From Methanolinea sp. (lineage in GTDB: Archaea > Halobacteriota > Methanomicrobia > Methanomicrobiales > Methanospirillaceae), in assembly GCA_029907345.1 (NCBI GenBank), contig JARYMB010000002.1, positions 62,001 through 126,000 on the forward strand: a DNA stretch of 64,000 bases, written 5' to 3'. The translations under genes were made by a program, and so were the position numbers. Of this stretch, positions 1-64,000 are shown one piece after another. The notes beneath the pieces were generated by a model, which did no database searches, was not told the DNA's origin, and saw only the letters and a list, made by a program, of their open reading frames with translations. The stretch's first letter is position 1. Each line of letters opens with the position of its first letter.

Positions 1-1215
1 AACCTCGATACATTCGTGATGAGCCCGGATCAGGTTCTCTCCGTGTTTGCCAACGGGTGCCGTGGCGCAGACATCGCCATCATCGAGGGTGTCAGGGGAC
101 TGTACGAGGGGGCTGAAGCACTCGGTGATTCCGGGAGCAGTGCATCTGTCGCACGGATCCTCGATGTTCCTGTTGTCCTCGTGGTGAACGCACGGAGTAT
201 CACCCGGAGCGCCGCTGCGATCGTCCGGGGTTTCCAGTCGTTTGATCCCTCGATTCGGATTGCGGGTGTGATCCTCAACAACGTTGCCGGGGAAAAACAC
301 GCGGAGAAGGCCAAAATGGCCGTGGAACATTACTGCGGCGTGCCTGTTCTAGGCACCGTCCCCCGGAATCCGGAACTCGAACTCGGGATGCGTCACCTGG
401 GGCTCGTGCCGTTCAGGGAAGGCCAGGAGACAGGAGGTTTCCGGGAGAAGATCGGGACAATCACAGAGGCAGTCCGGCAGGCAGTCGACCCCGGCGTTAT
501 CCTGGGAATTGCACGCGAGGTTTCTCTGCCGGAAGGGGAGGCCCCCTGGTTCTCCCGCACGAAAAAACAGGATATCAGGATAGGTATCGCGTATGACCAC
601 GTTTTCAACTTCTACTATGCAGACCTCTTTGATATTCTGGAAGCACAGGGGTGCAGGGTCGTCTTCTTTTCCCCGGCATCCGGCGACCTTCCCGATGCCG
701 ACGGGTACATCATCGGCGGAGGGTACCCCGAGATGCATGCCCCGGCCCTTGCGGAGAACCAGAACATGCTCGGGGAGATCAGGGAACGCTCGCGGGAGGG
801 TACCCCCATATACGCGGAGTGCGGGGGGCTCATGTACCTGACCCGGGAACTTGTATTGAAGGAGGGGTGGCTGGGGAGAAAGGCAGAGGAGAGGTACCCC
901 CTGTCCGGCGTTTTTCCGGGAAAGACGGTCATGCCAGCGAGCCGGGTCGTTGCCTATATTTCCGGGGAGAGCAGCGCGGAATCCCCCATGGGAGCATCCC
1001 GGTTCAGGGGGCACGAGTTCCACTACTCCGCGGTACTGCTGCCACACGATACCCGTTTCGTATACAGGCTCTCGAGGGGGCAGGGAATATGCGATGGACA
1101 GGATGGTGCACTCGTCCGGAAGACCCTCGGGAGCTTTTCGCATCTCCACCCGGTCGGGAGCCATGCCATGTTTTCGAGGTTCCTCGAGACCTGCCGTGAT
1201 TCCCGCGAGGCGTGA
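1..1215 (+). CDS. Cobyrinate / Ni-sirohydrochlorin a,c-diamide synthase family (CbiA/CfbB), 5' truncated
   Basis: The reading frame is already open at the first base, so the N-terminal P-loop part of the AAA-like amidotransferase domain lies outside the window. What remains is the distal ATPase half ([27 protein letters not shown]) followed by a class I glutamine amidotransferase domain with the triad-type cysteine in AECGGLMYL and a His near GHEFHYS. Family members amidate the a and c acetate side chains of cobyrinate or, in methanogens, Ni-sirohydrochlorin on the route to F430, using ATP and glutamine. The sequence does not separate CbiA from CfbB; many methanogens may use one enzyme for both. 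It ends 48 bases before the aminotransferase gene. Confidence 0.85.
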
Positions 1216-1262
1216 ACCAATCAGCAGGTAAAAAATACTATGAGAGAACACTCTATGCTTGC

Positions 1263-2129
1263 ATGTTCGTTTACATAGACGGCACAATGTACCCCAAAGA
1301 GGAGGCAAAAATCTCTGTCTTCGACCATGGTCTCCTCTATGGCGACGGGGTTTTCGAAGGGATCCGCATGTACAACGGGCGCATTTTCCGGCTCCCTGAA
1401 CATCTCGACCGGCTCTACGATTCGGCCAAAGCAATCGATCTCTGCATCCCGCTGACGAAGGATCAGATGACTGCGGCAATCATCGAGACCGTCCGGAAGA
1501 ACGGGTTTAAGAATGCATACATCCGCCCGATCGTGACCCGGGGGGTGGGAGACCTCGGGCTCTGCCCGACAAAGTGTCCGAAGCCGACTGTCATCATCAT
1601 TGCAACGGAATGGGGGGCGATGTACGGCGACCTGTACGAGAAGGGCCTCCGGGCTGTCACCGTGTCCATCCGGCGGAACCCCTGCTGCACTCTCCCGCCC
1701 AACATCAAGTCCCTCAACTACCTCAACAACATCCTTGCAAAGATAGAGGCAAACTGCAAGGGAGGAGACGAGGCGATCATATTCGACATGCAGGGGCACA
1801 TCTCCGAGGGGTCGGGTGACAACATCTTCATCATCAAGAACGGTGTCATCTACACGCCCCCGACACTGAACAACCTGAGGGGGATAACCCGCATGGTGGT
1901 CCTCGAGAATGCAAAGGCGCTCGGGATACCCGTGGTGGAGACGAACCTCGGGTACTTCGACCTCTATACTGCCGACGAGGTCTTCGTGACCGGTACCGCA
2001 GCCGAGGTTGCACCCATCGTCCACATCGACGGCCGGGACATCGGGTCAGGGCGCCCGGGACCGATCACCCGCCAGCTGATGGCAGCATTCCGGGCCGCCA
2101 CCGAGAGGGAAGGTATCCCTGTCTATTGA
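1263..2129 (+). CDS. ilvE: Branched-chain amino acid aminotransferase (class IV PLP enzyme)
   Basis: A 288-aa fold-type IV PLP aminotransferase of usual length. Visible family motifs are [16 protein letters not shown] near the N terminus, the PLP lysine in [14 protein letters not shown], and the substrate/phosphate-binding [10 protein letters not shown] and [12 protein letters not shown] segments. It transfers the amino group between glutamate and the 2-oxo acids of Leu, Ile and Val in the cytoplasm. I chose ATG 1263 because homologues begin at MFVYIDG-type sequence; no Shine-Dalgarno motif precedes it, but an A/T box (about 1229-1240) lies at the right distance for a nearly leaderless transcript. 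D-amino-acid aminotransferase or aminodeoxychorismate lyase of the same fold are less likely given the EGIR and GTAAEV motifs. Confidence 0.9.
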
Positions 2130-2202
2130 ATCAGCCGTCTGCACGGGGGGATCCCTCTCCAAAACCCTTTTTATCCTGTAAACGTATACATAAGGGTCAC
2201 CT

Positions 2203-2277
2203 GCTGCTATAGTGTAGTCCGGCCAATCATGCCGGCCTTTCACGCCGGCGACTGGGGTTCGAATCCCCATAGCAGCA
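2203..2277 (+). tRNA. tRNA-Glu (anticodon UUC)
   Basis: A full cloverleaf is visible: acceptor GCTGCTA pairs with TAGCAGC, the anticodon stem is CCGGC/GCCGG around loop CTTTCAC giving anticodon TTC, and the T arm is TGGGG-TTCGAAT-CCCCA. The D arm TAGTGTAGTCCGGCCAATCA is the form typical of archaeal tRNA-Glu. Discriminator base is A and CCA is not encoded. A/T-rich sequence upstream (about 2166-2193) is the probable promoter, and a T-rich run follows at 2284-2296. Confidence 0.96.
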
Positions 2278-2545
2278 TCCCTGCAAATCTTTTCTTTCAG
2301 AGAATTACCAGGATTCGGAATCTTTCTTTTCAGGCAGAATGGCAGGTGCAGGTTCCGGAATGCGAAAAGCAATGGGAGGTTTTTGGTGAGAATCCGCTTA
2401 AAGATTACCCCGCACCGGGAGATTACAGGATCCCCTGACCTCCACGTTTTGGTAAGAAAAAAATCGAGTCAATTTGTGAAACAGTTTTCCCGGTCCATAG
2501 GATTAAATAATCAATCGGGTGACTATTGAAAAGAGGTACCAGACA
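2278..2545. other. Intergenic, no gene seen
   Basis: Short T-rich runs follow the tRNA and could end its transcript. An A/T stretch around 2455-2515 precedes the histidine kinase and probably carries its promoter. I see no convincing coding frame here on either strand. Confidence 0.5.
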
Positions 2546-3901
2546 ATGGGTTTTCCATGGCAGGGCAGCGAATGCTTTGAAAAAAAGCCTCTCGTTCACA
2601 TCACCCTCATCGCACTATCAACGGTCTTTGTCATATTCATCACGTTTTTTGCCCTTTCGCTGGGAATCACTGCGATTTTCCAGAACTTATACTACATCCC
2701 CATCATCCTCGCCTGCTATTACTACCAGAGAAAAGGACTTTATCTTTCCATCATCCTCGTATCCTTCTACTTCTTCTCACTGCTGGCTTATTTTCCCGCT
2801 TTGGAAATATTCTACCAGGGATTCATCAGGGTTCTCTTTTTCCTCCTCGTTGCGGGTATTGTCACGCATCTTTCGGAGACGATAACGAAAGAGAACGCGC
2901 GGTACCAGGGAATTTTTTCCGGTTCGGAATCCGGAATCCTCCTCTGGGAACGAGATAGCGGCAGGATAACAGAAGCAAATCCTGAAGCGTCCAGGATTTC
3001 CGGATATCCTGCCAGCGAGCTGGTCCGGATGACAATTTTTGACCTGTGCCCTGACCGGCCACTGGTCGAAACTGTCCTGTCGGGAAAAGAGGGACCCATC
3101 CGCCACAGGGAGGCAGATATCCGGCATAGTGATGGGACACGAAGGATTGTTGCTTTCTCTTCGGCGTGGATCGATGATGATACAGGCATGGTCACCTTCC
3201 AGGATATCACGGAAAAGAAACGGGCCGAGGAGGCAATTTCCCTCTCGAACAGGAAACTCAACCTCCTCAACAGCATCACGCGCCACGATATCCTCAACAC
3301 CATGACAGCGCTGCTCGGATACCTCGAAATCTCAAGGGAGATTGCAAGGGACGATGAATTGAAAAAGTACATCGATTCTGCCACCCGGGCAGCAGCAACA
3401 ATCCGGAGGCAGGTAGAGTTTTCCCGTGACTACCAGGATGTGGGGGTACGGTCACCGGACTGGTTCTCCCTGCATGTCCTCATTGAAAACCAGAAACAGC
3501 ACATCGAACAGTCAGGCATCAAAGTGGAGGCGGATCTTCCCGATATCCGGATCTATGCAGACCCGCTTATCGAGAAGGTCTTTTACAATCTCATGGAGAA
3601 TTCCGTTCGCCATGGCGGCAATGTCAGGAGGATCTGGTTTACCACGGGACTGGCAGGAGAAGACCTCGTCATCAGGTACTGCGATGATGGGAAGGGAATC
3701 CCGGATGACAAGAAAGAGGCAATATTCAACAGGGAATATTTCCAGCATTCCGGTTTCGGACTGTTCCTGTCCCGTGAAATACTCGCGATCACAGGGATCC
3801 GGATCCGGGAAACAGGAACGTTCGGGCAGGGGGCGGTCTTCGAAATCGTTGTTCCACCCGGTTCCTACAGGATTACCGATAGCAAAAAGAAGGCGACCTG
3901 A
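2546..3901 (+). CDS. Membrane PAS-domain sensor histidine kinase
   Basis: About 451 aa. Four or five hydrophobic helices occupy roughly residues 15-115, then a PAS domain (about 120-235, GIFSGSESGILLWERDSG onward), a phosphoacceptor helix with His247 in ITRHDILN, and a C-terminal HATPase_c domain with N box ENSVRHGG, G1 box DDGKGIP and a GFGLFLSREI G2-like box. The H-D-x-x-N acceptor motif is common in archaeal kinases. No receiver domain or response regulator gene is adjacent, so it is an orphan here. I prefer ATG 2546 (AGAGGT eight bases upstream) to the GTG 27 bases earlier, which has no ribosome site. The ligand sensed cannot be read from sequence. Confidence 0.88.
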   Translation: MGFPWQGSECFEKKPLVHITLIALSTVFVIFITFFALSLGITAIFQNLYYIPIILACYYYQRKGLYLSIILVSFYFFSLLAYFPALEIFYQGFIRVLFFLLVAGIVTHLSETITKENARYQGIFSGSESGILLWERDSGRITEANPEASRISGYPASELVRMTIFDLCPDRPLVETVLSGKEGPIRHREADIRHSDGTRRIVAFSSAWIDDDTGMVTFQDITEKKRAEEAISLSNRKLNLLNSITRHDILNTMTALLGYLEISREIARDDELKKYIDSATRAAATIRRQVEFSRDYQDVGVRSPDWFSLHVLIENQKQHIEQSGIKVEADLPDIRIYADPLIEKVFYNLMENSVRHGGNVRRIWFTTGLAGEDLVIRYCDDGKGIPDDKKEAIFNREYFQHSGFGLFLSREILAITGIRIRETGTFGQGAVFEIVVPPGSYRITDSKKKAT

Positions 3902-3992
3902 CATCGGCCGAAGGGAGGATCGTTCTCCCCTTTTCCCACCGGGAAATGTCTGCCGGACCATCCCGGCACGACAAAGCCCTGCATACCGGTTT

Positions 3993-4217
3993 CTAATCCC
4001 TCCTGTCTGCGGTCCATATTTTTACATTTTCCAAAAAAAGCTCGGGGGAAATGGGTGGATAACCGGCTGCCACGAGTGCTTCGCGGATCTCTCCGGGAAT
4101 TCCCGAGGAAAGAATCTCCTCCCTGCCATCCTTTGTCTTCCGGATACATATGTAACGGGATCCCTCCCTGCGATAAAAGACATCGCGGCACATCCCTATC
4201 ATGGGAAAATGACGCAC
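3993..4217 (-). CDS. Small uncharacterised archaeal protein (74 aa)
   Basis: A compact frame encoding a charged soluble protein with an aromatic/basic N-terminal half (MCRDVFYRREGSRYICIRK) and a helical segment ending AGYPPISPELF. I do not recognise a family. The composition (balanced charged residues, YPPI loop, no low complexity) looks coding, and no better frame competes on the other strand. The GTG start has AGGGA close upstream on the minus strand; ATG 4202 is an alternative. It is convergent with the histidine kinase. Confidence 0.55.
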   Translation of the reverse strand: MRHFPMIGMCRDVFYRREGSRYICIRKTKDGREEILSSGIPGEIREALVAAGYPPISPELFLENVKIWTADRRD

Positions 4218-4351
4218 CTATCCCTAAAAAAAATGGCTGTCGGTGAAAAGCGACAGTTTTTGTCCGGACGCTGCCAAACGTATATTACCGGCATATCACG
4301 AGGGATACCACGTCGTTCATGGAAACCCGGGAATGAATCGGCAGCCGGAGG

Positions 4352-4696
4352 ATGGATTCCATCATGGAAGCGGGAAAAGGTCATTTTGAGAAGGGTGCAT
4401 GGGTCGAGGAAAAGGACGAGGGCCCGGCGAGAGCCGGTGCTGATGCCCGTGCAGGGTGTGATCCGATGGAAAAACGGATCAGCGAGGTATCCTCGCTTGT
4501 ATCGACATCATTTTCCGAGCTTATCGCTCTTGCACGTGACCTGGTTGCAACACCCGAAGGCCATGCGCATATCAGGAGCCATATGGAAAAGGTATCATCC
4601 GGGATAGAGAGATCGCTTTCCCATATACTCGAAGACGAAGGAGAGAAAAAAGGAACTGATTCGCCCAGGAAGGGAGAGGGCCCCGGCAGGTACTGA
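4352..4696 (+). CDS. Small hypothetical protein with a central helix
   Basis: 114 aa (110 if the second ATG at 4364 is used, which leaves GGAGG at a more normal distance). The N-terminal third and the C-terminal tail are highly charged and probably disordered; the middle (about 38-92, MEKRISEVSSLVSTSFSELI onward) is predicted amphipathic helix. No family recognised. It sits alone between the kinase region and rnc; the opposite-strand frame here looks like a shadow. Confidence 0.5.
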   Translation: MDSIMEAGKGHFEKGAWVEEKDEGPARAGADARAGCDPMEKRISEVSSLVSTSFSELIALARDLVATPEGHAHIRSHMEKVSSGIERSLSHILEDEGEKKGTDSPRKGEGPGRY

Positions 4697-4878
4697 CCCT
4701 TTTCCCCCGGAAACATCAATATTCCGTATTTCCCAAAAATGAGGATTTTCATCAGGATGCAGGCATATGGAATGAAACCGGTACGGATATTTCCAGAGTG
4801 CCCGATTATGACTGCCATGCGTTCGGGTATAAATTTTGACAATTCAGACGTGTTTTTCATGGGAACAAGGTCTCCAGA

Positions 4879-5601
4879 ATGATGGAAAAACGGGAAAAAG
4901 ATTCATATCAGGAAAGGCTCCGGCTATTTCTCAGCGATTTCCGGATTGGGGTGACTGATCCCTCACCGGCAGCACTGGCCTTGTATACAACCGCATTCAC
5001 GCACAAATCGTTTGCCAGGGAACACGGTTCCGCAGATGAACCTGTCTCAGACTTCGAGGCTCTCGAGTTCCTGGGAGACAGGGTATTGAACCTCGTTGTC
5101 GCTGAATACATATTCCGCCAATCCCCCGAAAACGAGGGTGAGATGGCGGAAAAGATGGAATTTGTCAGAAACAGCCATCTTTTTTCCATCGTATCATCCC
5201 TGGGAACGGATTTCCCCGGTATGATCAGGCTTGGCTCGCACCAGAAGCTGACATCCCGAATCGTTGCCTCTGCATTCGAATCCTTTTTGGGCGCGTATTT
5301 TCTCGACAGGAGGTTTGAAACAACCCGATCGTTCCTTCTCGGGTTACTTGGCGATGAACTCGGCAATTTCATCCCTTTCATGAACTACAAGAAGAGACTC
5401 CAGGAGCACATCCAGAAGACTTCCCGGCACATTCCCATCTACGAGAGGATTGCAAAGGAAGGTCCGGACCACGCACCCGTTTTTACGTACAAGGTCAGCG
5501 TTGCGGGATTTGTCCTCGGAACGGGAAAAGGCATCACGAAAACTCAGGCAACACAGGACGCTGCCCGCAACGCCCTTTGCTCCCTCGGCCTGCTTCATTA
5601 G
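4879..5601 (+). CDS. rnc: Ribonuclease III with dsRNA-binding domain
   Basis: 240 aa in the bacterial-type RNase III layout: catalytic endonuclease domain (about 12-160) then a dsRBD (about 167-238, with the KKRLQEHIQK start and the GKGITKTQATQDAARNAL basic helix). The signature box is FEALEFLGDRVLNL, giving metal ligands Glu60, Glu63 and Asp67. In the second box SAFESFLGAYFLD the essential Glu134 is present, but the position normally Asp (E. coli Asp114) is Ser131. It would cleave double-stranded RNA. RNase III is uncommon in archaea, which suggests acquisition. AAGGT lies upstream of the ATG; ATG 4882 is equally possible. Confidence 0.9.
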   Translation: MMEKREKDSYQERLRLFLSDFRIGVTDPSPAALALYTTAFTHKSFAREHGSADEPVSDFEALEFLGDRVLNLVVAEYIFRQSPENEGEMAEKMEFVRNSHLFSIVSSLGTDFPGMIRLGSHQKLTSRIVASAFESFLGAYFLDRRFETTRSFLLGLLGDELGNFIPFMNYKKRLQEHIQKTSRHIPIYERIAKEGPDHAPVFTYKVSVAGFVLGTGKGITKTQATQDAARNALCSLGLLH

Positions 5602-5733
5602 GCCGTGCGTTCCGGCAACTCACGGATAAAGGTAGTATTTCCCGGAGGACTTATCTGGTCCCGTGTTCTTACTGATACATGGAAAGAGAAACCCCTCATG
5701 ATGAAGGGAGCCCTGGTAAACGGGAGGTAGGAT

Positions 5734-6174
5734 GTGACACGCCGGGTTCTTGCTGCCGTGGACGGGTCAATTCTGACGCATAACGTCATTCAGACAGCCA
5801 TCGAGGAGGCCACGTGCAGGAAGGCCGAACTGCACATCGTGCACGTAATCGAGAGGGAGTGGACCGACCCCGACACTGCAGTGGAACTTGCGATAATGGA
5901 CGAGGAAGAAGAGGCTGCGTCCCTTCTCTCATCGATGAAGGCCGAAGTGGAGGCTTGTGGCATTATGGCCGTGGCCCACCTGTTGAGAGGGCATCCGGGA
6001 GACAGGATCGTGGACTGCGCGATCGATCTCGATGCTGAACTGGTCGTCCTCGGTTCGGTCGGTAAGAGCCAGATAAAGCGAATGATTTCGGGGAGCGTCT
6101 CCTCTTTTGTTGTCACACACTGCCCGGTTACCACGATGGTTGTCAAGCCCGGCCATAAACAGCATGCCGGTTGA
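5734..6174 (+). CDS. Universal stress protein, UspA family
   Basis: 146 aa single Usp domain. It begins RRVLAAVDGS and ends with the nucleotide-binding signature G-2x-G-9x-GS (GSVGKSQIKRMISGS) followed by CPVTTMVVKP, so it is the ATP-binding subclass. The GTG start is fixed by GGAGGT seven bases upstream. The role is stress or nucleotide sensing; no partner is adjacent. Confidence 0.9.
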   Translation: MTRRVLAAVDGSILTHNVIQTAIEEATCRKAELHIVHVIEREWTDPDTAVELAIMDEEEEAASLLSSMKAEVEACGIMAVAHLLRGHPGDRIVDCAIDLDAELVVLGSVGKSQIKRMISGSVSSFVVTHCPVTTMVVKPGHKQHAG

Positions 6175-6383
6175 AATCCTCTATTCTTCCCTGACTGTTT
6201 GTCAGGGACCGGACCGCGTATCTGTATCCTCCCGCCCCTGGCGAATGCAGGAAACCGGCAGCCTGTCAGGTGAGCCTCCAATACCACGGATCACGAGGGG
6301 GATCTTTCTTCAGGGGAATGACTACCGTGCGGCATTTTTTACGTGATAGGGTGAAAACCCAGTACAAAAATTCCGGTTCTCAC

Positions 6384-7829
6384 ATGCCTTCCCAAGATTT
6401 GCACCGGGACGCGGATACCCGGAGGATGCCCTCGGGATCAAACCCAATGGTAATCCGGGTTATCATCATGGCAGCAGTTGCAATGGCCGTCATCGACGGG
6501 ATCGTTGTCAGCATTGCACTTCCGACGATAACAAGGGCATTTTCTGCTGACATTGCACAGTCCCAGTGGATATTTACAGCGTATCTGGTCACCGAGACAA
6601 GTCTTCTCCTCATTTTCGGAAGAGTGTCGGAGTTCACAGGAAAAAAGAGGCTTTTTCTGGCCGGGCTTATCCTCTTTACCACCTCGTCCATCGCGTGCGG
6701 GCTCTCCTCGAGCCTGTGGGACCTCGTCATCTTCCGCGCCCTGCAGGCTGCAGGATCGGCGATGATCTTTTCGATCTGCGCTGCCATTCTCTATGAGACC
6801 TCGGGACCCGGTGAACAGGCAAGGGTGATGGGGTACATAGGGACGACAACTGCGGCAGCCGCAGTTGCAGCTCCCGTGCTTGGGGGTATCGTCACGGGCT
6901 CTCTGGGATGGGAATACATCTTTTTCATCAACGGCCCGATAGGGGTGACAGGGATCGCCCTCTTCCTCTTGTTGTCACCCCCGGAGAATGCCTCTGCGGA
7001 ATCCTTTTCCATGGACTGGCCTGGAGCTGCAGCCCTGGTCTCTTTTCTCGTCTTTCTGGTCCTCTCCCTCGCAGAGGTTTCCTCGGGACACTTCCATTCA
7101 CCCGTTGTCATCCTGTTTTTCTCCCTGACAGTTCTTTCTCTCTTTCTCTTCATCCTGGCAGAGAGAAAGAGTCCCTGTCCCCTGCTTGATCTCACCCTTT
7201 TCCAGGATCCCCATTTCCTGCTCCCGAACATGTCCATGGCATGCGTATACATCGCGTTCTTCATGCTCTATCTCGTCGGGCCCTTCTATCTCGAAGGAGC
7301 GCTGGGAATGGATCCCCTTGGGGTCGGTTTCGTATTCCTTGTCATACCCGTCATCATCATCATCGGATCGCCTGCTGCTGGTCTCATCTATGACAGATGG
7401 AACGCGAGAACACTGCCGGCTTTCGGGATCGCCATTGCCGGGGCCTCGCTCTTTCTCTTGAGTTTTGCAGTCGTCTGGCGGGAAATAACGCCGGTTGTGG
7501 CCCTTTTTGTTCCTCTCTCCCTCGGTATATCACTCTTCCTTGCCCCGAACGCCACAGAGATCATGCGGTCCCTGCCGCTGGAAAGGGTCTCCCTTGCATC
7601 GAGCATGAGTGCCACTCTCAAGAACCTGGGCATGATTTTCGGGATCTCATTCTCTGCCCTCCTCCTCTCCCTGGAGCTCTCTGCATACGGGTATTCAATG
7701 GCCTTCCAGGATGCCGATCCCGTTATCCTCTCCTTGTCCATCCAGAAAATTCTCGTTATAGGTTCCATTTTCTGCGCCGCCGGGGCCATTCTCTCCCTGG
7801 CAGGAGCCCGCTCACCAGAGAACCAGTGA
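6384..7829 (+). CDS. MFS multidrug exporter, DHA2 (14-helix) family
   Basis: About 481 aa with 14 predicted membrane helices, the DHA2/EmrB-QacA topology. Visible are the motif after helix 2-3 (GRVSEFTGKKR), the helix 1 motif DGIVVSIALPTI with an acidic residue typical of drug/H+ antiporters, and a motif C-like APVLGGIVTG in helix 5. It likely exports hydrophobic or cationic compounds against proton entry. Start is uncertain: in-frame ATGs at 6318, 6384, 6426 and 6447 are all possible, and I took 6384 for a normal N-terminal length. No regulator is adjacent. Confidence 0.85.
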   Translation: MPSQDLHRDADTRRMPSGSNPMVIRVIIMAAVAMAVIDGIVVSIALPTITRAFSADIAQSQWIFTAYLVTETSLLLIFGRVSEFTGKKRLFLAGLILFTTSSIACGLSSSLWDLVIFRALQAAGSAMIFSICAAILYETSGPGEQARVMGYIGTTTAAAAVAAPVLGGIVTGSLGWEYIFFINGPIGVTGIALFLLLSPPENASAESFSMDWPGAAALVSFLVFLVLSLAEVSSGHFHSPVVILFFSLTVLSLFLFILAERKSPCPLLDLTLFQDPHFLLPNMSMACVYIAFFMLYLVGPFYLEGALGMDPLGVGFVFLVIPVIIIIGSPAAGLIYDRWNARTLPAFGIAIAGASLFLLSFAVVWREITPVVALFVPLSLGISLFLAPNATEIMRSLPLERVSLASSMSATLKNLGMIFGISFSALLLSLELSAYGYSMAFQDADPVILSLSIQKILVIGSIFCAAGAILSLAGARSPENQ

Positions 7830-7848
7830 TTGCAGGTTGAGCCTGCAA
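7830..7848 (+). terminator. Hairpin directly after the MFS stop
   Basis: A perfect seven-base-pair stem TTGCAGG/CCTGCAA with a five-base loop begins one base after the TGA. There is no strong T-run, so termination is only inferred from position. Confidence 0.4.
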
Positions 7849-7986
7849 CGGTGGCGGAGTCGATAAGCCTCCCCGCACCCGTTCCCCAATTATCAACTCA
7901 ATACCACAAAGAGAGAGAGAAAAGGGCCCTCTTCGTTATTTTAAATGGGAATGCGGAGGCTGGGTCGCCCCCACGAGAGTGTATCA

Positions 7987-8394
7987 CTACCGACCCGGAA
8001 ACGCGGGGTCTTTCTGCGTCTCCTCTGTCTTCCCGGCATTTGCTTCCCGCGAGACCAAACAGAAGATACCTCCAATCAGCATCACGATATCGAGTGGGGG
8101 CAGGACACTTGCAATGACTGCATATATTCCGGCACGTGAAAAATCCTTTTTCCCGGTCGAGAAAAGCGCAAGGAAACCCATGACGAGCCCGGCGATCCTG
8201 AGAGCGGCAACTGCTCCAACAAAAAAGAGGGGAATGGTCAGGGAGATCCCGAGGGCAGAAAATACCCCGGCCGAATAGATGACTGCCCCTATTCCTGCGA
8301 CGAATAGGAGAACGAGAATGCCTATGACGAGGGAGACGAGAATCAGGATCTTTCCCACTTTTGCCTCCGATGAAAGGCCTTCGATATTGAGCAT
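7987..8394 (-). CDS. Four-helix membrane protein of unknown function
   Basis: 135 aa with four hydrophobic segments (about 15-40, 45-80, 90-112 split by short loops) and a charged cytoplasmic-like tail. Starts at ATG 8394 with GTGAT-type sequence upstream. No family recognised; glycine- and alanine-rich helices resemble DUF4064-like small membrane proteins, but I cannot confirm that. It is convergent with the MFS gene. Confidence 0.65.
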   Translation of the reverse strand: MLNIEGLSSEAKVGKILILVSLVIGILVLLFVAGIGAVIYSAGVFSALGISLTIPLFFVGAVAALRIAGLVMGFLALFSTGKKDFSRAGIYAVIASVLPPLDIVMLIGGIFCLVSREANAGKTEETQKDPAFPGR

Positions 8395-8486
8395 CTCTGT
8401 ATCACTCTGATGTAGTTTGGACCACGGGGTGCATTAACTTATGGCGTCCCCCGTGATCCGGGAAACCTGCAGATAGTCCCCGGTGT

Positions 8487-9083
8487 TTACGCTTCCTCGT
8501 CCTGCACCGCAGGACAGAAATTGCACAGTGCAAAGAAAACATCCTTCTGTTTGTCCCTGACGGGACAGTAAAACTTTCCGTTATTTTCCCTGACGGCCAG
8601 GCCACCGGGAAATGGTGTCCCAACGGGATGGCCCGGTCTCTCAAGGACAAACATCGCGAAACCGGCAAGGATATAGTAGAAGAGGCGATGCCTGGGTGAA
8701 TGGAACTGGGGAAGGTATTCACGGGTGGATTCAAAGACAAAGCAACCGTCCGGGACCATGGAAAAGTAGGAATCGAAGACATCCTTCTCCCTGATGGGCT
8801 GCACCATGCGGGAGAATTCCCCGCGGGCGCACATTACCAGGAGCTGGTGATGGGCATCAACCACCTGGGCGAGCAGGAAGGGTCCAGCGACTTTCCTGTA
8901 CCCGGAAGGGAGACGATGAACTTCGTACCGTACCCGGCCCATGATAACCTGGAGGTCAAAGAGGGAGAATGTGGAGATCTCCTGTGCCATGAGAGTTCCT
9001 GCCTCCCCCCGGGTCCGTGCAGCAGATATCCTCCGGCAGGACCGGCAGATATCCTCATAGACCCGGGCATCTTTCTGGTGCAT
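8487..9083 (-). CDS. UPF0305 / DUF2115 family protein
   Basis: About 198 aa. The C-terminal region KFYCPVRDKQ followed by ALCNFCPAVQ is the conserved cysteine-containing end of the archaeal UPF0305 family, and the helical core (FDLQVIMGRVRYEV, FVFESTREYLPQFHSP) fits as well. The paired cysteines suggest metal or Fe-S binding, but no function is established for the family. An upstream TTG at 9095 is another possible start. It lies directly downstream of the surface-protein gene on the same strand. Confidence 0.75.
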   Translation of the reverse strand: MHQKDARVYEDICRSCRRISAARTRGEAGTLMAQEISTFSLFDLQVIMGRVRYEVHRLPSGYRKVAGPFLLAQVVDAHHQLLVMCARGEFSRMVQPIREKDVFDSYFSMVPDGCFVFESTREYLPQFHSPRHRLFYYILAGFAMFVLERPGHPVGTPFPGGLAVRENNGKFYCPVRDKQKDVFFALCNFCPAVQDEEA

Positions 9084-9103
9084 CTTGTCAATCAAGTTTT
9101 TCT

Positions 9104-9985
9104 TTATCGTCTTTTTCCCCGGATCCGGTAAAGCAGGGCAATGCCCCCCATCGCACCGAGGGGTGTCAGGAGAAATGCGCCGGCCCGTGTCCGTTCAGGT
9201 TCTGTTGTCTGCAGGGGTTTTTCCATACTCCTCTTTGTCTCTCCGGGTGATGGTGTTCCGGTGGGTGCAGTAAAGCCACCCACAGGCGGGTTTATATGAA
9301 TGACAAAACTGGATACCGGTTGTATACCCGTTGCAGGCGACGCCCCGGCACAGGTATCTGCGGACGCTTCCCCCGAAATGTAAAGGATACTGATCCAGGA
9401 CCCGTCATTTCTCCCGGAATAGCGGGCTGACTGTCCATTGTTCAGTGACTGTTCCAGCAGGACTGACTCCCCGCTCTTCACAACGACCCGGGCCGAAAGG
9501 GCTTTACATACAGAACCGCTGCAGGCCGAGCAGTCAGGAAGAGTCGAATAGTCGAACTGGTAATCGGCCCCGAGATCGAGGGGGATAGTCCTTGGATCAC
9601 CGTAGATGTCCGATACAAGGTATGTACCACTCCCGGGAGGGACGATGACAAGGGCGATTGCTGCCCATTTTCCCCCTGTATCACCGAGAATCGTGGCTGC
9701 GACCAGATCACCGTTATGAAACGTATTGAAGACTCCCTCGTCGGGCACTGTTCCGACGACCTGAACAGGATCGATGGATGAAAAAGCACACGAAGGAGTT
9801 CCCCCTGAGTAACTGCATCCATACTGCGATTCAGCCCTGATTGTCAGCGTAAGGGAAAGCGGGTCCATGGCCGTCACCCTTCCAAGGTAAGTGGTCTCCT
9901 GAACAAGGGCAGACGCATGTGCAACAAAACAAAGGGTGAAGACCACGAGGAAAAGGGTCACAAGATACTGTGCATTATTAACCAT
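9104..9985 (-). CDS. Secreted, C-terminally anchored surface protein
   Basis: 293 aa. An N-terminal signal peptide (NAQYLVTLFLVVFTLCFVAH) is followed by a beta-rich extracellular region with cysteine pairs (CSACSGSVC), a Thr/Pro linker and a final helix plus basic tail (GAMGGIALLYRIRGKRR), the usual layout of Methanomicrobiales cell-surface proteins. The start is set by GGAGATGGTC five bases before ATG 9985; the ATG 21 bases earlier lacks such a site. No enzymatic domain is recognised. Confidence 0.75.
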   Translation of the reverse strand: MVNNAQYLVTLFLVVFTLCFVAHASALVQETTYLGRVTAMDPLSLTLTIRAESQYGCSYSGGTPSCAFSSIDPVQVVGTVPDEGVFNTFHNGDLVAATILGDTGGKWAAIALVIVPPGSGTYLVSDIYGDPRTIPLDLGADYQFDYSTLPDCSACSGSVCKALSARVVVKSGESVLLEQSLNNGQSARYSGRNDGSWISILYISGEASADTCAGASPATGIQPVSSFVIHINPPVGGFTAPTGTPSPGETKRSMEKPLQTTEPERTRAGAFLLTPLGAMGGIALLYRIRGKRR

Positions 9986-10126
9986 TTTTGACCATCTCCA
10001 AAACATTCAGATGTCCATGAAAGAATTGGTACCCTGTCAGAATAACTTTCCGACCGCAGAAAGGGAGTGGTGATGCCCCAAGTGGACAAAACACCTGAAA
10101 ATGACGGTCACCGGGAAGCCCGGCGC

Positions 10127-10546
10127 TTATCCGAGAGATATTCCGGCCTTTTTGAGCAGGTAATAGGCACCTGCAAGGCAGATGACGACCACTCCCATTC
10201 CCCAGAGGGTAAAGTCCGAGAGGGGGACTTCTCCATAGGGATCGAGGAGGATGATCTTTCGGGCAACAGCGATGATGGCAAGGAGAACGATGATCTCCAC
10301 GTGGATCTCCTGCTTCCTGATGTAAGCCTTGATTGTATCGAGTAATTCAATACCGATCAGCACCAGGAGGAAAAATCCAAAAATGGAGAGTATTTCGTGG
10401 TTATCAAGCCGGTACGTCTTGTCGAGGATAATACCCCTGATAATCTCGAAGACCAAATCGGCAACGGAAAACAGGATGACGAACGCGAGGAGAACAACGA
10501 GGATGTAATAGATTCCTTTCTCAAACCGGACGAGATTATCGAACAT
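10127..10546 (-). CDS. PsiE-like membrane protein
   Basis: 139 aa with four membrane helices. The order KGIYYILVVLLAFVILF, the second helix with LSIFGFFLLVLIGIELL, the IRKQEIHVEIIVLLAIIAVARK region and DPYGEVP match the phosphate-starvation-inducible PsiE family. Function in archaea is not known. GGGAGGAG precedes ATG 10546 at a good distance. Confidence 0.8.
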   Translation of the reverse strand: MFDNLVRFEKGIYYILVVLLAFVILFSVADLVFEIIRGIILDKTYRLDNHEILSIFGFFLLVLIGIELLDTIKAYIRKQEIHVEIIVLLAIIAVARKIILLDPYGEVPLSDFTLWGMGVVVICLAGAYYLLKKAGISLG

Positions 10547-10739
10547 GTGTTGTCTGCTCCTCCCGGCCCTCTCTCGTTGTAATGGCTTTTTTTAAGAATA
10601 CACGGAAGACCGTAACCGATCCTGATCATTATTCATTCTCCCCTGATAATAAACCTCTGGCGGGATTCATGGAATGAATTGAAAAACCAGAAAAGAACCA
10701 CTGGATATTTGTAGGGGAAGGGAAAAGAGAACTCCTTAT

Positions 10740-12029
10740 ATGCAGGTCTGGTCCGCTCTTTTAGGAGGAGTCTTCATTGCAGCATTCATCGCGGGCATTG
10801 CAGCATCTTCCCCTCTGCCTGGCGACCAGCCAGGGTATCTGCGAATAGAGTCAAGGCCTCCGGGTGCCATGGTCACCTACGACGGGATGCTTATCGGAAT
10901 GACCCCCATCACGTACCCTGTTTATCCTTCCGATACGGGTCCTCACGCGATCGTTGTCTCTGCAACCGGTCACCATTCGTACACGACATCCTATACACCC
11001 GGAATATCTGCCGGGAAGACCGATTACATCTTCGCGGAACTTACTCCGACTGGTTCGCTCGGGACTCTCGTCGTGAAGTCCCAGCCAACCGGGGCACTGG
11101 TCATGGTGGACATGGGGAAAGGACAGCAGGCACCCTGGACATACCAGGATATCAGGGCCGGAGGGCACCTCGTCCAGGCATTCCTCTCCGGGTACCAGCC
11201 CTTTGCAACGATCGTTGACATCCCTGACGGCGGTATCATCACGGTCGACGCTCTTCTCCATCCCCTCTCCGAGACGGGGATAATCCAGGCCAGGAGTTCT
11301 CCGGGGGGAGCGGATGTCTATGTCGACGGGATATACAGGGGATCAACAGCCACAACAATCGGAAACGTTGCGTCCGGGACGCATTTTGTCCTCCTGAAAG
11401 AAGTCGGTTACCAGGACTGGACGGGTCTCGTTGACGTGAGGACAAACCAGGTCACACCGCTCGATATCACTCTTAGCCGGTATACTGCGCCAGAGAGCGG
11501 GTTCATCCATGTCAATTCCGATCCGGCCGGTGCATCCGTCTACCTGGACGGGGTTTTCCAGGGAACCACTCAGGCAGGAAATCCCCTCGACATGACGGGG
11601 ATTCTCCCCGGTGAGCATACCCTGACTCTTTCACTGGAAAACTACGACGATTATATCACGCGGATCATGGTGACAGCAGGAGAGACAACGCAGGTCAATG
11701 CAGGACTCACCTCATCCCAGTCAGTCCGGGAGTCCGGAATCCTCCAGGTCATTTCCAATCCGGCTGGTGCAAATGTCTTCATTGACGATACATGCAGGGG
11801 GGTAACACCCCTGACTCTCTCATCAGTTCCCGCCGGCTCCCATACCCTTCGTCTCACCCTTTCCGGCTACCAGGACCATACCCTCAGTTACAACCAGAGC
11901 CCGGGGGAAACGTCCCACATCGAGGTCGTTCTCTCCCCTGAATTACCAAAAGTGGCACTGGAAGGCCTTCTCCCCATCCTTGCACTTTTTATCCCGGGAC
12001 TTTTCACAACGTGGAGACGTGAAGGCTGA
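10740..12029 (+). CDS. Surface protein with five PEGA repeats
   Basis: 429 aa. A signal peptide (about 1-25) is followed by five PEGA-type repeats of roughly 70 residues starting near residues 36, 103, 178, 255 and 333, each with a (S/N)xPxGAxVxxDG core such as SDPAGASVYLDG and SNPAGANVFIDD. A C-terminal helix (LPILALFIPGLF) with a short basic tail anchors it to the membrane. PEGA domains are thought to bind surface components; many occur in methanogens. Purine-rich AGGGAAAAGAG lies ahead of the ATG. A T-rich segment at 12052-12061 follows the stop. Confidence 0.85.
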   Translation: MQVWSALLGGVFIAAFIAGIAASSPLPGDQPGYLRIESRPPGAMVTYDGMLIGMTPITYPVYPSDTGPHAIVVSATGHHSYTTSYTPGISAGKTDYIFAELTPTGSLGTLVVKSQPTGALVMVDMGKGQQAPWTYQDIRAGGHLVQAFLSGYQPFATIVDIPDGGIITVDALLHPLSETGIIQARSSPGGADVYVDGIYRGSTATTIGNVASGTHFVLLKEVGYQDWTGLVDVRTNQVTPLDITLSRYTAPESGFIHVNSDPAGASVYLDGVFQGTTQAGNPLDMTGILPGEHTLTLSLENYDDYITRIMVTAGETTQVNAGLTSSQSVRESGILQVISNPAGANVFIDDTCRGVTPLTLSSVPAGSHTLRLTLSGYQDHTLSYNQSPGETSHIEVVLSPELPKVALEGLLPILALFIPGLFTTWRREG

Positions 12030-12081
12030 TACTCCTCCCTGAAGGCTCATCATTTCTTTTTAAAAAAGAGCCGGGGGGGTG

Positions 12082-12480
12082 TTAATGTCCGCCCTGCACC
12101 CAGCGGGTACCCTCGTGTGTATATTCTTTTTTCCATATGGGAACGTATTCCTTGATCCTGTCGATGATGTATTCACAGGCAAGGAACGCGGCTTTGCGGT
12201 GGGACGCACCGACAACGATGAGGACGATGGAATCTCCCACGGAAAGGTGACCGACCCTGTGGATAATGTCAACGTGGGCGACCCCAAACCTCGTTTCTGC
12301 CTCCGCTGCAATAGCCTGGAGATCCTTTTCGGCTACCTCTTCGAACGCTTCCACGTCCATTCCCTCTATCCCGTCGTCCCTGACAATCCCGTGGAAACTG
12401 ACAATGGCTCCAATGTTCCCCTGTTGAGCCGCTGCGATGATATCCGACAGGTCGAAGTCATCCCGTGTGACCTTTATCAT
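12082..12480 (-). CDS. moaE: Molybdopterin synthase catalytic subunit
   Basis: About 132 aa. The characteristic GAIVSFHGIVRD, HRVGHLSVGD, GASHRKAAFLACEYIIDRIK and PIWKKE segments are all present, including the catalytic lysines of KAAF and IWKKE. With MoaD it converts precursor Z to molybdopterin, here probably for a tungsto- or molybdopterin used by formylmethanofuran or formate dehydrogenases. I chose ATG 12480 (GGTGG upstream) to leave 16 bases after moaD rather than the longer overlapping start. Confidence 0.93.
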   Translation of the reverse strand: MIKVTRDDFDLSDIIAAAQQGNIGAIVSFHGIVRDDGIEGMDVEAFEEVAEKDLQAIAAEAETRFGVAHVDIIHRVGHLSVGDSIVLIVVGASHRKAAFLACEYIIDRIKEYVPIWKKEYTHEGTRWVQGGH

Positions 12481-12496
12481 CCCTGCCACCACCGCG

Positions 12497-12781
12497 TTAT
12501 CCCCCTGCAACCGGGGGATACAATGCGACCTCATCACCGGGGCGGACGGGATAATCCTCCCGCCCGTTCCCCGCGATCCTCTCCCTGTTCACCAGGACAA
12601 TAACCGACTTCCGGAGATTTCCTTCACCGTCGAGGATCTCATGGGCACCTGATGGATTCATCCGGGCAATCTCCTGCACGACTGACCGGACTGTTGCCGG
12701 GACTGCGACCCTGACCTCGAGGTTGTCTCCGAACACCTCACGAAACCGGGCGAATGCCCGGACATGCACTGTATCATCCAT
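12497..12781 (-). CDS. moaD: Molybdopterin synthase sulfur-carrier subunit
   Basis: 94-aa ubiquitin-fold protein that ends in the diagnostic Gly-Gly (YPPVAGG), the site adenylated and thiocarboxylated by MoeB. Internal motifs ARFREVFG and RPGDEVALYPP fit the family. Its ATG overlaps the end of the upstream E1-like gene by eight bases, implying translational coupling. Confidence 0.92.
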   Translation of the reverse strand: MDDTVHVRAFARFREVFGDNLEVRVAVPATVRSVVQEIARMNPSGAHEILDGEGNLRKSVIVLVNRERIAGNGREDYPVRPGDEVALYPPVAGG

Positions 12782-13574
12782 TTTTTGTCCCACTCCCGCA
12801 CCCGGCACATTCCGGGTCCCTGCTGATGCATATTTTCTCCCAGCTTGCGGTCTTTCCATCCCAGACCATGAGCGCATCCCTTGCGGCGGGCTCATCCCCA
12901 AGAAGGATCCGGAGGGTTTCCCCGGCCTGCATGCACCCCATAATTCCAGCGGTAACCCCGATGACGGGTGGCGGGGCGGTTGATTCCGGCGGATGGGGAA
13001 TCGCACACCGGAGACACGCCGAACGCCCGGGAAGAACCGTCAGCATCTGGCCGAAGTATCCTGTCACTGCAGCATGGACGAGGGGGATATCCTTTGCAAG
13101 GGCAATTTCGTTCAGGAGGTAGCGGGCAGCGTAGTTGTCAAGGGCGTCGACGATGATATCAACACCATCAGCAACAGTGAATGCAGAATCCCCGGACAGG
13201 GATACTTCCAACGGTTCGACCGTGATGTCAGGGTTGAGTATTCCGATCCTTTCCGCAGCAACTCCTGCCTTTGACCTGCCTATGTCCCCATCACCGTAGA
13301 GAACCTGGCGATTGAGGTTGCTCCTGCTCACGATATCGCAATCGACGATGCGGATATATCCTATTCCTGCTGCGGCAAGGTAGAGGGCTGCAGGACAGCC
13401 AAGACCTCCCGCACCAACGATGCATACCGAAGCATCCATGAGACTTTTTTGGCCTTCTTCCCCGACCAGAGGTAACTGGCGCAGGTATCGTTCCCTGTCC
13501 CGTCCTGATAGGCCCTTCTGTCTCGCCTGCATACGGATACCGTACCCGGAAGACTGATCTCCCGGTAGTTCCAT
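12774..13574 (-). CDS. moeB: MoeB/ThiF-family E1-like adenylyltransferase
   Basis: About 266 aa. The ATP-binding Rossmann segment VCIVGAGGLGCPAALYLA, the DCDIVSRSNLNRQVLY motif, DALDNYAARYLLNE, and CxxC pairs (CLRC, CAGC) for zinc are visible. It should adenylate the C terminus of MoaD encoded immediately downstream, so the MoeB role is favoured over ThiF. ATG 13574 lies about 26 bases from an A/T box (around 13600), consistent with a leaderless mRNA; an inner ATG at 13532 is possible. It is divergent from the LarE-like gene. Confidence 0.88.
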   Translation of the reverse strand: MELPGDQSSGYGIRMQARQKGLSGRDRERYLRQLPLVGEEGQKSLMDASVCIVGAGGLGCPAALYLAAAGIGYIRIVDCDIVSRSNLNRQVLYGDGDIGRSKAGVAAERIGILNPDITVEPLEVSLSGDSAFTVADGVDIIVDALDNYAARYLLNEIALAKDIPLVHAAVTGYFGQMLTVLPGRSACLRCAIPHPPESTAPPPVIGVTAGIMGCMQAGETLRILLGDEPAARDALMVWDGKTASWEKICISRDPECAGCGSGTKNG

Positions 13575-13709
13575 GATACTATCATTGCTTGAAAAACATA
13601 ATAGTGCGCAAAAGGTGCAGATGGATTTCCTGGCAGAACCCACTGTGCGTTGCCTAAAAGAGTGACGCAGGTGATTCACTCGGGACACAATACAGGGATG
13701 GTAAAGTAC

Positions 13710-14546
13710 ATGGCTGAAAACGACTGCGGTAACTCCGAGATCCTCCTGGAACGGTTGAAAGACCGGTTGCGGGCTAATGACCGGCTGCTCATCTCCTATT
13801 CAGGCGGCGTTGACAGCTCGTTCCTCACTTACGTGGCAAAAGACTGTGTCCCGGGAGGAGTCGTCTGCGTGCTCCTCGATTCTCCCCTCCTCCCCCGTCA
13901 GATCGTTGAAGATGCAAAACAGAGAGCATACACATGGGATGTCCCGCTCGAAATTGTCTCCTTTCCGATTCTCGAAGATGGTGCGTTCCATGCAAATGGA
14001 AAGGACCGGTGTTACATCTGCAAAAAGAAAGGCGCCGGTATCCTTCGTGATATTGCACGCAGGAGGGGTATAGTGACCATTGCCGACGGGGTAAACAAAA
14101 CGGATCTCCGCGAGTTCCGCCCCGGAATCCGGGCCATGGACGAAGCAGGAATCGTCCATCCCCTTGCTGCATCCGGGTTGGAAAAGGATGATATACGGAC
14201 TCTCTCGCAGATGCTTGGACTCCCCTTCTCCTGCCAGCCCTCCTTCCCGTGCCTCGCAACCCGCATACCCTATGGTACGATGATAACCACCGATATGCTC
14301 CAGGTCATCGAACAGGCAGAATCGTTCCTCCGGTCTCTCGGATTTTCTGTCCTCCGTGTGAGGCTCCACGGTGAATGCGCGCGGATCGAAGTCCCGCCCG
14401 GGGATATGCCCCTGGTCCTCCGGTTCAGGACCGGGATAAGTAAAAGGTTCCGGGAATTGGGAATTCCCCATACCTGCCTCGATCTTCCGGGTTACCGGAG
14501 TGGGAGCATGGATGAAAACGGGATAATACATTCAGGAAAATCCTGA
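13710..14546 (+). CDS. LarE-like ATP-dependent sacrificial sulfur transferase / PP-loop protein
   Basis: About 278 aa. The PP-loop SYSGGVDSSFL and the RCYICKK motif are the marks of the LarE family, which activates a carboxylate by adenylation and inserts sulfur, in known cases sacrificing a cysteine. PCLATRIPYG and GISKRFRELG are also family-like. In methanogens without lactate racemase, related proteins may serve other sulfur-insertion steps; the divergent moeB-moaD-moaE block hints at a sulfur-handling locus. I chose ATG 13710 with GGATGGT upstream; ATG 13698 is equally plausible. Confidence 0.82.
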   Translation: MAENDCGNSEILLERLKDRLRANDRLLISYSGGVDSSFLTYVAKDCVPGGVVCVLLDSPLLPRQIVEDAKQRAYTWDVPLEIVSFPILEDGAFHANGKDRCYICKKKGAGILRDIARRRGIVTIADGVNKTDLREFRPGIRAMDEAGIVHPLAASGLEKDDIRTLSQMLGLPFSCQPSFPCLATRIPYGTMITTDMLQVIEQAESFLRSLGFSVLRVRLHGECARIEVPPGDMPLVLRFRTGISKRFRELGIPHTCLDLPGYRSGSMDENGIIHSGKS

Positions 14547-14613
14547 TTGCATGGATTTTCTGCCATCTCCCGAACATCCGGAGAAGGGTCCTGTAAAGGA
14601 GTTCCTCCGGTTT

Positions 14614-14648
14614 CCTGCCGCTCCGGACACCGTCCGGACACCGGCAGA
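14614..14648 (+). repeat. Inverted repeat between the LarE-like and nitrogenase-like genes
   Basis: CTGCCG and CGGCAG flank two direct copies of TCCGGACACCG. The segment could form a hairpin in the larE 3' end or act as an operator ahead of the downstream promoter. A TATA-like box (GTATAAC, about 14662-14669) lies just beyond it. Confidence 0.4.
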
Positions 14649-14697
14649 GCGGGAGGCATAACGTATAACAGCCCCCCGGTCACCATAACCTTCTTCT

Positions 14698-15876
14698 GTG
14701 AACACCCTGCCGGCAGGCCTCGAGATACCGAGGGTGACCTGTGCGCTCTTTGGGGCCGTCAAGGCCGTGGCAACGCTCAAAAGGACGGTCGTCCTCGTTC
14801 ATGGACCACGGGGCTGCGTCTATCATATCAATTACATCCTCGGCATGAGGGGAGACCGCCACAACCCCGTCTTTTCGACGTGCATGACCGAGCATGACGT
14901 TGTCTTCGGGGCCGAGGAACGGCTGCGGAATTCTATCGAGGAACTGGATCGTCTCAAAAGACCCGACATGATAGTGGTTCTCTCCTGCTGTGCGTCAGGG
15001 ATCATCGGCGAAGACCTCGAGAGTGCCTGCAGGGCAGCACGAACAAATGCCCTGGTCATCCCTATCGAGGCCGGAGGGTTTTCCGGAGACTTCTCCGCAG
15101 GGTATGCGACGACTCTCAGGACACTGGTAGCCCGGACTGCAAAGAGGGGGGTGGAGAAAGAGAAACGAACGGTTAACCTCGTCGGAATGCTCCGGGGAGG
15201 GCCTGATCTCCGGGAAATAAGGCACCTGCTGTCCCTCATCGGTATATCCGTCGGAACGGTCATACCGGCCGGTGCAACGGTTGCGGACCTGCAGAATGCA
15301 GGGCGCGCTGAACGAAACATCGTTATGTGCGAGACTTCCGGTCTCGAGGCAGCGAAGTTTCTCGAAGAAACCTTCGGGACGCCATGGATTAGCGCGCCGT
15401 TTCCGGTTGGTGCTGAACTCTCGCTCGGGTTCCTGCGCGACGTGTCCGGATCACTCGGTCTCCCGATGCCGGACAGCGGGATCATCGGACGAAAACACCA
15501 TGCGTTTACCGGCAGGAAACCCGCAATTGCCCTCTGTGCCGGACCGACCCGTGCAATTGCCCTCACCACGTTTCTCCGTTTCCATGGTCTCTCTCCCCGC
15601 GTCATCGTTCTCGATTTTCCCACGCCCCTCCTTGCCCGGATCCGGGAAGCCGCAGGCCCGGAATGCGAAATACTTGTCGCCCCCGGATGGGAGACGATTG
15701 AAGAGATTCTTGTCTCCCTCGGGATTGACCTCATCATCGGGGGACTCATGGAACGGTCCCTTGCAACAAGGCTCGGCATCTCCCTGATCGATGTCATGCA
15801 CGGGAGCCAGAAGACTGCCGGGGTCGAAGGAGGGGAAAACATCCTCTCGTTGATCGACAAATGTAAAAGGACATGA
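14698..15876 (+). CDS. Nitrogenase component 1-like (Nfl/CfbD-related) protein
   Basis: 392 aa of the oxidoreductase/nitrogenase component 1 superfamily. Three cysteines, Cys15 (VTCALFG), Cys40 (HGPRGCVYH) and Cys97/98 (LSCCASGIIGEDL), fall where NifD has its Fe-S cluster ligands. It lacks the long insertions of true NifD/NifK. The N-terminal region differs from the CfbD consensus I know from Methanocaldococcus, so it may be a CfbD paralogue or another nitrogenase-like protein rather than the F430 enzyme itself. No NifH-like partner is in the window. The GTG start is 28-35 bases from a TATA box, so the message is almost leaderless. Confidence 0.7.
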   Translation: MNTLPAGLEIPRVTCALFGAVKAVATLKRTVVLVHGPRGCVYHINYILGMRGDRHNPVFSTCMTEHDVVFGAEERLRNSIEELDRLKRPDMIVVLSCCASGIIGEDLESACRAARTNALVIPIEAGGFSGDFSAGYATTLRTLVARTAKRGVEKEKRTVNLVGMLRGGPDLREIRHLLSLIGISVGTVIPAGATVADLQNAGRAERNIVMCETSGLEAAKFLEETFGTPWISAPFPVGAELSLGFLRDVSGSLGLPMPDSGIIGRKHHAFTGRKPAIALCAGPTRAIALTTFLRFHGLSPRVIVLDFPTPLLARIREAAGPECEILVAPGWETIEEILVSLGIDLIIGGLMERSLATRLGISLIDVMHGSQKTAGVEGGENILSLIDKCKRT

Positions 15877-15933
15877 GGTTTTTCCGCCCCATTTTTAACG
15901 GCAACTTTCTTTCCGTTGACCCGGGAAAAGGGT
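15877..15933. terminator. Shared T-rich region between convergent genes
   Basis: T-runs occur on both strands (GGTTTTT and ATTTTTAAC on the plus strand), with a small AACGG/CCGTT hairpin. It could end both converging transcripts. Confidence 0.45.
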
Positions 15934-16566
15934 TTAATGATGAGTACCCTTTCCAGGCATGGGGAAGTTGATCCGGGCAATGCAGTCATCCGCTTCTTTG
16001 ATCCTTCCCATTGCGCGGAGCGTGAGGGATTTTTGGTAATACACGAATGCGTTGATCGCGTTCAATTCCAGTGCACGGTCGAAGCATTCCAGTGATTCTT
16101 CCAGTCTGCCTATCTCCCGGAGTGCAATACCCTTGCTGGCGAGGACACGGATATTGCGCGGGCTGATCGCAAGGGAACGGTCAAAAAAGGTGATTGCCTC
16201 GCTGTATTTCCCCAGTTCATTGAGACAGTATCCCTTGTCGTTGAGGGCATAGAGAAAGTCAGGGTTGAGGGAGAGCGCCACGTCGAGGCATTTTATCGCC
16301 TCCTCGCACCTGTGGATCTTTCTCAGGGTATACCCTTTTTTATAGAGAACGAGGAGGTTGTGGGGTTCCTCGGCAAGTGCTGCATCGTACTGGGACAGCG
16401 CCTCTGCGTGCCTCCCGAGCTCGTAATAGATGTCTCCCATCTCCTCCATTGCCGATCTGTTGCGGGGATTGCATGCGAGGGCTTCCCTGTATGCGGCAAG
16501 AGCCTCCTCAAGCTTTCCCATGTTCTTCGCCCTCTGTGCCTTCTCGATCCAGTCCTTCTCTTCCAT
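15934..16566 (-). CDS. Tetratricopeptide-repeat protein
   Basis: About 210 aa consisting almost wholly of six consecutive 34-residue TPR units with the expected W/L-G-Y-A-F-P positions (for example EEALAAYREALACNPRN, SEAITFFDRSLAISPRN). No signal or membrane helix, so a cytoplasmic scaffold for protein interaction. TATA box CCTTATATACC centred near 16592 lies 26 bases from ATG 16566, indicating a leaderless start; an ATG 12 bases upstream would fall inside the promoter window. Confidence 0.88.
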   Translation of the reverse strand: MEEKDWIEKAQRAKNMGKLEEALAAYREALACNPRNRSAMEEMGDIYYELGRHAEALSQYDAALAEEPHNLLVLYKKGYTLRKIHRCEEAIKCLDVALSLNPDFLYALNDKGYCLNELGKYSEAITFFDRSLAISPRNIRVLASKGIALREIGRLEESLECFDRALELNAINAFVYYQKSLTLRAMGRIKEADDCIARINFPMPGKGTHH

Positions 16567-16661
16567 CCTAATGACCATATGAATAAGGGTATATAAGGTA
16601 TTGTGCCGGCTGCCGGATCTACCCGGAATGGAACCCCTGTCCCTCTATCCATGAAAGATAC

Positions 16662-16694
16662 ATCCTCGTGCAGATGGCAGCGTGGCACGAGGAT
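16662..16694 (-). repeat. Nine-base-pair inverted repeat in the gap upstream of the TPR gene
   Basis: ATCCTCGTG and CACGAGGAT are perfect complements around a 15-base loop, nested in a possible outer CCCTGT/ACAGGG stem (16635-16640 with 16706-16711). It lies just past the end of the minus-strand gene at 16749 and may be its 3' structure. Confidence 0.4.
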
Positions 16695-16748
16695 TGGGAA
16701 ACGAAACAGGGTCCCCCTGCATCCACCCGTTTCCTGAGCCGACATCCC

Positions 16749-17243
16749 TTAAGCTGCAGGGATCTCCTTTCCTTCCGGGAGAATTGTTTTTAGGAAAGCG
16801 ATCCCGATAGCCCCCTGGCTGACTACAGCCTGGATGGCACGATCGAGGTCTTTGACCGAAAAGTCCTGGTAAAAGGGGTATATGTACCGGGAGATTGTAA
16901 AACCAATGACCCTGCCTCCCTCGAGTATCCGTGAGAACCCGGTCAGGGGCGACGTGAAAGCCCGTGTCAGCTCGTAAATGAACTGTGCATCCTTCCTTTC
17001 ATAGTAAGCATTCAGGGCGTCTACATCCGGGCCCCCGGGAAGCGTGATCTGAAACGCCACGATGTAATAGCTCTTCTTCTTCTGGTTTTCAAGCAGGATG
17101 GGAAAGTCTCCAAACCGTACCCAGAAACCATTGAACTCACCCTCGTCAAATTCCCTGATGATCGTCACGTCGATCTCCTGGAGATACTGGCGAAGCTCGT
17201 CCCTGACGAGGGATTCGTCCTTTTTCGCAACCGGTCCAGCCAT
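16749..17243 (-). CDS. Uncharacterised soluble archaeal protein (164 aa)
   Basis: A mixed alpha/beta protein with strands around GEFNGFWVRFGDFPILLE and SYYIVAFQITLPGG and a long helical C-terminal half ending FLKTILPEG. The pattern resembles small archaeal DUF2299-type or secretion-chaperone-like folds, but I cannot assign it. Starts at ATG 17243 almost back to back with sequence of the next, divergent transcription unit. Confidence 0.6.
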   Translation of the reverse strand: MAGPVAKKDESLVRDELRQYLQEIDVTIIREFDEGEFNGFWVRFGDFPILLENQKKKSYYIVAFQITLPGGPDVDALNAYYERKDAQFIYELTRAFTSPLTGFSRILEGGRVIGFTISRYIYPFYQDFSVKDLDRAIQAVVSQGAIGIAFLKTILPEGKEIPAA

Positions 17244-17337
17244 ACGTGTCCGGTTACTACTCCATCTGTTGTAATCCTTTTGCTGCGGGGGAAGTGTGTC
17301 GATGGGACGGGCTGATGCATATGACTCCGCGGTTCAA

Positions 17338-17448
17338 TGACTATTTATACCCAATGTCCGTATCTTTTGCTGGCGGCGGCAGGATCTTACCGGGTCCTGT
17401 GCGACGCCCGGGATGTGACATGTGTCCCACGGATGTGGGACATGTGGA
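17338..17448 (+). promoter_or_regulatory. Probable promoter and dyad in the long leader of a secreted protein
   Basis: A TATA-like CTATTTATAC (about 17341-17350) would start transcription near 17372, leaving a leader of about 120 bases. In it lies the perfect dyad GTCCCAC-GGAT-GTGGGAC (17424-17441), overlapped by two direct copies of GACATGTG (17417-17424 and 17439-17446) 22 bases apart, about two helical turns. Confidence 0.45.
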
Positions 17449-17491
17449 AATGACAGATCCCGAACAAGCAGATGTAGGAGGTGAAAAGATA

Positions 17492-17893
17492 GTGGATGAG
17501 AGGTTCTGGAAACTCCTGCTCCCGGGGATTGTCCTCGCAGGCATGATCCTCTTTCCGGCGGCAGGTGCCGGCCAGAACCAGAATATGGGGGAAAACCTCA
17601 TGTCCAGTTCATACAATGTATTCCCCGATTCCCCCGATATCCCCATGACACCAGGCATTGACACTCCTCTCTCAACCGAATGGGAGAGTTATACCCCGCC
17701 GGGCACGACAGACCCGACACCATACGAGTCACTCTCAACCCCATCTGCTAGGGGGACGGTCTCTGCATGGGCAAAGCAGAGCTCCTCCGGAGGCAGCACG
17801 GGAGGCAGGGTGACCATCATAGAATTCAAACAGATCGTGACTGCGAGCGGAAACATACAGAAATTCATGTTTTCGGCAAGCGCTGTCCTCTGA
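17492..17893 (+). CDS. Small secreted protein
   Basis: 133 aa. The start is set by a strong GGAGGTGA site followed by GTG; a signal peptide (FWKLLLPGIVLAGMILFPAA) comes immediately after, then a Pro/Ser/Thr-rich stretch (residues about 45-95) and a short beta-like end (GGRVTIIEFKQIVTASGN). No C-terminal anchor is seen, so it may be released or lipid-independent. Family unknown. Confidence 0.65.
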   Translation: MDERFWKLLLPGIVLAGMILFPAAGAGQNQNMGENLMSSSYNVFPDSPDIPMTPGIDTPLSTEWESYTPPGTTDPTPYESLSTPSARGTVSAWAKQSSSGGSTGGRVTIIEFKQIVTASGNIQKFMFSASAVL

Positions 17894-17937
17894 TACGGAA
17901 GGCCCTTTTTTTCAGGGGCTCTCCTGATATATTTTTT

Positions 17938-19029
17938 TCATCCGGAGAAGTCCCCGATCGTTTTCTGGTATGCATCGCGTGTGACAAGGGATGAGAGTCG
18001 CACACCTGCCAGCCTGACCTTCTGATCATGGAGAAGGGGCAGTCCAAGCCCGAGTACTGCCTTCCTGATGTGGCGAACCTCACGGGTGGGCCGGGGAAAT
18101 GTCTGCGCCCGCGTCAGTGTGGTGAAATCAGGGTACCGTACCTTGACTGTGACCGTCCTTGCATAAGCACCCTCGCTCTCAAGTTCCCTGCATAGTTCAT
18201 CGGAGAGTTCGAGAAGTATCCTTGATACCTCTTCCGGGTCACCGCAATCGGGACAAAACGTCTGTTCGCGGCTGATCGATTGTATCCTCCGGCTCTCCCT
18301 CACGTCGTCATCGTCGATCCCCCGCGCGATGTCCCTGACTGTGACTGCCGATCTCCCAAAGAGTCCCATCAGTTCCTGGATATCCGCGTTGGCAAGGTCC
18401 CCAATCGTCCTGATATCAAGGTTCACGAGAGCCGCTGCCGTTTTTGGACCGATACCGGGGATTTTCCCGACCGGCAGGGGAGAGAGGAATTCCCTCACCT
18501 TCCCGGGGGTGATTACCACGAGTCCCCCGGGTTTCTCCAGGTCCGATGCAATCTTTGCAATACTCTTCCCGGGCGCTACACCGATGGAACACGTGAGATG
18601 CTCTGCACTGTAAATGTCCTCCTTTATCCGTTTTGCAAGATTTGTTGCAGCAGTATACCCGCCGCAGGACGAAACGTCCAGGTATGCCTCGTCTATGCTC
18701 ACCTGCTGGAACCGGTCTGCATACCCTTCCAGGATGTCCATGACCCTTTCCGATGTCTCCTGGTAGAGGTCGTGGCGCGGCGGAAGGAATATGGCATGGG
18801 GGCAGAGTGCGTGTGCCCGCGTTACCGGCATGGCCGAGCGGATACCGAACTTCCGTGCCTCGTAGGAACAGGTCAGTACCACCCCCCTTCCGGCACTCAC
18901 TGCCGGGTTTGGGCCGATGATGACGGGTTTTCCCGCCAGGTCAGGATGGTGCCGGACCTCCACGGATGCGTAAAAGCTGTCCATGTCCACGTGGATGATA
19001 ATGCGGGGACCGGCTATTTTACCCGGCAT
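17938..19029 (-). CDS. dinB: DNA polymerase IV (Y-family, DinB/Dpo4)
   Basis: About 363 aa. Y-family motifs are present: metal-binding HVDMDSFYASVE, the YSYEA-type CSYEARKFGIRSAMP, and catalytic SIDEAYLDVS, then the KPGGLVVI and helix-hairpin-helix GIGPKTAAAL thumb region and a little-finger domain to the end. It carries out translesion synthesis. The C terminus lacks a clear PIP box of the QxxLxxFF type. ATG 19029 was chosen to place the catalytic Asp near the N terminus; ATG 19059 would add ten residues. Confidence 0.93.
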   Translation of the reverse strand: MPGKIAGPRIIIHVDMDSFYASVEVRHHPDLAGKPVIIGPNPAVSAGRGVVLTCSYEARKFGIRSAMPVTRAHALCPHAIFLPPRHDLYQETSERVMDILEGYADRFQQVSIDEAYLDVSSCGGYTAATNLAKRIKEDIYSAEHLTCSIGVAPGKSIAKIASDLEKPGGLVVITPGKVREFLSPLPVGKIPGIGPKTAAALVNLDIRTIGDLANADIQELMGLFGRSAVTVRDIARGIDDDDVRESRRIQSISREQTFCPDCGDPEEVSRILLELSDELCRELESEGAYARTVTVKVRYPDFTTLTRAQTFPRPTREVRHIRKAVLGLGLPLLHDQKVRLAGVRLSSLVTRDAYQKTIGDFSG

Positions 19030-19195
19030 CGGACCAGGACCGTCATGATCCGGTATCATTCCAATGTATCCATATCTGGATTCGAGGATAAAAACGCATA
19101 GACGTTCCAAGGGGGATGGCTCGTCGCGGCCTTTTCCCAGGGTCGCCGGAATAATCCGATATTCTTCTATGCTTCTGGATTCCACATAGGGACAT

Positions 19196-19609
19196 ATGAC
19201 TCCAAGTCCGCAGACAAGTCTCCAGGTTCTCGATACGCTGGACATGTTTGCAAAGTACCTGGGCAGGAGCGATGTTCCCGCAGCCCTCGCCCTCCTTGAT
19301 AAAAACGCATCGTTCATCAGCCCGGACGAGGAGACCATTTTCCGTGACATCACAGGAATTGGAGAATACCTGGAACAGAAAAGGGAACAATTCCGGAATA
19401 TCGAGCTTATGAAACTGGACGTGGGAGCTGTAGGAACAGTTGCGTGGGTGAACGGTTACTTTTCTGTGGGGCCGGATTCGACGGGGAACAGGATCCGGGG
19501 ACGAATATCATCCGTCCTCAAAGGCACGGGCCACGCGTGGGTAATAGTCCACGTCCACCTCTCGTACGTGCCGGATTCTTCAATAACGAAGAATAACAGG
19601 CCTGCGTGA
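19196..19609 (+). CDS. NTF2-like / SnoaL-type protein
   Basis: 137 aa with the cone-shaped alpha+beta pattern of the NTF2 superfamily: an N-terminal helix pair (LDMFAKYLGRSDVPAALALLDKN), the FISPDEETIFRDITG strand, and three late strands (AWVNGYFSV, IRGRISSVLK, WVIVHVHLSYV). DUF4440/SnoaL_3-like proteins of this form bind small molecules or act as isomerases; the substrate is unknown. AGGGA precedes the ATG. Confidence 0.7.
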   Translation: MTPSPQTSLQVLDTLDMFAKYLGRSDVPAALALLDKNASFISPDEETIFRDITGIGEYLEQKREQFRNIELMKLDVGAVGTVAWVNGYFSVGPDSTGNRIRGRISSVLKGTGHAWVIVHVHLSYVPDSSITKNNRPA

Positions 19610-19651
19610 CCATGGAATGCTGGGAAAGGGAAAATAGGTCTATTTTTTGGA

Positions 19652-21532
19652 TTACAACGACGGGAACTGCTGGGTCACGCAGTGGATCGCTCCCATCCCG
19701 GTGATCATCGCGGAACAGTCGATTCCGACAACAACCCTGCCGGGGAAGAGTGATTCGAGGATACGCAAGGCGGTCTTGTCGGCAGGATCGTTGAATGTCG
19801 GCACCAGAACAACGCCATTTCCGATGTAAAAATTGGTATAACTGGCAGGCAGAACCTCTTTTCCGGTCTCGGGCATGGGCAGCGGGACGATGGAGAGGGG
19901 TCTTCCATCGTGCGCCGTCGCCCCTTTCAATAATGCAAGGTTTTCCTGCAATATACTCCAGTTCTCGGAGTGCGGGTCATCCTCCACCGCACAGACAACG
20001 GTGCCGGGGCTGGTGAACCGGGCAACATCATCAATGTGCCCGTCAGTATCATCCCCTGCGATTCCCCCCCGGAGCCAGATGACCCGTGATACGCCCAGGT
20101 AAGCCCGGAGTTTTTCCTCGATCTCCCCCTTCGAAAGGGCCGGGTTCCTGTTTTTATGGAGGAGGCACTGCTCGGTGACCAGAAGCGTCCCCCGCCCGTC
20201 CGTCTCGATCGAGCCTCCTTCGAGAACCATGCCCGGCACAAATGACGGGATCATGAGTTCCTTCTCGATGAACTCCGGTATCCGGTTATCCGGTACGAGT
20301 TCAGGGTATTTTCCCCCCCATGCATTGAAAGTCCAGTTGACCATTGCAAGAGAGGGGTCGCCTCCATGGACGAGAAACGTCGGGCCGTAATCGCGGAACC
20401 ATACGTCGGCATAGGGATAGACAAGGAACCGGACATACCCCCCCGGGACACCTTCGCGTGCAAGGAGGTCCCGGACACGGCTCTCCATCCCGGAATCCTG
20501 GACGAGGAGATAGACCCTCTCCCTTCCCAAAAGGGCCCTAATCATGTGGACGTATGCTTTTTCTACCGCTTTGAGATCGGAAAATGTGCCATTGTCGACC
20601 GGCCATGAAAGCCAGACACCCTGGTGCGGTTCCCATTCGGCAGGCATCCGGAAACCGGCCTCGGCCGGGGTTATCCGGGGGTGTGTGCCCTTCTGCCTGA
20701 CGAGTCCGTTGTACGTGTCGGGACGCCTGTTTGCTAGGAAACCCCAACCCTCCCTGATGCGGGTATTCATTGAGAGATCCACATCTGCCAGGAGGACTTC
20801 CTGTCCGGTTCCTGCCCGCGCCACAACATTTCCAAACGAGTCACAGATGAACGAACCCCCGAAGAAACAGAGATCGCCCTCGCGGCCCACACGGTTCACG
20901 GCTGCGACGTGCACACCGTTACCGATGGCATGGCCTCTCTGGATACTCTCCCATGCTACCCTCCAGTCACCCTCCAGAGGATCTTCCATTCCCCTGATAG
21001 TGCCAAGAGCGGTGGGATAGAAGATGATATCCGCACCTTTGAGCGTAACGAGCCGTGCAGCCTCCGAAAACCACTGGTCATAGCAGATGAGGACGGCGAT
21101 CCGGCCAAAGGGCGTCTCCTCGACAACGTACCTGTACCCCGGCGAAAAGTACTCCTTCTCGTAATAGAGGGGATCATTCGGGATGTGTATCTTCCGGTAA
21201 ACCTGGCCCAGGTTTCCATCCGTCCTGACGATCACCGCCGAATTGTAAAGGATACCTCCCTCACCTGCCTCGAGAAGCGGAACGATAATAACTGCCCCGT
21301 GTTCCCGTGCAAGACGCGAGATGGTATCGGTGATGGGGCCGGGGATTGTTTGGGCATACCGGTTTGCCTGGACACCGTGGTACTGGGGGAAATAAGGGAA
21401 ACAGAAAAGCTCCTGGAGGCAGACGACCTGTGCACCCCGCGAGAGTGCTTCCTTTATCAGGCTGATGTTCGTTTCCAGATTGGCAGTGATATCTGTACCT
21501 GCGGGTGCCTGGACCAGACCGATTCGGACCAT
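19652..21532 (-). CDS. Fused N-carbamoylputrescine amidase (AguB) and agmatine deiminase (AguA)
   Basis: 626 aa with two complete enzymes. Residues 1-290 are a nitrilase-superfamily domain with catalytic Glu (CLQELF), Lys (YRKIHIP) and Cys (LICYDQW). Residues about 295-626 are an agmatine deiminase with AEWEPHQGVWLSWP, WFRDYGPTF, the VLEGGSIETDGRGT motif, GDDTDGHIDD, and the catalytic Cys of GAIHCVTQQ. Together they would convert agmatine to N-carbamoylputrescine and then putrescine, CO2 and ammonia. Start is set by GGGAGGATGA before ATG 21532. Usually these are separate genes; the domains are in reverse pathway order. Confidence 0.9.
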   Translation of the reverse strand: MVRIGLVQAPAGTDITANLETNISLIKEALSRGAQVVCLQELFCFPYFPQYHGVQANRYAQTIPGPITDTISRLAREHGAVIIVPLLEAGEGGILYNSAVIVRTDGNLGQVYRKIHIPNDPLYYEKEYFSPGYRYVVEETPFGRIAVLICYDQWFSEAARLVTLKGADIIFYPTALGTIRGMEDPLEGDWRVAWESIQRGHAIGNGVHVAAVNRVGREGDLCFFGGSFICDSFGNVVARAGTGQEVLLADVDLSMNTRIREGWGFLANRRPDTYNGLVRQKGTHPRITPAEAGFRMPAEWEPHQGVWLSWPVDNGTFSDLKAVEKAYVHMIRALLGRERVYLLVQDSGMESRVRDLLAREGVPGGYVRFLVYPYADVWFRDYGPTFLVHGGDPSLAMVNWTFNAWGGKYPELVPDNRIPEFIEKELMIPSFVPGMVLEGGSIETDGRGTLLVTEQCLLHKNRNPALSKGEIEEKLRAYLGVSRVIWLRGGIAGDDTDGHIDDVARFTSPGTVVCAVEDDPHSENWSILQENLALLKGATAHDGRPLSIVPLPMPETGKEVLPASYTNFYIGNGVVLVPTFNDPADKTALRILESLFPGRVVVGIDCSAMITGMGAIHCVTQQFPSL

Positions 21533-21606
21533 CCTGTCATCCTCCCTTCCATATTGGTTTTTTTTCGCATATGCATTGCTGTAACGCCCATGCAGGTACC
21601 GAGCCA

Positions 21607-22686
21607 TCAGGAAAAACAGTTCCAGTGCAAAGCAAGCACTCTCCGTAATTCCCCGGCAGTCCGGCATACCCTTTCGTGGGCGGACGGATCTGTTGCCTGG
21701 AGAAGCATTTCCTGATAACCGGCAGGTTCGCGGATGTTCTCCAGCGGCAGTCCTGCGAGGGCTGCGATGATACCCAGGTTCGTGTAGGGCAGCCCTCCTT
21801 CCACGCTGTAACCCCCCTCGAGAACAGCAACCAGTCTTCCGCCACAGATGTCGTCTGCGAGCAGGACTGCCTTCCTGACGAGTTCCGCATAACCCCGGGC
21901 CGAAACCGCAAGACCTGCAAGGGGATCGGTGAAATGCACGTCCTGCCCTGCCGAGATTGCGATGAGATCCGGGGAAAATTCCCTGGCAAGGGGTGCAATA
22001 ACGGTATCAAAGAGGTAATGGTAACTTTCGTCCCCGGTTCCCGGCGGGACGGGCATGTTGACGGTATATCCGAGTCCCGCTCCCTCGCCGGTCTCGTCGA
22101 TATCTCCCGACCCGGGGTACAGCGGTCTCTGGTGTATCGAAGTGAAAAGAACGGAAGGATCCCCATAGAAGATAGACTGGGTCCCGTCGCCGTGGTGAGC
22201 ATCCCAGTCAAGGACGAGAACTTTTCGGACACCTTCGTGCTGGAGGTGCCGGATCATGATTGCCATGTTGTTTAAGTAACAGAATCCCGCACCTGTCCCG
22301 GCACGGGCGTGATGGCCCGGTGGCCTGACGAGGGCAAAAGCATTGGTAAAATCACCCTTCCAGACAGAGAGGCCCGCGTGGATGGCGCCGCCTGCTGCAA
22401 GGAGCGCACAGTCCAGCAGTCCCCTGGGGACTGCCGTGTCGAAGTCGATGAATCCTCCCGTCCTGCTCGCCTCCTCAAGGAACGTGATGTATTCGGGATG
22501 ATGCACCCTTTCGACCTGGTCACGCGTTGCCCTCGGTGGCCGGGAGAGCCTGATCCGGGTATGATGGAACAACCCCTCCTCCTCCAGCTGGTCGAGGGTA
22601 TAAGAAAGCCTCTCCCTCCTCTCAGGGTGCGATGGTGACTGTTCGTGCAGGAGGAATTCGCGGTCGAAGATGAGTCCGGTTGTCAT
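21607..22686 (-). CDS. Histone deacetylase / acetylpolyamine amidohydrolase family protein
   Basis: 359 aa with the arginase-deacetylase fold. Active-site motifs: RPPGHHA (tandem His), GFCYLNN, the zinc ligands in DWDAHHGDGTQ and SAGQDVH, and the EGGYSVEGG end loop. Family members remove acetyl groups from lysine (AcuC, HDAC) or acetylpolyamines. Neighbours point both ways: the polyamine enzyme downstream suggests acetylpolyamine, and the acyl-CoA synthetase upstream suggests AcuC-like control of an acyl-CoA ligase. Its ATG overlaps the preceding stop (ATGA). Confidence 0.88.
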   Translation of the reverse strand: MTTGLIFDREFLLHEQSPSHPERRERLSYTLDQLEEEGLFHHTRIRLSRPPRATRDQVERVHHPEYITFLEEASRTGGFIDFDTAVPRGLLDCALLAAGGAIHAGLSVWKGDFTNAFALVRPPGHHARAGTGAGFCYLNNMAIMIRHLQHEGVRKVLVLDWDAHHGDGTQSIFYGDPSVLFTSIHQRPLYPGSGDIDETGEGAGLGYTVNMPVPPGTGDESYHYLFDTVIAPLAREFSPDLIAISAGQDVHFTDPLAGLAVSARGYAELVRKAVLLADDICGGRLVAVLEGGYSVEGGLPYTNLGIIAALAGLPLENIREPAGYQEMLLQATDPSAHERVCRTAGELRRVLALHWNCFS

Positions 22687-24128
22687 CGTGCCTCCGCTGT
22701 TATCCCGGGAGCGACCTGGACAACGATATCAGCAATACGAAAAGTCCGGAAAGATCCGCGGACGACGTCAAAGGAACTGCAGTGGAGGACCCTGATATCA
22801 TCGAGGTCACGGGGATCGGCCCCGGCTGCAAGTGCACGGTGTTTCACTTCCTCAGTGCAGATGGCAACGAGTTCATCGTCGTCTCCCACCTTCCCGACCC
22901 TCCCTGGCTCCCCGTTCATGACCACCCTGCCCCGCGCTCCGTCAAAATGGGCAAAAAGCGTGAGGCTGACACGTGAGACGGCAACACCAACCGCATTTGC
23001 GCAGGCAGCATGAGGAGGAACGACAAAGGGTTTCCTGGCACGGCGCGCGATCTCCGGAACGAGGATGGGGGCAAGGTAGCCGCATCCGGCGATCTTCGGC
23101 GGATCGTAGGCTTCAACCGCTGCCGCGACAATCCTGCAGTAATCATCGAAGGCTTTTTCGGCCTGTTCCCTCCTGAGGCCGGAAGAGGCCCTGAAATCAC
23201 CGATCTCGTACCCCACCCTGTTCAGTGCGTCCGTGAGTGTCGGGAGCCTCCCCCCGAAGGCAAGGGCATTTCCATCCCTCCGTGGCTCGATGGAGTCCAC
23301 GATGACAGAATCCCCGCCGAATGGCAGGGACCCGGCCTTTATCACCCGGGTGACAGTCCTCTCCCCTCCGTATACGAGTTCTTCAGTGGAGGGTATTCCG
23401 TTCTCCAGTGGAACGAGGTCCGTTGTCGTGCCCCCGATGTCTATGGCGAGGCAGTCTTTTAAGCCCGTCAGGTAATGCACGCCGAGGGCAACGGCTGCAG
23501 GACTCGAATTATAGAGGACGGACGGGTCCCGGAGGGCACTTTCCGGCGTCGTGAGACCCCCGTCCCCCCTGAAGAAGAAAAAATCCTTCTTTCTCTGCCC
23601 GATCAGGGAGACCAGCTGCGCGGCCTCTTCCCTGATCATGGCATTCAGTCGCGTTGTCACAATCCGGGCTGGATAATCGAGAACTGCGAGGGGGTGACTC
23701 AGTGCGATACGTTCCTCCGGATAGTACCTTCGTGCACACTCTGCTGCTGCCATTTCGAGGGCCGGGTTCCTGACAGAAAATTTCCCTGCGATAGCCACGG
23801 CATCCGCGGGGTTTGCCCGCAGAAAGCGATCGATCTCGTCCCTGTCGATATCTTCGACGATGTCCCCGCAATGATTGACAGCCCCCTTCATCCCATCTTC
23901 GTATAAGAGTCCCATGCCGGGTATCAGGATGGTCAGAACTTTTTTGTCCCCCTGCGTCAGGAGACGGTTGAGAGGTGTGGACGTGCTGACTGCAAGTCGT
24001 CCGGGGCGGGAGATATGGGAGAGTGCCCTATCTATTCCTGCAGAATTGGGGACCTTTATGGATGCGGTTTCCCCGTCAACAAAGGCAACGTCTGTATTCG
24101 TCCCTCCGACATCCATTCCGATCAGCAT
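22683..24128 (-). CDS. Hydantoinase/oxoprolinase family protein (HyuA-like)
   Basis: About 481 aa of the ASKHA-fold HyuA family: an N-terminal GMDVGGTNTDVAFVDG nucleotide-binding motif and a second phosphate motif AIDIGGTTTDLVPLENG near residue 240. Shorter than full-length HyuA (~650-700 aa) and without HyuB nearby, so substrate use is unclear; related archaeal proteins act as ATP-dependent ligases in cofactor synthesis. ATG 24128 has GGTGGTAT upstream; a TTG seven codons earlier is less likely. Translationally coupled to the deacetylase gene. Confidence 0.8.
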   Translation of the reverse strand: MLIGMDVGGTNTDVAFVDGETASIKVPNSAGIDRALSHISRPGRLAVSTSTPLNRLLTQGDKKVLTILIPGMGLLYEDGMKGAVNHCGDIVEDIDRDEIDRFLRANPADAVAIAGKFSVRNPALEMAAAECARRYYPEERIALSHPLAVLDYPARIVTTRLNAMIREEAAQLVSLIGQRKKDFFFFRGDGGLTTPESALRDPSVLYNSSPAAVALGVHYLTGLKDCLAIDIGGTTTDLVPLENGIPSTEELVYGGERTVTRVIKAGSLPFGGDSVIVDSIEPRRDGNALAFGGRLPTLTDALNRVGYEIGDFRASSGLRREQAEKAFDDYCRIVAAAVEAYDPPKIAGCGYLAPILVPEIARRARKPFVVPPHAACANAVGVAVSRVSLTLFAHFDGARGRVVMNGEPGRVGKVGDDDELVAICTEEVKHRALAAGADPRDLDDIRVLHCSSFDVVRGSFRTFRIADIVVQVAPGITAEAR

Positions 24129-24271
24129 GCGCGGGATACCACCGGACAACCAGTATCTGGACTGCCCTTCCCAAGAGAGTTTGGGATGGGTATGCAGGGC
24201 TGCGATACTGGTGCATGATAATCCGAAATAATGAGGAGAAAAGGAATCATACCCTGCCCATATGATGCCTG

Positions 24272-26188
24272 TCAGGAGCCCCTGCGGGGATATCCCATTT
24301 CGGAGAGCCGTTCTGCAACTTCCGCGAGGACTGCAGGGTCCTCGATTGTCGGGGGAACGGAACAGGGCTGGCCGTCTGCAATCTTCTTCATGACACCCCT
24401 GAGGATCTTTCCGGAACGCGTCTTTGGGAGCCTCTTGACCACCACGGCGGTTTTGAAAGACGCGATGGGCCCGATTCTGTCCCTGACCATCTGGACCAGT
24501 TCACGGGCAATATCCCCGTTATTCCGGCTGACATCCGCTTTCAGGACAACAAAACCCACGGGGACCTCTCCTTTTACCTCGTCGGCTACTCCCGCGACAG
24601 CACACTCCGCAACATCGGGGTGCGACGCGATCACCTCCTCCATGGCCCCTGTCGAGAGGCGGTGACCTGCCGTATTGATAATATCGTCCGTTCTTCCCAT
24701 GATCCAGAGGTATCCGTCTTCGTCCCTGTAACCGGCATCACCGGTCAGGTAAAAACCAGGGTAAGTCGAAAAGTAGGTTCTCCTGCACTCCTCGTCCTTC
24801 TGCCAAAGGGTTGTGAAGCAACCGGGAGGCAGCGGCAGACGGATTGCGATATTTCCCGTCACGCCAGCCGGGACTTCGCATCCCGCATCGTCAAGAACCC
24901 GCACGTCATAACCTGGCATCGGGAGGGTGCAGGAACCAGGTTTGACGGGTATTAATGATATCCCGACAGGGTTTGCACCAATAGCCCAGCCGGTTTCTGT
25001 CTGCCACCAGTGATCGATTACGGGAACGGAGAGGTTCTCTTCTGCCCATCTGAGGGTATCGGGGTCGCACCGTTCCCCCGCCAGGAAAAGGGTCCCAAGA
25101 GACGAGAGGTCGTACTTCCTGATGTGGCTGCCCGCCGGGTCCTCGCGCCTGATGGCACGAAGCGCCGTCGGAGCACAAAAGAGGGCATTCACCCTGTGCT
25201 GGGAGACGACTCTCCAGAATGCACCGGGATCCGGGGTCCCGACAGACTTTCCCTCGTAGATGATACTCGTGCACCCATAGGCAAGGGTCCCGTACACGAT
25301 GTACGAATGGCCGACCACCCACCCCACGTCCGATGCCGCCCAGAAGACCTCCCCCGGTTTCATACCGTAGATGTTTCTCATGCTCCAGAGGAGGGCGACG
25401 AGGTGCCCCCCGTTGTCCCTCACGACACCCTTGGGAACGCCTGTTGTGCCTGATGTATAGAGGATGTAGAGGGGGTCCGTCGCATGGACGGGTACGCAAT
25501 CTGCGGGGGGTGCCCTGTCCATGAACCCTGACCATTCCCTGTCACGCCCGGGGATCATGTCTGCCTGGCACTCAGGTCTCTGGACAACGACACAGCAATC
25601 GATGTCGACTCCTGCAAGCGCAAGAGCCTCGTCGATGAGGGGCTTGTAGGGGATGATCCGGGTGACTTCTATCCCGCACGAAGAAATGAGCAGGACTTTT
25701 GGAGCCGCATCGCGAATGCGGCTGGCAAGTTCCCTCGGTGCGAAACCACCGAATACAACGGAGTGTATTGCTCCTATCCGTGCGCAGGCAAGCATCCCGA
25801 TGACTGCTTCCGGGATCATCGGCATGTAGATGACGACCCTGTCCCCCTTCCTGACACCGAGTTCGAGGAGCCCACCGGCACAACGGGATACGGCATCGAG
25901 GAGTTCTCTGTAAGTGAACTTCCGGATTGTCCGTGTCACAGGACTGTCATAGATCAGGGCAACCTGGTCCTTCCTCCCTGCTTCCACGTGGCGGTCAAGG
26001 GCATTGAAGCACGTGTTGAGAACTCCTCCCGAAAACCACCGGAAAAACGGTGGTTCCGATCTCTCGAGCACCCTGTCCCAATGGCGCCACCAGGTCACCT
26101 CTCCTGCGGCTTCAGCCCAGAATTCCTCAGGTCTTTCCAATGACCTCGAATATAACTCGTTATAGATAGCCGCAGGAATACCTGACAC
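24272..26188 (-). CDS. Acyl-CoA synthetase (AMP-forming), propionyl-/acetyl-CoA type
   Basis: About 638 aa ANL-superfamily enzyme. Visible: N-terminal acetyl-CoA synthetase domain (RPEEFWAEAAGEVTWWRHWD, WFSGGVLNTCFNALDRHV), A3 loop YTSGTTGVPKGVVRD, WWQTETG, YLTGDAGYRDEDGYLWIMGR, and the catalytic Lys in TRSGKILRG. The N-terminal WFSGG-LNTC form is closest to PrpE/ACSS3 propionate ligases rather than AcsA. It would activate short-chain acids to acyl-CoA. Start is uncertain; GTG 26188 leaves the usual number of residues before the first domain, but no ribosome site is obvious, and a TTG at 26218 lies at leaderless distance from AAAAATTATTT. Confidence 0.87.
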   Translation of the reverse strand: MSGIPAAIYNELYSRSLERPEEFWAEAAGEVTWWRHWDRVLERSEPPFFRWFSGGVLNTCFNALDRHVEAGRKDQVALIYDSPVTRTIRKFTYRELLDAVSRCAGGLLELGVRKGDRVVIYMPMIPEAVIGMLACARIGAIHSVVFGGFAPRELASRIRDAAPKVLLISSCGIEVTRIIPYKPLIDEALALAGVDIDCCVVVQRPECQADMIPGRDREWSGFMDRAPPADCVPVHATDPLYILYTSGTTGVPKGVVRDNGGHLVALLWSMRNIYGMKPGEVFWAASDVGWVVGHSYIVYGTLAYGCTSIIYEGKSVGTPDPGAFWRVVSQHRVNALFCAPTALRAIRREDPAGSHIRKYDLSSLGTLFLAGERCDPDTLRWAEENLSVPVIDHWWQTETGWAIGANPVGISLIPVKPGSCTLPMPGYDVRVLDDAGCEVPAGVTGNIAIRLPLPPGCFTTLWQKDEECRRTYFSTYPGFYLTGDAGYRDEDGYLWIMGRTDDIINTAGHRLSTGAMEEVIASHPDVAECAVAGVADEVKGEVPVGFVVLKADVSRNNGDIARELVQMVRDRIGPIASFKTAVVVKRLPKTRSGKILRGVMKKIADGQPCSVPPTIEDPAVLAEVAERLSEMGYPRRGS

Positions 26189-26342
26189 CCCATGCCATGC
26201 TATGACAGACCATGCCAAAAAATCTGCATTACCGCACAAATAATTTTTCCCGAACCCTGTGACGGGAAAGGATGGCACCCGGACACCTGATGGCGGGTGA
26301 CAGCTGGATATATGCCTCTGCCTCCCGAATCATTACCGGCAG
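26189..26342. promoter_or_regulatory. Divergent promoter region, acyl-CoA synthetase / mntP
   Basis: Two TATA-like boxes are visible: one for the minus strand (AAAAATTATTT, about 26242-26252) and one for the plus strand (GGATATATG, about 26306-26314) that would start mntP transcription within a few bases of its ATG. Confidence 0.45.
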
Positions 26343-26906
26343 ATGGATCTATTCCTCATCCTTTTCCTGGGAATCTCACTTGCTTTCGACTGTTTTGCAG
26401 TCTCGCTGTCAGCAGGGAGCCGCAGCCCGGAAAAAAGACTGCACATTGCACTGGTTCTCGGGTCATGTTTTGGCGTTTTCCAGGGAGGAATGCTTCTTGC
26501 CGGGTTCTTCTCAGCGGTTTTTCTCGTTTTTCTGGTTTCTGCATTTGATCACTGGGTCGCTTTTGGAATACTCCTTGTCGTGGGCCTGAAAATGGTTTAC
26601 GAAGGAATAGGAGACAGGGGAGAGGAAAGGGTGAAGGATTACTTCTCCCCGGGAACACTGCTTGCCCTTTCCCTCGCAACAAGTATAGATGCACTCGGGG
26701 TGGGACTGTCATTTGCCCTCGTCGGTGACGGTATCGTGATCATGGCTCTGGTCGTGGGGGTCGTGTCATTTCTCTTCTCGGTAGCCGGTACCTTCCTTGG
26801 GGGCAGGCTGTCGGACCGTTTTGGAGAGAGGTTCGAGATCATCGGGGGCGTGATACTGATCGCTATCGGGACAAGGATCCTTCTCGGGCACATGGCGCCA
26901 TACTAA
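26343..26906 (+). CDS. mntP: MntP-like manganese efflux pump
   Basis: 187 aa with six membrane helices in two related halves. Conserved aspartates are in helix 1 (GISLAFDCFAVSLSAG) and helix 4 (SLATSIDALGVGLSFAL), the marks of the MntP/YebN family. It would export Mn2+. The 5' leader is very short (TATA 30 bases upstream), leaving no room for the bacterial mntP riboswitch. Confidence 0.88.
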   Translation: MDLFLILFLGISLAFDCFAVSLSAGSRSPEKRLHIALVLGSCFGVFQGGMLLAGFFSAVFLVFLVSAFDHWVAFGILLVVGLKMVYEGIGDRGEERVKDYFSPGTLLALSLATSIDALGVGLSFALVGDGIVIMALVVGVVSFLFSVAGTFLGGRLSDRFGERFEIIGGVILIAIGTRILLGHMAPY

Positions 26907-27160
26907 TACCTCCTCACTGTCGATCCCGTTTTGCCTCCGGGGCGTGGATTCTTGGGGCCGGCGGAGTCATTCTTATGAGTGGGGACGTGGCACCTTTCAC
27001 AATCGCTTCCCCCTGCCCGGAAAATCACCGATTAAGCTCTCATTCCCCCCTTCCTTATACCCGAAATACGCGGTTGCACCGGACTATACTGTTCCTTCAC
27101 AACGTTTATCTCCCTTTTTTCGCAAGATAGTGAGTAAAAAGGTTCCGGGAGGGATCAAAA
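26907..27160. other. Intergenic, promoter sequence only
   Basis: No coding frame or repeat of note. A/T-rich elements near 27050-27120 probably carry the promoter for the small gene that follows; a T-run at 27114-27120 could instead end mntP transcripts. Confidence 0.4.
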
Positions 27161-27529
27161 ATGACCGATATTTACCGTTCCATATACCAGAAAATGAAAA
27201 AGATGGGGATCCTCGACGTGAAGCAGTATGCAGTCATCGAAAATCCTCCCCACGTGCCGCTCTGCATTGACAGGCTTTCCCCGGACACGTATGCACTCTC
27301 CCAGAACCCTGTTGTCGATGGACTTATGGTTGCAGATCCGGATGTCGAGGTACGTGTCAACCACGTGGACGAAACCGCAGAACCACTGGTCTACCTGTCG
27401 GGCGAGACGAGAAAGGTCGTTTATCCTGCACCCGGGAAAGTGAACCTTGCTGTCCGGAACGAATTATCGGCATTCCTCGACCGGTGGCTTTCCGATCTGA
27501 TCGCCCAGGGATTCAACCGGTACCAGTAA
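27161..27529 (+). CDS. Uncharacterised methanogen protein (122 aa)
   Basis: Soluble, with a helical N terminus (YRSIYQKMKKMGILD), a beta-rich centre (VDGLMVADPDVEVRVNHVDETAEPLVYL) and a helical end (LSAFLDRWLSDLI). The GGAGGGATC ribosome site four bases upstream of the ATG is very strong, so it is surely translated. I recognise no named domain; it looks like a small conserved archaeal DUF. Confidence 0.72.
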   Translation: MTDIYRSIYQKMKKMGILDVKQYAVIENPPHVPLCIDRLSPDTYALSQNPVVDGLMVADPDVEVRVNHVDETAEPLVYLSGETRKVVYPAPGKVNLAVRNELSAFLDRWLSDLIAQGFNRYQ

Positions 27530-27620
27530 CCTGGCCGATTTCACGGTTTCCCAAGGGAAGCGATCCGTTTAGCAGAACCAGGGTTGATATCCCAGGAAAA
27601 ATATTGTCCGGCATGATACG

Positions 27621-28256
27621 GTGACACGCGGCGAAAAGTACCAGGGTGAACCGCATAAAACGCGGACTGGCATCATGATAAAAGATCCTCCCTTTTTCCT
27701 CCCTGAATTCGAGGACGCTTTCCGTTTCATCATCAGCACCTATGATCCCCCAAAGAGGGAGATCGCGATATTTCTCCCGTGTGCCCTCAGGAAACCCTAC
27801 AGCAGCAGCCCGAGTCACCGCCTGTTCCAGAGGGTTATCGATTCGAATCTTCTTCCGGATACTTATCATATCGTTGTTTTTGGGACTTGCGGTGTCGTCC
27901 CGAGAGAACTCGAACTGATGTATCCCTTTGCACATTATCATTACATGCTCGGGAAATGCTCGGACAATACCATACGCGAGGCGTTTCTCGAGATAGAGAC
28001 CTACCGCCTTGCAGCATACCTAATAAAAACGGAAGAGACTTACAGGAAACGTGTGGCTTATTGCATCGGTCCTTTCAGGGAGGCGATTCGCAGGGCGAGC
28101 CGGGAAACAGGGATCATGCTCGACATGCTCCTTCCATCTGCCTCCACTCTCGAAAAAAACCGGGACCCGGACTGCCCATTCCCCGAAGGTTCCCTCTCCC
28201 TGCAGGCATACCTGGAGGAGTTTGAAAGAAGTCTTGCCCTCCTGTCAAAAGGCTGA
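27621..28256 (+). CDS. DUF5591 / ArcS-like protein
   Basis: 211 aa. The segment IFLPCALRKPYSSSPSHRLF matches the DUF5591 module found in archaeosine synthase ArcS, where it follows the transglycosylase-like part. Here the module stands alone without the ArcS catalytic lysine domain or a PUA domain, so it may be a separate subunit of a tRNA-modifying enzyme or a different activity. GTG 27621 lies near an AAAAATATT box; ATG 27675 (MIKDPPFF) is an alternative start. Confidence 0.65.
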   Translation: MTRGEKYQGEPHKTRTGIMIKDPPFFLPEFEDAFRFIISTYDPPKREIAIFLPCALRKPYSSSPSHRLFQRVIDSNLLPDTYHIVVFGTCGVVPRELELMYPFAHYHYMLGKCSDNTIREAFLEIETYRLAAYLIKTEETYRKRVAYCIGPFREAIRRASRETGIMLDMLLPSASTLEKNRDPDCPFPEGSLSLQAYLEEFERSLALLSKG

Positions 28257-28400
28257 TGAATTATCCCCTTTTTTCCCTCTCGGGCCCATTACGTGACCCG
28301 GAATGATTCAAAAAGTTTAATAATAAGCGCTTTCCATGTTATAGCAGGTGTATTAGTGTCCAACTAAGTCACCGACTGAACGTTTCAATCCATGGCAGAA

Positions 28401-28421
28401 ACCCTGTCCGCCGGACAGGGT
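28401..28421. repeat. Perfect 10-bp palindrome
   Basis: ACCCTGTCCG and CGGACAGGGT are separated by a single C. It lies 80 bases past a good TATA-like box (AAAAAGTTTAATAATAA, 28311-28327) and before two direct copies of GTGTTTTTCCC (28443-28453 and 28459-28469). It may be an operator, or the stem of another RNA. Confidence 0.6.
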
Positions 28422-28511
28422 GGATGCCTCCTTGTGACGAAGTGTTTTTCCCGGCACCGTGTTTTTCCCTGCACTAATTATCTTGTAAATGTACCACACT
28501 CCGTGTCCTTA

Positions 28512-28884
28512 TAACAAAAAACAGTGTCCGGCACGGGGTGCCCCGTGAGGACGCTCCTGGAAACACACGTTCGGCCCTGCGATATCCCTTTTTTTGTCAC
28601 CCGCATCTCTTTCGCCGTTTTGAGATACGGGTTCGGGATATTGCAGCATCATGTTCCTTGAACATACTCTTCCGGCCCCGTTGACGATCTTTCTTTGCCA
28701 CCCATGGCCTTTTTCGCCGTTCTGGGCCATGAATTCAGATCATCACGGCAGTATGTTACCCAAACATTTGTTCGGCCCCGCAGTGAATGTCTTCTTCGTC
28801 ACCCGGATCTTCGAGCCGTTTCGATCCGGGGACTCATTTCACTGTGGCAGGTATCCCCAGTCAGTTCCCCACTGAGGCATACCC
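28512..28884 (-). ncRNA. Candidate structured RNA: three tandem covarying hairpin units
   Basis: Between convergent genes lie three units about 100 nt apart, each folding as outer stem, asymmetric internal loop, inner stem and a 12-15 nt apical loop. On the plus strand the outer stems are 28579-28588/28635-28644, 28682-28690/28737-28745 and 28781-28789/28835-28844; inner stems are 28600-28609/28622-28631, 28701-28709/28725-28733 and 28802-28809/28823-28830. Stem sequences differ between units, yet pairing is kept. Read on the minus strand, every apical loop contains AACGGC, each inner stem is followed by TGRC plus an A-rich strand, and each unit is followed by GGGCCG, which could pair with the loop. 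Small ATGTT/AACAT hairpins separate units. Four wobble pairs favour the minus strand, one the plus. Minus-strand TATA is near 28905; a 5' hairpin (GGTAT/ATACC with TCAGT/ACTGA) and a terminal CACGGGG/CCCCGTG hairpin plus T-run bound it. Function unknown. Confidence 0.7.
28532..28547 (-). terminator. Terminal hairpin of the structured RNA
   Basis: CACGGGG-TG-CCCCGTG is a perfect palindrome. On the minus strand it is followed eight bases later by a T6 run (plus-strand A6 at 28516-28521), an intrinsic-terminator shape. Confidence 0.5.
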
Positions 28885-28897
28885 CTTATAGCTTTCA

Positions 28898-28920
28898 TAG
28901 AATATATAGTTTTTTATCTT
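28898..28920 (-). promoter_or_regulatory. TATA/BRE promoter for the structured RNA
   Basis: On the minus strand the sequence reads AAAAAACTATATATTC, a purine BRE joined to a strong TATA box. Initiation about 26 bases on would fall at 28878-28885, right at the 5' hairpin of the candidate RNA. The same bases on the plus strand form a T6 run. Confidence 0.55.
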
Positions 28921-29043
28921 GTCATCCTTTTATAGGCTTTATTATGTTTATAAAGGGGGAAACGCGCATGGAATGAGTAAGAACCCCTCCCCTCTTGTAT
29001 AGGGGGAAAAATTTGGAAGTCCATGCCTCCAGCCTGTCGCGAA

Positions 29044-30546
29044 TCAGGCCTTTTTGAGGAACAAACCCGTCTTTGTCTCTTCCAGGACACGGGGACTTGT
29101 CGGAGGCGTCAGGAGGCTTACGATGACCATCGCTGCAATGGCAACGAGAACCCCGAAAAGACTGAAATGGACGGGCAGTGGCATGATCTTAAAATACGTC
29201 AGGCCCCCTGCCAGGCACGAAGTGACGAGCCCGAGGGCCATTGCGGCCAGCGCACCTTCCCGCGTTGCCCTCTTCCAGTAGAGCCCGGCAAGGAGGGGAA
29301 CCGCGAATGTGGCGAACATGATCCCGATACCTGCCCATATCAGCCATACGAGCATGGCAGGCGGGTCAAGCGCCATCAGGACTGTCAGGATGGCTGCAGC
29401 GGCAACGGATACCCTGCTGACGAGGATCACCTGCCTGTCTGTGGCATCCGGCCTGATGAGACTTTTGAAAATATCCCATGAAAAATACGTCCCAATCGTG
29501 AGCATCAGGCGGTCTGTCGTTGACATGACGGCAGCAAGGACAACAACGGCAAAAATTCCCCATAATACAATATTCGGGAGAGCGGACTGGATAGCGTATA
29601 TAAACACGAAATCCCCTGCATTCTTGACGGGCGGCAGGGTAATGGTCCCCTCGCTGACCAGTACCCTTCCTGCAAATCCACCGAACTTGAGAAGGAACAT
29701 GACCAGCCCGTAGATGCAGAATGCAATAAGCGGTGCCCACCTGAAGAATGAAGCGTTTTTCACAGCAAGGACGTTATTGATCACGTGAGGAGCGCATGCC
29801 AGCCCTACCATCAGGAGAAGGGAGAAAGAAAAGATATAGGCTGGAGTAAAGAGACCGGAATCGACCCAGAGCCTGATGAAATCCGGGTTCTGCGCTGCCA
29901 TAACCTCGTTGACGTGCATGAAACCTCCTGCCTTCATGATCACGAGGGGTGCCATAACGAGGACACCTGCAATGAGGATGAGGCCCTGTATGAGAGTGGT
30001 CCACGTGACTGCATACAGTCCGCCGATCACGGTATAGATGGTCACGATGCATGCTCCGGTGATGAGCGCCACCCAGTGTGGCAGACCAAAAAGCCACATG
30101 AGAACGATACTCACGGCTGTGTACTGCCCGGCAAGGTAAATCAACGAAACTATGATCCCGGAAACAGCCGACAATGACCTCATTGCAGTCTGACTTCCAT
30201 ACCGGTGGGCCAGGTAGTCCTGGATGGTGAGATATCCCCATTCCTGTGCCAGTCCATGGATCTTCACCCCAAAAAAGATGATGCAGAAAGCAATGGAAAG
30301 CGGGACAAAAATCTGTTCCCAGATCGTGGGCCATCCATACGCGTATCCCAGGCCTGAAACGCCGAGCAGCGACATCCCGCTGCAGACAGAGCCTATCATC
30401 AGCATGGTGAACAGCCAGAAACCAAGGGATCGGCCTGCCAGCACGTAATCGCTCATCGTGTGGATCTTTTTCGATGCCAGCACCCCGATCCCAACGAGGA
30501 CAAGGAAGTAGACGATGACAATTGCCACATCCACGAGGTCGATCAT
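29044..30546 (-). CDS. Sodium:solute symporter (SSS family)
   Basis: 500 aa with about 13 membrane helices. The first helix (VAIVIVYFLVLVGIGVLA) followed by SDYVLAGRSLGFWLF and GSVCSGMSLLGVSGLGYAYG is the typical SSS N terminus; AAVMSTTDRLMLTIGTYFSWDIFK in helix 8-9 carries the Ser/Thr sodium-site residues. Substrate (proline, pantothenate, acetate or another carboxylate) cannot be told. Start: GGGAGGATGA five bases before ATG 30546. The start overlaps the small gene upstream by four bases (ATGA), so the two are translated together. Confidence 0.9.
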   Translation of the reverse strand: MIDLVDVAIVIVYFLVLVGIGVLASKKIHTMSDYVLAGRSLGFWLFTMLMIGSVCSGMSLLGVSGLGYAYGWPTIWEQIFVPLSIAFCIIFFGVKIHGLAQEWGYLTIQDYLAHRYGSQTAMRSLSAVSGIIVSLIYLAGQYTAVSIVLMWLFGLPHWVALITGACIVTIYTVIGGLYAVTWTTLIQGLILIAGVLVMAPLVIMKAGGFMHVNEVMAAQNPDFIRLWVDSGLFTPAYIFSFSLLLMVGLACAPHVINNVLAVKNASFFRWAPLIAFCIYGLVMFLLKFGGFAGRVLVSEGTITLPPVKNAGDFVFIYAIQSALPNIVLWGIFAVVVLAAVMSTTDRLMLTIGTYFSWDIFKSLIRPDATDRQVILVSRVSVAAAAILTVLMALDPPAMLVWLIWAGIGIMFATFAVPLLAGLYWKRATREGALAAMALGLVTSCLAGGLTYFKIMPLPVHFSLFGVLVAIAAMVIVSLLTPPTSPRVLEETKTGLFLKKA

Positions 30547-30650
30547 GGATTCATCCTCCCGTAAATGACACCCCAGACGATCAGGAGAAGGATGACTGCC
30601 ACGACCGTGCACCCGGTGACTGCGAAGGTAAAAAGGAAGCCTTCCTGCAT
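30543..30650 (-). CDS. 35-aa single-helix symporter accessory protein
   Basis: Encodes a 35-residue peptide whose core (FTFAVTGCTVVAVILLLIVW) is one membrane helix, ending GRMNP. GGAGGGAT sits six bases upstream of its ATG, and its stop overlaps the symporter start. Small single-helix partners co-encoded with symporters are known (for example MetS with MetP), so I infer a stabilising or gating subunit. Confidence 0.75.
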   Translation of the reverse strand: MQEGFLFTFAVTGCTVVAVILLLIVWGVIYGRMNP

Positions 30651-30906
30651 GAATATCCCTCCTTTTTAGGCTTGGACACAAGATAATGGATTCGAAAATA
30701 TTCGCCATGCCGGCGGGATTTTTTTTCTCCCCCAACCATCCTGTCACCCCCCGGAAGGGCCCGGGCCATTTTCCACAAGACTAATAACAGGGTATTCTCT
30801 ATCCCTGATCACGTTGCACGGGTTCCTGACTCAGGGGCTCTCAACTTTGAAGATGCCTTTAAGTAGTTGTTGCGATAATGACAACATTATAAAGACACCG
30901 GATTCC
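30651..30906. promoter_or_regulatory. Divergent promoter region, symporter / ATP synthase operon 1
   Basis: Gene-free. For the plus strand, TATA-like boxes CTTTAAGTAG (about 30857-30866) and ACATTATAAAG (about 30883-30893) precede atpH by 20-50 bases; the first would give a short leader. For the minus strand, A/T-rich GAATATTTTCGAATCC (about 30690-30705) precedes the accessory peptide. Confidence 0.45.
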
Positions 30907-31269
30907 ATGGCTCTTGAAGAGATAACACGTCTCAAGCGTGCAGAAAAAAAGGCACTCGAAATCATTGCCAGTGCCGAAAAGGAGGCTGAAGACATCCTCT
31001 CCAGGGCCGCGGAGTCGGCCGATGCCCTGGTCGCGCAGGAAATAGCGGAAGCGAAAAGAGAGTGCGAAGCCAGGAGGAGAGCCGCACTTGAACGTGCAGA
31101 GAGGGAGGGGAAGGAGATTATCCAAAAAGCCGTCAGTGATGCAGAATCTCTCCTGGAACTGGCAAAGGAAAGAGCGGATGCAGCGATCCGATGCATCGTT
31201 GATAGTGTGACTGGTGAATCGTATGTTCTATCCGGCCAGGATGTACAGGGTGACTCTGGGCATCGATAA
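30907..31269 (+). CDS. atpH: A-type ATP synthase subunit H (operon 1)
   Basis: 120 aa, almost wholly Ala/Glu/Arg/Lys-rich coiled coil (RAEKKALEIIASAEKEAEDI onward), the peripheral-stalk partner of subunit E. A helical break near the C terminus precedes ESYVLSG. I chose the ATG that begins MALEEITRLK; an upstream ATG (30853) would place promoter sequence in the reading frame. Its 3' end overlaps subunit I by 47 bases. Confidence 0.85.
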   Translation: MALEEITRLKRAEKKALEIIASAEKEAEDILSRAAESADALVAQEIAEAKRECEARRRAALERAEREGKEIIQKAVSDAESLLELAKERADAAIRCIVDSVTGESYVLSGQDVQGDSGHR

Positions 31270-33199
31270 TACCCGGCGGAGTGCAGCGATCGAGGCACTC
31301 CACGAAAAGGGGATGCTCGAGGTCATTCCCCTCCGGGAATTCAATCCCCCCCTCAGGGATCATCTCGAAGCCGGAGAGCGGGACCTGCTCGCTGACCGGT
31401 GTGCGGAATACCGTGTCCGGCTCGACAGGGTTCTTGAGGCCCTTTACGAGTTTCCACCCGGGCCCGGAAATTTCTTGAAGGAACTGGTATCCCCCCGGGA
31501 ACACGAAAAATACCCTGTCGCTAAAGGGACACTGGCAGATCTCCTGGAACAAATTGACAGCGCATTGACCAATACGGAGCGGATCCTTGCAATCAGGGCT
31601 TCCCTTGGGGAGATTAACGAGCGGCTCGAAGAATCGTCCCGGGTTCGATCGGACCTCGGTCTCCTCTGCCTCATTCCCTTTGACCTCTCCGCCCTGGGAG
31701 AATCCCGATTTCTCTCGGTCTATGCAGCCACCGTGGATGCGGGGACTGCAGGAGGAGTCATCGGCCGCCTGGCAGAGACGTGCGGGGATGATATCTACAT
31801 CGATTCCCGGGAATCGGGGGATGTCGTGGTGCTCGTCGTTGCCTGCATTTCTGGGCAAAAAGAGTCTGTCAGGACCATTCTCCAGTCTCCGGGTGTCACC
31901 CCGATCCGGTTAGAGACCCGATTGGGCCTGCCCGAGGAGGCCCTGAAAGCCATGGACGAGGAGATATCAAAACTCAAAGCAGAGCGGGACTCGTTGCGGG
32001 AGGAACTTGCTGCACTGCGCAGGGAACACGAGATGTATCTCCTCGCGCTCCGGGAAGAACTCCTCATCAGGCGGGAAGAGCTCGACCTCGTTACGCGATG
32101 CGGCATGACGCGCGAAGTGACAGTCATCCAGGGATTCGTCCCGGCCGGTGCACTCGGGAAGATCGGGGAGGGTATGGAAAAGGCAACAGAGGGCCACCAC
32201 TTCGTCAGCGTAGAGGAGCCGGACCCGGAAGACCCATCGGTTCCTGTCCATTATGAAAACCCCCCGTTCCTTGCACCGTTCGAATACCTGACAACGATGT
32301 TTGCACGTCCCCGCTACGATGAGATCGACCCGACACCGTTTGTCGCCCCGATATTCCTGATCTTCTTCGGTTTGATGCTCGGTGATGCGGGATACGGGGC
32401 CCTCATAGCCCTCGTCGGGTACGTCATTTACAGGGGTGCGGGCAGGGTAAGCACGACGATGCGTGACTTAAGTTACATCCTGACACTCTGTGGTATTTCT
32501 GCAATCCTTTTTGGTGCCATCCAGGGAGGCTGGTTCGGGGATGTCCCGCAGAGATTCTTTGGTATAACACCTCCCTTCATCCTGATAGAACCGCTCAGGG
32601 ATCCCATTGCATTCTTCCAGATATCGCTTATCCTCGGTATTGTTCACATAAACCTCGGCCTCCTGCTCGCACTATACCAGAATTTCAAGAAGAAACGATA
32701 CAGGGCCTGCATATTCGATCAGGGTATCTGGTACATTCTCCAGCCATCCGCAGGAGTCCTTCTCGCGGAATTCTTCGGGTGGGCACCGATACCGCAGTGG
32801 CTCCATTTCCTCGCCCTTGCAGGAGCGGCGCTCTCCATCGCCATGATATTTTATACACGCGGCCCGATGGGTTTCTTCTCCCTCACGGGATTCCTGGGCG
32901 ACTGGCTCTCGTACGTGAGGATCCTCGCACTGGCGCTCGCAACAGGAGGAATTGCCATGACAGTAAACATCCTCGCGCAGATCGTGGGAAATGCAGGTCC
33001 TCTCCTCCTCGTTCCCGCGGTCATCGTGTTCCTGGGAGGCCAGGCTTTCAACGTGGTCATCCAGACCCTCGGAGGTGTGATACATGCAATAAGGCTCCAG
33101 TATATCGAATTTTTTGGAAAATTTTACCAGGGTGGCGGGAAACCTTTTGTCCCCTTCCGGGCGGAGAGAGTGTATTCGGGAAGGGGTGATGGACAGTGA
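31223..33199 (+). CDS. atpI: A-type ATP synthase subunit I/a (operon 1)
   Basis: About 658 aa. The N-terminal half is cytosolic with coiled coils (31910-32090 region, KLKAERDSLREELAALRRE) and forms the stator arms; the C-terminal half has seven or eight membrane helices. The functional arginine facing the rotor is in LSYVRILALALATGG, and the loop ending FGKFYQGGGKPFVPF is typical. Start MFYPARMYRV matches the family pattern MxxPxRM. It overlaps both neighbours. Confidence 0.93.
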   Translation: MFYPARMYRVTLGIDNTRRSAAIEALHEKGMLEVIPLREFNPPLRDHLEAGERDLLADRCAEYRVRLDRVLEALYEFPPGPGNFLKELVSPREHEKYPVAKGTLADLLEQIDSALTNTERILAIRASLGEINERLEESSRVRSDLGLLCLIPFDLSALGESRFLSVYAATVDAGTAGGVIGRLAETCGDDIYIDSRESGDVVVLVVACISGQKESVRTILQSPGVTPIRLETRLGLPEEALKAMDEEISKLKAERDSLREELAALRREHEMYLLALREELLIRREELDLVTRCGMTREVTVIQGFVPAGALGKIGEGMEKATEGHHFVSVEEPDPEDPSVPVHYENPPFLAPFEYLTTMFARPRYDEIDPTPFVAPIFLIFFGLMLGDAGYGALIALVGYVIYRGAGRVSTTMRDLSYILTLCGISAILFGAIQGGWFGDVPQRFFGITPPFILIEPLRDPIAFFQISLILGIVHINLGLLLALYQNFKKKRYRACIFDQGIWYILQPSAGVLLAEFFGWAPIPQWLHFLALAGAALSIAMIFYTRGPMGFFSLTGFLGDWLSYVRILALALATGGIAMTVNILAQIVGNAGPLLLVPAVIVFLGGQAFNVVIQTLGGVIHAIRLQYIEFFGKFYQGGGKPFVPFRAERVYSGRGDGQ

Positions 33200-34641
33200 C
33201 AATAGGACTTGGGACGGCACTCCTCGCGATTGGTGCCGGGATAGCAGCCGGATTCTCCGCGATCGGGGCAGGGATCGGAGTTGGAATAACGGGCGCGGCA
33301 TCTGCAGGAGTAACCGCCGAGCGCCCCGAAAAGTTCGGCGTCGCCCTTATTTACTCGGCCATACCCCAGACCCAGGCAATTTACGGGCTCCTCGTCGCCA
33401 TCCTCATCCTCCTCTCGGGAGGTTTCCTCGGGGGGCTTGCAGGCGATATCCCGGTTCCCATAGGGCTTTCCGCCATCGGTGCAGGACTTGCGGTCGGGCT
33501 TGCCGGCCTGTCGGCAATCGGGCAGGGAATAGCGGCGTCCTCGGCGGTTGCCATGACGAGCGAACGTCCGGAAATGTTCGGGAAAGGCGTTGTCTTTTCC
33601 GTTATCTGCGAGACGCAGGCGATCTACGGGCTCCTCGTGGCCGTTCTCATCCTTGTCTTCTCCGGTCTCCTGTCCGGCAATTACATCGCAACGGTCGCAA
33701 GCGGGCTTGCCGGGATCGGGTGCGGACTTGCAATAGGCCTGGCCGGCATATCCGCAATCGGCCAGGGAATTGCAGCATCTGCGGGAGTGGCAGCGACGGG
33801 AGAACACCCCGACCTCTTCGGCAAGGGTGTTGTTTTCGCCGCGATCTGCGAGACGCAGGCGATCTACGGGCTCCTCGTCGCCATCCTCATCATGTCGTTT
33901 ACAGGTATGTTTTCCGGGAACCTGATCACAACCCTTGCATCCGGAGTCGTTGCAATCGGGTGCGGACTTGCAAGCGGTTTTGCTGGCTTCTCGGCGATAG
34001 GCCAGGGGATTGCCGCTGCGGCAGGGATCGGGGCGACTGCCGAAAAACCGGGTCTCTTTGGAAAAGGAGTTGTTTTTGCAGCAATATGCGAGACGCAGGC
34101 GATCTACGGGCTCCTCGTCGCAGTCCTTCTCATGTCTTTCTGCGGGCTCATCTCGGGAGACACGAGACTGACCCTTGCCGTCGGGTTTGCAGCAATCGGT
34201 GGTGGCCTTGCGGTCGGGCTTGCCGGCCTGTCGGCAATCGGGCAGGGAATTGCAGCCGCATCGGGTATCGCCGCGACGAGCGAGAAAGAAGACATGTTCG
34301 GCAAGGGAGTCGTGTTCTCGGCGGTGTGCGAGACCCAGGCGATCTATGGCCTGCTCGTTGCGATCCTCCTCATGGCGTTCACCGGTATGATCACGCAGGA
34401 TTTCGTGACCACGGTTGCAGTCGGGGTCGCGGCAATCGGGGCCGGTATCGCAGTCGGGCTGGGCGGACTCTCTGCAATCGGCCAGGGTATCACGTGTGCT
34501 TCAGGGATAGCAGCGACAGCCAAAAGATCGGAAGCGATGGGCAGGAGTCTCGTATTTGCCGCGATGTCCGAGACCTTTGCAATCTTTGGACTCCTGGTTG
34601 CAATCCTCATCCTCTTCGGACTGGGTATCTTCCATGTATGA
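33196..34641 (+). CDS. atpK: A-type ATP synthase rotor subunit K, six fused hairpins (operon 1)
   Basis: 481 aa made of six tandem c-type hairpins of about 80 residues (12 membrane helices). Hairpins 2-6 each carry helix-one SAIGQGI and helix-two (C/S)ET with the ion-binding Glu followed by AIYG or AIFG, giving the Gln/Glu/Thr/Tyr set seen in sodium-binding rotors. Hairpin 1 differs: AIGAGI replaces AIGQGI, and PQTQ places Gln58 (codon CAG at 33367) where Glu should be. So only five ion sites per twelve helices. Methanogen K subunits are known with two, three or thirteen hairpins. GTG start overlaps the atpI stop and has GGGGTGAT upstream. Confidence 0.95.
   Translation: MTIGLGTALLAIGAGIAAGFSAIGAGIGVGITGAASAGVTAERPEKFGVALIYSAIPQTQAIYGLLVAILILLSGGFLGGLAGDIPVPIGLSAIGAGLAVGLAGLSAIGQGIAASSAVAMTSERPEMFGKGVVFSVICETQAIYGLLVAVLILVFSGLLSGNYIATVASGLAGIGCGLAIGLAGISAIGQGIAASAGVAATGEHPDLFGKGVVFAAICETQAIYGLLVAILIMSFTGMFSGNLITTLASGVVAIGCGLASGFAGFSAIGQGIAAAAGIGATAEKPGLFGKGVVFAAICETQAIYGLLVAVLLMSFCGLISGDTRLTLAVGFAAIGGGLAVGLAGLSAIGQGIAAASGIAATSEKEDMFGKGVVFSAVCETQAIYGLLVAILLMAFTGMITQDFVTTVAVGVAAIGAGIAVGLGGLSAIGQGITCASGIAATAKRSEAMGRSLVFAAMSETFAIFGLLVAILILFGLGIFHV
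33601..34360 (+). repeat. Near-identical 240-bp DNA repeats inside atpK
   Basis: The segment encoding CETQAIYGLLVA recurs with a 240-base period (starting near 33608, 33848, 34088 and 34328), with stretches of over thirty bases almost unchanged including silent positions, while the intervening parts differ. The helix-one segment GGCAATCGGGCAGGGAAT (33509-33526) is also repeated at 34229-34246. Recent duplication or gene conversion within the gene is the likely cause. Confidence 0.8.
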
Positions 34642-34668
34642 CCGCTTGCCCGGGGAGCGTGGCAATGA

Positions 34669-35286
34669 ATGAGCGTTGAAAAGATCGAGCAGCGTATTCT
34701 CTCCGATGCAAAAACCGAAGCAGATCGTATCCTCAAAAAGGCTGGGGAAGAAGCCGGCCTTGTGATCGAAAAGGCGCGGAAGGAAGCCGAAAAACAGGGC
34801 CGGCAGGTCAGGACCGGAGAAGAGGAAAAGACTGCACAGGCGTGTGCTCAGATACTGTCCCAATCAAGAATCGAAGCAAGAAAGATTTCCCGCAGTGCCC
34901 GCGAAAAGGCCATAAAAGAGGTTTTCGAGAGAGCAAAGGTTGAAATTGGAAAGATCCGGGAGAATCCACGGTACCCTGACATATTCTTCAGGCTTGCATC
35001 CGAAGGTATCCGGATCCTCGGGCATGACAGGGTGGAGCTCGAGGTGCACCCGGCCGATAGACCCCTTGCAGAGAAATTCATCAGCAAATGGTGTGAGAAT
35101 CCGGGGGAATGCACCCTTTCAATCCGGACCATCATGACAAACGGGGGAGTCATTGTGTCGGTTCCCGGAGGCACGGTGAAGGTCAATAACACTGTAGAGG
35201 CGAGGTTCGAAAGGATGGAGAGGGAGATTGCAGCCAGGGTCGCACGCATCCTCTTCCAGGAAGGGGGTGACACGGGTGGCAGGTGA
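34669..35286 (+). CDS. atpE: A-type ATP synthase subunit E (operon 1)
   Basis: 205 aa. N-terminal half is a charged coiled coil (SVEKIEQRILSDAKTEADRI onward) pairing with H; C-terminal half is the globular head with IMTNGGVIVSVPGGTVKVNNTV, matching the family's GGVVV...IRVNNT pattern, and ends ARVARILFQEG. Peripheral stalk of the A1 head. Its end overlaps atpC by 11 bases. Confidence 0.9.
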   Translation: MSVEKIEQRILSDAKTEADRILKKAGEEAGLVIEKARKEAEKQGRQVRTGEEEKTAQACAQILSQSRIEARKISRSAREKAIKEVFERAKVEIGKIRENPRYPDIFFRLASEGIRILGHDRVELEVHPADRPLAEKFISKWCENPGECTLSIRTIMTNGGVIVSVPGGTVKVNNTVEARFERMEREIAARVARILFQEGGDTGGR

Positions 35287-36472
35287 AGACATCCAGAGCA
35301 TGCTGGACTCACTTTCAAAGGGGCTTGGACTTGACCCCGGCATCCTTATGATCGGGGCACTTGCAATCCTCCTCGTCATCGTGCTCGTCACCGTGACCTT
35401 TCTGGGTTATTTCCGGGTACTGCTCACGATAGCCCAGTTTGCCTATCCCATCGCACGTGTCAAGGCAATAGGAAACCCCTTCGTCCGGCCTGAAACGCTC
35501 CAGCGCATGCGTGAAACGAGGAATCTCTATGAAGCCTGCACGGCTGTCCAGGAGGCCGGGGCAGGGCTTGTTATACCTGAAAATGCCCGGCCGGAAGATG
35601 TCGACAGGATCCTGGATGCCTGGTATATCGACGAATATAATGCACTCCTCGGAACACTCCCCGACAGTATAAAACCCTTCTTCCTTGCATACCAGGGCGT
35701 CCTCGAGGTGGAACAGCTCGTAAAGGCCGTTCGGATGATGTACTCGCCGCGGGGAACTGCAGGTATCTCTTCCCTGCTGATCCCGGCCGGCTGCCTGACC
35801 CCGGAACGTTTACGGAACCTCGATGGTGTTTCGGGGATTCGGGAACTCGCAGCCAGGCTCGCCGGGACGCCGTACGAGGGTGTCCTCCTGGCCATTGCTC
35901 CCCAGGCCGAACAGACACCATCCCCGTTCCCCGTCGAAAATGCCCTCTGGAAACACGCACTGGAAGGACTGAACCTCTCCCGCATCCACGTCGACCCATC
36001 GCACCTCTCTGCCGTCGCCGGTTTCCTCGGGACATTTACGGATGCAACAAACATCCTTACCGTCCTCCGGGCGAAACAGCAGGGGATACCTGCAGACGTC
36101 GTTTCCGGGTGGTTCATCGCGGGGGGTGCGGTATACGAAGAATGGCGCCTGGCACAGTTGTTTGAAAACAGGGGTATAAGGGAGATCATCAATCAGCTTG
36201 CCGGCACCGATTACTATACCGTACTCTCCTTTGCCCTCTCTGAGGCAGAGGAACCGGACCTTTCCATGCTTGAAATCGCACTCGACAGGTTTTTACTCGC
36301 GAGGGTCGTGTCACTCTCCCAGGTCCACCACCTACAGGGCGGACCCCTGATCAAGTATGCCATAGCCCGGCGATACGAGGTCCGAAACCTCCGTGTCCTC
36401 TTTCACTCGCTTTACGAGGGGCTTTCGATCCCGGACACTGCACGCTTCATCGTGACGGAGGCGGCTCTCTGA
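35276..36472 (+). CDS. atpC: A-type ATP synthase subunit C/d with an extra N-terminal membrane helix (operon 1)
   Basis: 398 aa. From about residue 60 it is a normal helical funnel-shaped subunit C (YPIARVKAIGNPF, AWYIDEYNALLG, WFIAGG, YAIARRYEVRNLRVLFH) that joins the rotor ring to the central stalk. Ahead of that are about 50 residues absent from the operon 2 copy (349 aa), including a strong membrane helix GILMIGALAILLVIVLVTVT. The GTG start is supported by GGGGGTGAC. An anchor would fix C directly in the membrane by the K ring. Confidence 0.88.
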   Translation: MAGEDIQSMLDSLSKGLGLDPGILMIGALAILLVIVLVTVTFLGYFRVLLTIAQFAYPIARVKAIGNPFVRPETLQRMRETRNLYEACTAVQEAGAGLVIPENARPEDVDRILDAWYIDEYNALLGTLPDSIKPFFLAYQGVLEVEQLVKAVRMMYSPRGTAGISSLLIPAGCLTPERLRNLDGVSGIRELAARLAGTPYEGVLLAIAPQAEQTPSPFPVENALWKHALEGLNLSRIHVDPSHLSAVAGFLGTFTDATNILTVLRAKQQGIPADVVSGWFIAGGAVYEEWRLAQLFENRGIREIINQLAGTDYYTVLSFALSEAEEPDLSMLEIALDRFLLARVVSLSQVHHLQGGPLIKYAIARRYEVRNLRVLFHSLYEGLSIPDTARFIVTEAAL

Positions 36473-36771
36473 TGAGGATTGCTGTTGCCGGTGACTCAAG
36501 AATGGTCCGCGGGTTTGCACTTGCAGGGGTAAAGGACGTCTTCGTTTCGCCGGACGCACCCTCCGCGAGGGAGACGCTGAAAAAGTGGCTTCATGATCCC
36601 GGGATCGGGATCATTGTCATCCCCGCACGGTTCTGGTCTGCACTACAGGGCGACATCAGGAGCATTGAAGGGAGCAGGGGAGGATACCCTGTCATCCTCG
36701 CCCTCCCTGACAGTTCCGGAGGGGCGGATTATGCAGGAGAGGACTACCTGAAAATGGCAGGACTGGAGTGA
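36472..36771 (+). CDS. atpF: A-type ATP synthase subunit F (operon 1)
   Basis: 99-aa Rossmann-like subunit: IAVAGDSRMVRGFALAGV start, then GIGIIVIPARFW and a short C-terminal helix. It sits in the central stalk with D. The start overlaps the atpC stop. Confidence 0.9.
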   Translation: MRIAVAGDSRMVRGFALAGVKDVFVSPDAPSARETLKKWLHDPGIGIIVIPARFWSALQGDIRSIEGSRGGYPVILALPDSSGGADYAGEDYLKMAGLE

Positions 36772-36772
36772 G

Positions 36773-38554
36773 ATGGAGATGGAAAGAGAGAAGGAGTGCC
36801 GGGGAACCATCATCAGGGTCACGGGACCGGTCGTCGTGGCGGATGGCATGGCCGGGGCACGGATGTTCGAGATCGTCCGGGTGGGAGAAGAGGCCCTCAT
36901 CGGAGAGATAATTGCCCTCGAGAACGAAAAGGCGACGATCCAGGTCTACGAGGAGACCGCCGGTATCATGCCGGGTGAACCGGTCACAGGCACAGGAAGA
37001 TCGCTCTCGGTGGCCCTCGGCCCCGGTCTCCTCGGCACCATCTTTGATGGCATCCAGCGTCCCCTTGCAGAAATGCACCAGGTATCCGGAGACTTCATCA
37101 GGAGGGGGAGCAGCGTTCCCGCCCTCGACCCCAATAAATTATGGAAGTTCACACCCCGGGTACGACCCGGTGACAGCGTCCGGGGCGGGGATATCCTTGG
37201 TGTTGTTTCCGAAAGCCCGTCCGTCCCTCACCTCGTCATGGTCCCCCCTGCACTTTCCGGGACAGTCACCATGTGCGTCGACGAGGGGGAATACACGATA
37301 CACGAGCCGGTCTGTACTCTCCGGTCCGCAGGGGGGGAGGTGGGACTCCCCATGGTCCAGTACTGGCCCGTGAGGGCTGCACGGCCTATAGCGCAGAAAC
37401 TCGACCCTGTCGACCCGCTGCTGACGGGCCAGAGGATTATCGACCTCCTCTTTCCCATTGCCATCGGTGGAACTGCCGCGATACCCGGTCCCTTCGGGTC
37501 CGGGAAGACCGTCGTCCAGCACCAGCTTGCGAAATGGGCCAATGCAGATATCGTCATCTTCGTGGGATGCGGGGAGAGGGGAAACGAGATGGCAGACGTG
37601 CTTGCCGAGTTTCCCCGGCTCGAAGACCCGCGGACCGGCCTCCCGCTCCTCAACCGCATGGTCCTCATCGCGAACACGAGCAACATGCCGGTTGCAGCGA
37701 GGGAGGCCTCGGTTTACACGGGCATGACACTCGCAGAATATTACCGCGACATGGGTTACAAGGTCGCACTCATGGCGGATTCCACGTCCCGGTGGGCCGA
37801 AGCGATGAGGGAGATATCCGGAAGGCTCGAGGAGATGCCCGGCGAGGAAGGGTATCCCGCATACCTCGGCTCGCGGCTTGCCGACTTCTACGAGCGTGCC
37901 GGGAGAGTCAGGACAATCGGAACAGGGGAGAGAGAGGGTTCAGTCTCTGTCATCGGTGCCGTCTCACCACCCGGCGGGGACTTCTCCGAGCCCGTGACCC
38001 AGAACACGCTCCGGATCGTGAAAGTTTTTTGGGCGCTGGACTCGGACCTCGCTTACCGCCGGCACTTTCCAGCCATCAACTGGCTATCCTCGTATTCCCT
38101 TTACACGGGTGTTGTCAACAGGTGGTGGAACGAAAATGCCGGCCCTGGCTGGGAAGGCATGAAGAGCGAGATCATGACCATCCTCCAGAAAGAAAACGAA
38201 CTCGAGGAGATGGTCAAGCTGGTCGGGCCCGAGGTCCTCCCCGAGAGGGACAGGCTCACACTCCTCGAGGCCGAGGTGATCAGGGAGAGCATCCTGATGC
38301 AGTATGCCTTCCACCCGGACGACACCTATACCTCCCCCAGGAAGCTCTACAGGATGGTGGAAATGGTCTTTTCGTTCTTTGCCCTTGCGCGGGGGGCGGT
38401 TTCTTCGGGAGCCCTCACGGAGACCATCCGTTCCCTCCCGGTAAAGTCACGGCTTGCCCGGATGGGGACGGTCCCGGAAAATACAATCGATACCGTCTTT
38501 CCCGGGATCGAAAGCCAGATGAGGGAGGAGTTTGCCTCCCTCGGGAGGTCCTGA
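36773..38554 (+). CDS. atpA: A-type ATP synthase catalytic subunit A (operon 1)
   Basis: 593 aa, usual length. Walker A is [11 protein letters not shown], followed by [18 protein letters not shown]; the catalytic Glu region and the [27 protein letters not shown] segment are intact, as is the arginine-finger partner region [17 protein letters not shown]. The archaeal non-homologous insert (about 115-190) is present. No intein is seen. Confidence 0.96.
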
Positions 38555-38555
38555 C

Positions 38556-39953
38556 ATGCACAAGGGGGCAAGGGAATACCGGTCAGTGACCCACATCCAC
38601 GGGCCCATCATGGTCGTCGACGGTGTGTCTGGTGTGGCATTCGGCGAAGTGGTCGAGATTACGCTCCCATCAGGGGAAAAGAGGCTCGGGCAGGTGCTCG
38701 AGTCCCGGACAAACCGCGCAATCGTCCAGGTCTTTGGGACAACCCGGGACCTCGACACGCATGCCACCACGGCACGTTTCACGGGAAAGACCATGCACAT
38801 CGCGGTCACCGAGGAGATGCTGGGGCGGATCTTTGACGGGATAGCCCGTCCCCTCGACGGAGGTGCACCACCCCTCGGGGAGGAGGAAAGGGATATCCAC
38901 GGCTCGGCTATCAACCCGTATGCCCGGGAACACCCCCGGGATTCCATCCAGACAGGGATATCTGTCATCGACGGGATGAACACGCTCGTCCGCGGGCAGA
39001 AACTCCCGATATTCAGTGGCGCAGGCCTGCCGCACAACCTTCTCGCCGCACAGATCACGCGCCAGGCGAAGGTCCGAGGACAACAGGAACTCTTCGCTGT
39101 GGTCTTTGCCGCGATGGGGATCACGCACGAGGAGGCTGCATTCTTCGTATCCGATTTCACACGGACAGGCGCACTCGAAAGGGCCGTCATTTTTCTCAAC
39201 CTCGCGGACGACCCTGCAATCGAGCGCATCATCACACCCCGCCTGGCTCTCACGACCGCCGAGTTCCTTGCATTCGAAAAAGGGATGCATGTCCTGGTCA
39301 TCCTCACGGACCTGACCAATTACTGCGAAGCATTGCGCGAGATCTCTGCTGCCCGCGAGGAAGTACCGGGCAGGAGAGGATACCCGGGTTACATGTATAC
39401 GGACCTTGCAAGCATATTCGAGAGGGCCGGTCGCATCAAGGGTCGCACCGGTTCCATTACCCAGATACCGATTCTCACGATGCCGGACGATGATATCACT
39501 CACCCCGTTCCTGACCTTTCGGGATACATTACGGAGGGCCAGATCGTCCTCTCGCGTGATCTCCACCGGAAAGGCATCTATCCCCCGATCAATCCACTCC
39601 CCTGCCTCTCCCGGCTCATGCAGACAGGTATCGGTCCTGGCAGGACACGGGAGGACCATGCACAGGTCAACAACCAGCTCTATGCAGCCTATGCCCAGGG
39701 TATCAAGCTGAAAGGCCTCGTTGCAGTGGTTGGAGAGGAGGGGCTCTCGGAGACGGACCGGACGTATATCCGCTTTGCAGACCGGTTCGAACGTGAGTTT
39801 ATCTCCCAGGGACCCGGTGAAGATCGCTCGTTCGAGGCAACCCTCGACAGGGCGTGGGACCTTCTCTCCATCCTTCCCGAGGGAGAACTCCGTCGCATCG
39901 ACGAGTCGTTCATCAGGAAATACCATCCTGCATACAGGGGGCAGAAGGAGTGA
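38556..39953 (+). CDS. atpB: A-type ATP synthase regulatory subunit B (operon 1)
   Basis: 465 aa. Non-catalytic nucleotide subunit with the degenerate P-loop FSGAGLPHN, the [14 protein letters not shown] motif, [15 protein letters not shown] and the [20 protein letters not shown] segment. Start follows GGAGGTC by six bases, two bases after atpA ends. Confidence 0.96.
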
Positions 39954-40588
39954 GTGTCCAGGGAAGGAGCGGGATTCGTCCCACCAGGATTGAACTGTTG
40001 CGGTTGAAGAAACAGGAACTCCTTGCCCGGAGAGGGCATGACCTCCTCGAGGAAAAACTCGATGCGATGGTGGTCGCCTTTTTCGGTTTCAGGGATGCCT
40101 ACCTCGAGCAGAAGAGGCGGGTCGATGAAATGTTCCGGTCTGCACTCTCTGCCCTTTCCCTTGCAGAGATGGTCGCAGGGACCGACACCGTCGATGCAGT
40201 GGCCGCTTCCTCGCCTCCACTCCCGGATGTCCCCCCCGGTTCACGCCTCGTGATGGGTGTCCGGGTCCCGGCCCTCTCTCCCGAATCCTTCCCCGTCCAC
40301 GAGAGAGGGTATGGTCTCCTCGGTACACCGGCAGCTATCGACATTGCAACGAAGAGATTCGAAGATCTCACGAGGGAACTCATCGTACTTGCCGAGAGGG
40401 AGGGGACGGTCAGGAGGCTTTCCCGCGAGATAAGCAAGACACGCCGGAGGGTGAACGCCCTCGAGAGGATCCTCCTTCCCCAGCTCCAGTCAACACGGAA
40501 GTACATCGAGATGCACCTCGAGGAGAGGGAGAGGGAGGACCAGTTCCGGCGAAAACGCATCAAGCACCTCAAAACGGAGTCCCCATGA
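39950..40588 (+). CDS. atpD: A-type ATP synthase subunit D (operon 1)
   Basis: About 212 aa. [23 protein letters not shown] at the N terminus and [15 protein letters not shown] near the C terminus are the two long helices of the central axle. The GTG start overlaps the atpB stop by four bases. Ends with a basic tail. Confidence 0.93.
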
Positions 40589-40749
40589 AGGCTTTCTCCC
40601 GCGACCCGTGGATTGACTCTTTCCTTCGCCGGCCCGACGTGAGAACGAAATTATCCTTCTTCCTCTTCTCAATCCAGGTTGCGATCTACGTCACCATTGT
40701 GGCAGGGCTTCTCATTTTCATGTACCTCGTCCTCATCCGGACCTTTTAA
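40585..40749 (+). CDS. 54-aa membrane protein at the end of ATP synthase operon 1
   Basis: Begins at an ATG overlapping the atpD stop (ATGA), so it is coupled to the operon. A cytosolic-type basic stretch (DPWIDSFLRRPDVRTK) precedes one long hydrophobic helix (VAIYVTIVAGLLIFMYLVLI). No counterpart exists in operon 2. I do not recognise a family; assembly factor, extra stator helix or ring plug are all open. Its last 17 bases overlap the convergent Usp gene. Confidence 0.72.
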   Translation: MKAFSRDPWIDSFLRRPDVRTKLSFFLFSIQVAIYVTIVAGLLIFMYLVLIRTF

Positions 40750-41638
40750 GGTCTGCAGAAGGGCCCTTTTTCTCTCTGCCCGGGGTACGGATAACGAGGA
40801 CCGGTCTTGATGCAACCCGGGCAACTTCCTGGGCGGTGCTTCCCGGGATGAATCCTCCGAGCCATCCCCTTCCATGCGAGCTGAACCCGATTAAGGAGAC
40901 GTCCTCCTCTTCGGCGCAGCGCGCTATCTCGTTAGCCGGGTTTCCGATCCTCACGAGGCACCGCGCGGGAATGTGCTTTTTTTCCAGTGACCGGGCGTCT
41001 TTTTCCATCTCAAGGAGGGCCTCCTCTTTCCGCATGGCAATCTCCTCCTCGTTCTCCCCGCTATCGACAACATGGAGGAGGATGATTTCGGAAATTCCGC
41101 AAAGACCGGATACCATACCTAGAGCTTCGCGGGCCGGAGCCGAGAAATCGGTGGGACAGAGAACACGTGATAGTATCATGGGACAGAACTTTTCGAACGT
41201 TTTCCCCCTGAATCCTTCCACCATGCGGTATTTCATGATCAGGACACTGCAGGGACTGTACCGGAGGACGTATCCCGACACGCTCCCGAGCAGAATATCG
41301 CGCAGGATGCTCTTTCCCCGCGCTCCTACCAGTATCATCGACGGGTTTTCTTCCCCCGCAACCCGGATGACCATCTCTCCGACGGGCCCGTGGGAAACCG
41401 TGCGCATGATTGCGCGGGCATGAACGCCCCGGGACTGCAAAATGGTGCATTCGCTTTGAAGCTGCCTTTTGGCCTCTTCCTCCATCATCGATATGCCCCA
41501 GGGAGCAAAACCCGGTCTCGATGTATCGATAACATGCAGGAGGATGACTTCCCTGACATCGGGAAAACCTGCGATACAGTCAAGCGTTTCTTTTGCGTGT
41601 TCGGAAAAATCGGTAGGGAAGAGAATGCGGGAAAACAT
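40733..41638 (-). CDS. Tandem universal stress protein (two Usp domains)
   Basis: About 301 aa. Both domains start alike (MFSRILFPTDFSEHAKE and ILSRVLCPTDFSAPAREAL). Domain 1 has the ATP motif GARGKSILRDILLGSVSGYVL; domain 2 has GFSSHGRGWLGGFIPGSTAQ. It lies between the two ATP synthase operons on the opposite strand. TATA GGTTATATC (about 41686-41695) is about 50 bases upstream of ATG 41638, and GGTGAG precedes the start. Confidence 0.88.
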   Translation of the reverse strand: MFSRILFPTDFSEHAKETLDCIAGFPDVREVILLHVIDTSRPGFAPWGISMMEEEAKRQLQSECTILQSRGVHARAIMRTVSHGPVGEMVIRVAGEENPSMILVGARGKSILRDILLGSVSGYVLRYSPCSVLIMKYRMVEGFRGKTFEKFCPMILSRVLCPTDFSAPAREALGMVSGLCGISEIILLHVVDSGENEEEIAMRKEEALLEMEKDARSLEKKHIPARCLVRIGNPANEIARCAEEEDVSLIGFSSHGRGWLGGFIPGSTAQEVARVASRPVLVIRTPGREKKGPSADLKRSG

Positions 41639-41768
41639 CTCACCATCACACCATATCCATGCCTGTAGCAGTGTAAAACGGGAAAAGATATAACCCTGCG
41701 CAGCCATGCGCGGCAATGGATGGCTACCAGTATCTTCCGGGCTATTCGTCTGTTGTGGAGTAATGGTG

Positions 41769-41790
41769 AAAAAAATTATATATACTTGTA
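41769..41790 (+). promoter_or_regulatory. Strong TATA/BRE promoter of ATP synthase operon 2
   Basis: A run of A residues followed by TTATATATAC gives an excellent BRE/TATA pair. Initiation near 41806 would place the perfect palindrome CCCCAATTGGGG (41809-41820) at the very 5' end of the mRNA, possibly a 5' hairpin or operator. Confidence 0.65.
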
Positions 41791-41837
41791 TAACCTTTTA
41801 TTCAGCGACCCCAATTGGGGGGCCGGAACCTGGTGCA

Positions 41838-42008
41838 ATGGCAGCAATAAACGAGGATACAATTGAAAAACTGAAAAACATGGCATTAACCCGGTGCATG
41901 GAGCGCATCGAGAAAGCCAGGGCTCTTCCCAAGTCATCTTCCGTACCTTCACTTCCATCCCCGCCCGGTGTCACCCGGCCCCTCAAGTCCCGTCACGGGC
42001 TGTTATGA
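41838..42008 (+). CDS. 56-aa leader protein of ATP synthase operon 2
   Basis: A short soluble protein: helical N terminus (INEDTIEKLKNMALTRCMERI) and a Pro/Ser-rich then basic tail. It precedes subunit H by 13 bases and shares its promoter. No counterpart leads operon 1. No family recognised. CTGGTGC lies before the ATG; the frame is coding-like but short. Confidence 0.55.
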   Translation: MAAINEDTIEKLKNMALTRCMERIEKARALPKSSSVPSLPSPPGVTRPLKSRHGLL

Positions 42009-42021
42009 AGGAGGGACAATC

Positions 42022-42348
42022 ATGGACCAGGAAACCTCGCTTCTGGAAGTCGTCAGGACAAAGGAACTCGAACTCAAGTCCCGGATAGAGAAAGCCGAAA
42101 AAGAGGCCGAAGAAACGATTGCACAGGCACGGAGGAGGGCAGGGGAGATCGTGGAAAGCGCAAGGCAGAGGGGAGAGGACGAGTCCGGCCGCTTCATTGG
42201 AGAACAGGAGAAAGCACTGGAACAGGAGATCCGGGAAATCAGGGAAAGATCGCTCCAGGACCGGAAGCGGGTCTCGGCAATCGCGGCAGAGCGGGTTGAC
42301 AAGGCAGTAGAACTGGTACTCGGTCGTATCGTTGCAAAAGGTCCCTGA
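42022..42348 (+). CDS. atpH: A-type ATP synthase subunit H (operon 2)
   Basis: 108-aa charged coiled coil (KSRIEKAEKEAEETIAQARR) ending in a short helix AVELVLGRIVAKG. Peripheral stalk. The start is fixed by GGAGGGAC seven bases upstream; the stop overlaps the atpI ATG. Confidence 0.88.
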   Translation: MDQETSLLEVVRTKELELKSRIEKAEKEAEETIAQARRRAGEIVESARQRGEDESGRFIGEQEKALEQEIREIRERSLQDRKRVSAIAAERVDKAVELVLGRIVAKGP

Positions 42349-44261
42349 TGCTCCAGAAGATGAAAAACATCCTGGTGGTAGGTCCAAAGAAGGACTACCA
42401 GCAGATCGTCGATGTCCTCTACCAGGAAGGAACGGTCCATCTCCAGGACATCCCCTTTTTTCTGGACGACCCCGTGTTCTCTCCCATGGAGACGGGAAAA
42501 ACCGAGGAAATTTCGAACGTGCTTCTCAAATTACATGGTATTGCACGGATACTTCCCGGAAAAGCGGTTGAAGCAGAAATAGAAAGGCGCAACGGGGAAC
42601 TGCGGGAAAAAACAACGGATGTACTCCTATCGGATGCAAAGGAGATGGTCCACCTCCTCGAATCCAAAGTCCGTGACCTGGCGACACGGAAAGGGGATCT
42701 CGAACTGACCCGGACGACCCTTGAGCGGTATGCAAAAGTCATGGAGAAGATACAGCCCCTCGAGAGCCGGTTGCCCATCCTGGAAGGTTTCGAGGTGAGC
42801 GTCCTTCTCATCCAGAGGGAATACCGGGACGTCCTTGACCTGATCCGCCCGCAACTCAAGGCAATCACGAACAACCAGTTCGAGTTTATCGCTGCTGACC
42901 TTGACGATACGACCACCGCGGCAATCACGGTATTCAACAAGAAATACTCCCAGGAAGTCCACTCTTTTCTCTTCTCCCAGAACGTCAACGAGGTAAGGGT
43001 TCCGGAAGAATACGCCAACATGCACCTCGAGGAAGCTCTTTCCCTCATCGAGAAGCGCAAGAAAGATATTGCCAAAGAGATGGAGGAGATTGATCGGGAA
43101 CTTGGCACCCTGTCGGAGAAATGGCAGACAGAACTTGCAGTTTACACCCGCCTCCTCGAGGACCGCCTCGAAGAACTGCGATCCCTCAACATGTTCTGCC
43201 AGTCTGACCATACGATCATGATAAAGGGGTGGATACCGAAAAAATTCCTGAAAAAGACGAGGGATGCGCTGATGGAGAAGTTCGGGAACCGTGTGGTGAT
43301 GACAGAAGTCCCGGTGCCACCGGAAGAGATGGAGAAAGCACCCACCTATTACGATAATCCCAGGATCGTCAAGCCTTTCGAGTTCTTCATGAAACTGGTG
43401 TCACCCCCGAAGTACATCGAAATCGACCCAAGCCCCCTCCTTGCGCTGTTCTTTCCCATATTCTTCGGAATCATCGTCGGTGATATCGGATACGGACTCT
43501 GCATCCTCGGATTTGGCCTTGCAATGAAAAAGAAGTTCCAAAAAGTGGAGTGGATGCAGCAACTCATGAATATCATGATTATTTCATCATTCCCGACGAT
43601 CTTCTTCGGGTTTCTCTTCGGCGAATTCTTCGGAGACTTTGGAGAGCACATCGGGCTTCTCCACCCCGTCCATTTCCTTGGAATAACCTGGAACAGGGTG
43701 GAAGCCATGATCCCCCTCCTCGTGCTTGCCATTGCAATCGGCGTGATCCACATCTTCGTGGGACTCTCCATCGGCATACTCAACGCATATGCGAGGCATC
43801 AGAAGAAACATCTCTGCGAGAAGGCAGGGATGATGGGTGTCGTGCTGGGAATCATACTTCTCATCCTCACCTTCGTTAAGGTACTTCCCTCCTTCATGAT
43901 GATCGTTTCAGCAATCATCCTTGTCGCATTCCTCCCGCTTCTCGTGTACGGTGGTGGAACGATGGGGGTGATAGAAGTGATGAGTACCATCGGGAACATC
44001 CTCTCCTATGCGAGGATCATGGCGATAGGGATGGCATCGGTCATCCTTGCCATGGTAGCAAATGAACTGGGCGGTGCAATAGGCGTCGTTGTCGCCGGGA
44101 TCGTTATTGCGGTTCTCCTCCACGCACTCAACATCATCCTCGCAATGTTCAGCCCTTCGCTTCACTCGGTACGACTCCATATTGTGGAATTTTATTCCAA
44201 GTTCTACGAGGGGGGCGGGACAGAGTACAGGCCTTTCGGAAGGGAAAAGAAAACAGACTGA
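42348..44261 (+). CDS. atpI: A-type ATP synthase subunit I/a (operon 2)
   Basis: 637 aa. N-terminal cytosolic arm with MLQKMKNILVVGPKKD and a long coiled coil (about 215-265), then a membrane domain of about eight helices. Rotor-facing arginine is in LSYARIMAIGMAS. The final FYSKFYEGGGTEYRPF is conserved with the operon 1 copy, though the rest has diverged widely. Confidence 0.94.
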   Translation: MLQKMKNILVVGPKKDYQQIVDVLYQEGTVHLQDIPFFLDDPVFSPMETGKTEEISNVLLKLHGIARILPGKAVEAEIERRNGELREKTTDVLLSDAKEMVHLLESKVRDLATRKGDLELTRTTLERYAKVMEKIQPLESRLPILEGFEVSVLLIQREYRDVLDLIRPQLKAITNNQFEFIAADLDDTTTAAITVFNKKYSQEVHSFLFSQNVNEVRVPEEYANMHLEEALSLIEKRKKDIAKEMEEIDRELGTLSEKWQTELAVYTRLLEDRLEELRSLNMFCQSDHTIMIKGWIPKKFLKKTRDALMEKFGNRVVMTEVPVPPEEMEKAPTYYDNPRIVKPFEFFMKLVSPPKYIEIDPSPLLALFFPIFFGIIVGDIGYGLCILGFGLAMKKKFQKVEWMQQLMNIMIISSFPTIFFGFLFGEFFGDFGEHIGLLHPVHFLGITWNRVEAMIPLLVLAIAIGVIHIFVGLSIGILNAYARHQKKHLCEKAGMMGVVLGIILLILTFVKVLPSFMMIVSAIILVAFLPLLVYGGGTMGVIEVMSTIGNILSYARIMAIGMASVILAMVANELGGAIGVVVAGIVIAVLLHALNIILAMFSPSLHSVRLHIVEFYSKFYEGGGTEYRPFGREKKTD

Positions 44262-44368
44262 ACGGAAAAAATTCTCCCGGTTTTCCTCCCGGCCCTTTCT
44301 CTCCAGCCGGGGAGGGAACGAAGATTCCATCCGGGAGATATAAATAAATTTAAATCATGTTGTTTAGG

Positions 44369-44420
44369 TATTGATTTTATATATCTTTAAGATTATGTTA
44401 CAGGTGTAGGAGGTATTTGT
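44369..44420 (+). promoter_or_regulatory. Internal promoter and ribosome site ahead of atpK (operon 2)
   Basis: In the 159-base gap after atpI, an A/T-rich block ends in TTTTATATATC (44375-44385). Initiation about 26 bases on would be near 44406, leaving a short leader with GGAGGT six bases before the ATG. This would raise K output above the stator genes, as needed for a multi-copy ring. Confidence 0.65.
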
Positions 44421-44639
44421 ATGGCTGGATGGGAAATTCCACTTGGCGCAGCAATTGCTTTTGCTGCGGGTGCGATAGGAACTGCATGGGCCCAATCCCG
44501 GATCGGGTCAGCGGGGGCCGGGACGATCGCGGAGAGACCCGAAACATCGGGTTCGATCATTGTTCTTGAAGCAATCCCCGAAACCCTGGTCATCCTCGGT
44601 TTCGTGGTCGCGTCCATGATCATCATCATGGTGGAGTGA
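44421..44639 (+). CDS. atpK: A-type ATP synthase rotor subunit K, single hairpin (operon 2)
   Basis: 72 aa, two membrane helices. Helix two holds the ion-binding Glu in AIPETLVILGFVVA; helix one (AAGAIGTAWAQSRIG) lacks the AIGQGI Gln seen in operon 1, and the Tyr after the ET motif is replaced by Leu/Gly. This points to a rotor of different ion selectivity from operon 1, perhaps protons. Many copies form a ring. Confidence 0.93.
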   Translation: MAGWEIPLGAAIAFAAGAIGTAWAQSRIGSAGAGTIAERPETSGSIIVLEAIPETLVILGFVVASMIIIMVE

Positions 44640-44747
44640 GGGGAAAGGACCAATTTTCCTCCACGGTGCACAGGGTATCAAAAAAATCATATCCTGCCAC
44701 GGGATGGGGAGGCGATTGAAACCCGGAGGAAGAGGGGAGACCTGGAA

Positions 44748-45332
44748 ATGACATATGAAGACCTCATACAGTCAATGGAGGCAGGGGCACTGGAAAAAAT
44801 TGCAGAGATTCAGAGTAATGCCGGCCGCCAGAGCGAGGGAATCATCCGGGATGCGGAGGAGAAGGCGAAAAAGATACGTGATGAATTCCTGGACCGGGCC
44901 CGGGCGACTGTTGCGGACCAGAGAAACCGTCTCCTGTACAAGACCAGACTGGACGAGAGATCGGCCGATATCGCTGCAAAAGATGAGATACTGAACGCGG
45001 TGTACTCACGGGCGGCTGCGTACCTTGGAGAAATCCGGGAAAAAAACGATTACCGCTCCCTTTTCGCACGACTCCTTTCCGAATCGGTGAAAGAAATGGG
45101 AGAGGACGTCGTTGTCCTTCACGTGGATCCCCGTGACGAGGCACTCTGCAGGGAGGTCGTCCCGCAGATGAAGGGGACTTTCACGATCGTCCCCGATATC
45201 AGAACGTGGGGCGGTGTTGTCGTCTCATCTCCCGATGGTCAGGTCCGGATACACAACACTCTTGAATCACGACTTGAGAGAGCCAAGGTTCTGACCAAGA
45301 GGGAAATCTGCCGCATTCTCTTCGGGGAGTGA
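44748..45332 (+). CDS. atpE: A-type ATP synthase subunit E (operon 2)
   Basis: 194 aa. Coiled-coil N-terminal half (LEKIAEIQSNAGRQSEGIIR) and globular head with DIRTWGGVVVSSPDGQVRIHNT. GGGGAGACC precedes the ATG. It follows atpK after 108 bases, a gap with purine-rich sequence and no evident gene. Confidence 0.92.
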   Translation: MTYEDLIQSMEAGALEKIAEIQSNAGRQSEGIIRDAEEKAKKIRDEFLDRARATVADQRNRLLYKTRLDERSADIAAKDEILNAVYSRAAAYLGEIREKNDYRSLFARLLSESVKEMGEDVVVLHVDPRDEALCREVVPQMKGTFTIVPDIRTWGGVVVSSPDGQVRIHNTLESRLERAKVLTKREICRILFGE

Positions 45333-45334
45333 GC

Positions 45335-46384
45335 ATGGATCTCGGTTATATCAACGCGAGGGTCAGGGGAATGCACAGTCGCCTGCTCGGGCAAAAAGCC
45401 TTCGATGCCCTGATGATACAGCAGGACATCCCGTCCCTCGTGAGCGAGCTTGAGAAAACACCTTACAGGGACGAGATACAGGAGGCAAGCGTGCTCTATC
45501 CCGGCCTGAAGGGGATCGAGACTGCGCTCCGCCTGAATCTCGTGCACACCTGCCAGAAGATTCTCTCCCTTGTCGAGGGGAGCGATGCCGAACCGCTCGT
45601 CCGGATCATCCTTGCCCGCTGGGATGTCCATAACATCAAGACGGTAATGCGGGGAAAACACCTGCACGTTTCTCCCGAGGAGATCGAAGAATGCCTGATT
45701 CCCGCCGGGTCGCTCGGTGAACCGCTTCTCGTCGAGCTGATCAAGCAACCTGACGTCAGGGGGGTTGTCGACCTGCTCGCGACATGGGAAGTTCCCTTTG
45801 CAAGACCCCTCACGCAGTACCTTGACGAGTATGCATCAGCCCGGGAGCTCTCTGTCCTCGAGTATGCACTCGACCGGTTCCACTATGAAAACTCGCTTGC
45901 ACTCCTCAAAGCCGGGAAGAGCGATCACGAGGTGATGAGAACACTCCTTATGCAGGAGATAGACTCTCTCAACCTGAAAAATGCAATCAGGATGAACAGG
46001 GACAGGGTCGATCCTGAAACTGCTCAAAAATACTTTCTGCCGGGAGGAGAATCCATCACGCTCGAAAAGTTCCTGATTATGGTGAAAGCAAACAACATTG
46101 ACGAGATCGTGGGGACCGTGGAAGGCACGCCGTATTACTTCCTTGCATCGCTCATCCCCGAGGCAATGCGTACCGGGACGTTCTCCGTCCTGGAAAAAGA
46201 ACTGGACGAGCACCTGACAAGGAAGGGTACCGGGGTCTTTCGGAGCGACCCCCTGGGCGGGGCGGTCGTCATCGGGTACCTCTGGGCAAAACAGAACGAG
46301 ATCATCAATATCCGTATCATTGCCCGGTGCAAGGATGCCCGCATTTCCGATGCAGAACTCGAGAAGGAGCTGAGGCATGTATAA
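45335..46384 (+). CDS. atpC: A-type ATP synthase subunit C/d (operon 2)
   Basis: 349 aa of usual length, without a membrane helix. DLGYINARVRGMHSRLL start, ARWDVHNIKTVMRG and IGYLWAKQNEIINIRIIARC end are standard for the family. ATG 45335 keeps the canonical N terminus; a GTG two codons upstream would overlap the atpE stop. Confidence 0.93.
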   Translation: MDLGYINARVRGMHSRLLGQKAFDALMIQQDIPSLVSELEKTPYRDEIQEASVLYPGLKGIETALRLNLVHTCQKILSLVEGSDAEPLVRIILARWDVHNIKTVMRGKHLHVSPEEIEECLIPAGSLGEPLLVELIKQPDVRGVVDLLATWEVPFARPLTQYLDEYASARELSVLEYALDRFHYENSLALLKAGKSDHEVMRTLLMQEIDSLNLKNAIRMNRDRVDPETAQKYFLPGGESITLEKFLIMVKANNIDEIVGTVEGTPYYFLASLIPEAMRTGTFSVLEKELDEHLTRKGTGVFRSDPLGGAVVIGYLWAKQNEIINIRIIARCKDARISDAELEKELRHV

Positions 46385-46697
46385 GTTCATGGTCGTAACC
46401 GATCCGGATACTGCTGCCGGTTTCCGGCTGGCGGGGGCTGAAGTGATCGAGGCAGCCGATACCCAGGAGGCAAGAAAAATCATTCCTCCTCTCCTTCACA
46501 GGGACGATACGGGTATCATTGCGGTAAACGAGGACTTCATCCAGGCACTCGATGAGAAACTGATGAACAGGATCGAGAGGACGTACCGTCCCATCATCAT
46601 CCCGATACCGAAAAGGGCCCGGACGGGGGGTGGACCGGGATATCTTGAGAACCTGCTGCGGAGGGCGGTCGGGTACAACATTGTGGTGAGGCGATGA
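46377..46697 (+). CDS. atpF: A-type ATP synthase subunit F (operon 2)
   Basis: 106 aa. [20 protein letters not shown] and [13 protein letters not shown] are the recognised Rossmann-like elements. Overlaps atpC by eight bases. Confidence 0.92.
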
Positions 46698-46698
46698 G

Positions 46699-48438
46699 AT
46701 GATTCAGGGGACTATTTCGCGGATTTCCGGCCCGGTTGTCATTGCCGAGGGGATGCGCGGGTCCAAGATGTACGACGTGGTAAACGTCGGTAATCTCGAT
46801 CTCCCCGGCGAGATAATCCGGCTGGAGGGAGACTGGGCCGTTGTCCAGGTATACGAGGACACGACGGGCTTATCCATTGGTGAACCGGTAAAGAATACCG
46901 AACAACCCCTTTCTGTGGAACTGGGGCCCGGCCTCATCTCCTCGATATTCGACGGGGTCCAGCGGCCTCTTCCCGAACTGGCAAAAAAGAGCGGTTCTTT
47001 CATATCGAGGGGAATTTCTGCGCCAGGACTCCCGCGCGAGAAAGAGTGGGACTTTGAACCGGCAGTAACCGAAGGGACGCAGGTGAATGGGGGGGAAATC
47101 CTCGGTTCAGTCAGGGAGTTTCACTTCACCCACCATATCCTCGTCCCGCCGGGAGTCACCGGCACGGTGAAAAAGATCAGGAAAGGACGGTTCAGGGTCA
47201 CCGATACCATCTGCGAGCTCGACTCGGGAACAGGGCTGACGATGCTCCAGAGGTGGCCGGTACGGAAGGGACGCCCTTACGTAAAGAAACTTGACCCGTC
47301 TGTCCCCCTGGTAACGGGACAGAGGATCTTCGACTGCCTCTTTCCGCTCACGAAGGGGGGAACGGCCATGATACCCGGAGGGTTTGGGACCGGAAAGACC
47401 GTGTCCGAGCAGACCCTTGCCAAGTGGGCAGATGCCCAGGTGATCATCTACATCGGGTGCGGGGAGAGAGGAAACGAGATGACCGACGTGCTCTCGGAGT
47501 TCCCCGAACTGGTAGACCCGCGGACAGGGCTTCCCCTCATCCAGAGGACCATCCTGATTGCAAATACGTCGAACATGCCTGTGGCAGCACGGGAGGCGTC
47601 CATCTACACGGGGATAACGATGGCTGAGTATTACAGGGACATGGGGTACGATGTTGCGCTGATGGCCGACTCGACCTCGCGGTGGGGCGAGGCATTGAGG
47701 GAGGTCTCCGGCCGCCTCGAGGAGATGCCGGGTGAGGAAGGATACCCTGCATATCTCGCGACGAGGCTTGCCGCGTTCTACGAGCGTGCCGGGAGGGTCA
47801 TCTGCCTCGGGCCGGAAGGCCGTACCGGTTCGGTCACGATTGTGGGAGCGGTCTCTCCCCCGGGTGGCGACTTCTCCGAGCCCATCACGCAGAACACCCT
47901 GCGCATAGCAGGAACGTTCTGGGCACTCGATACGAACCTTGCCTACCGGCGGCATTTCCCCTCTGTGAACTGGATTAAGAGTTACTCACTCTACCTCGAC
48001 AGCGTCGAGGAATGGTTCTCGGAGATGATGGCCGGCAACTGGAGGGATCTGCGTGACAAGACGATGTACCTCCTGCAGAAAGAGGTCGAACTCCAGGAGA
48101 TCGTCCAGCTCGTAGGCCCGGATGCACTCCCCGAGAGTGAAAAGGCTATCCTCGAGGTGACACGCATGATTCGGGAGGATTTCCTGCAGCAGAGCGCTTA
48201 TAGCGATACCGATTCGTTCTGTCCCCTTGACAAGCAGTTCTGGATGCTCGCGACCATCATTTCCTACTACGAGGCAGCTGAAGAGGCCATGAACCGCGGG
48301 GTTTCGCTCAAGCAGATCTCCTCCCTCCCGCTCAGGGCCGAGATCGCGCGGATGAAGGAGATCGGCGAGGTGGGGCAGATCAGGCAGCTTGCAGACAGGG
48401 TGAAGGCACAGATCGCGGCACTGGAGGTGGAACACTGA
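46699..48438 (+). CDS. atpA: A-type ATP synthase catalytic subunit A (operon 2)
   Basis: 579 aa. Walker A reads [12 protein letters not shown] rather than the usual GPFGSGKT, but the essential Gly-Lys-Thr is intact; [42 protein letters not shown] and the non-homologous region are present. The stop overlaps the atpB start. The altered loop marks this as a separate lineage from operon 1. Confidence 0.96.
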
Positions 48439-49835
48439 TGCCCCCCGTTCCACTCATCGACCGGGAATTCCGGACGGTCAGCTACGTTTCGGGTCCCCTC
48501 ATATTCGTCGAGAGACCGAAGGGAGTGTCGTTCGGTGAGACGGCGCGGATTACCCTGCCCGATGGCGAGGTAAGGAACGGCCAGGTCCTCGACGTATCGA
48601 GGGACCTTGCGGTGGTACAGGTATTCGAGGGAACAAGCGGCGTGGACAACAAGGCAACGTCGGTCCGGTTCACGGGCCAGTCCCCCTGCATCGATGTCTC
48701 CCTCGATATGCTCGGGCGGGTCTTTTCCGGTGTGGGCAGACCCCGGGACGGGAGACCGGAAATCATCCCGGAGGACACGGTTGATATCTCCGGGATGCCC
48801 ATCAATCCCTACGCCCGCGACAAGCCCTCGGATTTCATCCAGACCGGCATGTCTGCAATCGACGGGTTAAACACACTCGTGCGGGGACAGAAGCTTCCCA
48901 TCTTCTCCGGGTCGGGTCTTCCCGCAAACAAGCTGGCAGCCCAGATAGCGCGGCAGGCCCGGGTCCTCGGGAGGGAAGAATCCTTTGCTGTGGTATTCGT
49001 GGCAATGGGTATCACGCACAAGGAGGCCTCCTACTTTATGAACGAATTCGAAAGGACGGGTGCCCTCGAACGCGTTGTCTTCTTCCAGAACCTTGCCGAC
49101 GACCCGACGATCGAGAGGATCGCGACACCCCGGTGCGCCCTCTCCGTTGCAGAGTTCCTCGCGTATACCCACCACCTCCATGTCCTTGTCATCCTGACTG
49201 ACATGACCAACTACTGCGAGGCGTTGAGGGAGATATCAACAGCGCGCGAGGAGGTGCCGGGAAGGAGGGGGTACCCGGGGTACATGTACACGGACCTTGC
49301 CTCGATTTACGAGCGTGCGGGAAGGATCAAGGGCACGACGGGCTCGATTACCCAGATCCCGATCCTCACGATGCCGGATGACGACATCACGCATCCCGTC
49401 CCTGACCTGACAGGGTATATCACCGAGGGACAGATCGTCCTTTCCCGCGACCTCTACCGGAGAGGGGCTGACCCGCCTATCGATGTCCTGCCGTGCCTCT
49501 CGCGTCTCATGAACCTCGGCATCGGGCCTGGAAAAACGCGGGAAGATCACCGCAACGTGGCAGACCAGCTGTATGCATCCTACGCCTACGGGAGAGACCT
49601 GCGCCGCCTCGTGGCCATTGTCGGCGAGGAGGCCTTAACAGAACTTGACAAGGTCTACCTCTCGTTTGCCGATGATTTCGAGAAGAAGTTCGTTACGCAG
49701 GGGACAGCCAACCGGAGTATCGAGGAGACGCTGACCATCGGGTGGGACCTTCTTGCAAAACTGCCCGAGGACGAGCTCAAGAGGATAAAGCTCGAATACA
49801 TCCGGAAGTACCACCCCAGGTACAGGGCGGGGTGA
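48438..49835 (+). CDS. atpB: A-type ATP synthase regulatory subunit B (operon 2)
   Basis: 465 aa. Degenerate P-loop [24 protein letters not shown] and [19 protein letters not shown]. Closely parallel in length to the operon 1 copy and clearly the best conserved subunit between the two operons. Confidence 0.96.
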
Positions 49836-50518
49836 TGCACGTGGAACAGGTCAACCCGACCAGGATGGAACTCATCAGAAAGAGGGCCCAGATCAAGCTC
49901 GCAGAACAGGGGCGGGATCTCCTCCGGGAGAAGATGGATGCGCTCATCCAGGAGTTTTTCCGGATCATGGGGTCCGTCTCGCGCTCACGGGAGGAACTCG
50001 AGACTGTTGCAGAGACCGCGTTCAGGTCCCTTGTCATCGCCCAGGCAGTAGACGACCCGGTGACACTCCGTTCCGTGTCCTTTGCAACACGCAAGCAGAT
50101 AGCACTTGATATAGGCGGCAAAAACATCATGGGCGTCCCTGTCCCCATCATCGAAAAGAAGAGGTTCTCCCTTCCCTCCATCGAGAGAGGATACAGTATC
50201 CTTGGCGTCAGCGGAAGAATTGACGAGACAGCCGAGCAGTTCGAGTCGGAGATAGACTTAATCATCGGCCTTGCCGAGACAGAGACGGCACTCCGCCGCC
50301 TGGGACACGAGATCCAGATGAACCGGCGCAGGGTCAATGCACTCGAACAGGTCCTGATACCCGAATTAAAAAGGCAGGCGAAGTACATCAAGATCACTAT
50401 TGAGGAGAGGGAACGCGAGGACCTCTTCCGCCTGAAAAAAGTTAAAAAGATCCTCAACCGTAAGAAAAGGGGACAGGGAAGGTCCCCCTCCAGCGGGCAG
50501 AAGTCCACAGAAGGTTAA
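49835..50518 (+). CDS. atpD: A-type ATP synthase subunit D (operon 2)
   Basis: About 227 aa. NPTRMELIRKRAQIKLAEQG and [20 protein letters not shown] form the two axle helices; a basic Lys/Arg tail closes it. The ATG overlaps the atpB stop by one base; a GTG two codons on has better ribosome-site spacing. Its stop codon lies in the left copy of a 17-base direct repeat that flanks the MITE-like element. Confidence 0.92.
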   Translation: MHVEQVNPTRMELIRKRAQIKLAEQGRDLLREKMDALIQEFFRIMGSVSRSREELETVAETAFRSLVIAQAVDDPVTLRSVSFATRKQIALDIGGKNIMGVPVPIIEKKRFSLPSIERGYSILGVSGRIDETAEQFESEIDLIIGLAETETALRRLGHEIQMNRRRVNALEQVLIPELKRQAKYIKITIEEREREDLFRLKKVKKILNRKKRGQGRSPSSGQKSTEG

Positions 50519-50529
50519 TTTTGCCCTTC
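50513..50529 (+). repeat. Left flanking direct repeat
   Basis: GGTTAATTTTGCCCTTC, identical to 50745-50761. Its TTAA supplies the atpD stop. The pair brackets the inverted-repeat element and may be a target-site duplication. Confidence 0.75.
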
Positions 50530-50740
50530 GCTAATCTGAGTGGGTAATGAGAACCCAATGTGGGGGCTGGTCGCCCCCACACCCCCACATGAGGATGGTT
50601 CCGCCGCCCCCGAAGGGCGCCCCGGCGGCGGTTTCACGAAGGGTTTCATAGAAAGTCTATGTTTCTTCTTTGAATAAACCAATTCAAAACGAAGAAAGAA
50701 TGTCATGCACTCATGCAACTTACCCACTTAAAATGACGAA
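50527..50740. mobile_element. MITE-like non-coding element with 21-bp terminal inverted repeats
   Basis: 214 bases. Each end has TTCG, eight partly conserved bases, then AGTGGGTAA (left 50527-50547; right, inverted, 50720-50740), 16 of 21 positions alike. Identical 17-base direct repeats lie at or near the borders. Inside are four hairpins in a row: GTGGGGGC/GCCCCCAC (50560-50580), CCGCCGCC/GGCGGCGG (50601-50631), CATAGA/TCTATG (50647-50661), and a 14-bp stem with a two-base bulge (50662-50697). No transposase is encoded; a minus-strand frame across it looks spurious. A small non-autonomous transposon relic is the best reading; a structured RNA is an alternative. Confidence 0.6.
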
Positions 50741-50744
50741 GAGG

Positions 50745-50761
50745 GGTTAATTTTGCCCTTC
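50745..50761 (+). repeat. Right flanking direct repeat
   Basis: Second identical copy of GGTTAATTTTGCCCTTC, four bases beyond the right terminal inverted repeat. On the minus strand its TTA gives the stop of the small frame that follows. Confidence 0.75.
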
Positions 50762-50878
50762 TTTTCTACCTAACCTTTCGCAGACATCGATCAGTGTCTT
50801 GAGACCGGGTTCCCTGCGTGCAACCTGCCCGGTCCGCATCGTGACCAGGACATGACGGAGATGGCGATATGATCTCAT
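50747..50878 (-). CDS. Possible small basic protein, maybe cut by the MITE-like element
   Basis: 43 aa with a basic helix (MRSYRHLRHVLVTMRTGQVA) and PGLKTLIDVCERLGRKEG. AAGGTGG lies four bases ahead of the ATG, which supports translation. The stop is within the flanking repeat, so the original gene may have run further before insertion. No family recognised. Confidence 0.35.
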   Translation of the reverse strand: MRSYRHLRHVLVTMRTGQVARREPGLKTLIDVCERLGRKEGQN

Positions 50879-51038
50879 TTTTCCACCTTTTTTATCATCC
50901 GGGTGATGGTATCTTCCCCTCCACCCGGTGCGACCATGCATAGAATCAGGAGTGAAAACAGATAAACCAATGCATTGCAAGCGTGCCCTGCAAAAGGCAG
51001 GGGGAGATGGCCCGGGACTGCCCCTTCCCCGTTTCCGG

Positions 51039-51446
51039 TCACATCGTTGCCTTGAGAACGCGTGATGCCTTCTCGACGGCCACTCTCTGGTCGATTTCCT
51101 TTGCCCGGGATTCCCTGCCTATGGCGATGAGATCAAGGACATCCCGCCTCGACAGCCGGGAAAACGCTATTTTCTCCCATACGTCCCGCTCGATGAAGAC
51201 CCACGCATCACCCAGTGCATGCTTGAGGAGGTCGATCTCCTCCTGGGAGAAATCCCTCCATTCCTCGCCCAGGTTTTTGCGTATCTTTTCAAGGGCCTGC
51301 TCGATGCTTTTTTCCCTCTGGAGGGAGAACAGTCTCCTCCCAATTTCAGTCCTGGATACGTCCGGCATGGTTTTTCCCCCTTCGATCCGCGACGCCGGGG
51401 TAACCGGTAGTACACCCACGAACGGATAATAGTTTGCCTCTGTCAT
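51039..51446 (-). CDS. Uncharacterised helical protein (135 aa)
   Basis: Soluble and mostly helical, with acidic and basic segments (LFSLQREKSIEQALEKIRKN, FSQEEIDLLKHALGDAW, RDVLDLIAIGRES). GGGAGGAC seven bases before ATG 51446 supports the start. No family recognised. Divergent from the hydrogenase operon; a link to it is unproven. Confidence 0.65.
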   Translation of the reverse strand: MTEANYYPFVGVLPVTPASRIEGGKTMPDVSRTEIGRRLFSLQREKSIEQALEKIRKNLGEEWRDFSQEEIDLLKHALGDAWVFIERDVWEKIAFSRLSRRDVLDLIAIGRESRAKEIDQRVAVEKASRVLKATM

Positions 51447-51594
51447 TCCTCGTGTCCTCCCGAAGGGTACTTACTCTTCTCTCACCGGATACCACGGCAG
51501 ACCGTGAAAAAGACCTGATCGGGCAGATATGACTCAAATGAGAATGATTAATAATGACAGAAATGCAGAACTCTTCCCATTCGAGGGTGTATGC

Positions 51595-53502
51595 ATGATA
51601 ACGTTGCCTTTCCTGGTAGTCTTTCCTGCCCTTGCTGCCGCCCTCCTCCTCCTGATTTCCCGTGATTCATGGAGGAGACTGGTCGTCTGGGCAGGAGCAG
51701 CCGTAACCGGCATTGCCTCCCTCTCCCTCCTGTTCATCACTCCTGAATCGGGTCCGCTCTTCTATCCCGTCGGATACGAAGTACTCTCGGAAGGGATGTT
51801 CGTTGCGGAGCTGGCAATTGCAGTCTTCCTCATCTACCTGGGGATAAAATACCGCAAGTACCTCGCAATCTTCCTGATACTGTTCCAGGCAGCCCTTCTC
51901 GTCTTCTTCGAGACCGGGCGGGGATCGGTACTCCACCACATCACGCCGAACCTCTTTATCGACCAGTTCTCGCTGATCATGGCCCTCATCATAGGGATCA
52001 TCGGGAGCCTCATCTGCGTCTATTCACTGGGTTACATGGCTACGTACCATGAACGACATCCAAATGTTCCTGACCGCCGGCGGAGTTTCTTCTTCCTCGT
52101 CTTTATCTTCCTCTCTGCCATGTTCGGGCTGGTCTTTTCCGACTACCTCCCGTGGATTTTCTTCTTCTGGGAGATAACGACCCTCTGTTCATTCCTGCTG
52201 ATAGGGTACTCAAAAACGGACGAGTCCATTAAAAACGCGTTCCTTGCCCTCAACATGAACATCCTCGGCGGCATCGCATTTGCCGGTGCGCTCCTGTACA
52301 TCATTGCTGTCAACCCGGGCGGGGAGCTGCTCCACCTGCATTCCCTGATCCAGTCCAGCCACGCGATCGCCCTCGTCCCGGCAGTCCTCATCGGGTTTGC
52401 AGGGATCACAAAATCAGCACTGATGCCGTTCTCCGGCTGGCTCGTTGGCGCCATGGTCGCCCCGACACCCGTTTCAGCCCTCCTCCACTCGAGCACGATG
52501 GTCAAGGCCGGGGTCTACATCATCGTCCGTTTCGCGCCGGTCCTGACCGGGACGATGGAAGGCCTGATCATCGGGCTTGTCGGGGGCGTGACATTCCTCC
52601 TTGCGTCTGCCATAGCAATATCCCAGAGCAATGCAAAGAAAGTGCTCGCGTATTCGACGATCGCGAATCTGGGCCTCATCGTGGCATGCGCCGGTGTCGG
52701 AACGTATAAGCTCATCTGGGCAGCGATCCTCCTCATCATCTTCCACGCAATCGCAAAGTCCCTCCTCTTCCTCTGCGTGGGGACAGTGGAACACCGGATC
52801 GGGAGCAGGGACATCGAGGACATGACAGGCCTGATCGTGCGCATGCCCCGGATATCGGTGATGATGTTCATCGGCATCGCAGGGATGTTCCTTGCCCCGT
52901 TCGGCATGCTGATATCCAAGTGGGCGGCCATCGAGGCGTTCAGCGACGCCCAGTTCGGGCTTGCATTTATCGCCATCCTTGCATTTGGGGGGTCACTCAC
53001 GGTCCTGTTCTGGTCAAAGTGGATGGGAAAGATCATATCCATGTGCCCTGTTGCCGAGAGAGTTGAGAATAACATCTCGACCGAGAAGTGGATGGTCCTC
53101 TCCATCCTCACCGCCCTGACGGTCCTTGTATGCCTGATCTTCCCCATCATCTCGGCACACCTGATAGAGCCGTTCGTATTGGCAGTCTACGGACAGACCA
53201 CGAGGCTTTCGCAGGACAACATCACCATCATGGCGATGATGCTCTTCCTGCTGATGATCATGCCCTTCTCCCTCCTGCTCTACAGGAATGACAAGCGGAT
53301 CGTGCCTGCCTACATGGGCGGGAGACCCACGACTGCCGACCTGACCTTCCAGGGATCGATGGGGATTCAGCAGCACGTCGGCCTCTGCAATTACTACTTC
53401 GAGGAAGTATTCGGCGAGCAGAAACTCTTCATGGCCGGGAGCGCCCTCTGCTTCGGACTGATCCTCCTTGTCGGAACGCTCACTGCAGGGGTGGCACTAT
53501 GA
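51595..53502 (+). CDS. echA: Ech-type hydrogenase antiporter-like subunit A
   Basis: About 635 aa with some 16 membrane helices, NuoL/MrpA family. The core FTKSALMPF-like FAGITKSALMPFSGWLVGAM and APTPVSALLHSSTMVKAGVYI carry the lysine and histidine residues of the ion path. It should move H+ or Na+ driven by ferredoxin/H2 redox chemistry. ATG 51595 follows GAGGGTGT; A/T box GATTAATAATG (about 51547-51557) is the likely promoter. Confidence 0.92.
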   Translation: MITLPFLVVFPALAAALLLLISRDSWRRLVVWAGAAVTGIASLSLLFITPESGPLFYPVGYEVLSEGMFVAELAIAVFLIYLGIKYRKYLAIFLILFQAALLVFFETGRGSVLHHITPNLFIDQFSLIMALIIGIIGSLICVYSLGYMATYHERHPNVPDRRRSFFFLVFIFLSAMFGLVFSDYLPWIFFFWEITTLCSFLLIGYSKTDESIKNAFLALNMNILGGIAFAGALLYIIAVNPGGELLHLHSLIQSSHAIALVPAVLIGFAGITKSALMPFSGWLVGAMVAPTPVSALLHSSTMVKAGVYIIVRFAPVLTGTMEGLIIGLVGGVTFLLASAIAISQSNAKKVLAYSTIANLGLIVACAGVGTYKLIWAAILLIIFHAIAKSLLFLCVGTVEHRIGSRDIEDMTGLIVRMPRISVMMFIGIAGMFLAPFGMLISKWAAIEAFSDAQFGLAFIAILAFGGSLTVLFWSKWMGKIISMCPVAERVENNISTEKWMVLSILTALTVLVCLIFPIISAHLIEPFVLAVYGQTTRLSQDNITIMAMMLFLLMIMPFSLLLYRNDKRIVPAYMGGRPTTADLTFQGSMGIQQHVGLCNYYFEEVFGEQKLFMAGSALCFGLILLVGTLTAGVAL

Positions 53503-54365
53503 TGCACATCGAAAACGCACTTTTGTTTCTCGTGCTCGCACCGGTTATCGGCGGCCTCGTTGCCGGGATCGACAGGAAGATCACCGCACGGATGCAGGGC
53601 AGGGTGGGACCTCCGCTCCTCCAGCCTTTCTACGACGTGGGCAAGCTCTTCCAGAAAGAGCAGATCCTCGTGGCTCCGTCACAGAACTTCTATATCACCG
53701 CCTACCTCGTGTTCATCGTGGTCAGCGGCGCACTCTTCTTTGCGGGCGGAGATCTCCTCCTGGTCATATTTGCATTCACGCTTGCCCACATATTCCTGGT
53801 CCTCGGGGCATACTCCTCGTATTCTCCCTACAGTTTCATCGGTGCGGAAAGAGAGCTCATCCAGATCATTGCTTACGAACCGATGATCATCCTCTCTGCC
53901 GTCGGTATGCACCTTGTGACGCGGAGTTTCTACGTTGCCGATATCATGGCAGCAAAAGTCCCCCTCATCTCCTACCTGCCCGGTGTCTTCATCGGGTTCC
54001 TGATGGTGCTCACGATAAAACTCCGGAAATCCCCGTTCGACCTCTCGACGTCGCACCATGCGCACCAGGAGATCGTGAAGGGAGTGACAACCGAGTTCTC
54101 TGGTCCCATGCTCGGACGGGTCGAAATTGCACACTGGTACGAAAACGTGTTCCTCCTGGGTTTCATCTACCTCTTCTTCGCCTGGAACCCCCTTGTTGCA
54201 ATCCTTGTCCTTGCCATCGTTTACTTCATCGAGATCGTGATTGACAATACGTTCTCGCGTGTGACCTGGCAGCTGACACTGAAGAGTGCATGGATCATTG
54301 CGGGCCTCATGGGACTTGCGAACCTCGGGATACTGTACTACCTCTCGGGGGTGGTGCCGGTATGA
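53499..54365 (+). CDS. echB: Ech-type hydrogenase membrane subunit B (NuoH-like)
   Basis: 288 aa with eight membrane helices. DRKITARMQGRVGPPLLQPFYD and the KSPFDLSTSHHAHQEIVKG loop are the conserved NuoH/EchB contacts to the hydrophilic arm. ATG overlaps the echA stop (ATGA). Confidence 0.94.
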   Translation: MMHIENALLFLVLAPVIGGLVAGIDRKITARMQGRVGPPLLQPFYDVGKLFQKEQILVAPSQNFYITAYLVFIVVSGALFFAGGDLLLVIFAFTLAHIFLVLGAYSSYSPYSFIGAERELIQIIAYEPMIILSAVGMHLVTRSFYVADIMAAKVPLISYLPGVFIGFLMVLTIKLRKSPFDLSTSHHAHQEIVKGVTTEFSGPMLGRVEIAHWYENVFLLGFIYLFFAWNPLVAILVLAIVYFIEIVIDNTFSRVTWQLTLKSAWIIAGLMGLANLGILYYLSGVVPV

Positions 54366-54835
54366 GTTACCTTTCCCGCTCCCCCTGGCTCCTCCATTAC
54401 GACGCGTCGAGCTGCAACGGTTGCGACATCGAGGTTCTCGCCTGCCTCTCCCCCCTGTACGACGTGGAAAGGTTCGGGATCATCAACACGGGAAATCCCA
54501 AGCACGCAGACGTTCTGGTCATTACCGGCGGGATCAACGAGCAGAACCGCCAGGTCGTCAGGAACATCTACGACCAGATGCCTGACCCGAAAGTCGTCGT
54601 GGCCGTGGGTATCTGTGCATGCACGGGAGGCGTCTTCCGCGAGTGCTACAACGTTGTCGGGGGTATCGATTGCATCATCCCCGTTGATGTCTATGTTCCG
54701 GGCTGTGCCGCCCGCCCGGAGTCCATCATCGACGGGATTGTACGGGCCCTCGATATCCTTGAGGCTAAAAAGGAAAGGATGGGAAAACCGGGTGGGACCG
54801 GGCCGGCCGGTTCGCCTGCAGGAGGGGCACAATGA
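54362..54835 (+). CDS. echC: Ech-type hydrogenase small subunit C (NuoB-like)
   Basis: About 157 aa. Cysteines for the proximal [4Fe-4S] cluster lie in SSCNGCDIEVLACL, GICACTGGVF and VPGCAARPE, matching the small-subunit pattern. Coupled to echB and echD by ATGA overlaps. C-terminal tail is Gly/Pro-rich and disordered. Confidence 0.94.
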   Translation: MSYLSRSPWLLHYDASSCNGCDIEVLACLSPLYDVERFGIINTGNPKHADVLVITGGINEQNRQVVRNIYDQMPDPKVVVAVGICACTGGVFRECYNVVGGIDCIIPVDVYVPGCAARPESIIDGIVRALDILEAKKERMGKPGGTGPAGSPAGGAQ

Positions 54836-55212
54836 CACAGGAAGACCAGCAGACAACGATTATCGAGCCGCTGCACCTCCTCGGAAAAGTGGAGGAATTC
54901 AGGAAGAAAGGGTGCCGGCTCGTCCAGATGCACTGCACGAAGGTCGGTGACACCTTCGAGATCAACTACTCGTTCGACATCAACTACGAGTTCTCCAATA
55001 TCAGGATCATCACCGACGGAAAGACCGAGATCCCGAGCATTTCCGGTATTTACTGGGGCGCATTCATCTACGAGAACGAGATGCATGACCTCTTCGGAAT
55101 CCGGTTTGCAGGAATGAACATCGACTTCTCCGGGAACCTCATCCGGACGGCAAAGAAAAACCCGTTTGCTGATCCGTCCTTCAGGGGGGAAAAGCCATGC
55201 CCCGACGCATAG
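54832..55212 (+). CDS. echD: Ech-type hydrogenase subunit D (NuoC-like)
   Basis: 126 aa. The IYWGAFIYENEMHDLFGIRFAG motif is the conserved NuoC end; the start region is a shortened 30-kDa-type domain. It helps hold the large subunit. Its end overlaps echE by 16 bases. Confidence 0.9.
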   Translation: MTQEDQQTTIIEPLHLLGKVEEFRKKGCRLVQMHCTKVGDTFEINYSFDINYEFSNIRIITDGKTEIPSISGIYWGAFIYENEMHDLFGIRFAGMNIDFSGNLIRTAKKNPFADPSFRGEKPCPDA

Positions 55213-56276
55213 TCGTGCCTTTCGGGCCGCAGCATCCGGTCCTTCCCGAGCCGATCCACCTTGACCTCGTCTTAAAAGATGAGCACGTCGAGGAAGCCCT
55301 GCCATCGATCGGATACATCCACCGGGGGCTGGAAACGCTCGTTACCAAGCGCGAATACCCCGAATACGTTTACATCGCGGAACGCACCTGCGGCATCTGC
55401 AGTTTCATCCACGGTATGACGTACTGCCAGGCCGTCGAAAAACTCGTGGACTGCACCGTCCCGGAGCGTGCCCTGTTCCTCAGGACGATCTGGTCCGAAT
55501 ACTCGAGGCTTCATTCCCACCTTCTCTGGCTCGGGCTCTTTGCCGATGCGCTCGGGTTCGAGAACCTCTTCATGGCATCGTGGAGGCTCCGCGAATCTGT
55601 GCTCGACGTGCTCGAGGAGACCACGGGGGGACGGGTCATCCAGGGAAGCTGCAAGGTAGGGGGTGTCCGGAAGGACATTTCCGGAGAGACTCTTGAACGG
55701 ATGAGGAAAGGCCTTGATATCATCGAGAGGGATGCGGGAGAGATCGCCGATGTCTTCCTGCGTGATGATTCCATCGTCTCACGCACGCGGGGCATCGGCG
55801 TCCTTTCCCGGGAGGATGCCTATGCGCTCGGTGCCGTCGGACCGACTGCACGTGCAAGCGGGGTGGGAATAGACCTCCGGAAAACCGGGTATGCAGCGTA
55901 CGATAAGCTCTCCTTTTCACCCGTGGTGGAAACGGCCGGGGACTGCCATGCCCGGTGCGCCGTCCGGGTCAAGGAGCTCTTCACATCCATCGACCTTATC
56001 CGGCAGGCAATTGCAAAAATTCCCGACGGCCCTATTGAGGAAAAACCTAAAAAGAACCCGGAAGGGGATTATTTTGCGCGATCAGAGCAGCCACGGGGAG
56101 AACTCGTCCATTATGTCAAGGGAGACGGGAGCAGGCACCTCGTGCGGTCCCGCATCAGGACTCCCACGCTGACAAACCTCCCCTCGCTCGTCAGGATGCT
56201 CAAGGGGTGTAACCTTGCAGATGTCCCGGTGATTGTGCTCTCGATAGATCCCTGCATCGGTTGCGCGGAGAGGTGA
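55197..56276 (+). CDS. echE: Ech-type [NiFe] hydrogenase large subunit E
   Basis: 359 aa, NuoD fold. Both nickel-binding motifs are intact: ERTCGICSFIHG near residue 64 and DPCIGCAER at the extreme C terminus. Because all four cysteines are present it should be a true hydrogenase rather than a complex I relative. The chain ends right after the second motif, with no cleavable tail. H2 oxidation/evolution with ferredoxin as partner. Confidence 0.95.
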   Translation: MPRRIVVPFGPQHPVLPEPIHLDLVLKDEHVEEALPSIGYIHRGLETLVTKREYPEYVYIAERTCGICSFIHGMTYCQAVEKLVDCTVPERALFLRTIWSEYSRLHSHLLWLGLFADALGFENLFMASWRLRESVLDVLEETTGGRVIQGSCKVGGVRKDISGETLERMRKGLDIIERDAGEIADVFLRDDSIVSRTRGIGVLSREDAYALGAVGPTARASGVGIDLRKTGYAAYDKLSFSPVVETAGDCHARCAVRVKELFTSIDLIRQAIAKIPDGPIEEKPKKNPEGDYFARSEQPRGELVHYVKGDGSRHLVRSRIRTPTLTNLPSLVRMLKGCNLADVPVIVLSIDPCIGCAER

Positions 56277-56283
56277 GGGGAGA

Positions 56284-56697
56284 ATGGCATTCTTTGAAAT
56301 GGCAAAAACGGCAATTGGCACGGTGCTCCGGAAACCCGCGACCCGGCGGTATCCCTCGGTCGCTCCCAAAAGCACACCCCTCACGCGGGGCAGAGTCTCT
56401 ATCGATCCTTCGCGGTGCATTTCGTGCGGGATGTGCATGAAAAAGTGCCCTTCGGGTGCGATCTGTGTCAGGAAGGAGGAAAAGACCTGGAGCATCGACA
56501 GGCTCAAATGCATCGTCTGCAATTGCTGCGTCGAGGTATGCCCGGTGCACTGCCTGACGATGGATACCTCCTATTTCCCCTGCGTGACGGAGCACCGGGC
56601 AATCGACGTCCATGTTATCACCTACGTGAAACCCGAGCGGCCGAAACGCCCGGAAACCGGAGAGAAACCGGGGGAGGGAACTGACGGGAGCTCCTGA
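56284..56697 (+). CDS. echF: Ech-type hydrogenase ferredoxin subunit F
   Basis: 137 aa with two [4Fe-4S] motifs: CISCGMCMKKCPSG and CIVCNCCVEVCPVHC. Links ferredoxin to EchC. Pro/Glu-rich C terminus. Last gene of the operon; it is convergent with the endonuclease V-like gene after 26 bases, where a T7 run (56715-56721) can terminate transcription. Confidence 0.94.
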   Translation: MAFFEMAKTAIGTVLRKPATRRYPSVAPKSTPLTRGRVSIDPSRCISCGMCMKKCPSGAICVRKEEKTWSIDRLKCIVCNCCVEVCPVHCLTMDTSYFPCVTEHRAIDVHVITYVKPERPKRPETGEKPGEGTDGSS

Positions 56698-56723
56698 AAA
56701 CGCCCCGGACTGTTGGATTTTTT

Positions 56724-57413
56724 TTATCGCTTTTCATTTTCCCGGTATACCTCCTTCCGGAAACGTCCCGCACACCTGTCAGCAAGGTGAAGGGGTTCCG
56801 GAAACCGGTGGTCCGTCGTGCAATGCAGCACGATGGAGATGGCTTCCGGAAGAGTTGTCCTGAATCCCGGCGAGACGCAGAGGGGCGCTTTATTCCGGCA
56901 GGTCCGGAGGAGAGACCCGACGACTTCTCCCCCCATCGTGACGGGGGAAGTTGCCCCCCGGATGTCAGGGGGAGCATCTGCTTCCATGCCGGAGAGGAGG
57001 TTTCCGGCAACGCCGATCGTCGGGACGTCCAACAGGACTCCGAGGTGTGTTGCAATCCCTGCCCTTTTGGGGTGTGCGTACCCATGGCCATGGACGAGGA
57101 AGAGGTCAGGGAGTTCAGGGACCAGGCGTAAGGCCGCAAGAATGGCAGGGATTTCCCGGAATGCGAAATACCCTGGGACATAGGGAAATTTCGCCTTCGA
57201 TGTGGCAGCTGCCCGGGTTCGCTCGCGAAGGGACCCGTATTCCATGACGACGACGCATGCGCATGCATTGTCACCTTCATACGAGACGTCTGCGCCCCCC
57301 ACCGTCCGGAGACCAGATGTGTCGGCAGGCTCCTGCCCTGCCGCGTACCGCGCAACCACCTCCTGGAGCCGGCGGGCCTCCTCCCGGAAAGAGGGGCCTG
57401 GATCATCTCTCAT
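56724..57413 (-). CDS. nfi: Endonuclease V homologue with a substituted catalytic Asp
   Basis: About 229 aa. Conserved: Asp42 in GGADVSY, Glu87 in YVPGYFAFRE, HPKRAGIATHLG. The third metal ligand, the Asp of the usual DGHG (T. maritima Asp110), is His108 here (VHGHGYAHP, codon CAT at 57090-57092). The family nicks DNA or RNA next to deoxyinosine or inosine; activity may be lowered or metal use changed. ATG 57413 sits about 16 bases past the start predicted from A/T box ACGATTAATTG; a TTG 13 codons upstream is possible. Confidence 0.85.
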   Translation of the reverse strand: MRDDPGPSFREEARRLQEVVARYAAGQEPADTSGLRTVGGADVSYEGDNACACVVVMEYGSLRERTRAAATSKAKFPYVPGYFAFREIPAILAALRLVPELPDLFLVHGHGYAHPKRAGIATHLGVLLDVPTIGVAGNLLSGMEADAPPDIRGATSPVTMGGEVVGSLLRTCRNKAPLCVSPGFRTTLPEAISIVLHCTTDHRFPEPLHLADRCAGRFRKEVYRENEKR

Positions 57414-57561
57414 TTCAGGGTTTTTTCCAGTTGTTCCTTTCAAGTCCTTCAATTAATCGTTTCCCGAAAAAATAATGTGATGATCCCCGGCCGTCCCTGC
57501 ATGGTGGACTGCCTGCATCCCATGTACCTTTTTTAGCCCCGGGGTTATAGGTACATACATA

Positions 57562-58362
57562 ATGGAACTCCGGAACCCCCGCGGGACGGATGACATGACA
57601 AGGACCGTCGTTCGCGAAGAGGTCCCCGACTACTTCCAGGAACTCTCCGAGTACCTCGAGGTACTCTCCAACAGCCAGCGCCTCAAGATATTAAAGATGC
57701 TCGAGAAGAAACCGCGCGATGTACGGACAATCGCTTCCGAGATAGAGACCAGTTACGAAAACACGAAAAAGCATCTCGACAGGCTGATGAGCATGGGGCT
57801 CATCAGGAAAGAAGTCGGGCTCGGGCCGCAGACTTCAAAGGGGGTGCACCCTGTCTGGAAATACTCCCTGGTTCCCGGGGCAATGGAAGCAATCATCCGC
57901 AACCTCGGCTTCTTCTCGAACATGCGCATCCAGCTCTCAGACCTTGACCTGAAACGACGCCTCGAAGATGTCAGGTCTGCGATCGAGGGGGAGATCACCG
58001 GAAACCAGCCTGTCCTCATCGTCCTCGGGGGACCTGAAGATGGGAAATTTTTTTTCATCGGAGAAAAAGGCGCAAGGATAGGCAGAATTGACCAGACCGT
58101 AAAGGAGGAACCCTCCGGAGACGTGGTGCTGGGCAGGGACTACTCATCGGTGAGCCGGGTATCTCGTCCGCATGCTGTTATTCGCAGGGAGGGTAAGAAA
58201 TGGCTGATAGAAGACCGGGGCAGCACGGGAGGAACGTTTCTGAACGGCACCGCTCTCCAGAAAGGTGTCGCCACCGAGGTATCCGACGGTGATGTCATCG
58301 AACTCGCGAAAGGACCTGCAGGAGCAAGATTGCTCGTTATCCTGCCAATCGGGGCTTCCTGA
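57562..58362 (+). CDS. Winged-helix (ArsR-like) and FHA-domain regulator
   Basis: 266 aa. Residues about 25-110 form an ArsR-type winged helix (LSNSQRLKILKMLEKKPRDV, ETSYENTKKHLDRLMSMGLI); a helical linker follows; residues about 160-260 form an FHA domain with GRDYSSVSRVSRPHAVI and DRGSTGGTFLNG. The FHA part would bind phosphothreonine, and a kinase is encoded 24 bases downstream, so phosphorylation-dependent DNA binding is inferred. A TATA-like GTTATAG is only about 15 bases upstream of the ATG, so ATG 57595 might be the start. Confidence 0.85.
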   Translation: MELRNPRGTDDMTRTVVREEVPDYFQELSEYLEVLSNSQRLKILKMLEKKPRDVRTIASEIETSYENTKKHLDRLMSMGLIRKEVGLGPQTSKGVHPVWKYSLVPGAMEAIIRNLGFFSNMRIQLSDLDLKRRLEDVRSAIEGEITGNQPVLIVLGGPEDGKFFFIGEKGARIGRIDQTVKEEPSGDVVLGRDYSSVSRVSRPHAVIRREGKKWLIEDRGSTGGTFLNGTALQKGVATEVSDGDVIELAKGPAGARLLVILPIGAS

Positions 58363-58385
58363 CAATTCCTGACGGTCTCTCTTCC

Positions 58386-60596
58386 ATGAAAACCGGTCCG
58401 TCCATTCCCGTTGCCGCCATCCTGATCCTCGCCGTCCTCTTCATTATCGGCCCCGCCTGTGCTGCAAAGACCCACGTGATTTCGGCAAGTGCCGGTGATG
58501 GTGGTGTGATATCTCCCTCGGGGGATGTCCAGGTCGACCATGGGGGAAGCCAGATATTCATCATCGAAGCAGCAAACGGGTACAGGATCGGGGATGTCCG
58601 GGTTGACGGGAAATCCCTCGGGCCCATCTCGTTTTATACGTTCACCAACGTCCGGGAAGACCATTCCATCGCTGCGAGCTTTCTCCCCCTGACTGGAACG
58701 CTCGAGATCGCCTCTTCGCCTTCAGGTGCATCTGTCTTCCTCGATGGTACATATATCGGGAAAACGACACCGTCGGGGCCGGCGAGGTTCGAGGGGATCA
58801 CTCCCGGCACCCATTCCCTCCGCCTTGTCCTGGAAGGGTACGAGGACTACGCAACCGATATCCTGATTTCCGAGGGCACGACGACGACCGTCCCGCTCGT
58901 CCCCCTTGTCCCCATCCCCACGACGACAACAACCTCCCCCACACCCACCCGGACCCCTACACCTACACCTTCGCTAACACCCACCCCTACCACAACCATT
59001 ACCACCTCCCCTACACCTACACCTTCGCCAACACCCACCCCTACCACAACCACTACCACCTCCCCCACACCTACCCGGACCCCTACACCGGTCGAAAGCA
59101 TGACCCCGTCCGGTCTTCCCACGACACTTCCCGTTTCCTCCAATACGAGCTTGCCGTTCGAAACCGGGCCGGGAAACCAGGGAGGACTGGTACCCCCATC
59201 CTCGCCCCCGTGGACCCTCCTCGTCATGGTCACAGGTCTCCTTGCAACCGTCATCCTCTCCCGCGATGTCCTCTCCTCATACCGGGAGACTCTCCTTCCC
59301 CTCAGGAAACGCATCTTTGCCCTTCTTGTCCTTGGAATCCCCTGCGTGGCCCAGGCAATGGCTCTCCATGTAACGATCCGCTCCGGGGGTGCGGGAGGAG
59401 GACTCTTCCTTGACCTTGCTGTCGTCGTCATCCCCGTCTCCCTCTACCTCATTCTCTCTGCCATGGGTCTCGTCATCGGGGCACTCCTGTCGTGGCCTTT
59501 CCGGGGCATGCTGAAGGCACATACAGTCGCCGGTGTCGTCATGGTATTCCTCTCCCTCTTCTCCCTTGCCCGGGGAGATGACCCTGCGCCCGCAATCACG
59601 GGCCTGTTCCTCCTTTCAGGCCTCCTCGCAGCGCTTGGTGCCCGGTGGCAGGAAGGACAGTTTCCGGCAGGAAAAGGCCAGAGAACTCCCGGTCAGGCAG
59701 AGAACATAATACAGGGAGAGGCTTTTGATGTGACCCGTGCTCTTTCGTCCCGTGGGCAGGGTATGCTCCCCGGAGAGCTTGCCGACAAGTACTCCTCGCT
59801 CGAGTACATCGGTTCGGGGGGTCTTGCCCATGTCTACCGGGCTGTCAACTCAGCCACGGGCCAGGAGGTCGCCCTGAAAATTCCCTTAAGGTCTGACGAA
59901 ACCACCGGAAAATCGTTCATGAAGGAGATCAGGGGATGGGAGGGTCTTTATCACCCCAATATCGTCAGGGTGAACGAGGCCAACATTCTCCCCATTCCCT
60001 ACATCGAGATGGAATACATCAGGCGGACGCTTGCAGATGTGCCAAAGCCCCTCCCCGTCCGGGAAGCCGCGCGAATCGCCCGCGATCTCTGCAGGGGCCT
60101 CTCCTATGCACATGAACGGCAGGTCATCCACCGTGATATCAAGCCGCAAAACATCATGATTTCGGATGAGGGGGTTCCCAAGATATCGGACTGGGGGATG
60201 AGCAAGATCATGGGTATCCCTGGAATGCCCACCGTCACGGGATTCTCGCTCGCGTACGCTGCACCCGAACAGCTCGCTCCCGGGACGTTCGGGGAGACGG
60301 ACAGGAGAACGGATATCTACCAGCTGGGCTGCGTCCTTTACGAGCTCCTGACGGGGAGGGTGCCTTTCCCGGGCACGGACATGGCACAGGTGACAACGGC
60401 CATCCTCTCCGCCATGCCCCCGCTTCCTTCCGAACTGAATCCCGCTGCACGGCCCCTCGACACTATCGTGATGCGTTGCCTTGCAAAGAAACGGGAAAAC
60501 AGGTACCAGGATGCACTTGATCTCGAACGCGACCTGGATCAGTTCCTCTCAGGGTCATCCCCGTATGACGATTACGATATTTTCGAGGATAGTTGA
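58386..60596 (+). CDS. Receptor-like Ser/Thr protein kinase with PEGA domain
   Basis: 736 aa. Signal peptide (1-24); beta domain; PEGA repeat (about 105-170, SSPSGASVFLDG); Thr/Pro-rich linker (about 175-250) built from DNA repeats; four or five membrane helices (about 275-415); cytosolic Hanks-type kinase (about 468-725). Kinase features: YIGSGGLAHVYRA loop, VALKIPL lysine, HRDIKPQNIM catalytic loop, and SDWG in place of DFG (metal Asp kept). It should sense an outside signal and phosphorylate cytosolic targets, the FHA regulator upstream being the obvious one. An intrinsic terminator follows. Confidence 0.88.
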   Translation: MKTGPSIPVAAILILAVLFIIGPACAAKTHVISASAGDGGVISPSGDVQVDHGGSQIFIIEAANGYRIGDVRVDGKSLGPISFYTFTNVREDHSIAASFLPLTGTLEIASSPSGASVFLDGTYIGKTTPSGPARFEGITPGTHSLRLVLEGYEDYATDILISEGTTTTVPLVPLVPIPTTTTTSPTPTRTPTPTPSLTPTPTTTITTSPTPTPSPTPTPTTTTTTSPTPTRTPTPVESMTPSGLPTTLPVSSNTSLPFETGPGNQGGLVPPSSPPWTLLVMVTGLLATVILSRDVLSSYRETLLPLRKRIFALLVLGIPCVAQAMALHVTIRSGGAGGGLFLDLAVVVIPVSLYLILSAMGLVIGALLSWPFRGMLKAHTVAGVVMVFLSLFSLARGDDPAPAITGLFLLSGLLAALGARWQEGQFPAGKGQRTPGQAENIIQGEAFDVTRALSSRGQGMLPGELADKYSSLEYIGSGGLAHVYRAVNSATGQEVALKIPLRSDETTGKSFMKEIRGWEGLYHPNIVRVNEANILPIPYIEMEYIRRTLADVPKPLPVREAARIARDLCRGLSYAHERQVIHRDIKPQNIMISDEGVPKISDWGMSKIMGIPGMPTVTGFSLAYAAPEQLAPGTFGETDRRTDIYQLGCVLYELLTGRVPFPGTDMAQVTTAILSAMPPLPSELNPAARPLDTIVMRCLAKKRENRYQDALDLERDLDQFLSGSSPYDDYDIFEDS
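58915..59095 (+). repeat. Tandem Thr/Pro-coding repeat in the kinase linker
   Basis: About three copies of a ~60-base unit rich in CCTACACC/CACCCACC and ACCACAACCA encode TPTP and TTT stretches. The repeat is in frame and would vary linker length by slippage or recombination. Confidence 0.7.
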
Positions 60597-60623
60597 TCAG
60601 GAAAGTCCAAAAAAAGATGGAAT

Positions 60624-60661
60624 TCTCCTGCCTGCCTCTTTTCTGCAGGAGACTCTTTTTT
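60624..60661 (+). terminator. Intrinsic-type terminator after the kinase gene
   Basis: TCTCCTGC (60624-60631) and GCAGGAGA (60645-60652) form a perfect eight-base-pair stem, followed by CTCTTTTTTC. Confidence 0.7.
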
Positions 60662-60662
60662 C

Positions 60663-61100
60663 ATGGTGAGTGTGTGGATTTTTCAGGATCTGGCATGCAT
60701 TACCAATGCTTTCCGATTGCTCATCGGGAGTGATGCTGATTTGGTTGTGCTCCTCTGGTGGTTGGGTGGCTGATGGAGATGCGGCGGAATTCGCAGGACA
60801 CCTCCGGGTGCGGCAGGAGGCAAGTATGGTCCGGGATAATGTACAGGCACGGCAGGGACGGGCTCCGTGCCCTGACCGGAACATGGGGAACATGATTCCT
60901 TTGCCGCCACTTTCGTTCCCATTCCCGGTCCACCCTTTCATCCGGGCTGACCCTCCCGGCAGACTCTCTCATGCCTCACCAGAATTTCTCTCTTTACAAG
61001 CCCCATGATAAAATATGTCCATGGACGGGGACAGAGAACGCTACCAGGTACGATTACCATTGAACCGGGAGGTTAACAGGCAAGGGGTTTTTGGCCCTCC
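60663..61100. other. Gene-poor gap
   Basis: About 440 bases without a convincing gene. A plus-strand frame (60670-61008) has poor codon use and no ribosome site. No repeats or strong hairpins were seen. It may be decayed sequence. Confidence 0.45.
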
Positions 61101-63164
61101 CTATCGTTCCCGGATGTCAGCCTGGGACCTGTCATGATTCCCCCTTCGGGATTGCAGCGCCCTTCCCGCCGCCTTGAAAGCCGCCTCGATCTCCCTGTAG
61201 TTGGGAATATGCTTCCCGCGTAATACCCGTTCGCCGGCTCTCATGCTCTCTCCGCCAAGGAGGCATCCTATGGTCACCTTTCTCGTGGCCTTCGAGAACC
61301 GCGCTATCTCGGATCCCAGGTGCACAGGGTCCAGGAGCGCAGAAGGCACGGCTATGATGATTGCGATATCCCAGTCATCCTGGAACCGGGTCATGACATC
61401 GAAGACCCGGGCATATCTCTCCACGCCACCGTCACCGATGATGTCCACCGGGTTTTCCCTGCTCCACATGGGAGGGAGGAACGAGTCCAGTTCCTCCCTC
61501 ATCTTTTCGGGGAGGGGGACCAGGTTGATACCATACCGCTCAGCAAAGTCAGAAGCCATGACGGCAAAACCACCCGCAGTGGTGACAACGATCCCGCGGT
61601 TGCCCTCCGGGTAGCCCTCGGAAGCGAGGAGTTCGGCCACGTCGAATGCCTCCTCTATCGAGTACACCGGAATGATGCCCGCCTGCCGGAATGCTGCCTG
61701 GTAGACCTCGTAATTGCCTGCAAGGGAACCCGTGTGGGATGCAGCGGCTTTCCTGCCCAGCCTGGAAGACCCGGACTTAAATGCAATCACAGGGACTTTC
61801 GGCGTGATCTCCGAGACGGTCCTAAGGAATTCCCGCCCTTTCCGGATCTCCTCGATGTAGAGGATGATGGCACGGGTGCCGGGATCTTTTTCCATGATCC
61901 GGAGATAGTCTACGAAACCGAGGTCCGCCTGGTTGCCCACGCTGATAATCATGGAAAACCCAATCTGCTCGGGAACGCTCCAGTCGACGATGGTCGTGAT
62001 GACCGCACCACTCTGGGATATGAACCCCAGGGGACCGTTCCTCGGCATGACCGGGTCGAACGTTGCATTGAGGCCGAGCCGGGGCACGATCATTCCGAGG
62101 CAGTTAGGGCCGATAATGCGCATTCCCGCACTCCTGGCAAGGGAAAGGACCTCTTCTTCTCTCCTGGCCCCTTCTTCGTCGTCTTCCCTGAAACCCGAGG
62201 AGAGGATGATTGCAAGGGGAACTTTCTTCTCCCCGCACTCGCGGATGACGCCCGGGACCGCAGGTGCAGGGACAGCAACGATCGCGGCATCGACATTTCC
62301 CGGGATCTCCCCGACTGCCCGGTATACCTTCTTCCCCAGTATCTCCGTGTGGCGTGGGTTCACAGGATAAACCGTGCCGGAAAACGAAAGGAGGTTCCGC
62401 AGGACGACATACCCGATCTTCGCGGGATCCGCGGATGCACCGATGACTGCCACTGACCGGGGTGCAAATATCCCTGTATCGACCGGTGTCAGTGATACTT
62501 CGTCACGGGCGGATGCCGCATTCCCCGAAAAGGCACGGATATCAACGACCTTGCAGCCTTCCCGAAAGAGGATGACGGGGTTACAGTCGAACTCCAGGAG
62601 AGTGTCATCCTGAAAGAAAACCTCTGACAGGGAAAAAATGGTATCGACAAGCGCCTCCTCGTCCAGGGGAGGAGATCCCCGGAACCCGCGGATGAGCGGG
62701 TATCCCCTCATCTCGTGAACCATTTCCCGGACCTGCTCTTTTTCCACGGGGAGCACCCTCATCGAGACGTCCCGGAGAAGCTCCACGAGAATCCCGCCCA
62801 TCCCGCAGAGGATGATTTTCCCAAACGTCGGATCTGTCTTTCCCCCAACGATGATCTCGAGTCCGGGGGGAACCTGTGCCTGCACGAGGATTCCCTGCAC
62901 GACTGCTCCGGGGACTCTTGATGGGACTTCCCGGAGCATCTTTTCGCAGGCACTGGCTGCTTCTCCTGCGGATCCTATCCCGGTAACAACCCCACCGACA
63001 TCGGTCTTGTGAACGACCTGCCCGGAGAGGACTTTCAGCACGACAGGGTACCCGATGGCATCGGCAGCCCTTCCGGCATCTTCCGGCGTCCGGACGATGG
63101 CGTACGCGGGAATATCGATCCCGGCTTTCCCCAGCCTCTCCATTGCCTCGGAAAAGTCGATCAT
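61101..63164 (-). CDS. ADP-forming acyl-CoA synthetase, fused beta-alpha subunits
   Basis: About 687 aa. N-terminal ATP-grasp (beta) domain (PVVLKVLSGQVVHKTDVGGV, GMGGILVELLRDVSMRVLP), then the alpha part: CoA-binding Rossmann fold (SVAVIGASADPAKIGYVVLRNL), succinyl-CoA-ligase-like domain with GPNCLGMI, and the phosphohistidine in SHTGSLAGN. The enzyme interconverts acyl-CoA + ADP + Pi and acid + CoA + ATP. The beta-alpha order in one chain is a known variant. ATG 63164 gives the normal start; CAGGGGTAC lies upstream. Confidence 0.9.
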   Translation of the reverse strand: MIDFSEAMERLGKAGIDIPAYAIVRTPEDAGRAADAIGYPVVLKVLSGQVVHKTDVGGVVTGIGSAGEAASACEKMLREVPSRVPGAVVQGILVQAQVPPGLEIIVGGKTDPTFGKIILCGMGGILVELLRDVSMRVLPVEKEQVREMVHEMRGYPLIRGFRGSPPLDEEALVDTIFSLSEVFFQDDTLLEFDCNPVILFREGCKVVDIRAFSGNAASARDEVSLTPVDTGIFAPRSVAVIGASADPAKIGYVVLRNLLSFSGTVYPVNPRHTEILGKKVYRAVGEIPGNVDAAIVAVPAPAVPGVIRECGEKKVPLAIILSSGFREDDEEGARREEEVLSLARSAGMRIIGPNCLGMIVPRLGLNATFDPVMPRNGPLGFISQSGAVITTIVDWSVPEQIGFSMIISVGNQADLGFVDYLRIMEKDPGTRAIILYIEEIRKGREFLRTVSEITPKVPVIAFKSGSSRLGRKAAASHTGSLAGNYEVYQAAFRQAGIIPVYSIEEAFDVAELLASEGYPEGNRGIVVTTAGGFAVMASDFAERYGINLVPLPEKMREELDSFLPPMWSRENPVDIIGDGGVERYARVFDVMTRFQDDWDIAIIIAVPSALLDPVHLGSEIARFSKATRKVTIGCLLGGESMRAGERVLRGKHIPNYREIEAAFKAAGRALQSRRGNHDRSQADIRER

Positions 63165-63351
63165 TCTTTGTACCCCTGTGCCCTGCCGGTTTCCTTCCAC
63201 CTGTCCGCCTCCTGGTATAATACTGATCTTTTCGGCCTGCCTGTTCTTTCCTTGGCCGTGGCCCGTCATTACAATATCGGAAACGGATACGCACATTCCT
63301 GCCCTGCTTTCCTGCATGCCCTTTATCGTATTCTGCCGCCATTATTCATGC

Positions 63352-64000
63352 ATGGGTGGAAATGACGGGTATTGCAGGAAAAGGCCGGTTCCGCCTGTTC
63401 CGGCTAATCACAAGGATACCTGTCCTCCTCCTGCAGGAGAAGAGATCCCTCCCGCTATCTCCGACGCGATCCGGGCATACATCGAGAGAAAGACAGGTAA
63501 ACCGTGGGGTGATCCGACTGTCATCGAACGGCTTATGCGGGCAATCGTTGCCCAGAAATCAGCCTACTGGAAGAAGGGCAAAAAGAAGGTTTCCTACAGG
63601 AGAGGTTACCAGGTTCTCGGGTACCTTGCATACCATTTCCCGGTCTATTACGCCCAGGCGGTTTACCTCATGGAAGACCTCGCCAGGAGAGGACTCGTCT
63701 TTCCCTCCATGCGAATCCTCGACGCGGGGACCGGGCCCGGGACCATTCCCCTTGCAATCGCCGGTTTCATGGAACGCCGCGGGGGGCTCTCGGCGGAGGT
63801 CTTCTCGATCGAACAATCGGGGGAGTTCATCGAGGCCTACACGTTCCTCGCGGAGCGGACTGTCCCCGGAAGGAGTTCCGTGTTTCTGCACAGGCCGTTG
63901 CAGAAGGACATACGTTTCCTTGAGACTGACGATATCCCCTCCTCTCTTGACCTGATCATTTTCCAAAACGTCCTCAACGAGATCCCTTCCCGGAACCCTG
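63352..64000 (+). CDS. Rsm22-like ribosomal small-subunit methyltransferase, 3' truncated
   Basis: The frame is open to the window edge (216 codons seen). SYRRGYQVLGYLAYHFPVYY and the SAM motif ILDAGTGPGTIPLAIAG, followed by EQSGEFIEAY and LIIFQNVLNEIP, match the Rsm22/COG5459 family linked to rRNA of the small subunit. The ATG lies about 26 bases from TTTATCGTA (63322-63330), suggesting a leaderless message. The first 30 residues are Pro-rich and less certain. Confidence 0.78.
   Translation, partial: MGGNDGYCRKRPVPPVPANHKDTCPPPAGEEIPPAISDAIRAYIERKTGKPWGDPTVIERLMRAIVAQKSAYWKKGKKKVSYRRGYQVLGYLAYHFPVYYAQAVYLMEDLARRGLVFPSMRILDAGTGPGTIPLAIAGFMERRGGLSAEVFSIEQSGEFIEAYTFLAERTVPGRSSVFLHRPLQKDIRFLETDDIPSSLDLIIFQNVLNEIPSRNP

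Follow-up and report, generated by a model that had tools for sequence, protein, structure and literature searches.

Few large structured RNAs are well known in archaea, and most of those that are known belong to the core machines of the cell. Parallels to the RNA described here come from several quarters. The decoy sRNAs CsrB and RsmZ likewise consist of repeated copies of one module in variable number; their module is a short GGA hairpin that is bound by CsrA. In the SAM-I riboswitch and other fold-back aptamers, as is predicted here, an internal loop lets the hairpin bend, which brings its apical loop into pairing with a strand beyond the base of the stem. GOLLD, ROOL, and OLE are likewise lineage-restricted, free-standing, highly structured RNAs, in which many tertiary contacts are expected (PMC12286853), and sRNA154 of Methanosarcina (PMC3177094 and PMC11549558) is also a free-standing intergenic RNA of methanogens.

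Within the 64,000-nt stretch of Methanolinea sp. DNA analyzed here (the window), which belongs to a genome assembly of 1.86 Mb that is 88% complete, positions 28512–28884 of the minus strand almost certainly encode a structured RNA, which would be free-standing and approximately 370 nt long, with predicted ends. Read on the minus strand from 28908 to 28512, the locus begins with a TATA box (TATATATT, 28901–28908), which lies 30 nt 5' of the motif GCCTCAG and is conserved in position in an alignment of homologous loci (A2). Next comes the first strand of P0, the stem that closes the RNA; this 5' strand (28850–28885) includes GCCTCAG (28872–28878) and CTGGGGATAC, and the homologous stem covaries in a shorter form of the RNA with only one unit. 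Then come three units, each composed of a stem P1, a joining strand J, a second stem P2, and a loop (unit 1, 28770–28849; unit 2, 28670–28750; unit 3, 28569–28648), which are separated by two linkers. The 3' strand of P0 (28535–28568) and a T-run read from the sequence (28516–28521), the presumed transcription end, complete the locus.

The RNA lies between two convergent genes, both outside its boundaries: a sodium:solute symporter gene upstream (29044–30747, minus strand; PF00474, E 1.4e-60) and a gene for a DUF5591 protein (27621–28256, plus strand; PF17884, E 2.8e-19). Among five neighbors tested by blastp in 21 fetched loci of homolog family f1, the DUF5591 protein was the commonest partner (13 loci); the symporter was present in eight. 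The gene context varies between families, which argues for action in trans; in the window itself the RNA is judged to be free-standing, in agreement with the preliminary description of the locus. Adjoining the DUF5591 gene is a gene for a DUF6908 protein (27161–27526), which is retained near the RNA in 12 fetched loci. The stretch between the RNA and the DUF5591 gene (28382–28480) contains an inverted repeat (28394–28410 with 28412–28428, 82% complementary), two 16-nt direct copies at 28442 and 28459 that are 94% alike, and the string GTTTCAATCC, which resembles the start of a CRISPR repeat; the Rfam CRISPR models gave only matches far under threshold in this stretch.

The three units share a fold of about 80 nt, in which P1 (13 pairs, mismatches included) leads via a 1x9 internal loop to P2 (11 pairs) and an apical CGGC. 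The internal loop has one nucleotide on its 5' side and about nine on its 3' side, which carries the conserved GA..AAGA; P1 is followed by one G and then by GCCG (alignment A3). A covariance model matches all three units at E 5e-15 or better and finds no other match up to E 10 in the rest of the 64-kb window; the three units belong to the 32 training sequences of the model, so that the search tests the remainder of the window and not the units themselves. Identity among the three amounts to 38–47% of the stem columns versus 69–84% of the loop columns, and the means over 66 units are 46% for stems and 72% for loops. Three motifs are conserved in the alignment of homologs, several of their columns being invariant: AACGGC in the apical loop, GRYGAC..AAGAC in the joining strand, and GGGCCG after P1. 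The main claims of the preliminary description, namely that there are three tandem units of the same fold, that their stems are unrelated in sequence while their loops are constant, and that invariant bases occupy the apical loop, the joining strand, and the downstream GGGCCG, have thus held up. Unit length is nearly constant (79–82 nt in 67 of 72 units), which fits a single three-dimensional shape.

Covariation was measured by counting pairs in comparison to shuffled and slid alignments. The cleaner count comes from A3, which was aligned with MAFFT only and comprises 32 units from 11 genomes, to the exclusion of unit 1 of genome G019 and the units of 13 other A2 genomes; 89.5% of its cells are standard pairs, versus 66.9% in shuffled and 32–43% in slid alignments, and both sides have changed at 24 of the 28 pairs. 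The larger A5 (98 units from 41 sources) leans toward the model structure because it was fitted to model R1, whose training units include those of the window; here, 89.9% of the pair cells are paired (65.3% shuffled, 26–44% slid), double changes occur at 26 of the 28 pairs, and as many as six different standard pairs are seen at a single pair of P1 or P2. On every one of five measures, none of 500 shuffles of A5 reached as high a value. The covariance-model search suggested at the outset has returned homologs with many compensating changes across Methanomicrobiales, in favor of the preliminary interpretation. Folding of a 461-nt stretch around the locus gave z-scores of −7.3 for the minus strand versus −4.2 for the plus strand, with none of 100 shuffles as stable on either. 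The RNAalifold consensus of 24 full loci has 74 pairs, 46 of them with a double change, and recovers P0, P1, and P2; the helix between the linkers (helix H, see below) was not recovered, and the GGCC after unit 1 was paired with the GGCC after unit 3, both of which are self-complementary. When rows of different groups were compared, units of equal rank were the closest to one another in 9 of the 12 comparisons, a weak hint that the three units are ancient rather than recently duplicated.

In each unit, the apical CGGC is predicted to pair with the GCCG that follows P1 (28815–28818 with 28773–28776 in unit 1, 28716–28719 with 28673–28676 in unit 2, and 28614–28617 with 28572–28575 in unit 3). 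A5 has the two motifs paired in 98.4% of the counted cells, and the loop pseudoknot proposed earlier is backed by a few compensatory changes: G-C has become A-U at position 2 in two rows of A5, with one G-U intermediate, and C-G has become U-A at position 4 in three rows. Some relatives have the combination CAGC/GCTG in their unit 3, and some one-unit forms have CGGT/ACCG; by eye, CGGTT pairs with AACCG in further one-unit copies, and TGGC pairs with GCCA in the third unit of locus L083, in a stretch missed by R1. In two genomes (G054 and G026), unit 3 has changed to CAGC/GCTG while units 1 and 2 retain CGGC and GCCG, indicating that each loop is matched to the partner strand of its own unit. 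Among the 26 one-unit RNAs of alignment A6, the pseudoknot is paired in 94.2% of the cells and has no double change. For CGGC to reach GCCG, P2 would have to fold back along P1 at the 1x9 internal loop; because end-to-end stacking of P1 and P2 would place the apical loop far from the strand after P1, we infer from the helix lengths that the RNA bends sharply at this loop. A kink-turn in the join was considered and is not claimed: P1 ends on its inner side in a standard pair that covaries, and the G and A bases therefore lie outside the kink-turn register.

P0 joins the 5' and 3' ends of the RNA in a long stem with interruptions. When computed without loop penalties, the long-range duplex is more stable than both local hairpins summed in all 24 three-unit and all 26 one-unit RNAs. 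For the window RNA at 373 nt, the fold with local hairpins has −152.2 kcal/mol versus −150.8 kcal/mol with P0 forced, a gap of 1.4; when six 5' nucleotides are added, P0 becomes the energy minimum, as it is in the 461-nt stretch. Cognate P0 duplexes gain only slightly over non-cognate ones (means of −38.1 versus −34.9), because the RNA ends are conserved in sequence, and the one-unit form has double changes at 5 of 16 P0 pairs. Of the elements that had been proposed to frame the RNA, the TATA box and the T-run stand; for the two separate end hairpins, the two strands of a single closing stem are the more likely explanation in these folding models, even if the energies are nearly equal in the window RNA. 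An alternative local hairpin at the 5' end (28850–28885), in which GGTATGCCTCAG pairs with CTGGGGATACC, competes with P0 and might be a switch.

The linkers flanking unit 2 also pair with each other, forming a helix that is absent from the preliminary description. This helix H encloses unit 2 and consists of a 5' strand at 28751–28767 (outer part 28762–28767, inner part 28751–28757) and a 3' strand at 28651–28667 (inner part 28661–28667, outer part 28651–28656). The mean duplex energy of 24 cognate pairs is −15.7 kcal/mol, compared to −10.3 kcal/mol for all non-cognate pairs, −8.5 kcal/mol for pairs across families f1 and f4, and −7.6 kcal/mol for shuffled partners. The helix is weak or shifted in four loci (L082, L087, L089, and L090).

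Base-pair counts also bear on the strand. Read on the minus strand, the alignments have more G-U than A-C cells (64 to 41 in A3, 181 to 113 in the model-fitted A5); a plus-strand reading would reverse the ratio, so that the minus strand is favored and the earlier argument from G-U pairs finds moderate support. A crude AT-rich scan of 44 copies placed the best 8-mer 26–30 nt ahead of the P0 motif in 29, including the copy in the window, and elsewhere in 15. The T-run was not picked up by a simple terminator scan, whose rule requires a short hairpin immediately before it. The RNA would be transcribed from its own TATA promoter and end at the T-run.

None of the known RNA families compared accounts for the locus. 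Rfam 15 (4227 models, gathering cut-offs) identified only a tRNA in the whole window. At E up to 10, an 801-nt region around the locus gave four matches, all far below cut-off and none covering a unit; at E up to 0.5, eleven homologous loci gave three tRNAs and a sub-threshold IRES match (E 0.024) away from the RNA. The Rfam check called for in the preliminary description has thus yielded no known family in any of these sets. RNase P RNA (RF00373) and SRP RNA (RF01857) are rejected as identities, the genome having its copies on contigs C58 (182.5 bits, E 9e-55) and C33 (174.8 bits, E 3e-43), respectively. Archaeal H/ACA guides are characterized by a two-sided internal guide pocket and an ANA box right after each hairpin. 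Here, the internal loop is one-sided (1x9), and the sequence behind P1 is GGCCG or nearly so; an ANA box directly after the hairpin is absent, and ACA occurs only later, in some units. On this anatomy, an H/ACA guide was rejected. A Ro60-bound Y RNA was discarded for want of a TROVE match in the genome, which is 88% complete. The position is not that of a riboswitch, the next gene in 3' direction being on the opposite strand in the window and the contexts differing by family. A coding region was dismissed by a crude test of reading frames without codon-by-codon alignment, in which, for each of the six frames, some of the 24 homologs lack a stop-free run above 44 codons. In literature searches that left out most subscription papers, none of the titles and abstract openings listed describes the RNA, and PMC2864571, which has passages on archaea, does not mention Methanoculleus, Methanospirillum, Methanoregula, or Methanomicrobi. 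Judged by its sequence, the RNA is a new family, which shares only the repeated modules, a loose criterion among the membership criteria run, with established ones; its fold is probably also new.

Homologs are widespread in the genus and patchy beyond it. Each of the 13 genomes of the genus searched by BLAST, that of the window included, has the greater part of the RNA. Among 232 genomes of the order, model R1 detected units in 52 (E 0.01) and model R2 in 71 (E 0.001); in a sample of 392 genomes from the phylum, whose share of genomes outside the order is not stated, R2 detected units in 35 (E 0.01), all from the same order or closer relatives. Searches of more than 40 genomes used stricter filters and scored only 12–20 candidates per genome; with laxer filters, 40 hit-free genomes of the order yielded two weak matches only (E 0.08 and 0.4). 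At the sensitivity used, the RNA is therefore restricted to Methanomicrobiales, and its patchy distribution implies that many species either do without it or have a version too divergent for the model. A pattern search of genome contigs gave 27 matches. The 13 archaeal ones stem from Methanolinea (9), which is classed in the family Methanoregulaceae of the Methanomicrobiales, other Methanoregulaceae (2), and unclassified Euryarchaeota (2), and each has three units; by these relatives, the genome of the window would be one of Methanoregulaceae. The 14 bacterial matches contain no model hit with E below 0.18, and a bacterial spread was rejected; so was a virus-borne element, as viral contigs gave no match to one exact pattern fitted to the f1 form.

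Both the number of domains (one or three) and the number of gene copies (one to three) vary. Family f1 has three units as a rule, and three are also found in f4, where some are weak matches only; in f2, the models find two, and the longer stretch between them resembles a third by eye, whereas one unit is present in f5 and in one f3 genome. Among the matches listed, copies usually occur at one place per genome, with four exceptions (G094, G157, G158, and G230). In f4, and by eye also in f2, among the matches listed, a divergently oriented gene lies opposite the start of the RNA and encodes a protein with an N-terminus similar to MHRSLVWHEVGVEGNLALLRGGL (L072 and L079); a 36-residue piece gave no match in Pfam.

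The one-unit form is approximately 145 nt long. An alignment of 26 copies (A6, from which L062 and L063 are excluded and which includes many close relatives) spans P0, H, P1, P2, and the pseudoknot. In this alignment, 91.7% of the cells are paired, versus 85.9% in shuffled and 27–40% in slid alignments, and double changes occur at 22 of 47 pairs, with P0, H, P1, and P2 each represented; for one measure, that of further pair types, 36 of 500 shuffles came up to the observed value. In almost all of these copies (23 of 26), a small ferredoxin gene precedes the RNA, which starts 66–115 nt past the stop codon. Two of the remaining copies are second copies behind the same ferredoxin gene, and one is without a ferredoxin; for L062 and L063, none was found in the 700 nt or less that were scanned. 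The ferredoxins were identified by motif, and the one that was submitted to Pfam matches a single-cluster 4Fe-4S family. The sole match to that ferredoxin in the genome of the window (45% identity) is located on contig C11 and not on the contig of the RNA, which means that the link is not general; in the genus group concerned, the adjacency could reflect a local role. In G094, the pair of ferredoxin gene and one-unit RNA is present twice, 3.8 kb apart (2720–2863 and 6554–6697 of L064), with identical unit sequences and different upstream regions. Genomes G157 and G158 (L068, L069, and L070) have two tandem one-unit RNA genes, each with a TATA-like box, behind one ferredoxin gene, and G158 has a third one-unit copy at another place.

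Comparison shows a family of structured RNAs in Methanomicrobiales, read from the minus strand in the window, in which one P0 encloses one or three pseudoknotted domains. The reading that we prefer, and to which we give an even chance, is that it serves as a trans-acting, protein-docking RNA. The stems of the compact fold-back domain would be free to vary, whereas its loops and the bend would be fixed; each domain would offer a rigid docking site for one protein, and P0 and H would hold three of them together as a multivalent platform. With one protein per domain, three domains would make a scaffold or decoy with three binding places, and the minimal version would be the RNA with one domain, which is sometimes encoded by two or three gene copies. 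Protein binding as the mechanism is a tentative element of this scheme, which we rate slightly below even, and repeated modules would also fit small-molecule binding or RNA–RNA assembly. In the latter case, the RNA would act in trans by assembling with itself into an RNA-only complex whose intermolecular contacts are the loops and joins. The conservation of loops and joins next to variable stems agrees with such a complex, as does the self-complementary GGCC after each unit; covariation would be the same for pairing within the loop's own molecule or between identical molecules, and homo-oligomeric large RNAs have precedent (PMC12286853). We nevertheless consider it unlikely, given a one-unit form of only about 145 nt and a pseudoknot partner directly after P1, which makes pairing in cis the simpler reading.

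That each unit is a small-molecule aptamer, and the RNA a sensor or reservoir in trans that is riboswitch-like in fold but not in position, appears similarly improbable. Compact pseudoknots with a conserved asymmetric internal loop are typical of aptamers, and the nearly constant unit length would agree with one, but the RNA lies between convergent genes in the window and not ahead of a gene on the same strand, the one-unit form is located behind a ferredoxin gene, and no expression platform is visible. An sRNA that regulates mRNAs by base pairing and uses its stems for stability only would have counterparts among the free-standing intergenic sRNAs known from archaea (PMC5867862), but there is no long conserved, exposed seed, CGGC and GCCG being engaged with each other and the other invariant positions being short joins, and we regard this as quite unlikely. 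Long stems can also act in DNA, as protein-binding sites or cruciforms, with the RNA being incidental; the excess of G-U over A-C cells on the minus strand in both A3 and A5, the TATA box at a set distance on the same strand in most copies, and the nesting of the long-range helices P0 and H with a pseudoknot leave very little probability for this. That a housekeeping or guide RNA of known type (RNase P, SRP, H/ACA, or C/D) has diverged into this form is scarcely credible, even if a large structured archaeal RNA located mostly at one place per positive genome, among the matches listed, might be taken for one: the RNase P and SRP RNAs are encoded elsewhere in the genome, none of the units is covered by an Rfam match up to E 10, and the 1x9 internal loop is not a two-sided guide pocket.

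The RNA would add a new family, probably with a new fold, and possibly a novel RNA–protein complex to methane-producing archaea. The prospects are evenly balanced that the 80-nt fold-back pseudoknot, single or as a trimer within one closing stem, defines a new archaeal RNA class and forms the core of a putative ribonucleoprotein or a multivalent regulator in a major group of methanogens. Its repeated domain is well defined, a minimal version of about 145 nt occurs naturally, and most carriers have it at a single site, which makes the system directly testable.

Each of the systems named at the beginning differs from this RNA in other respects. Methanosarcina, the source of sRNA154, belongs to another order, and the sample of 392 genomes from the phylum gave no match outside the order of the window. 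In comparison to GOLLD, ROOL, and OLE, the RNA is archaeal, smaller (about 145 or 370 nt), built on one repeated pseudoknot unit, and without a match in Rfam. The likeness to SAM-I ends with the fold-back of the hairpin, because the four-way junction and the kink-turn register in the join are missing, the RNA is not located in a leader, and it has no match in Rfam. Compared to CsrB and RsmZ, the repeated module is an 80-nt pseudoknot whose apical loop carries AACGGC instead of GGA; the RNA is not a member of their family but may work alike.
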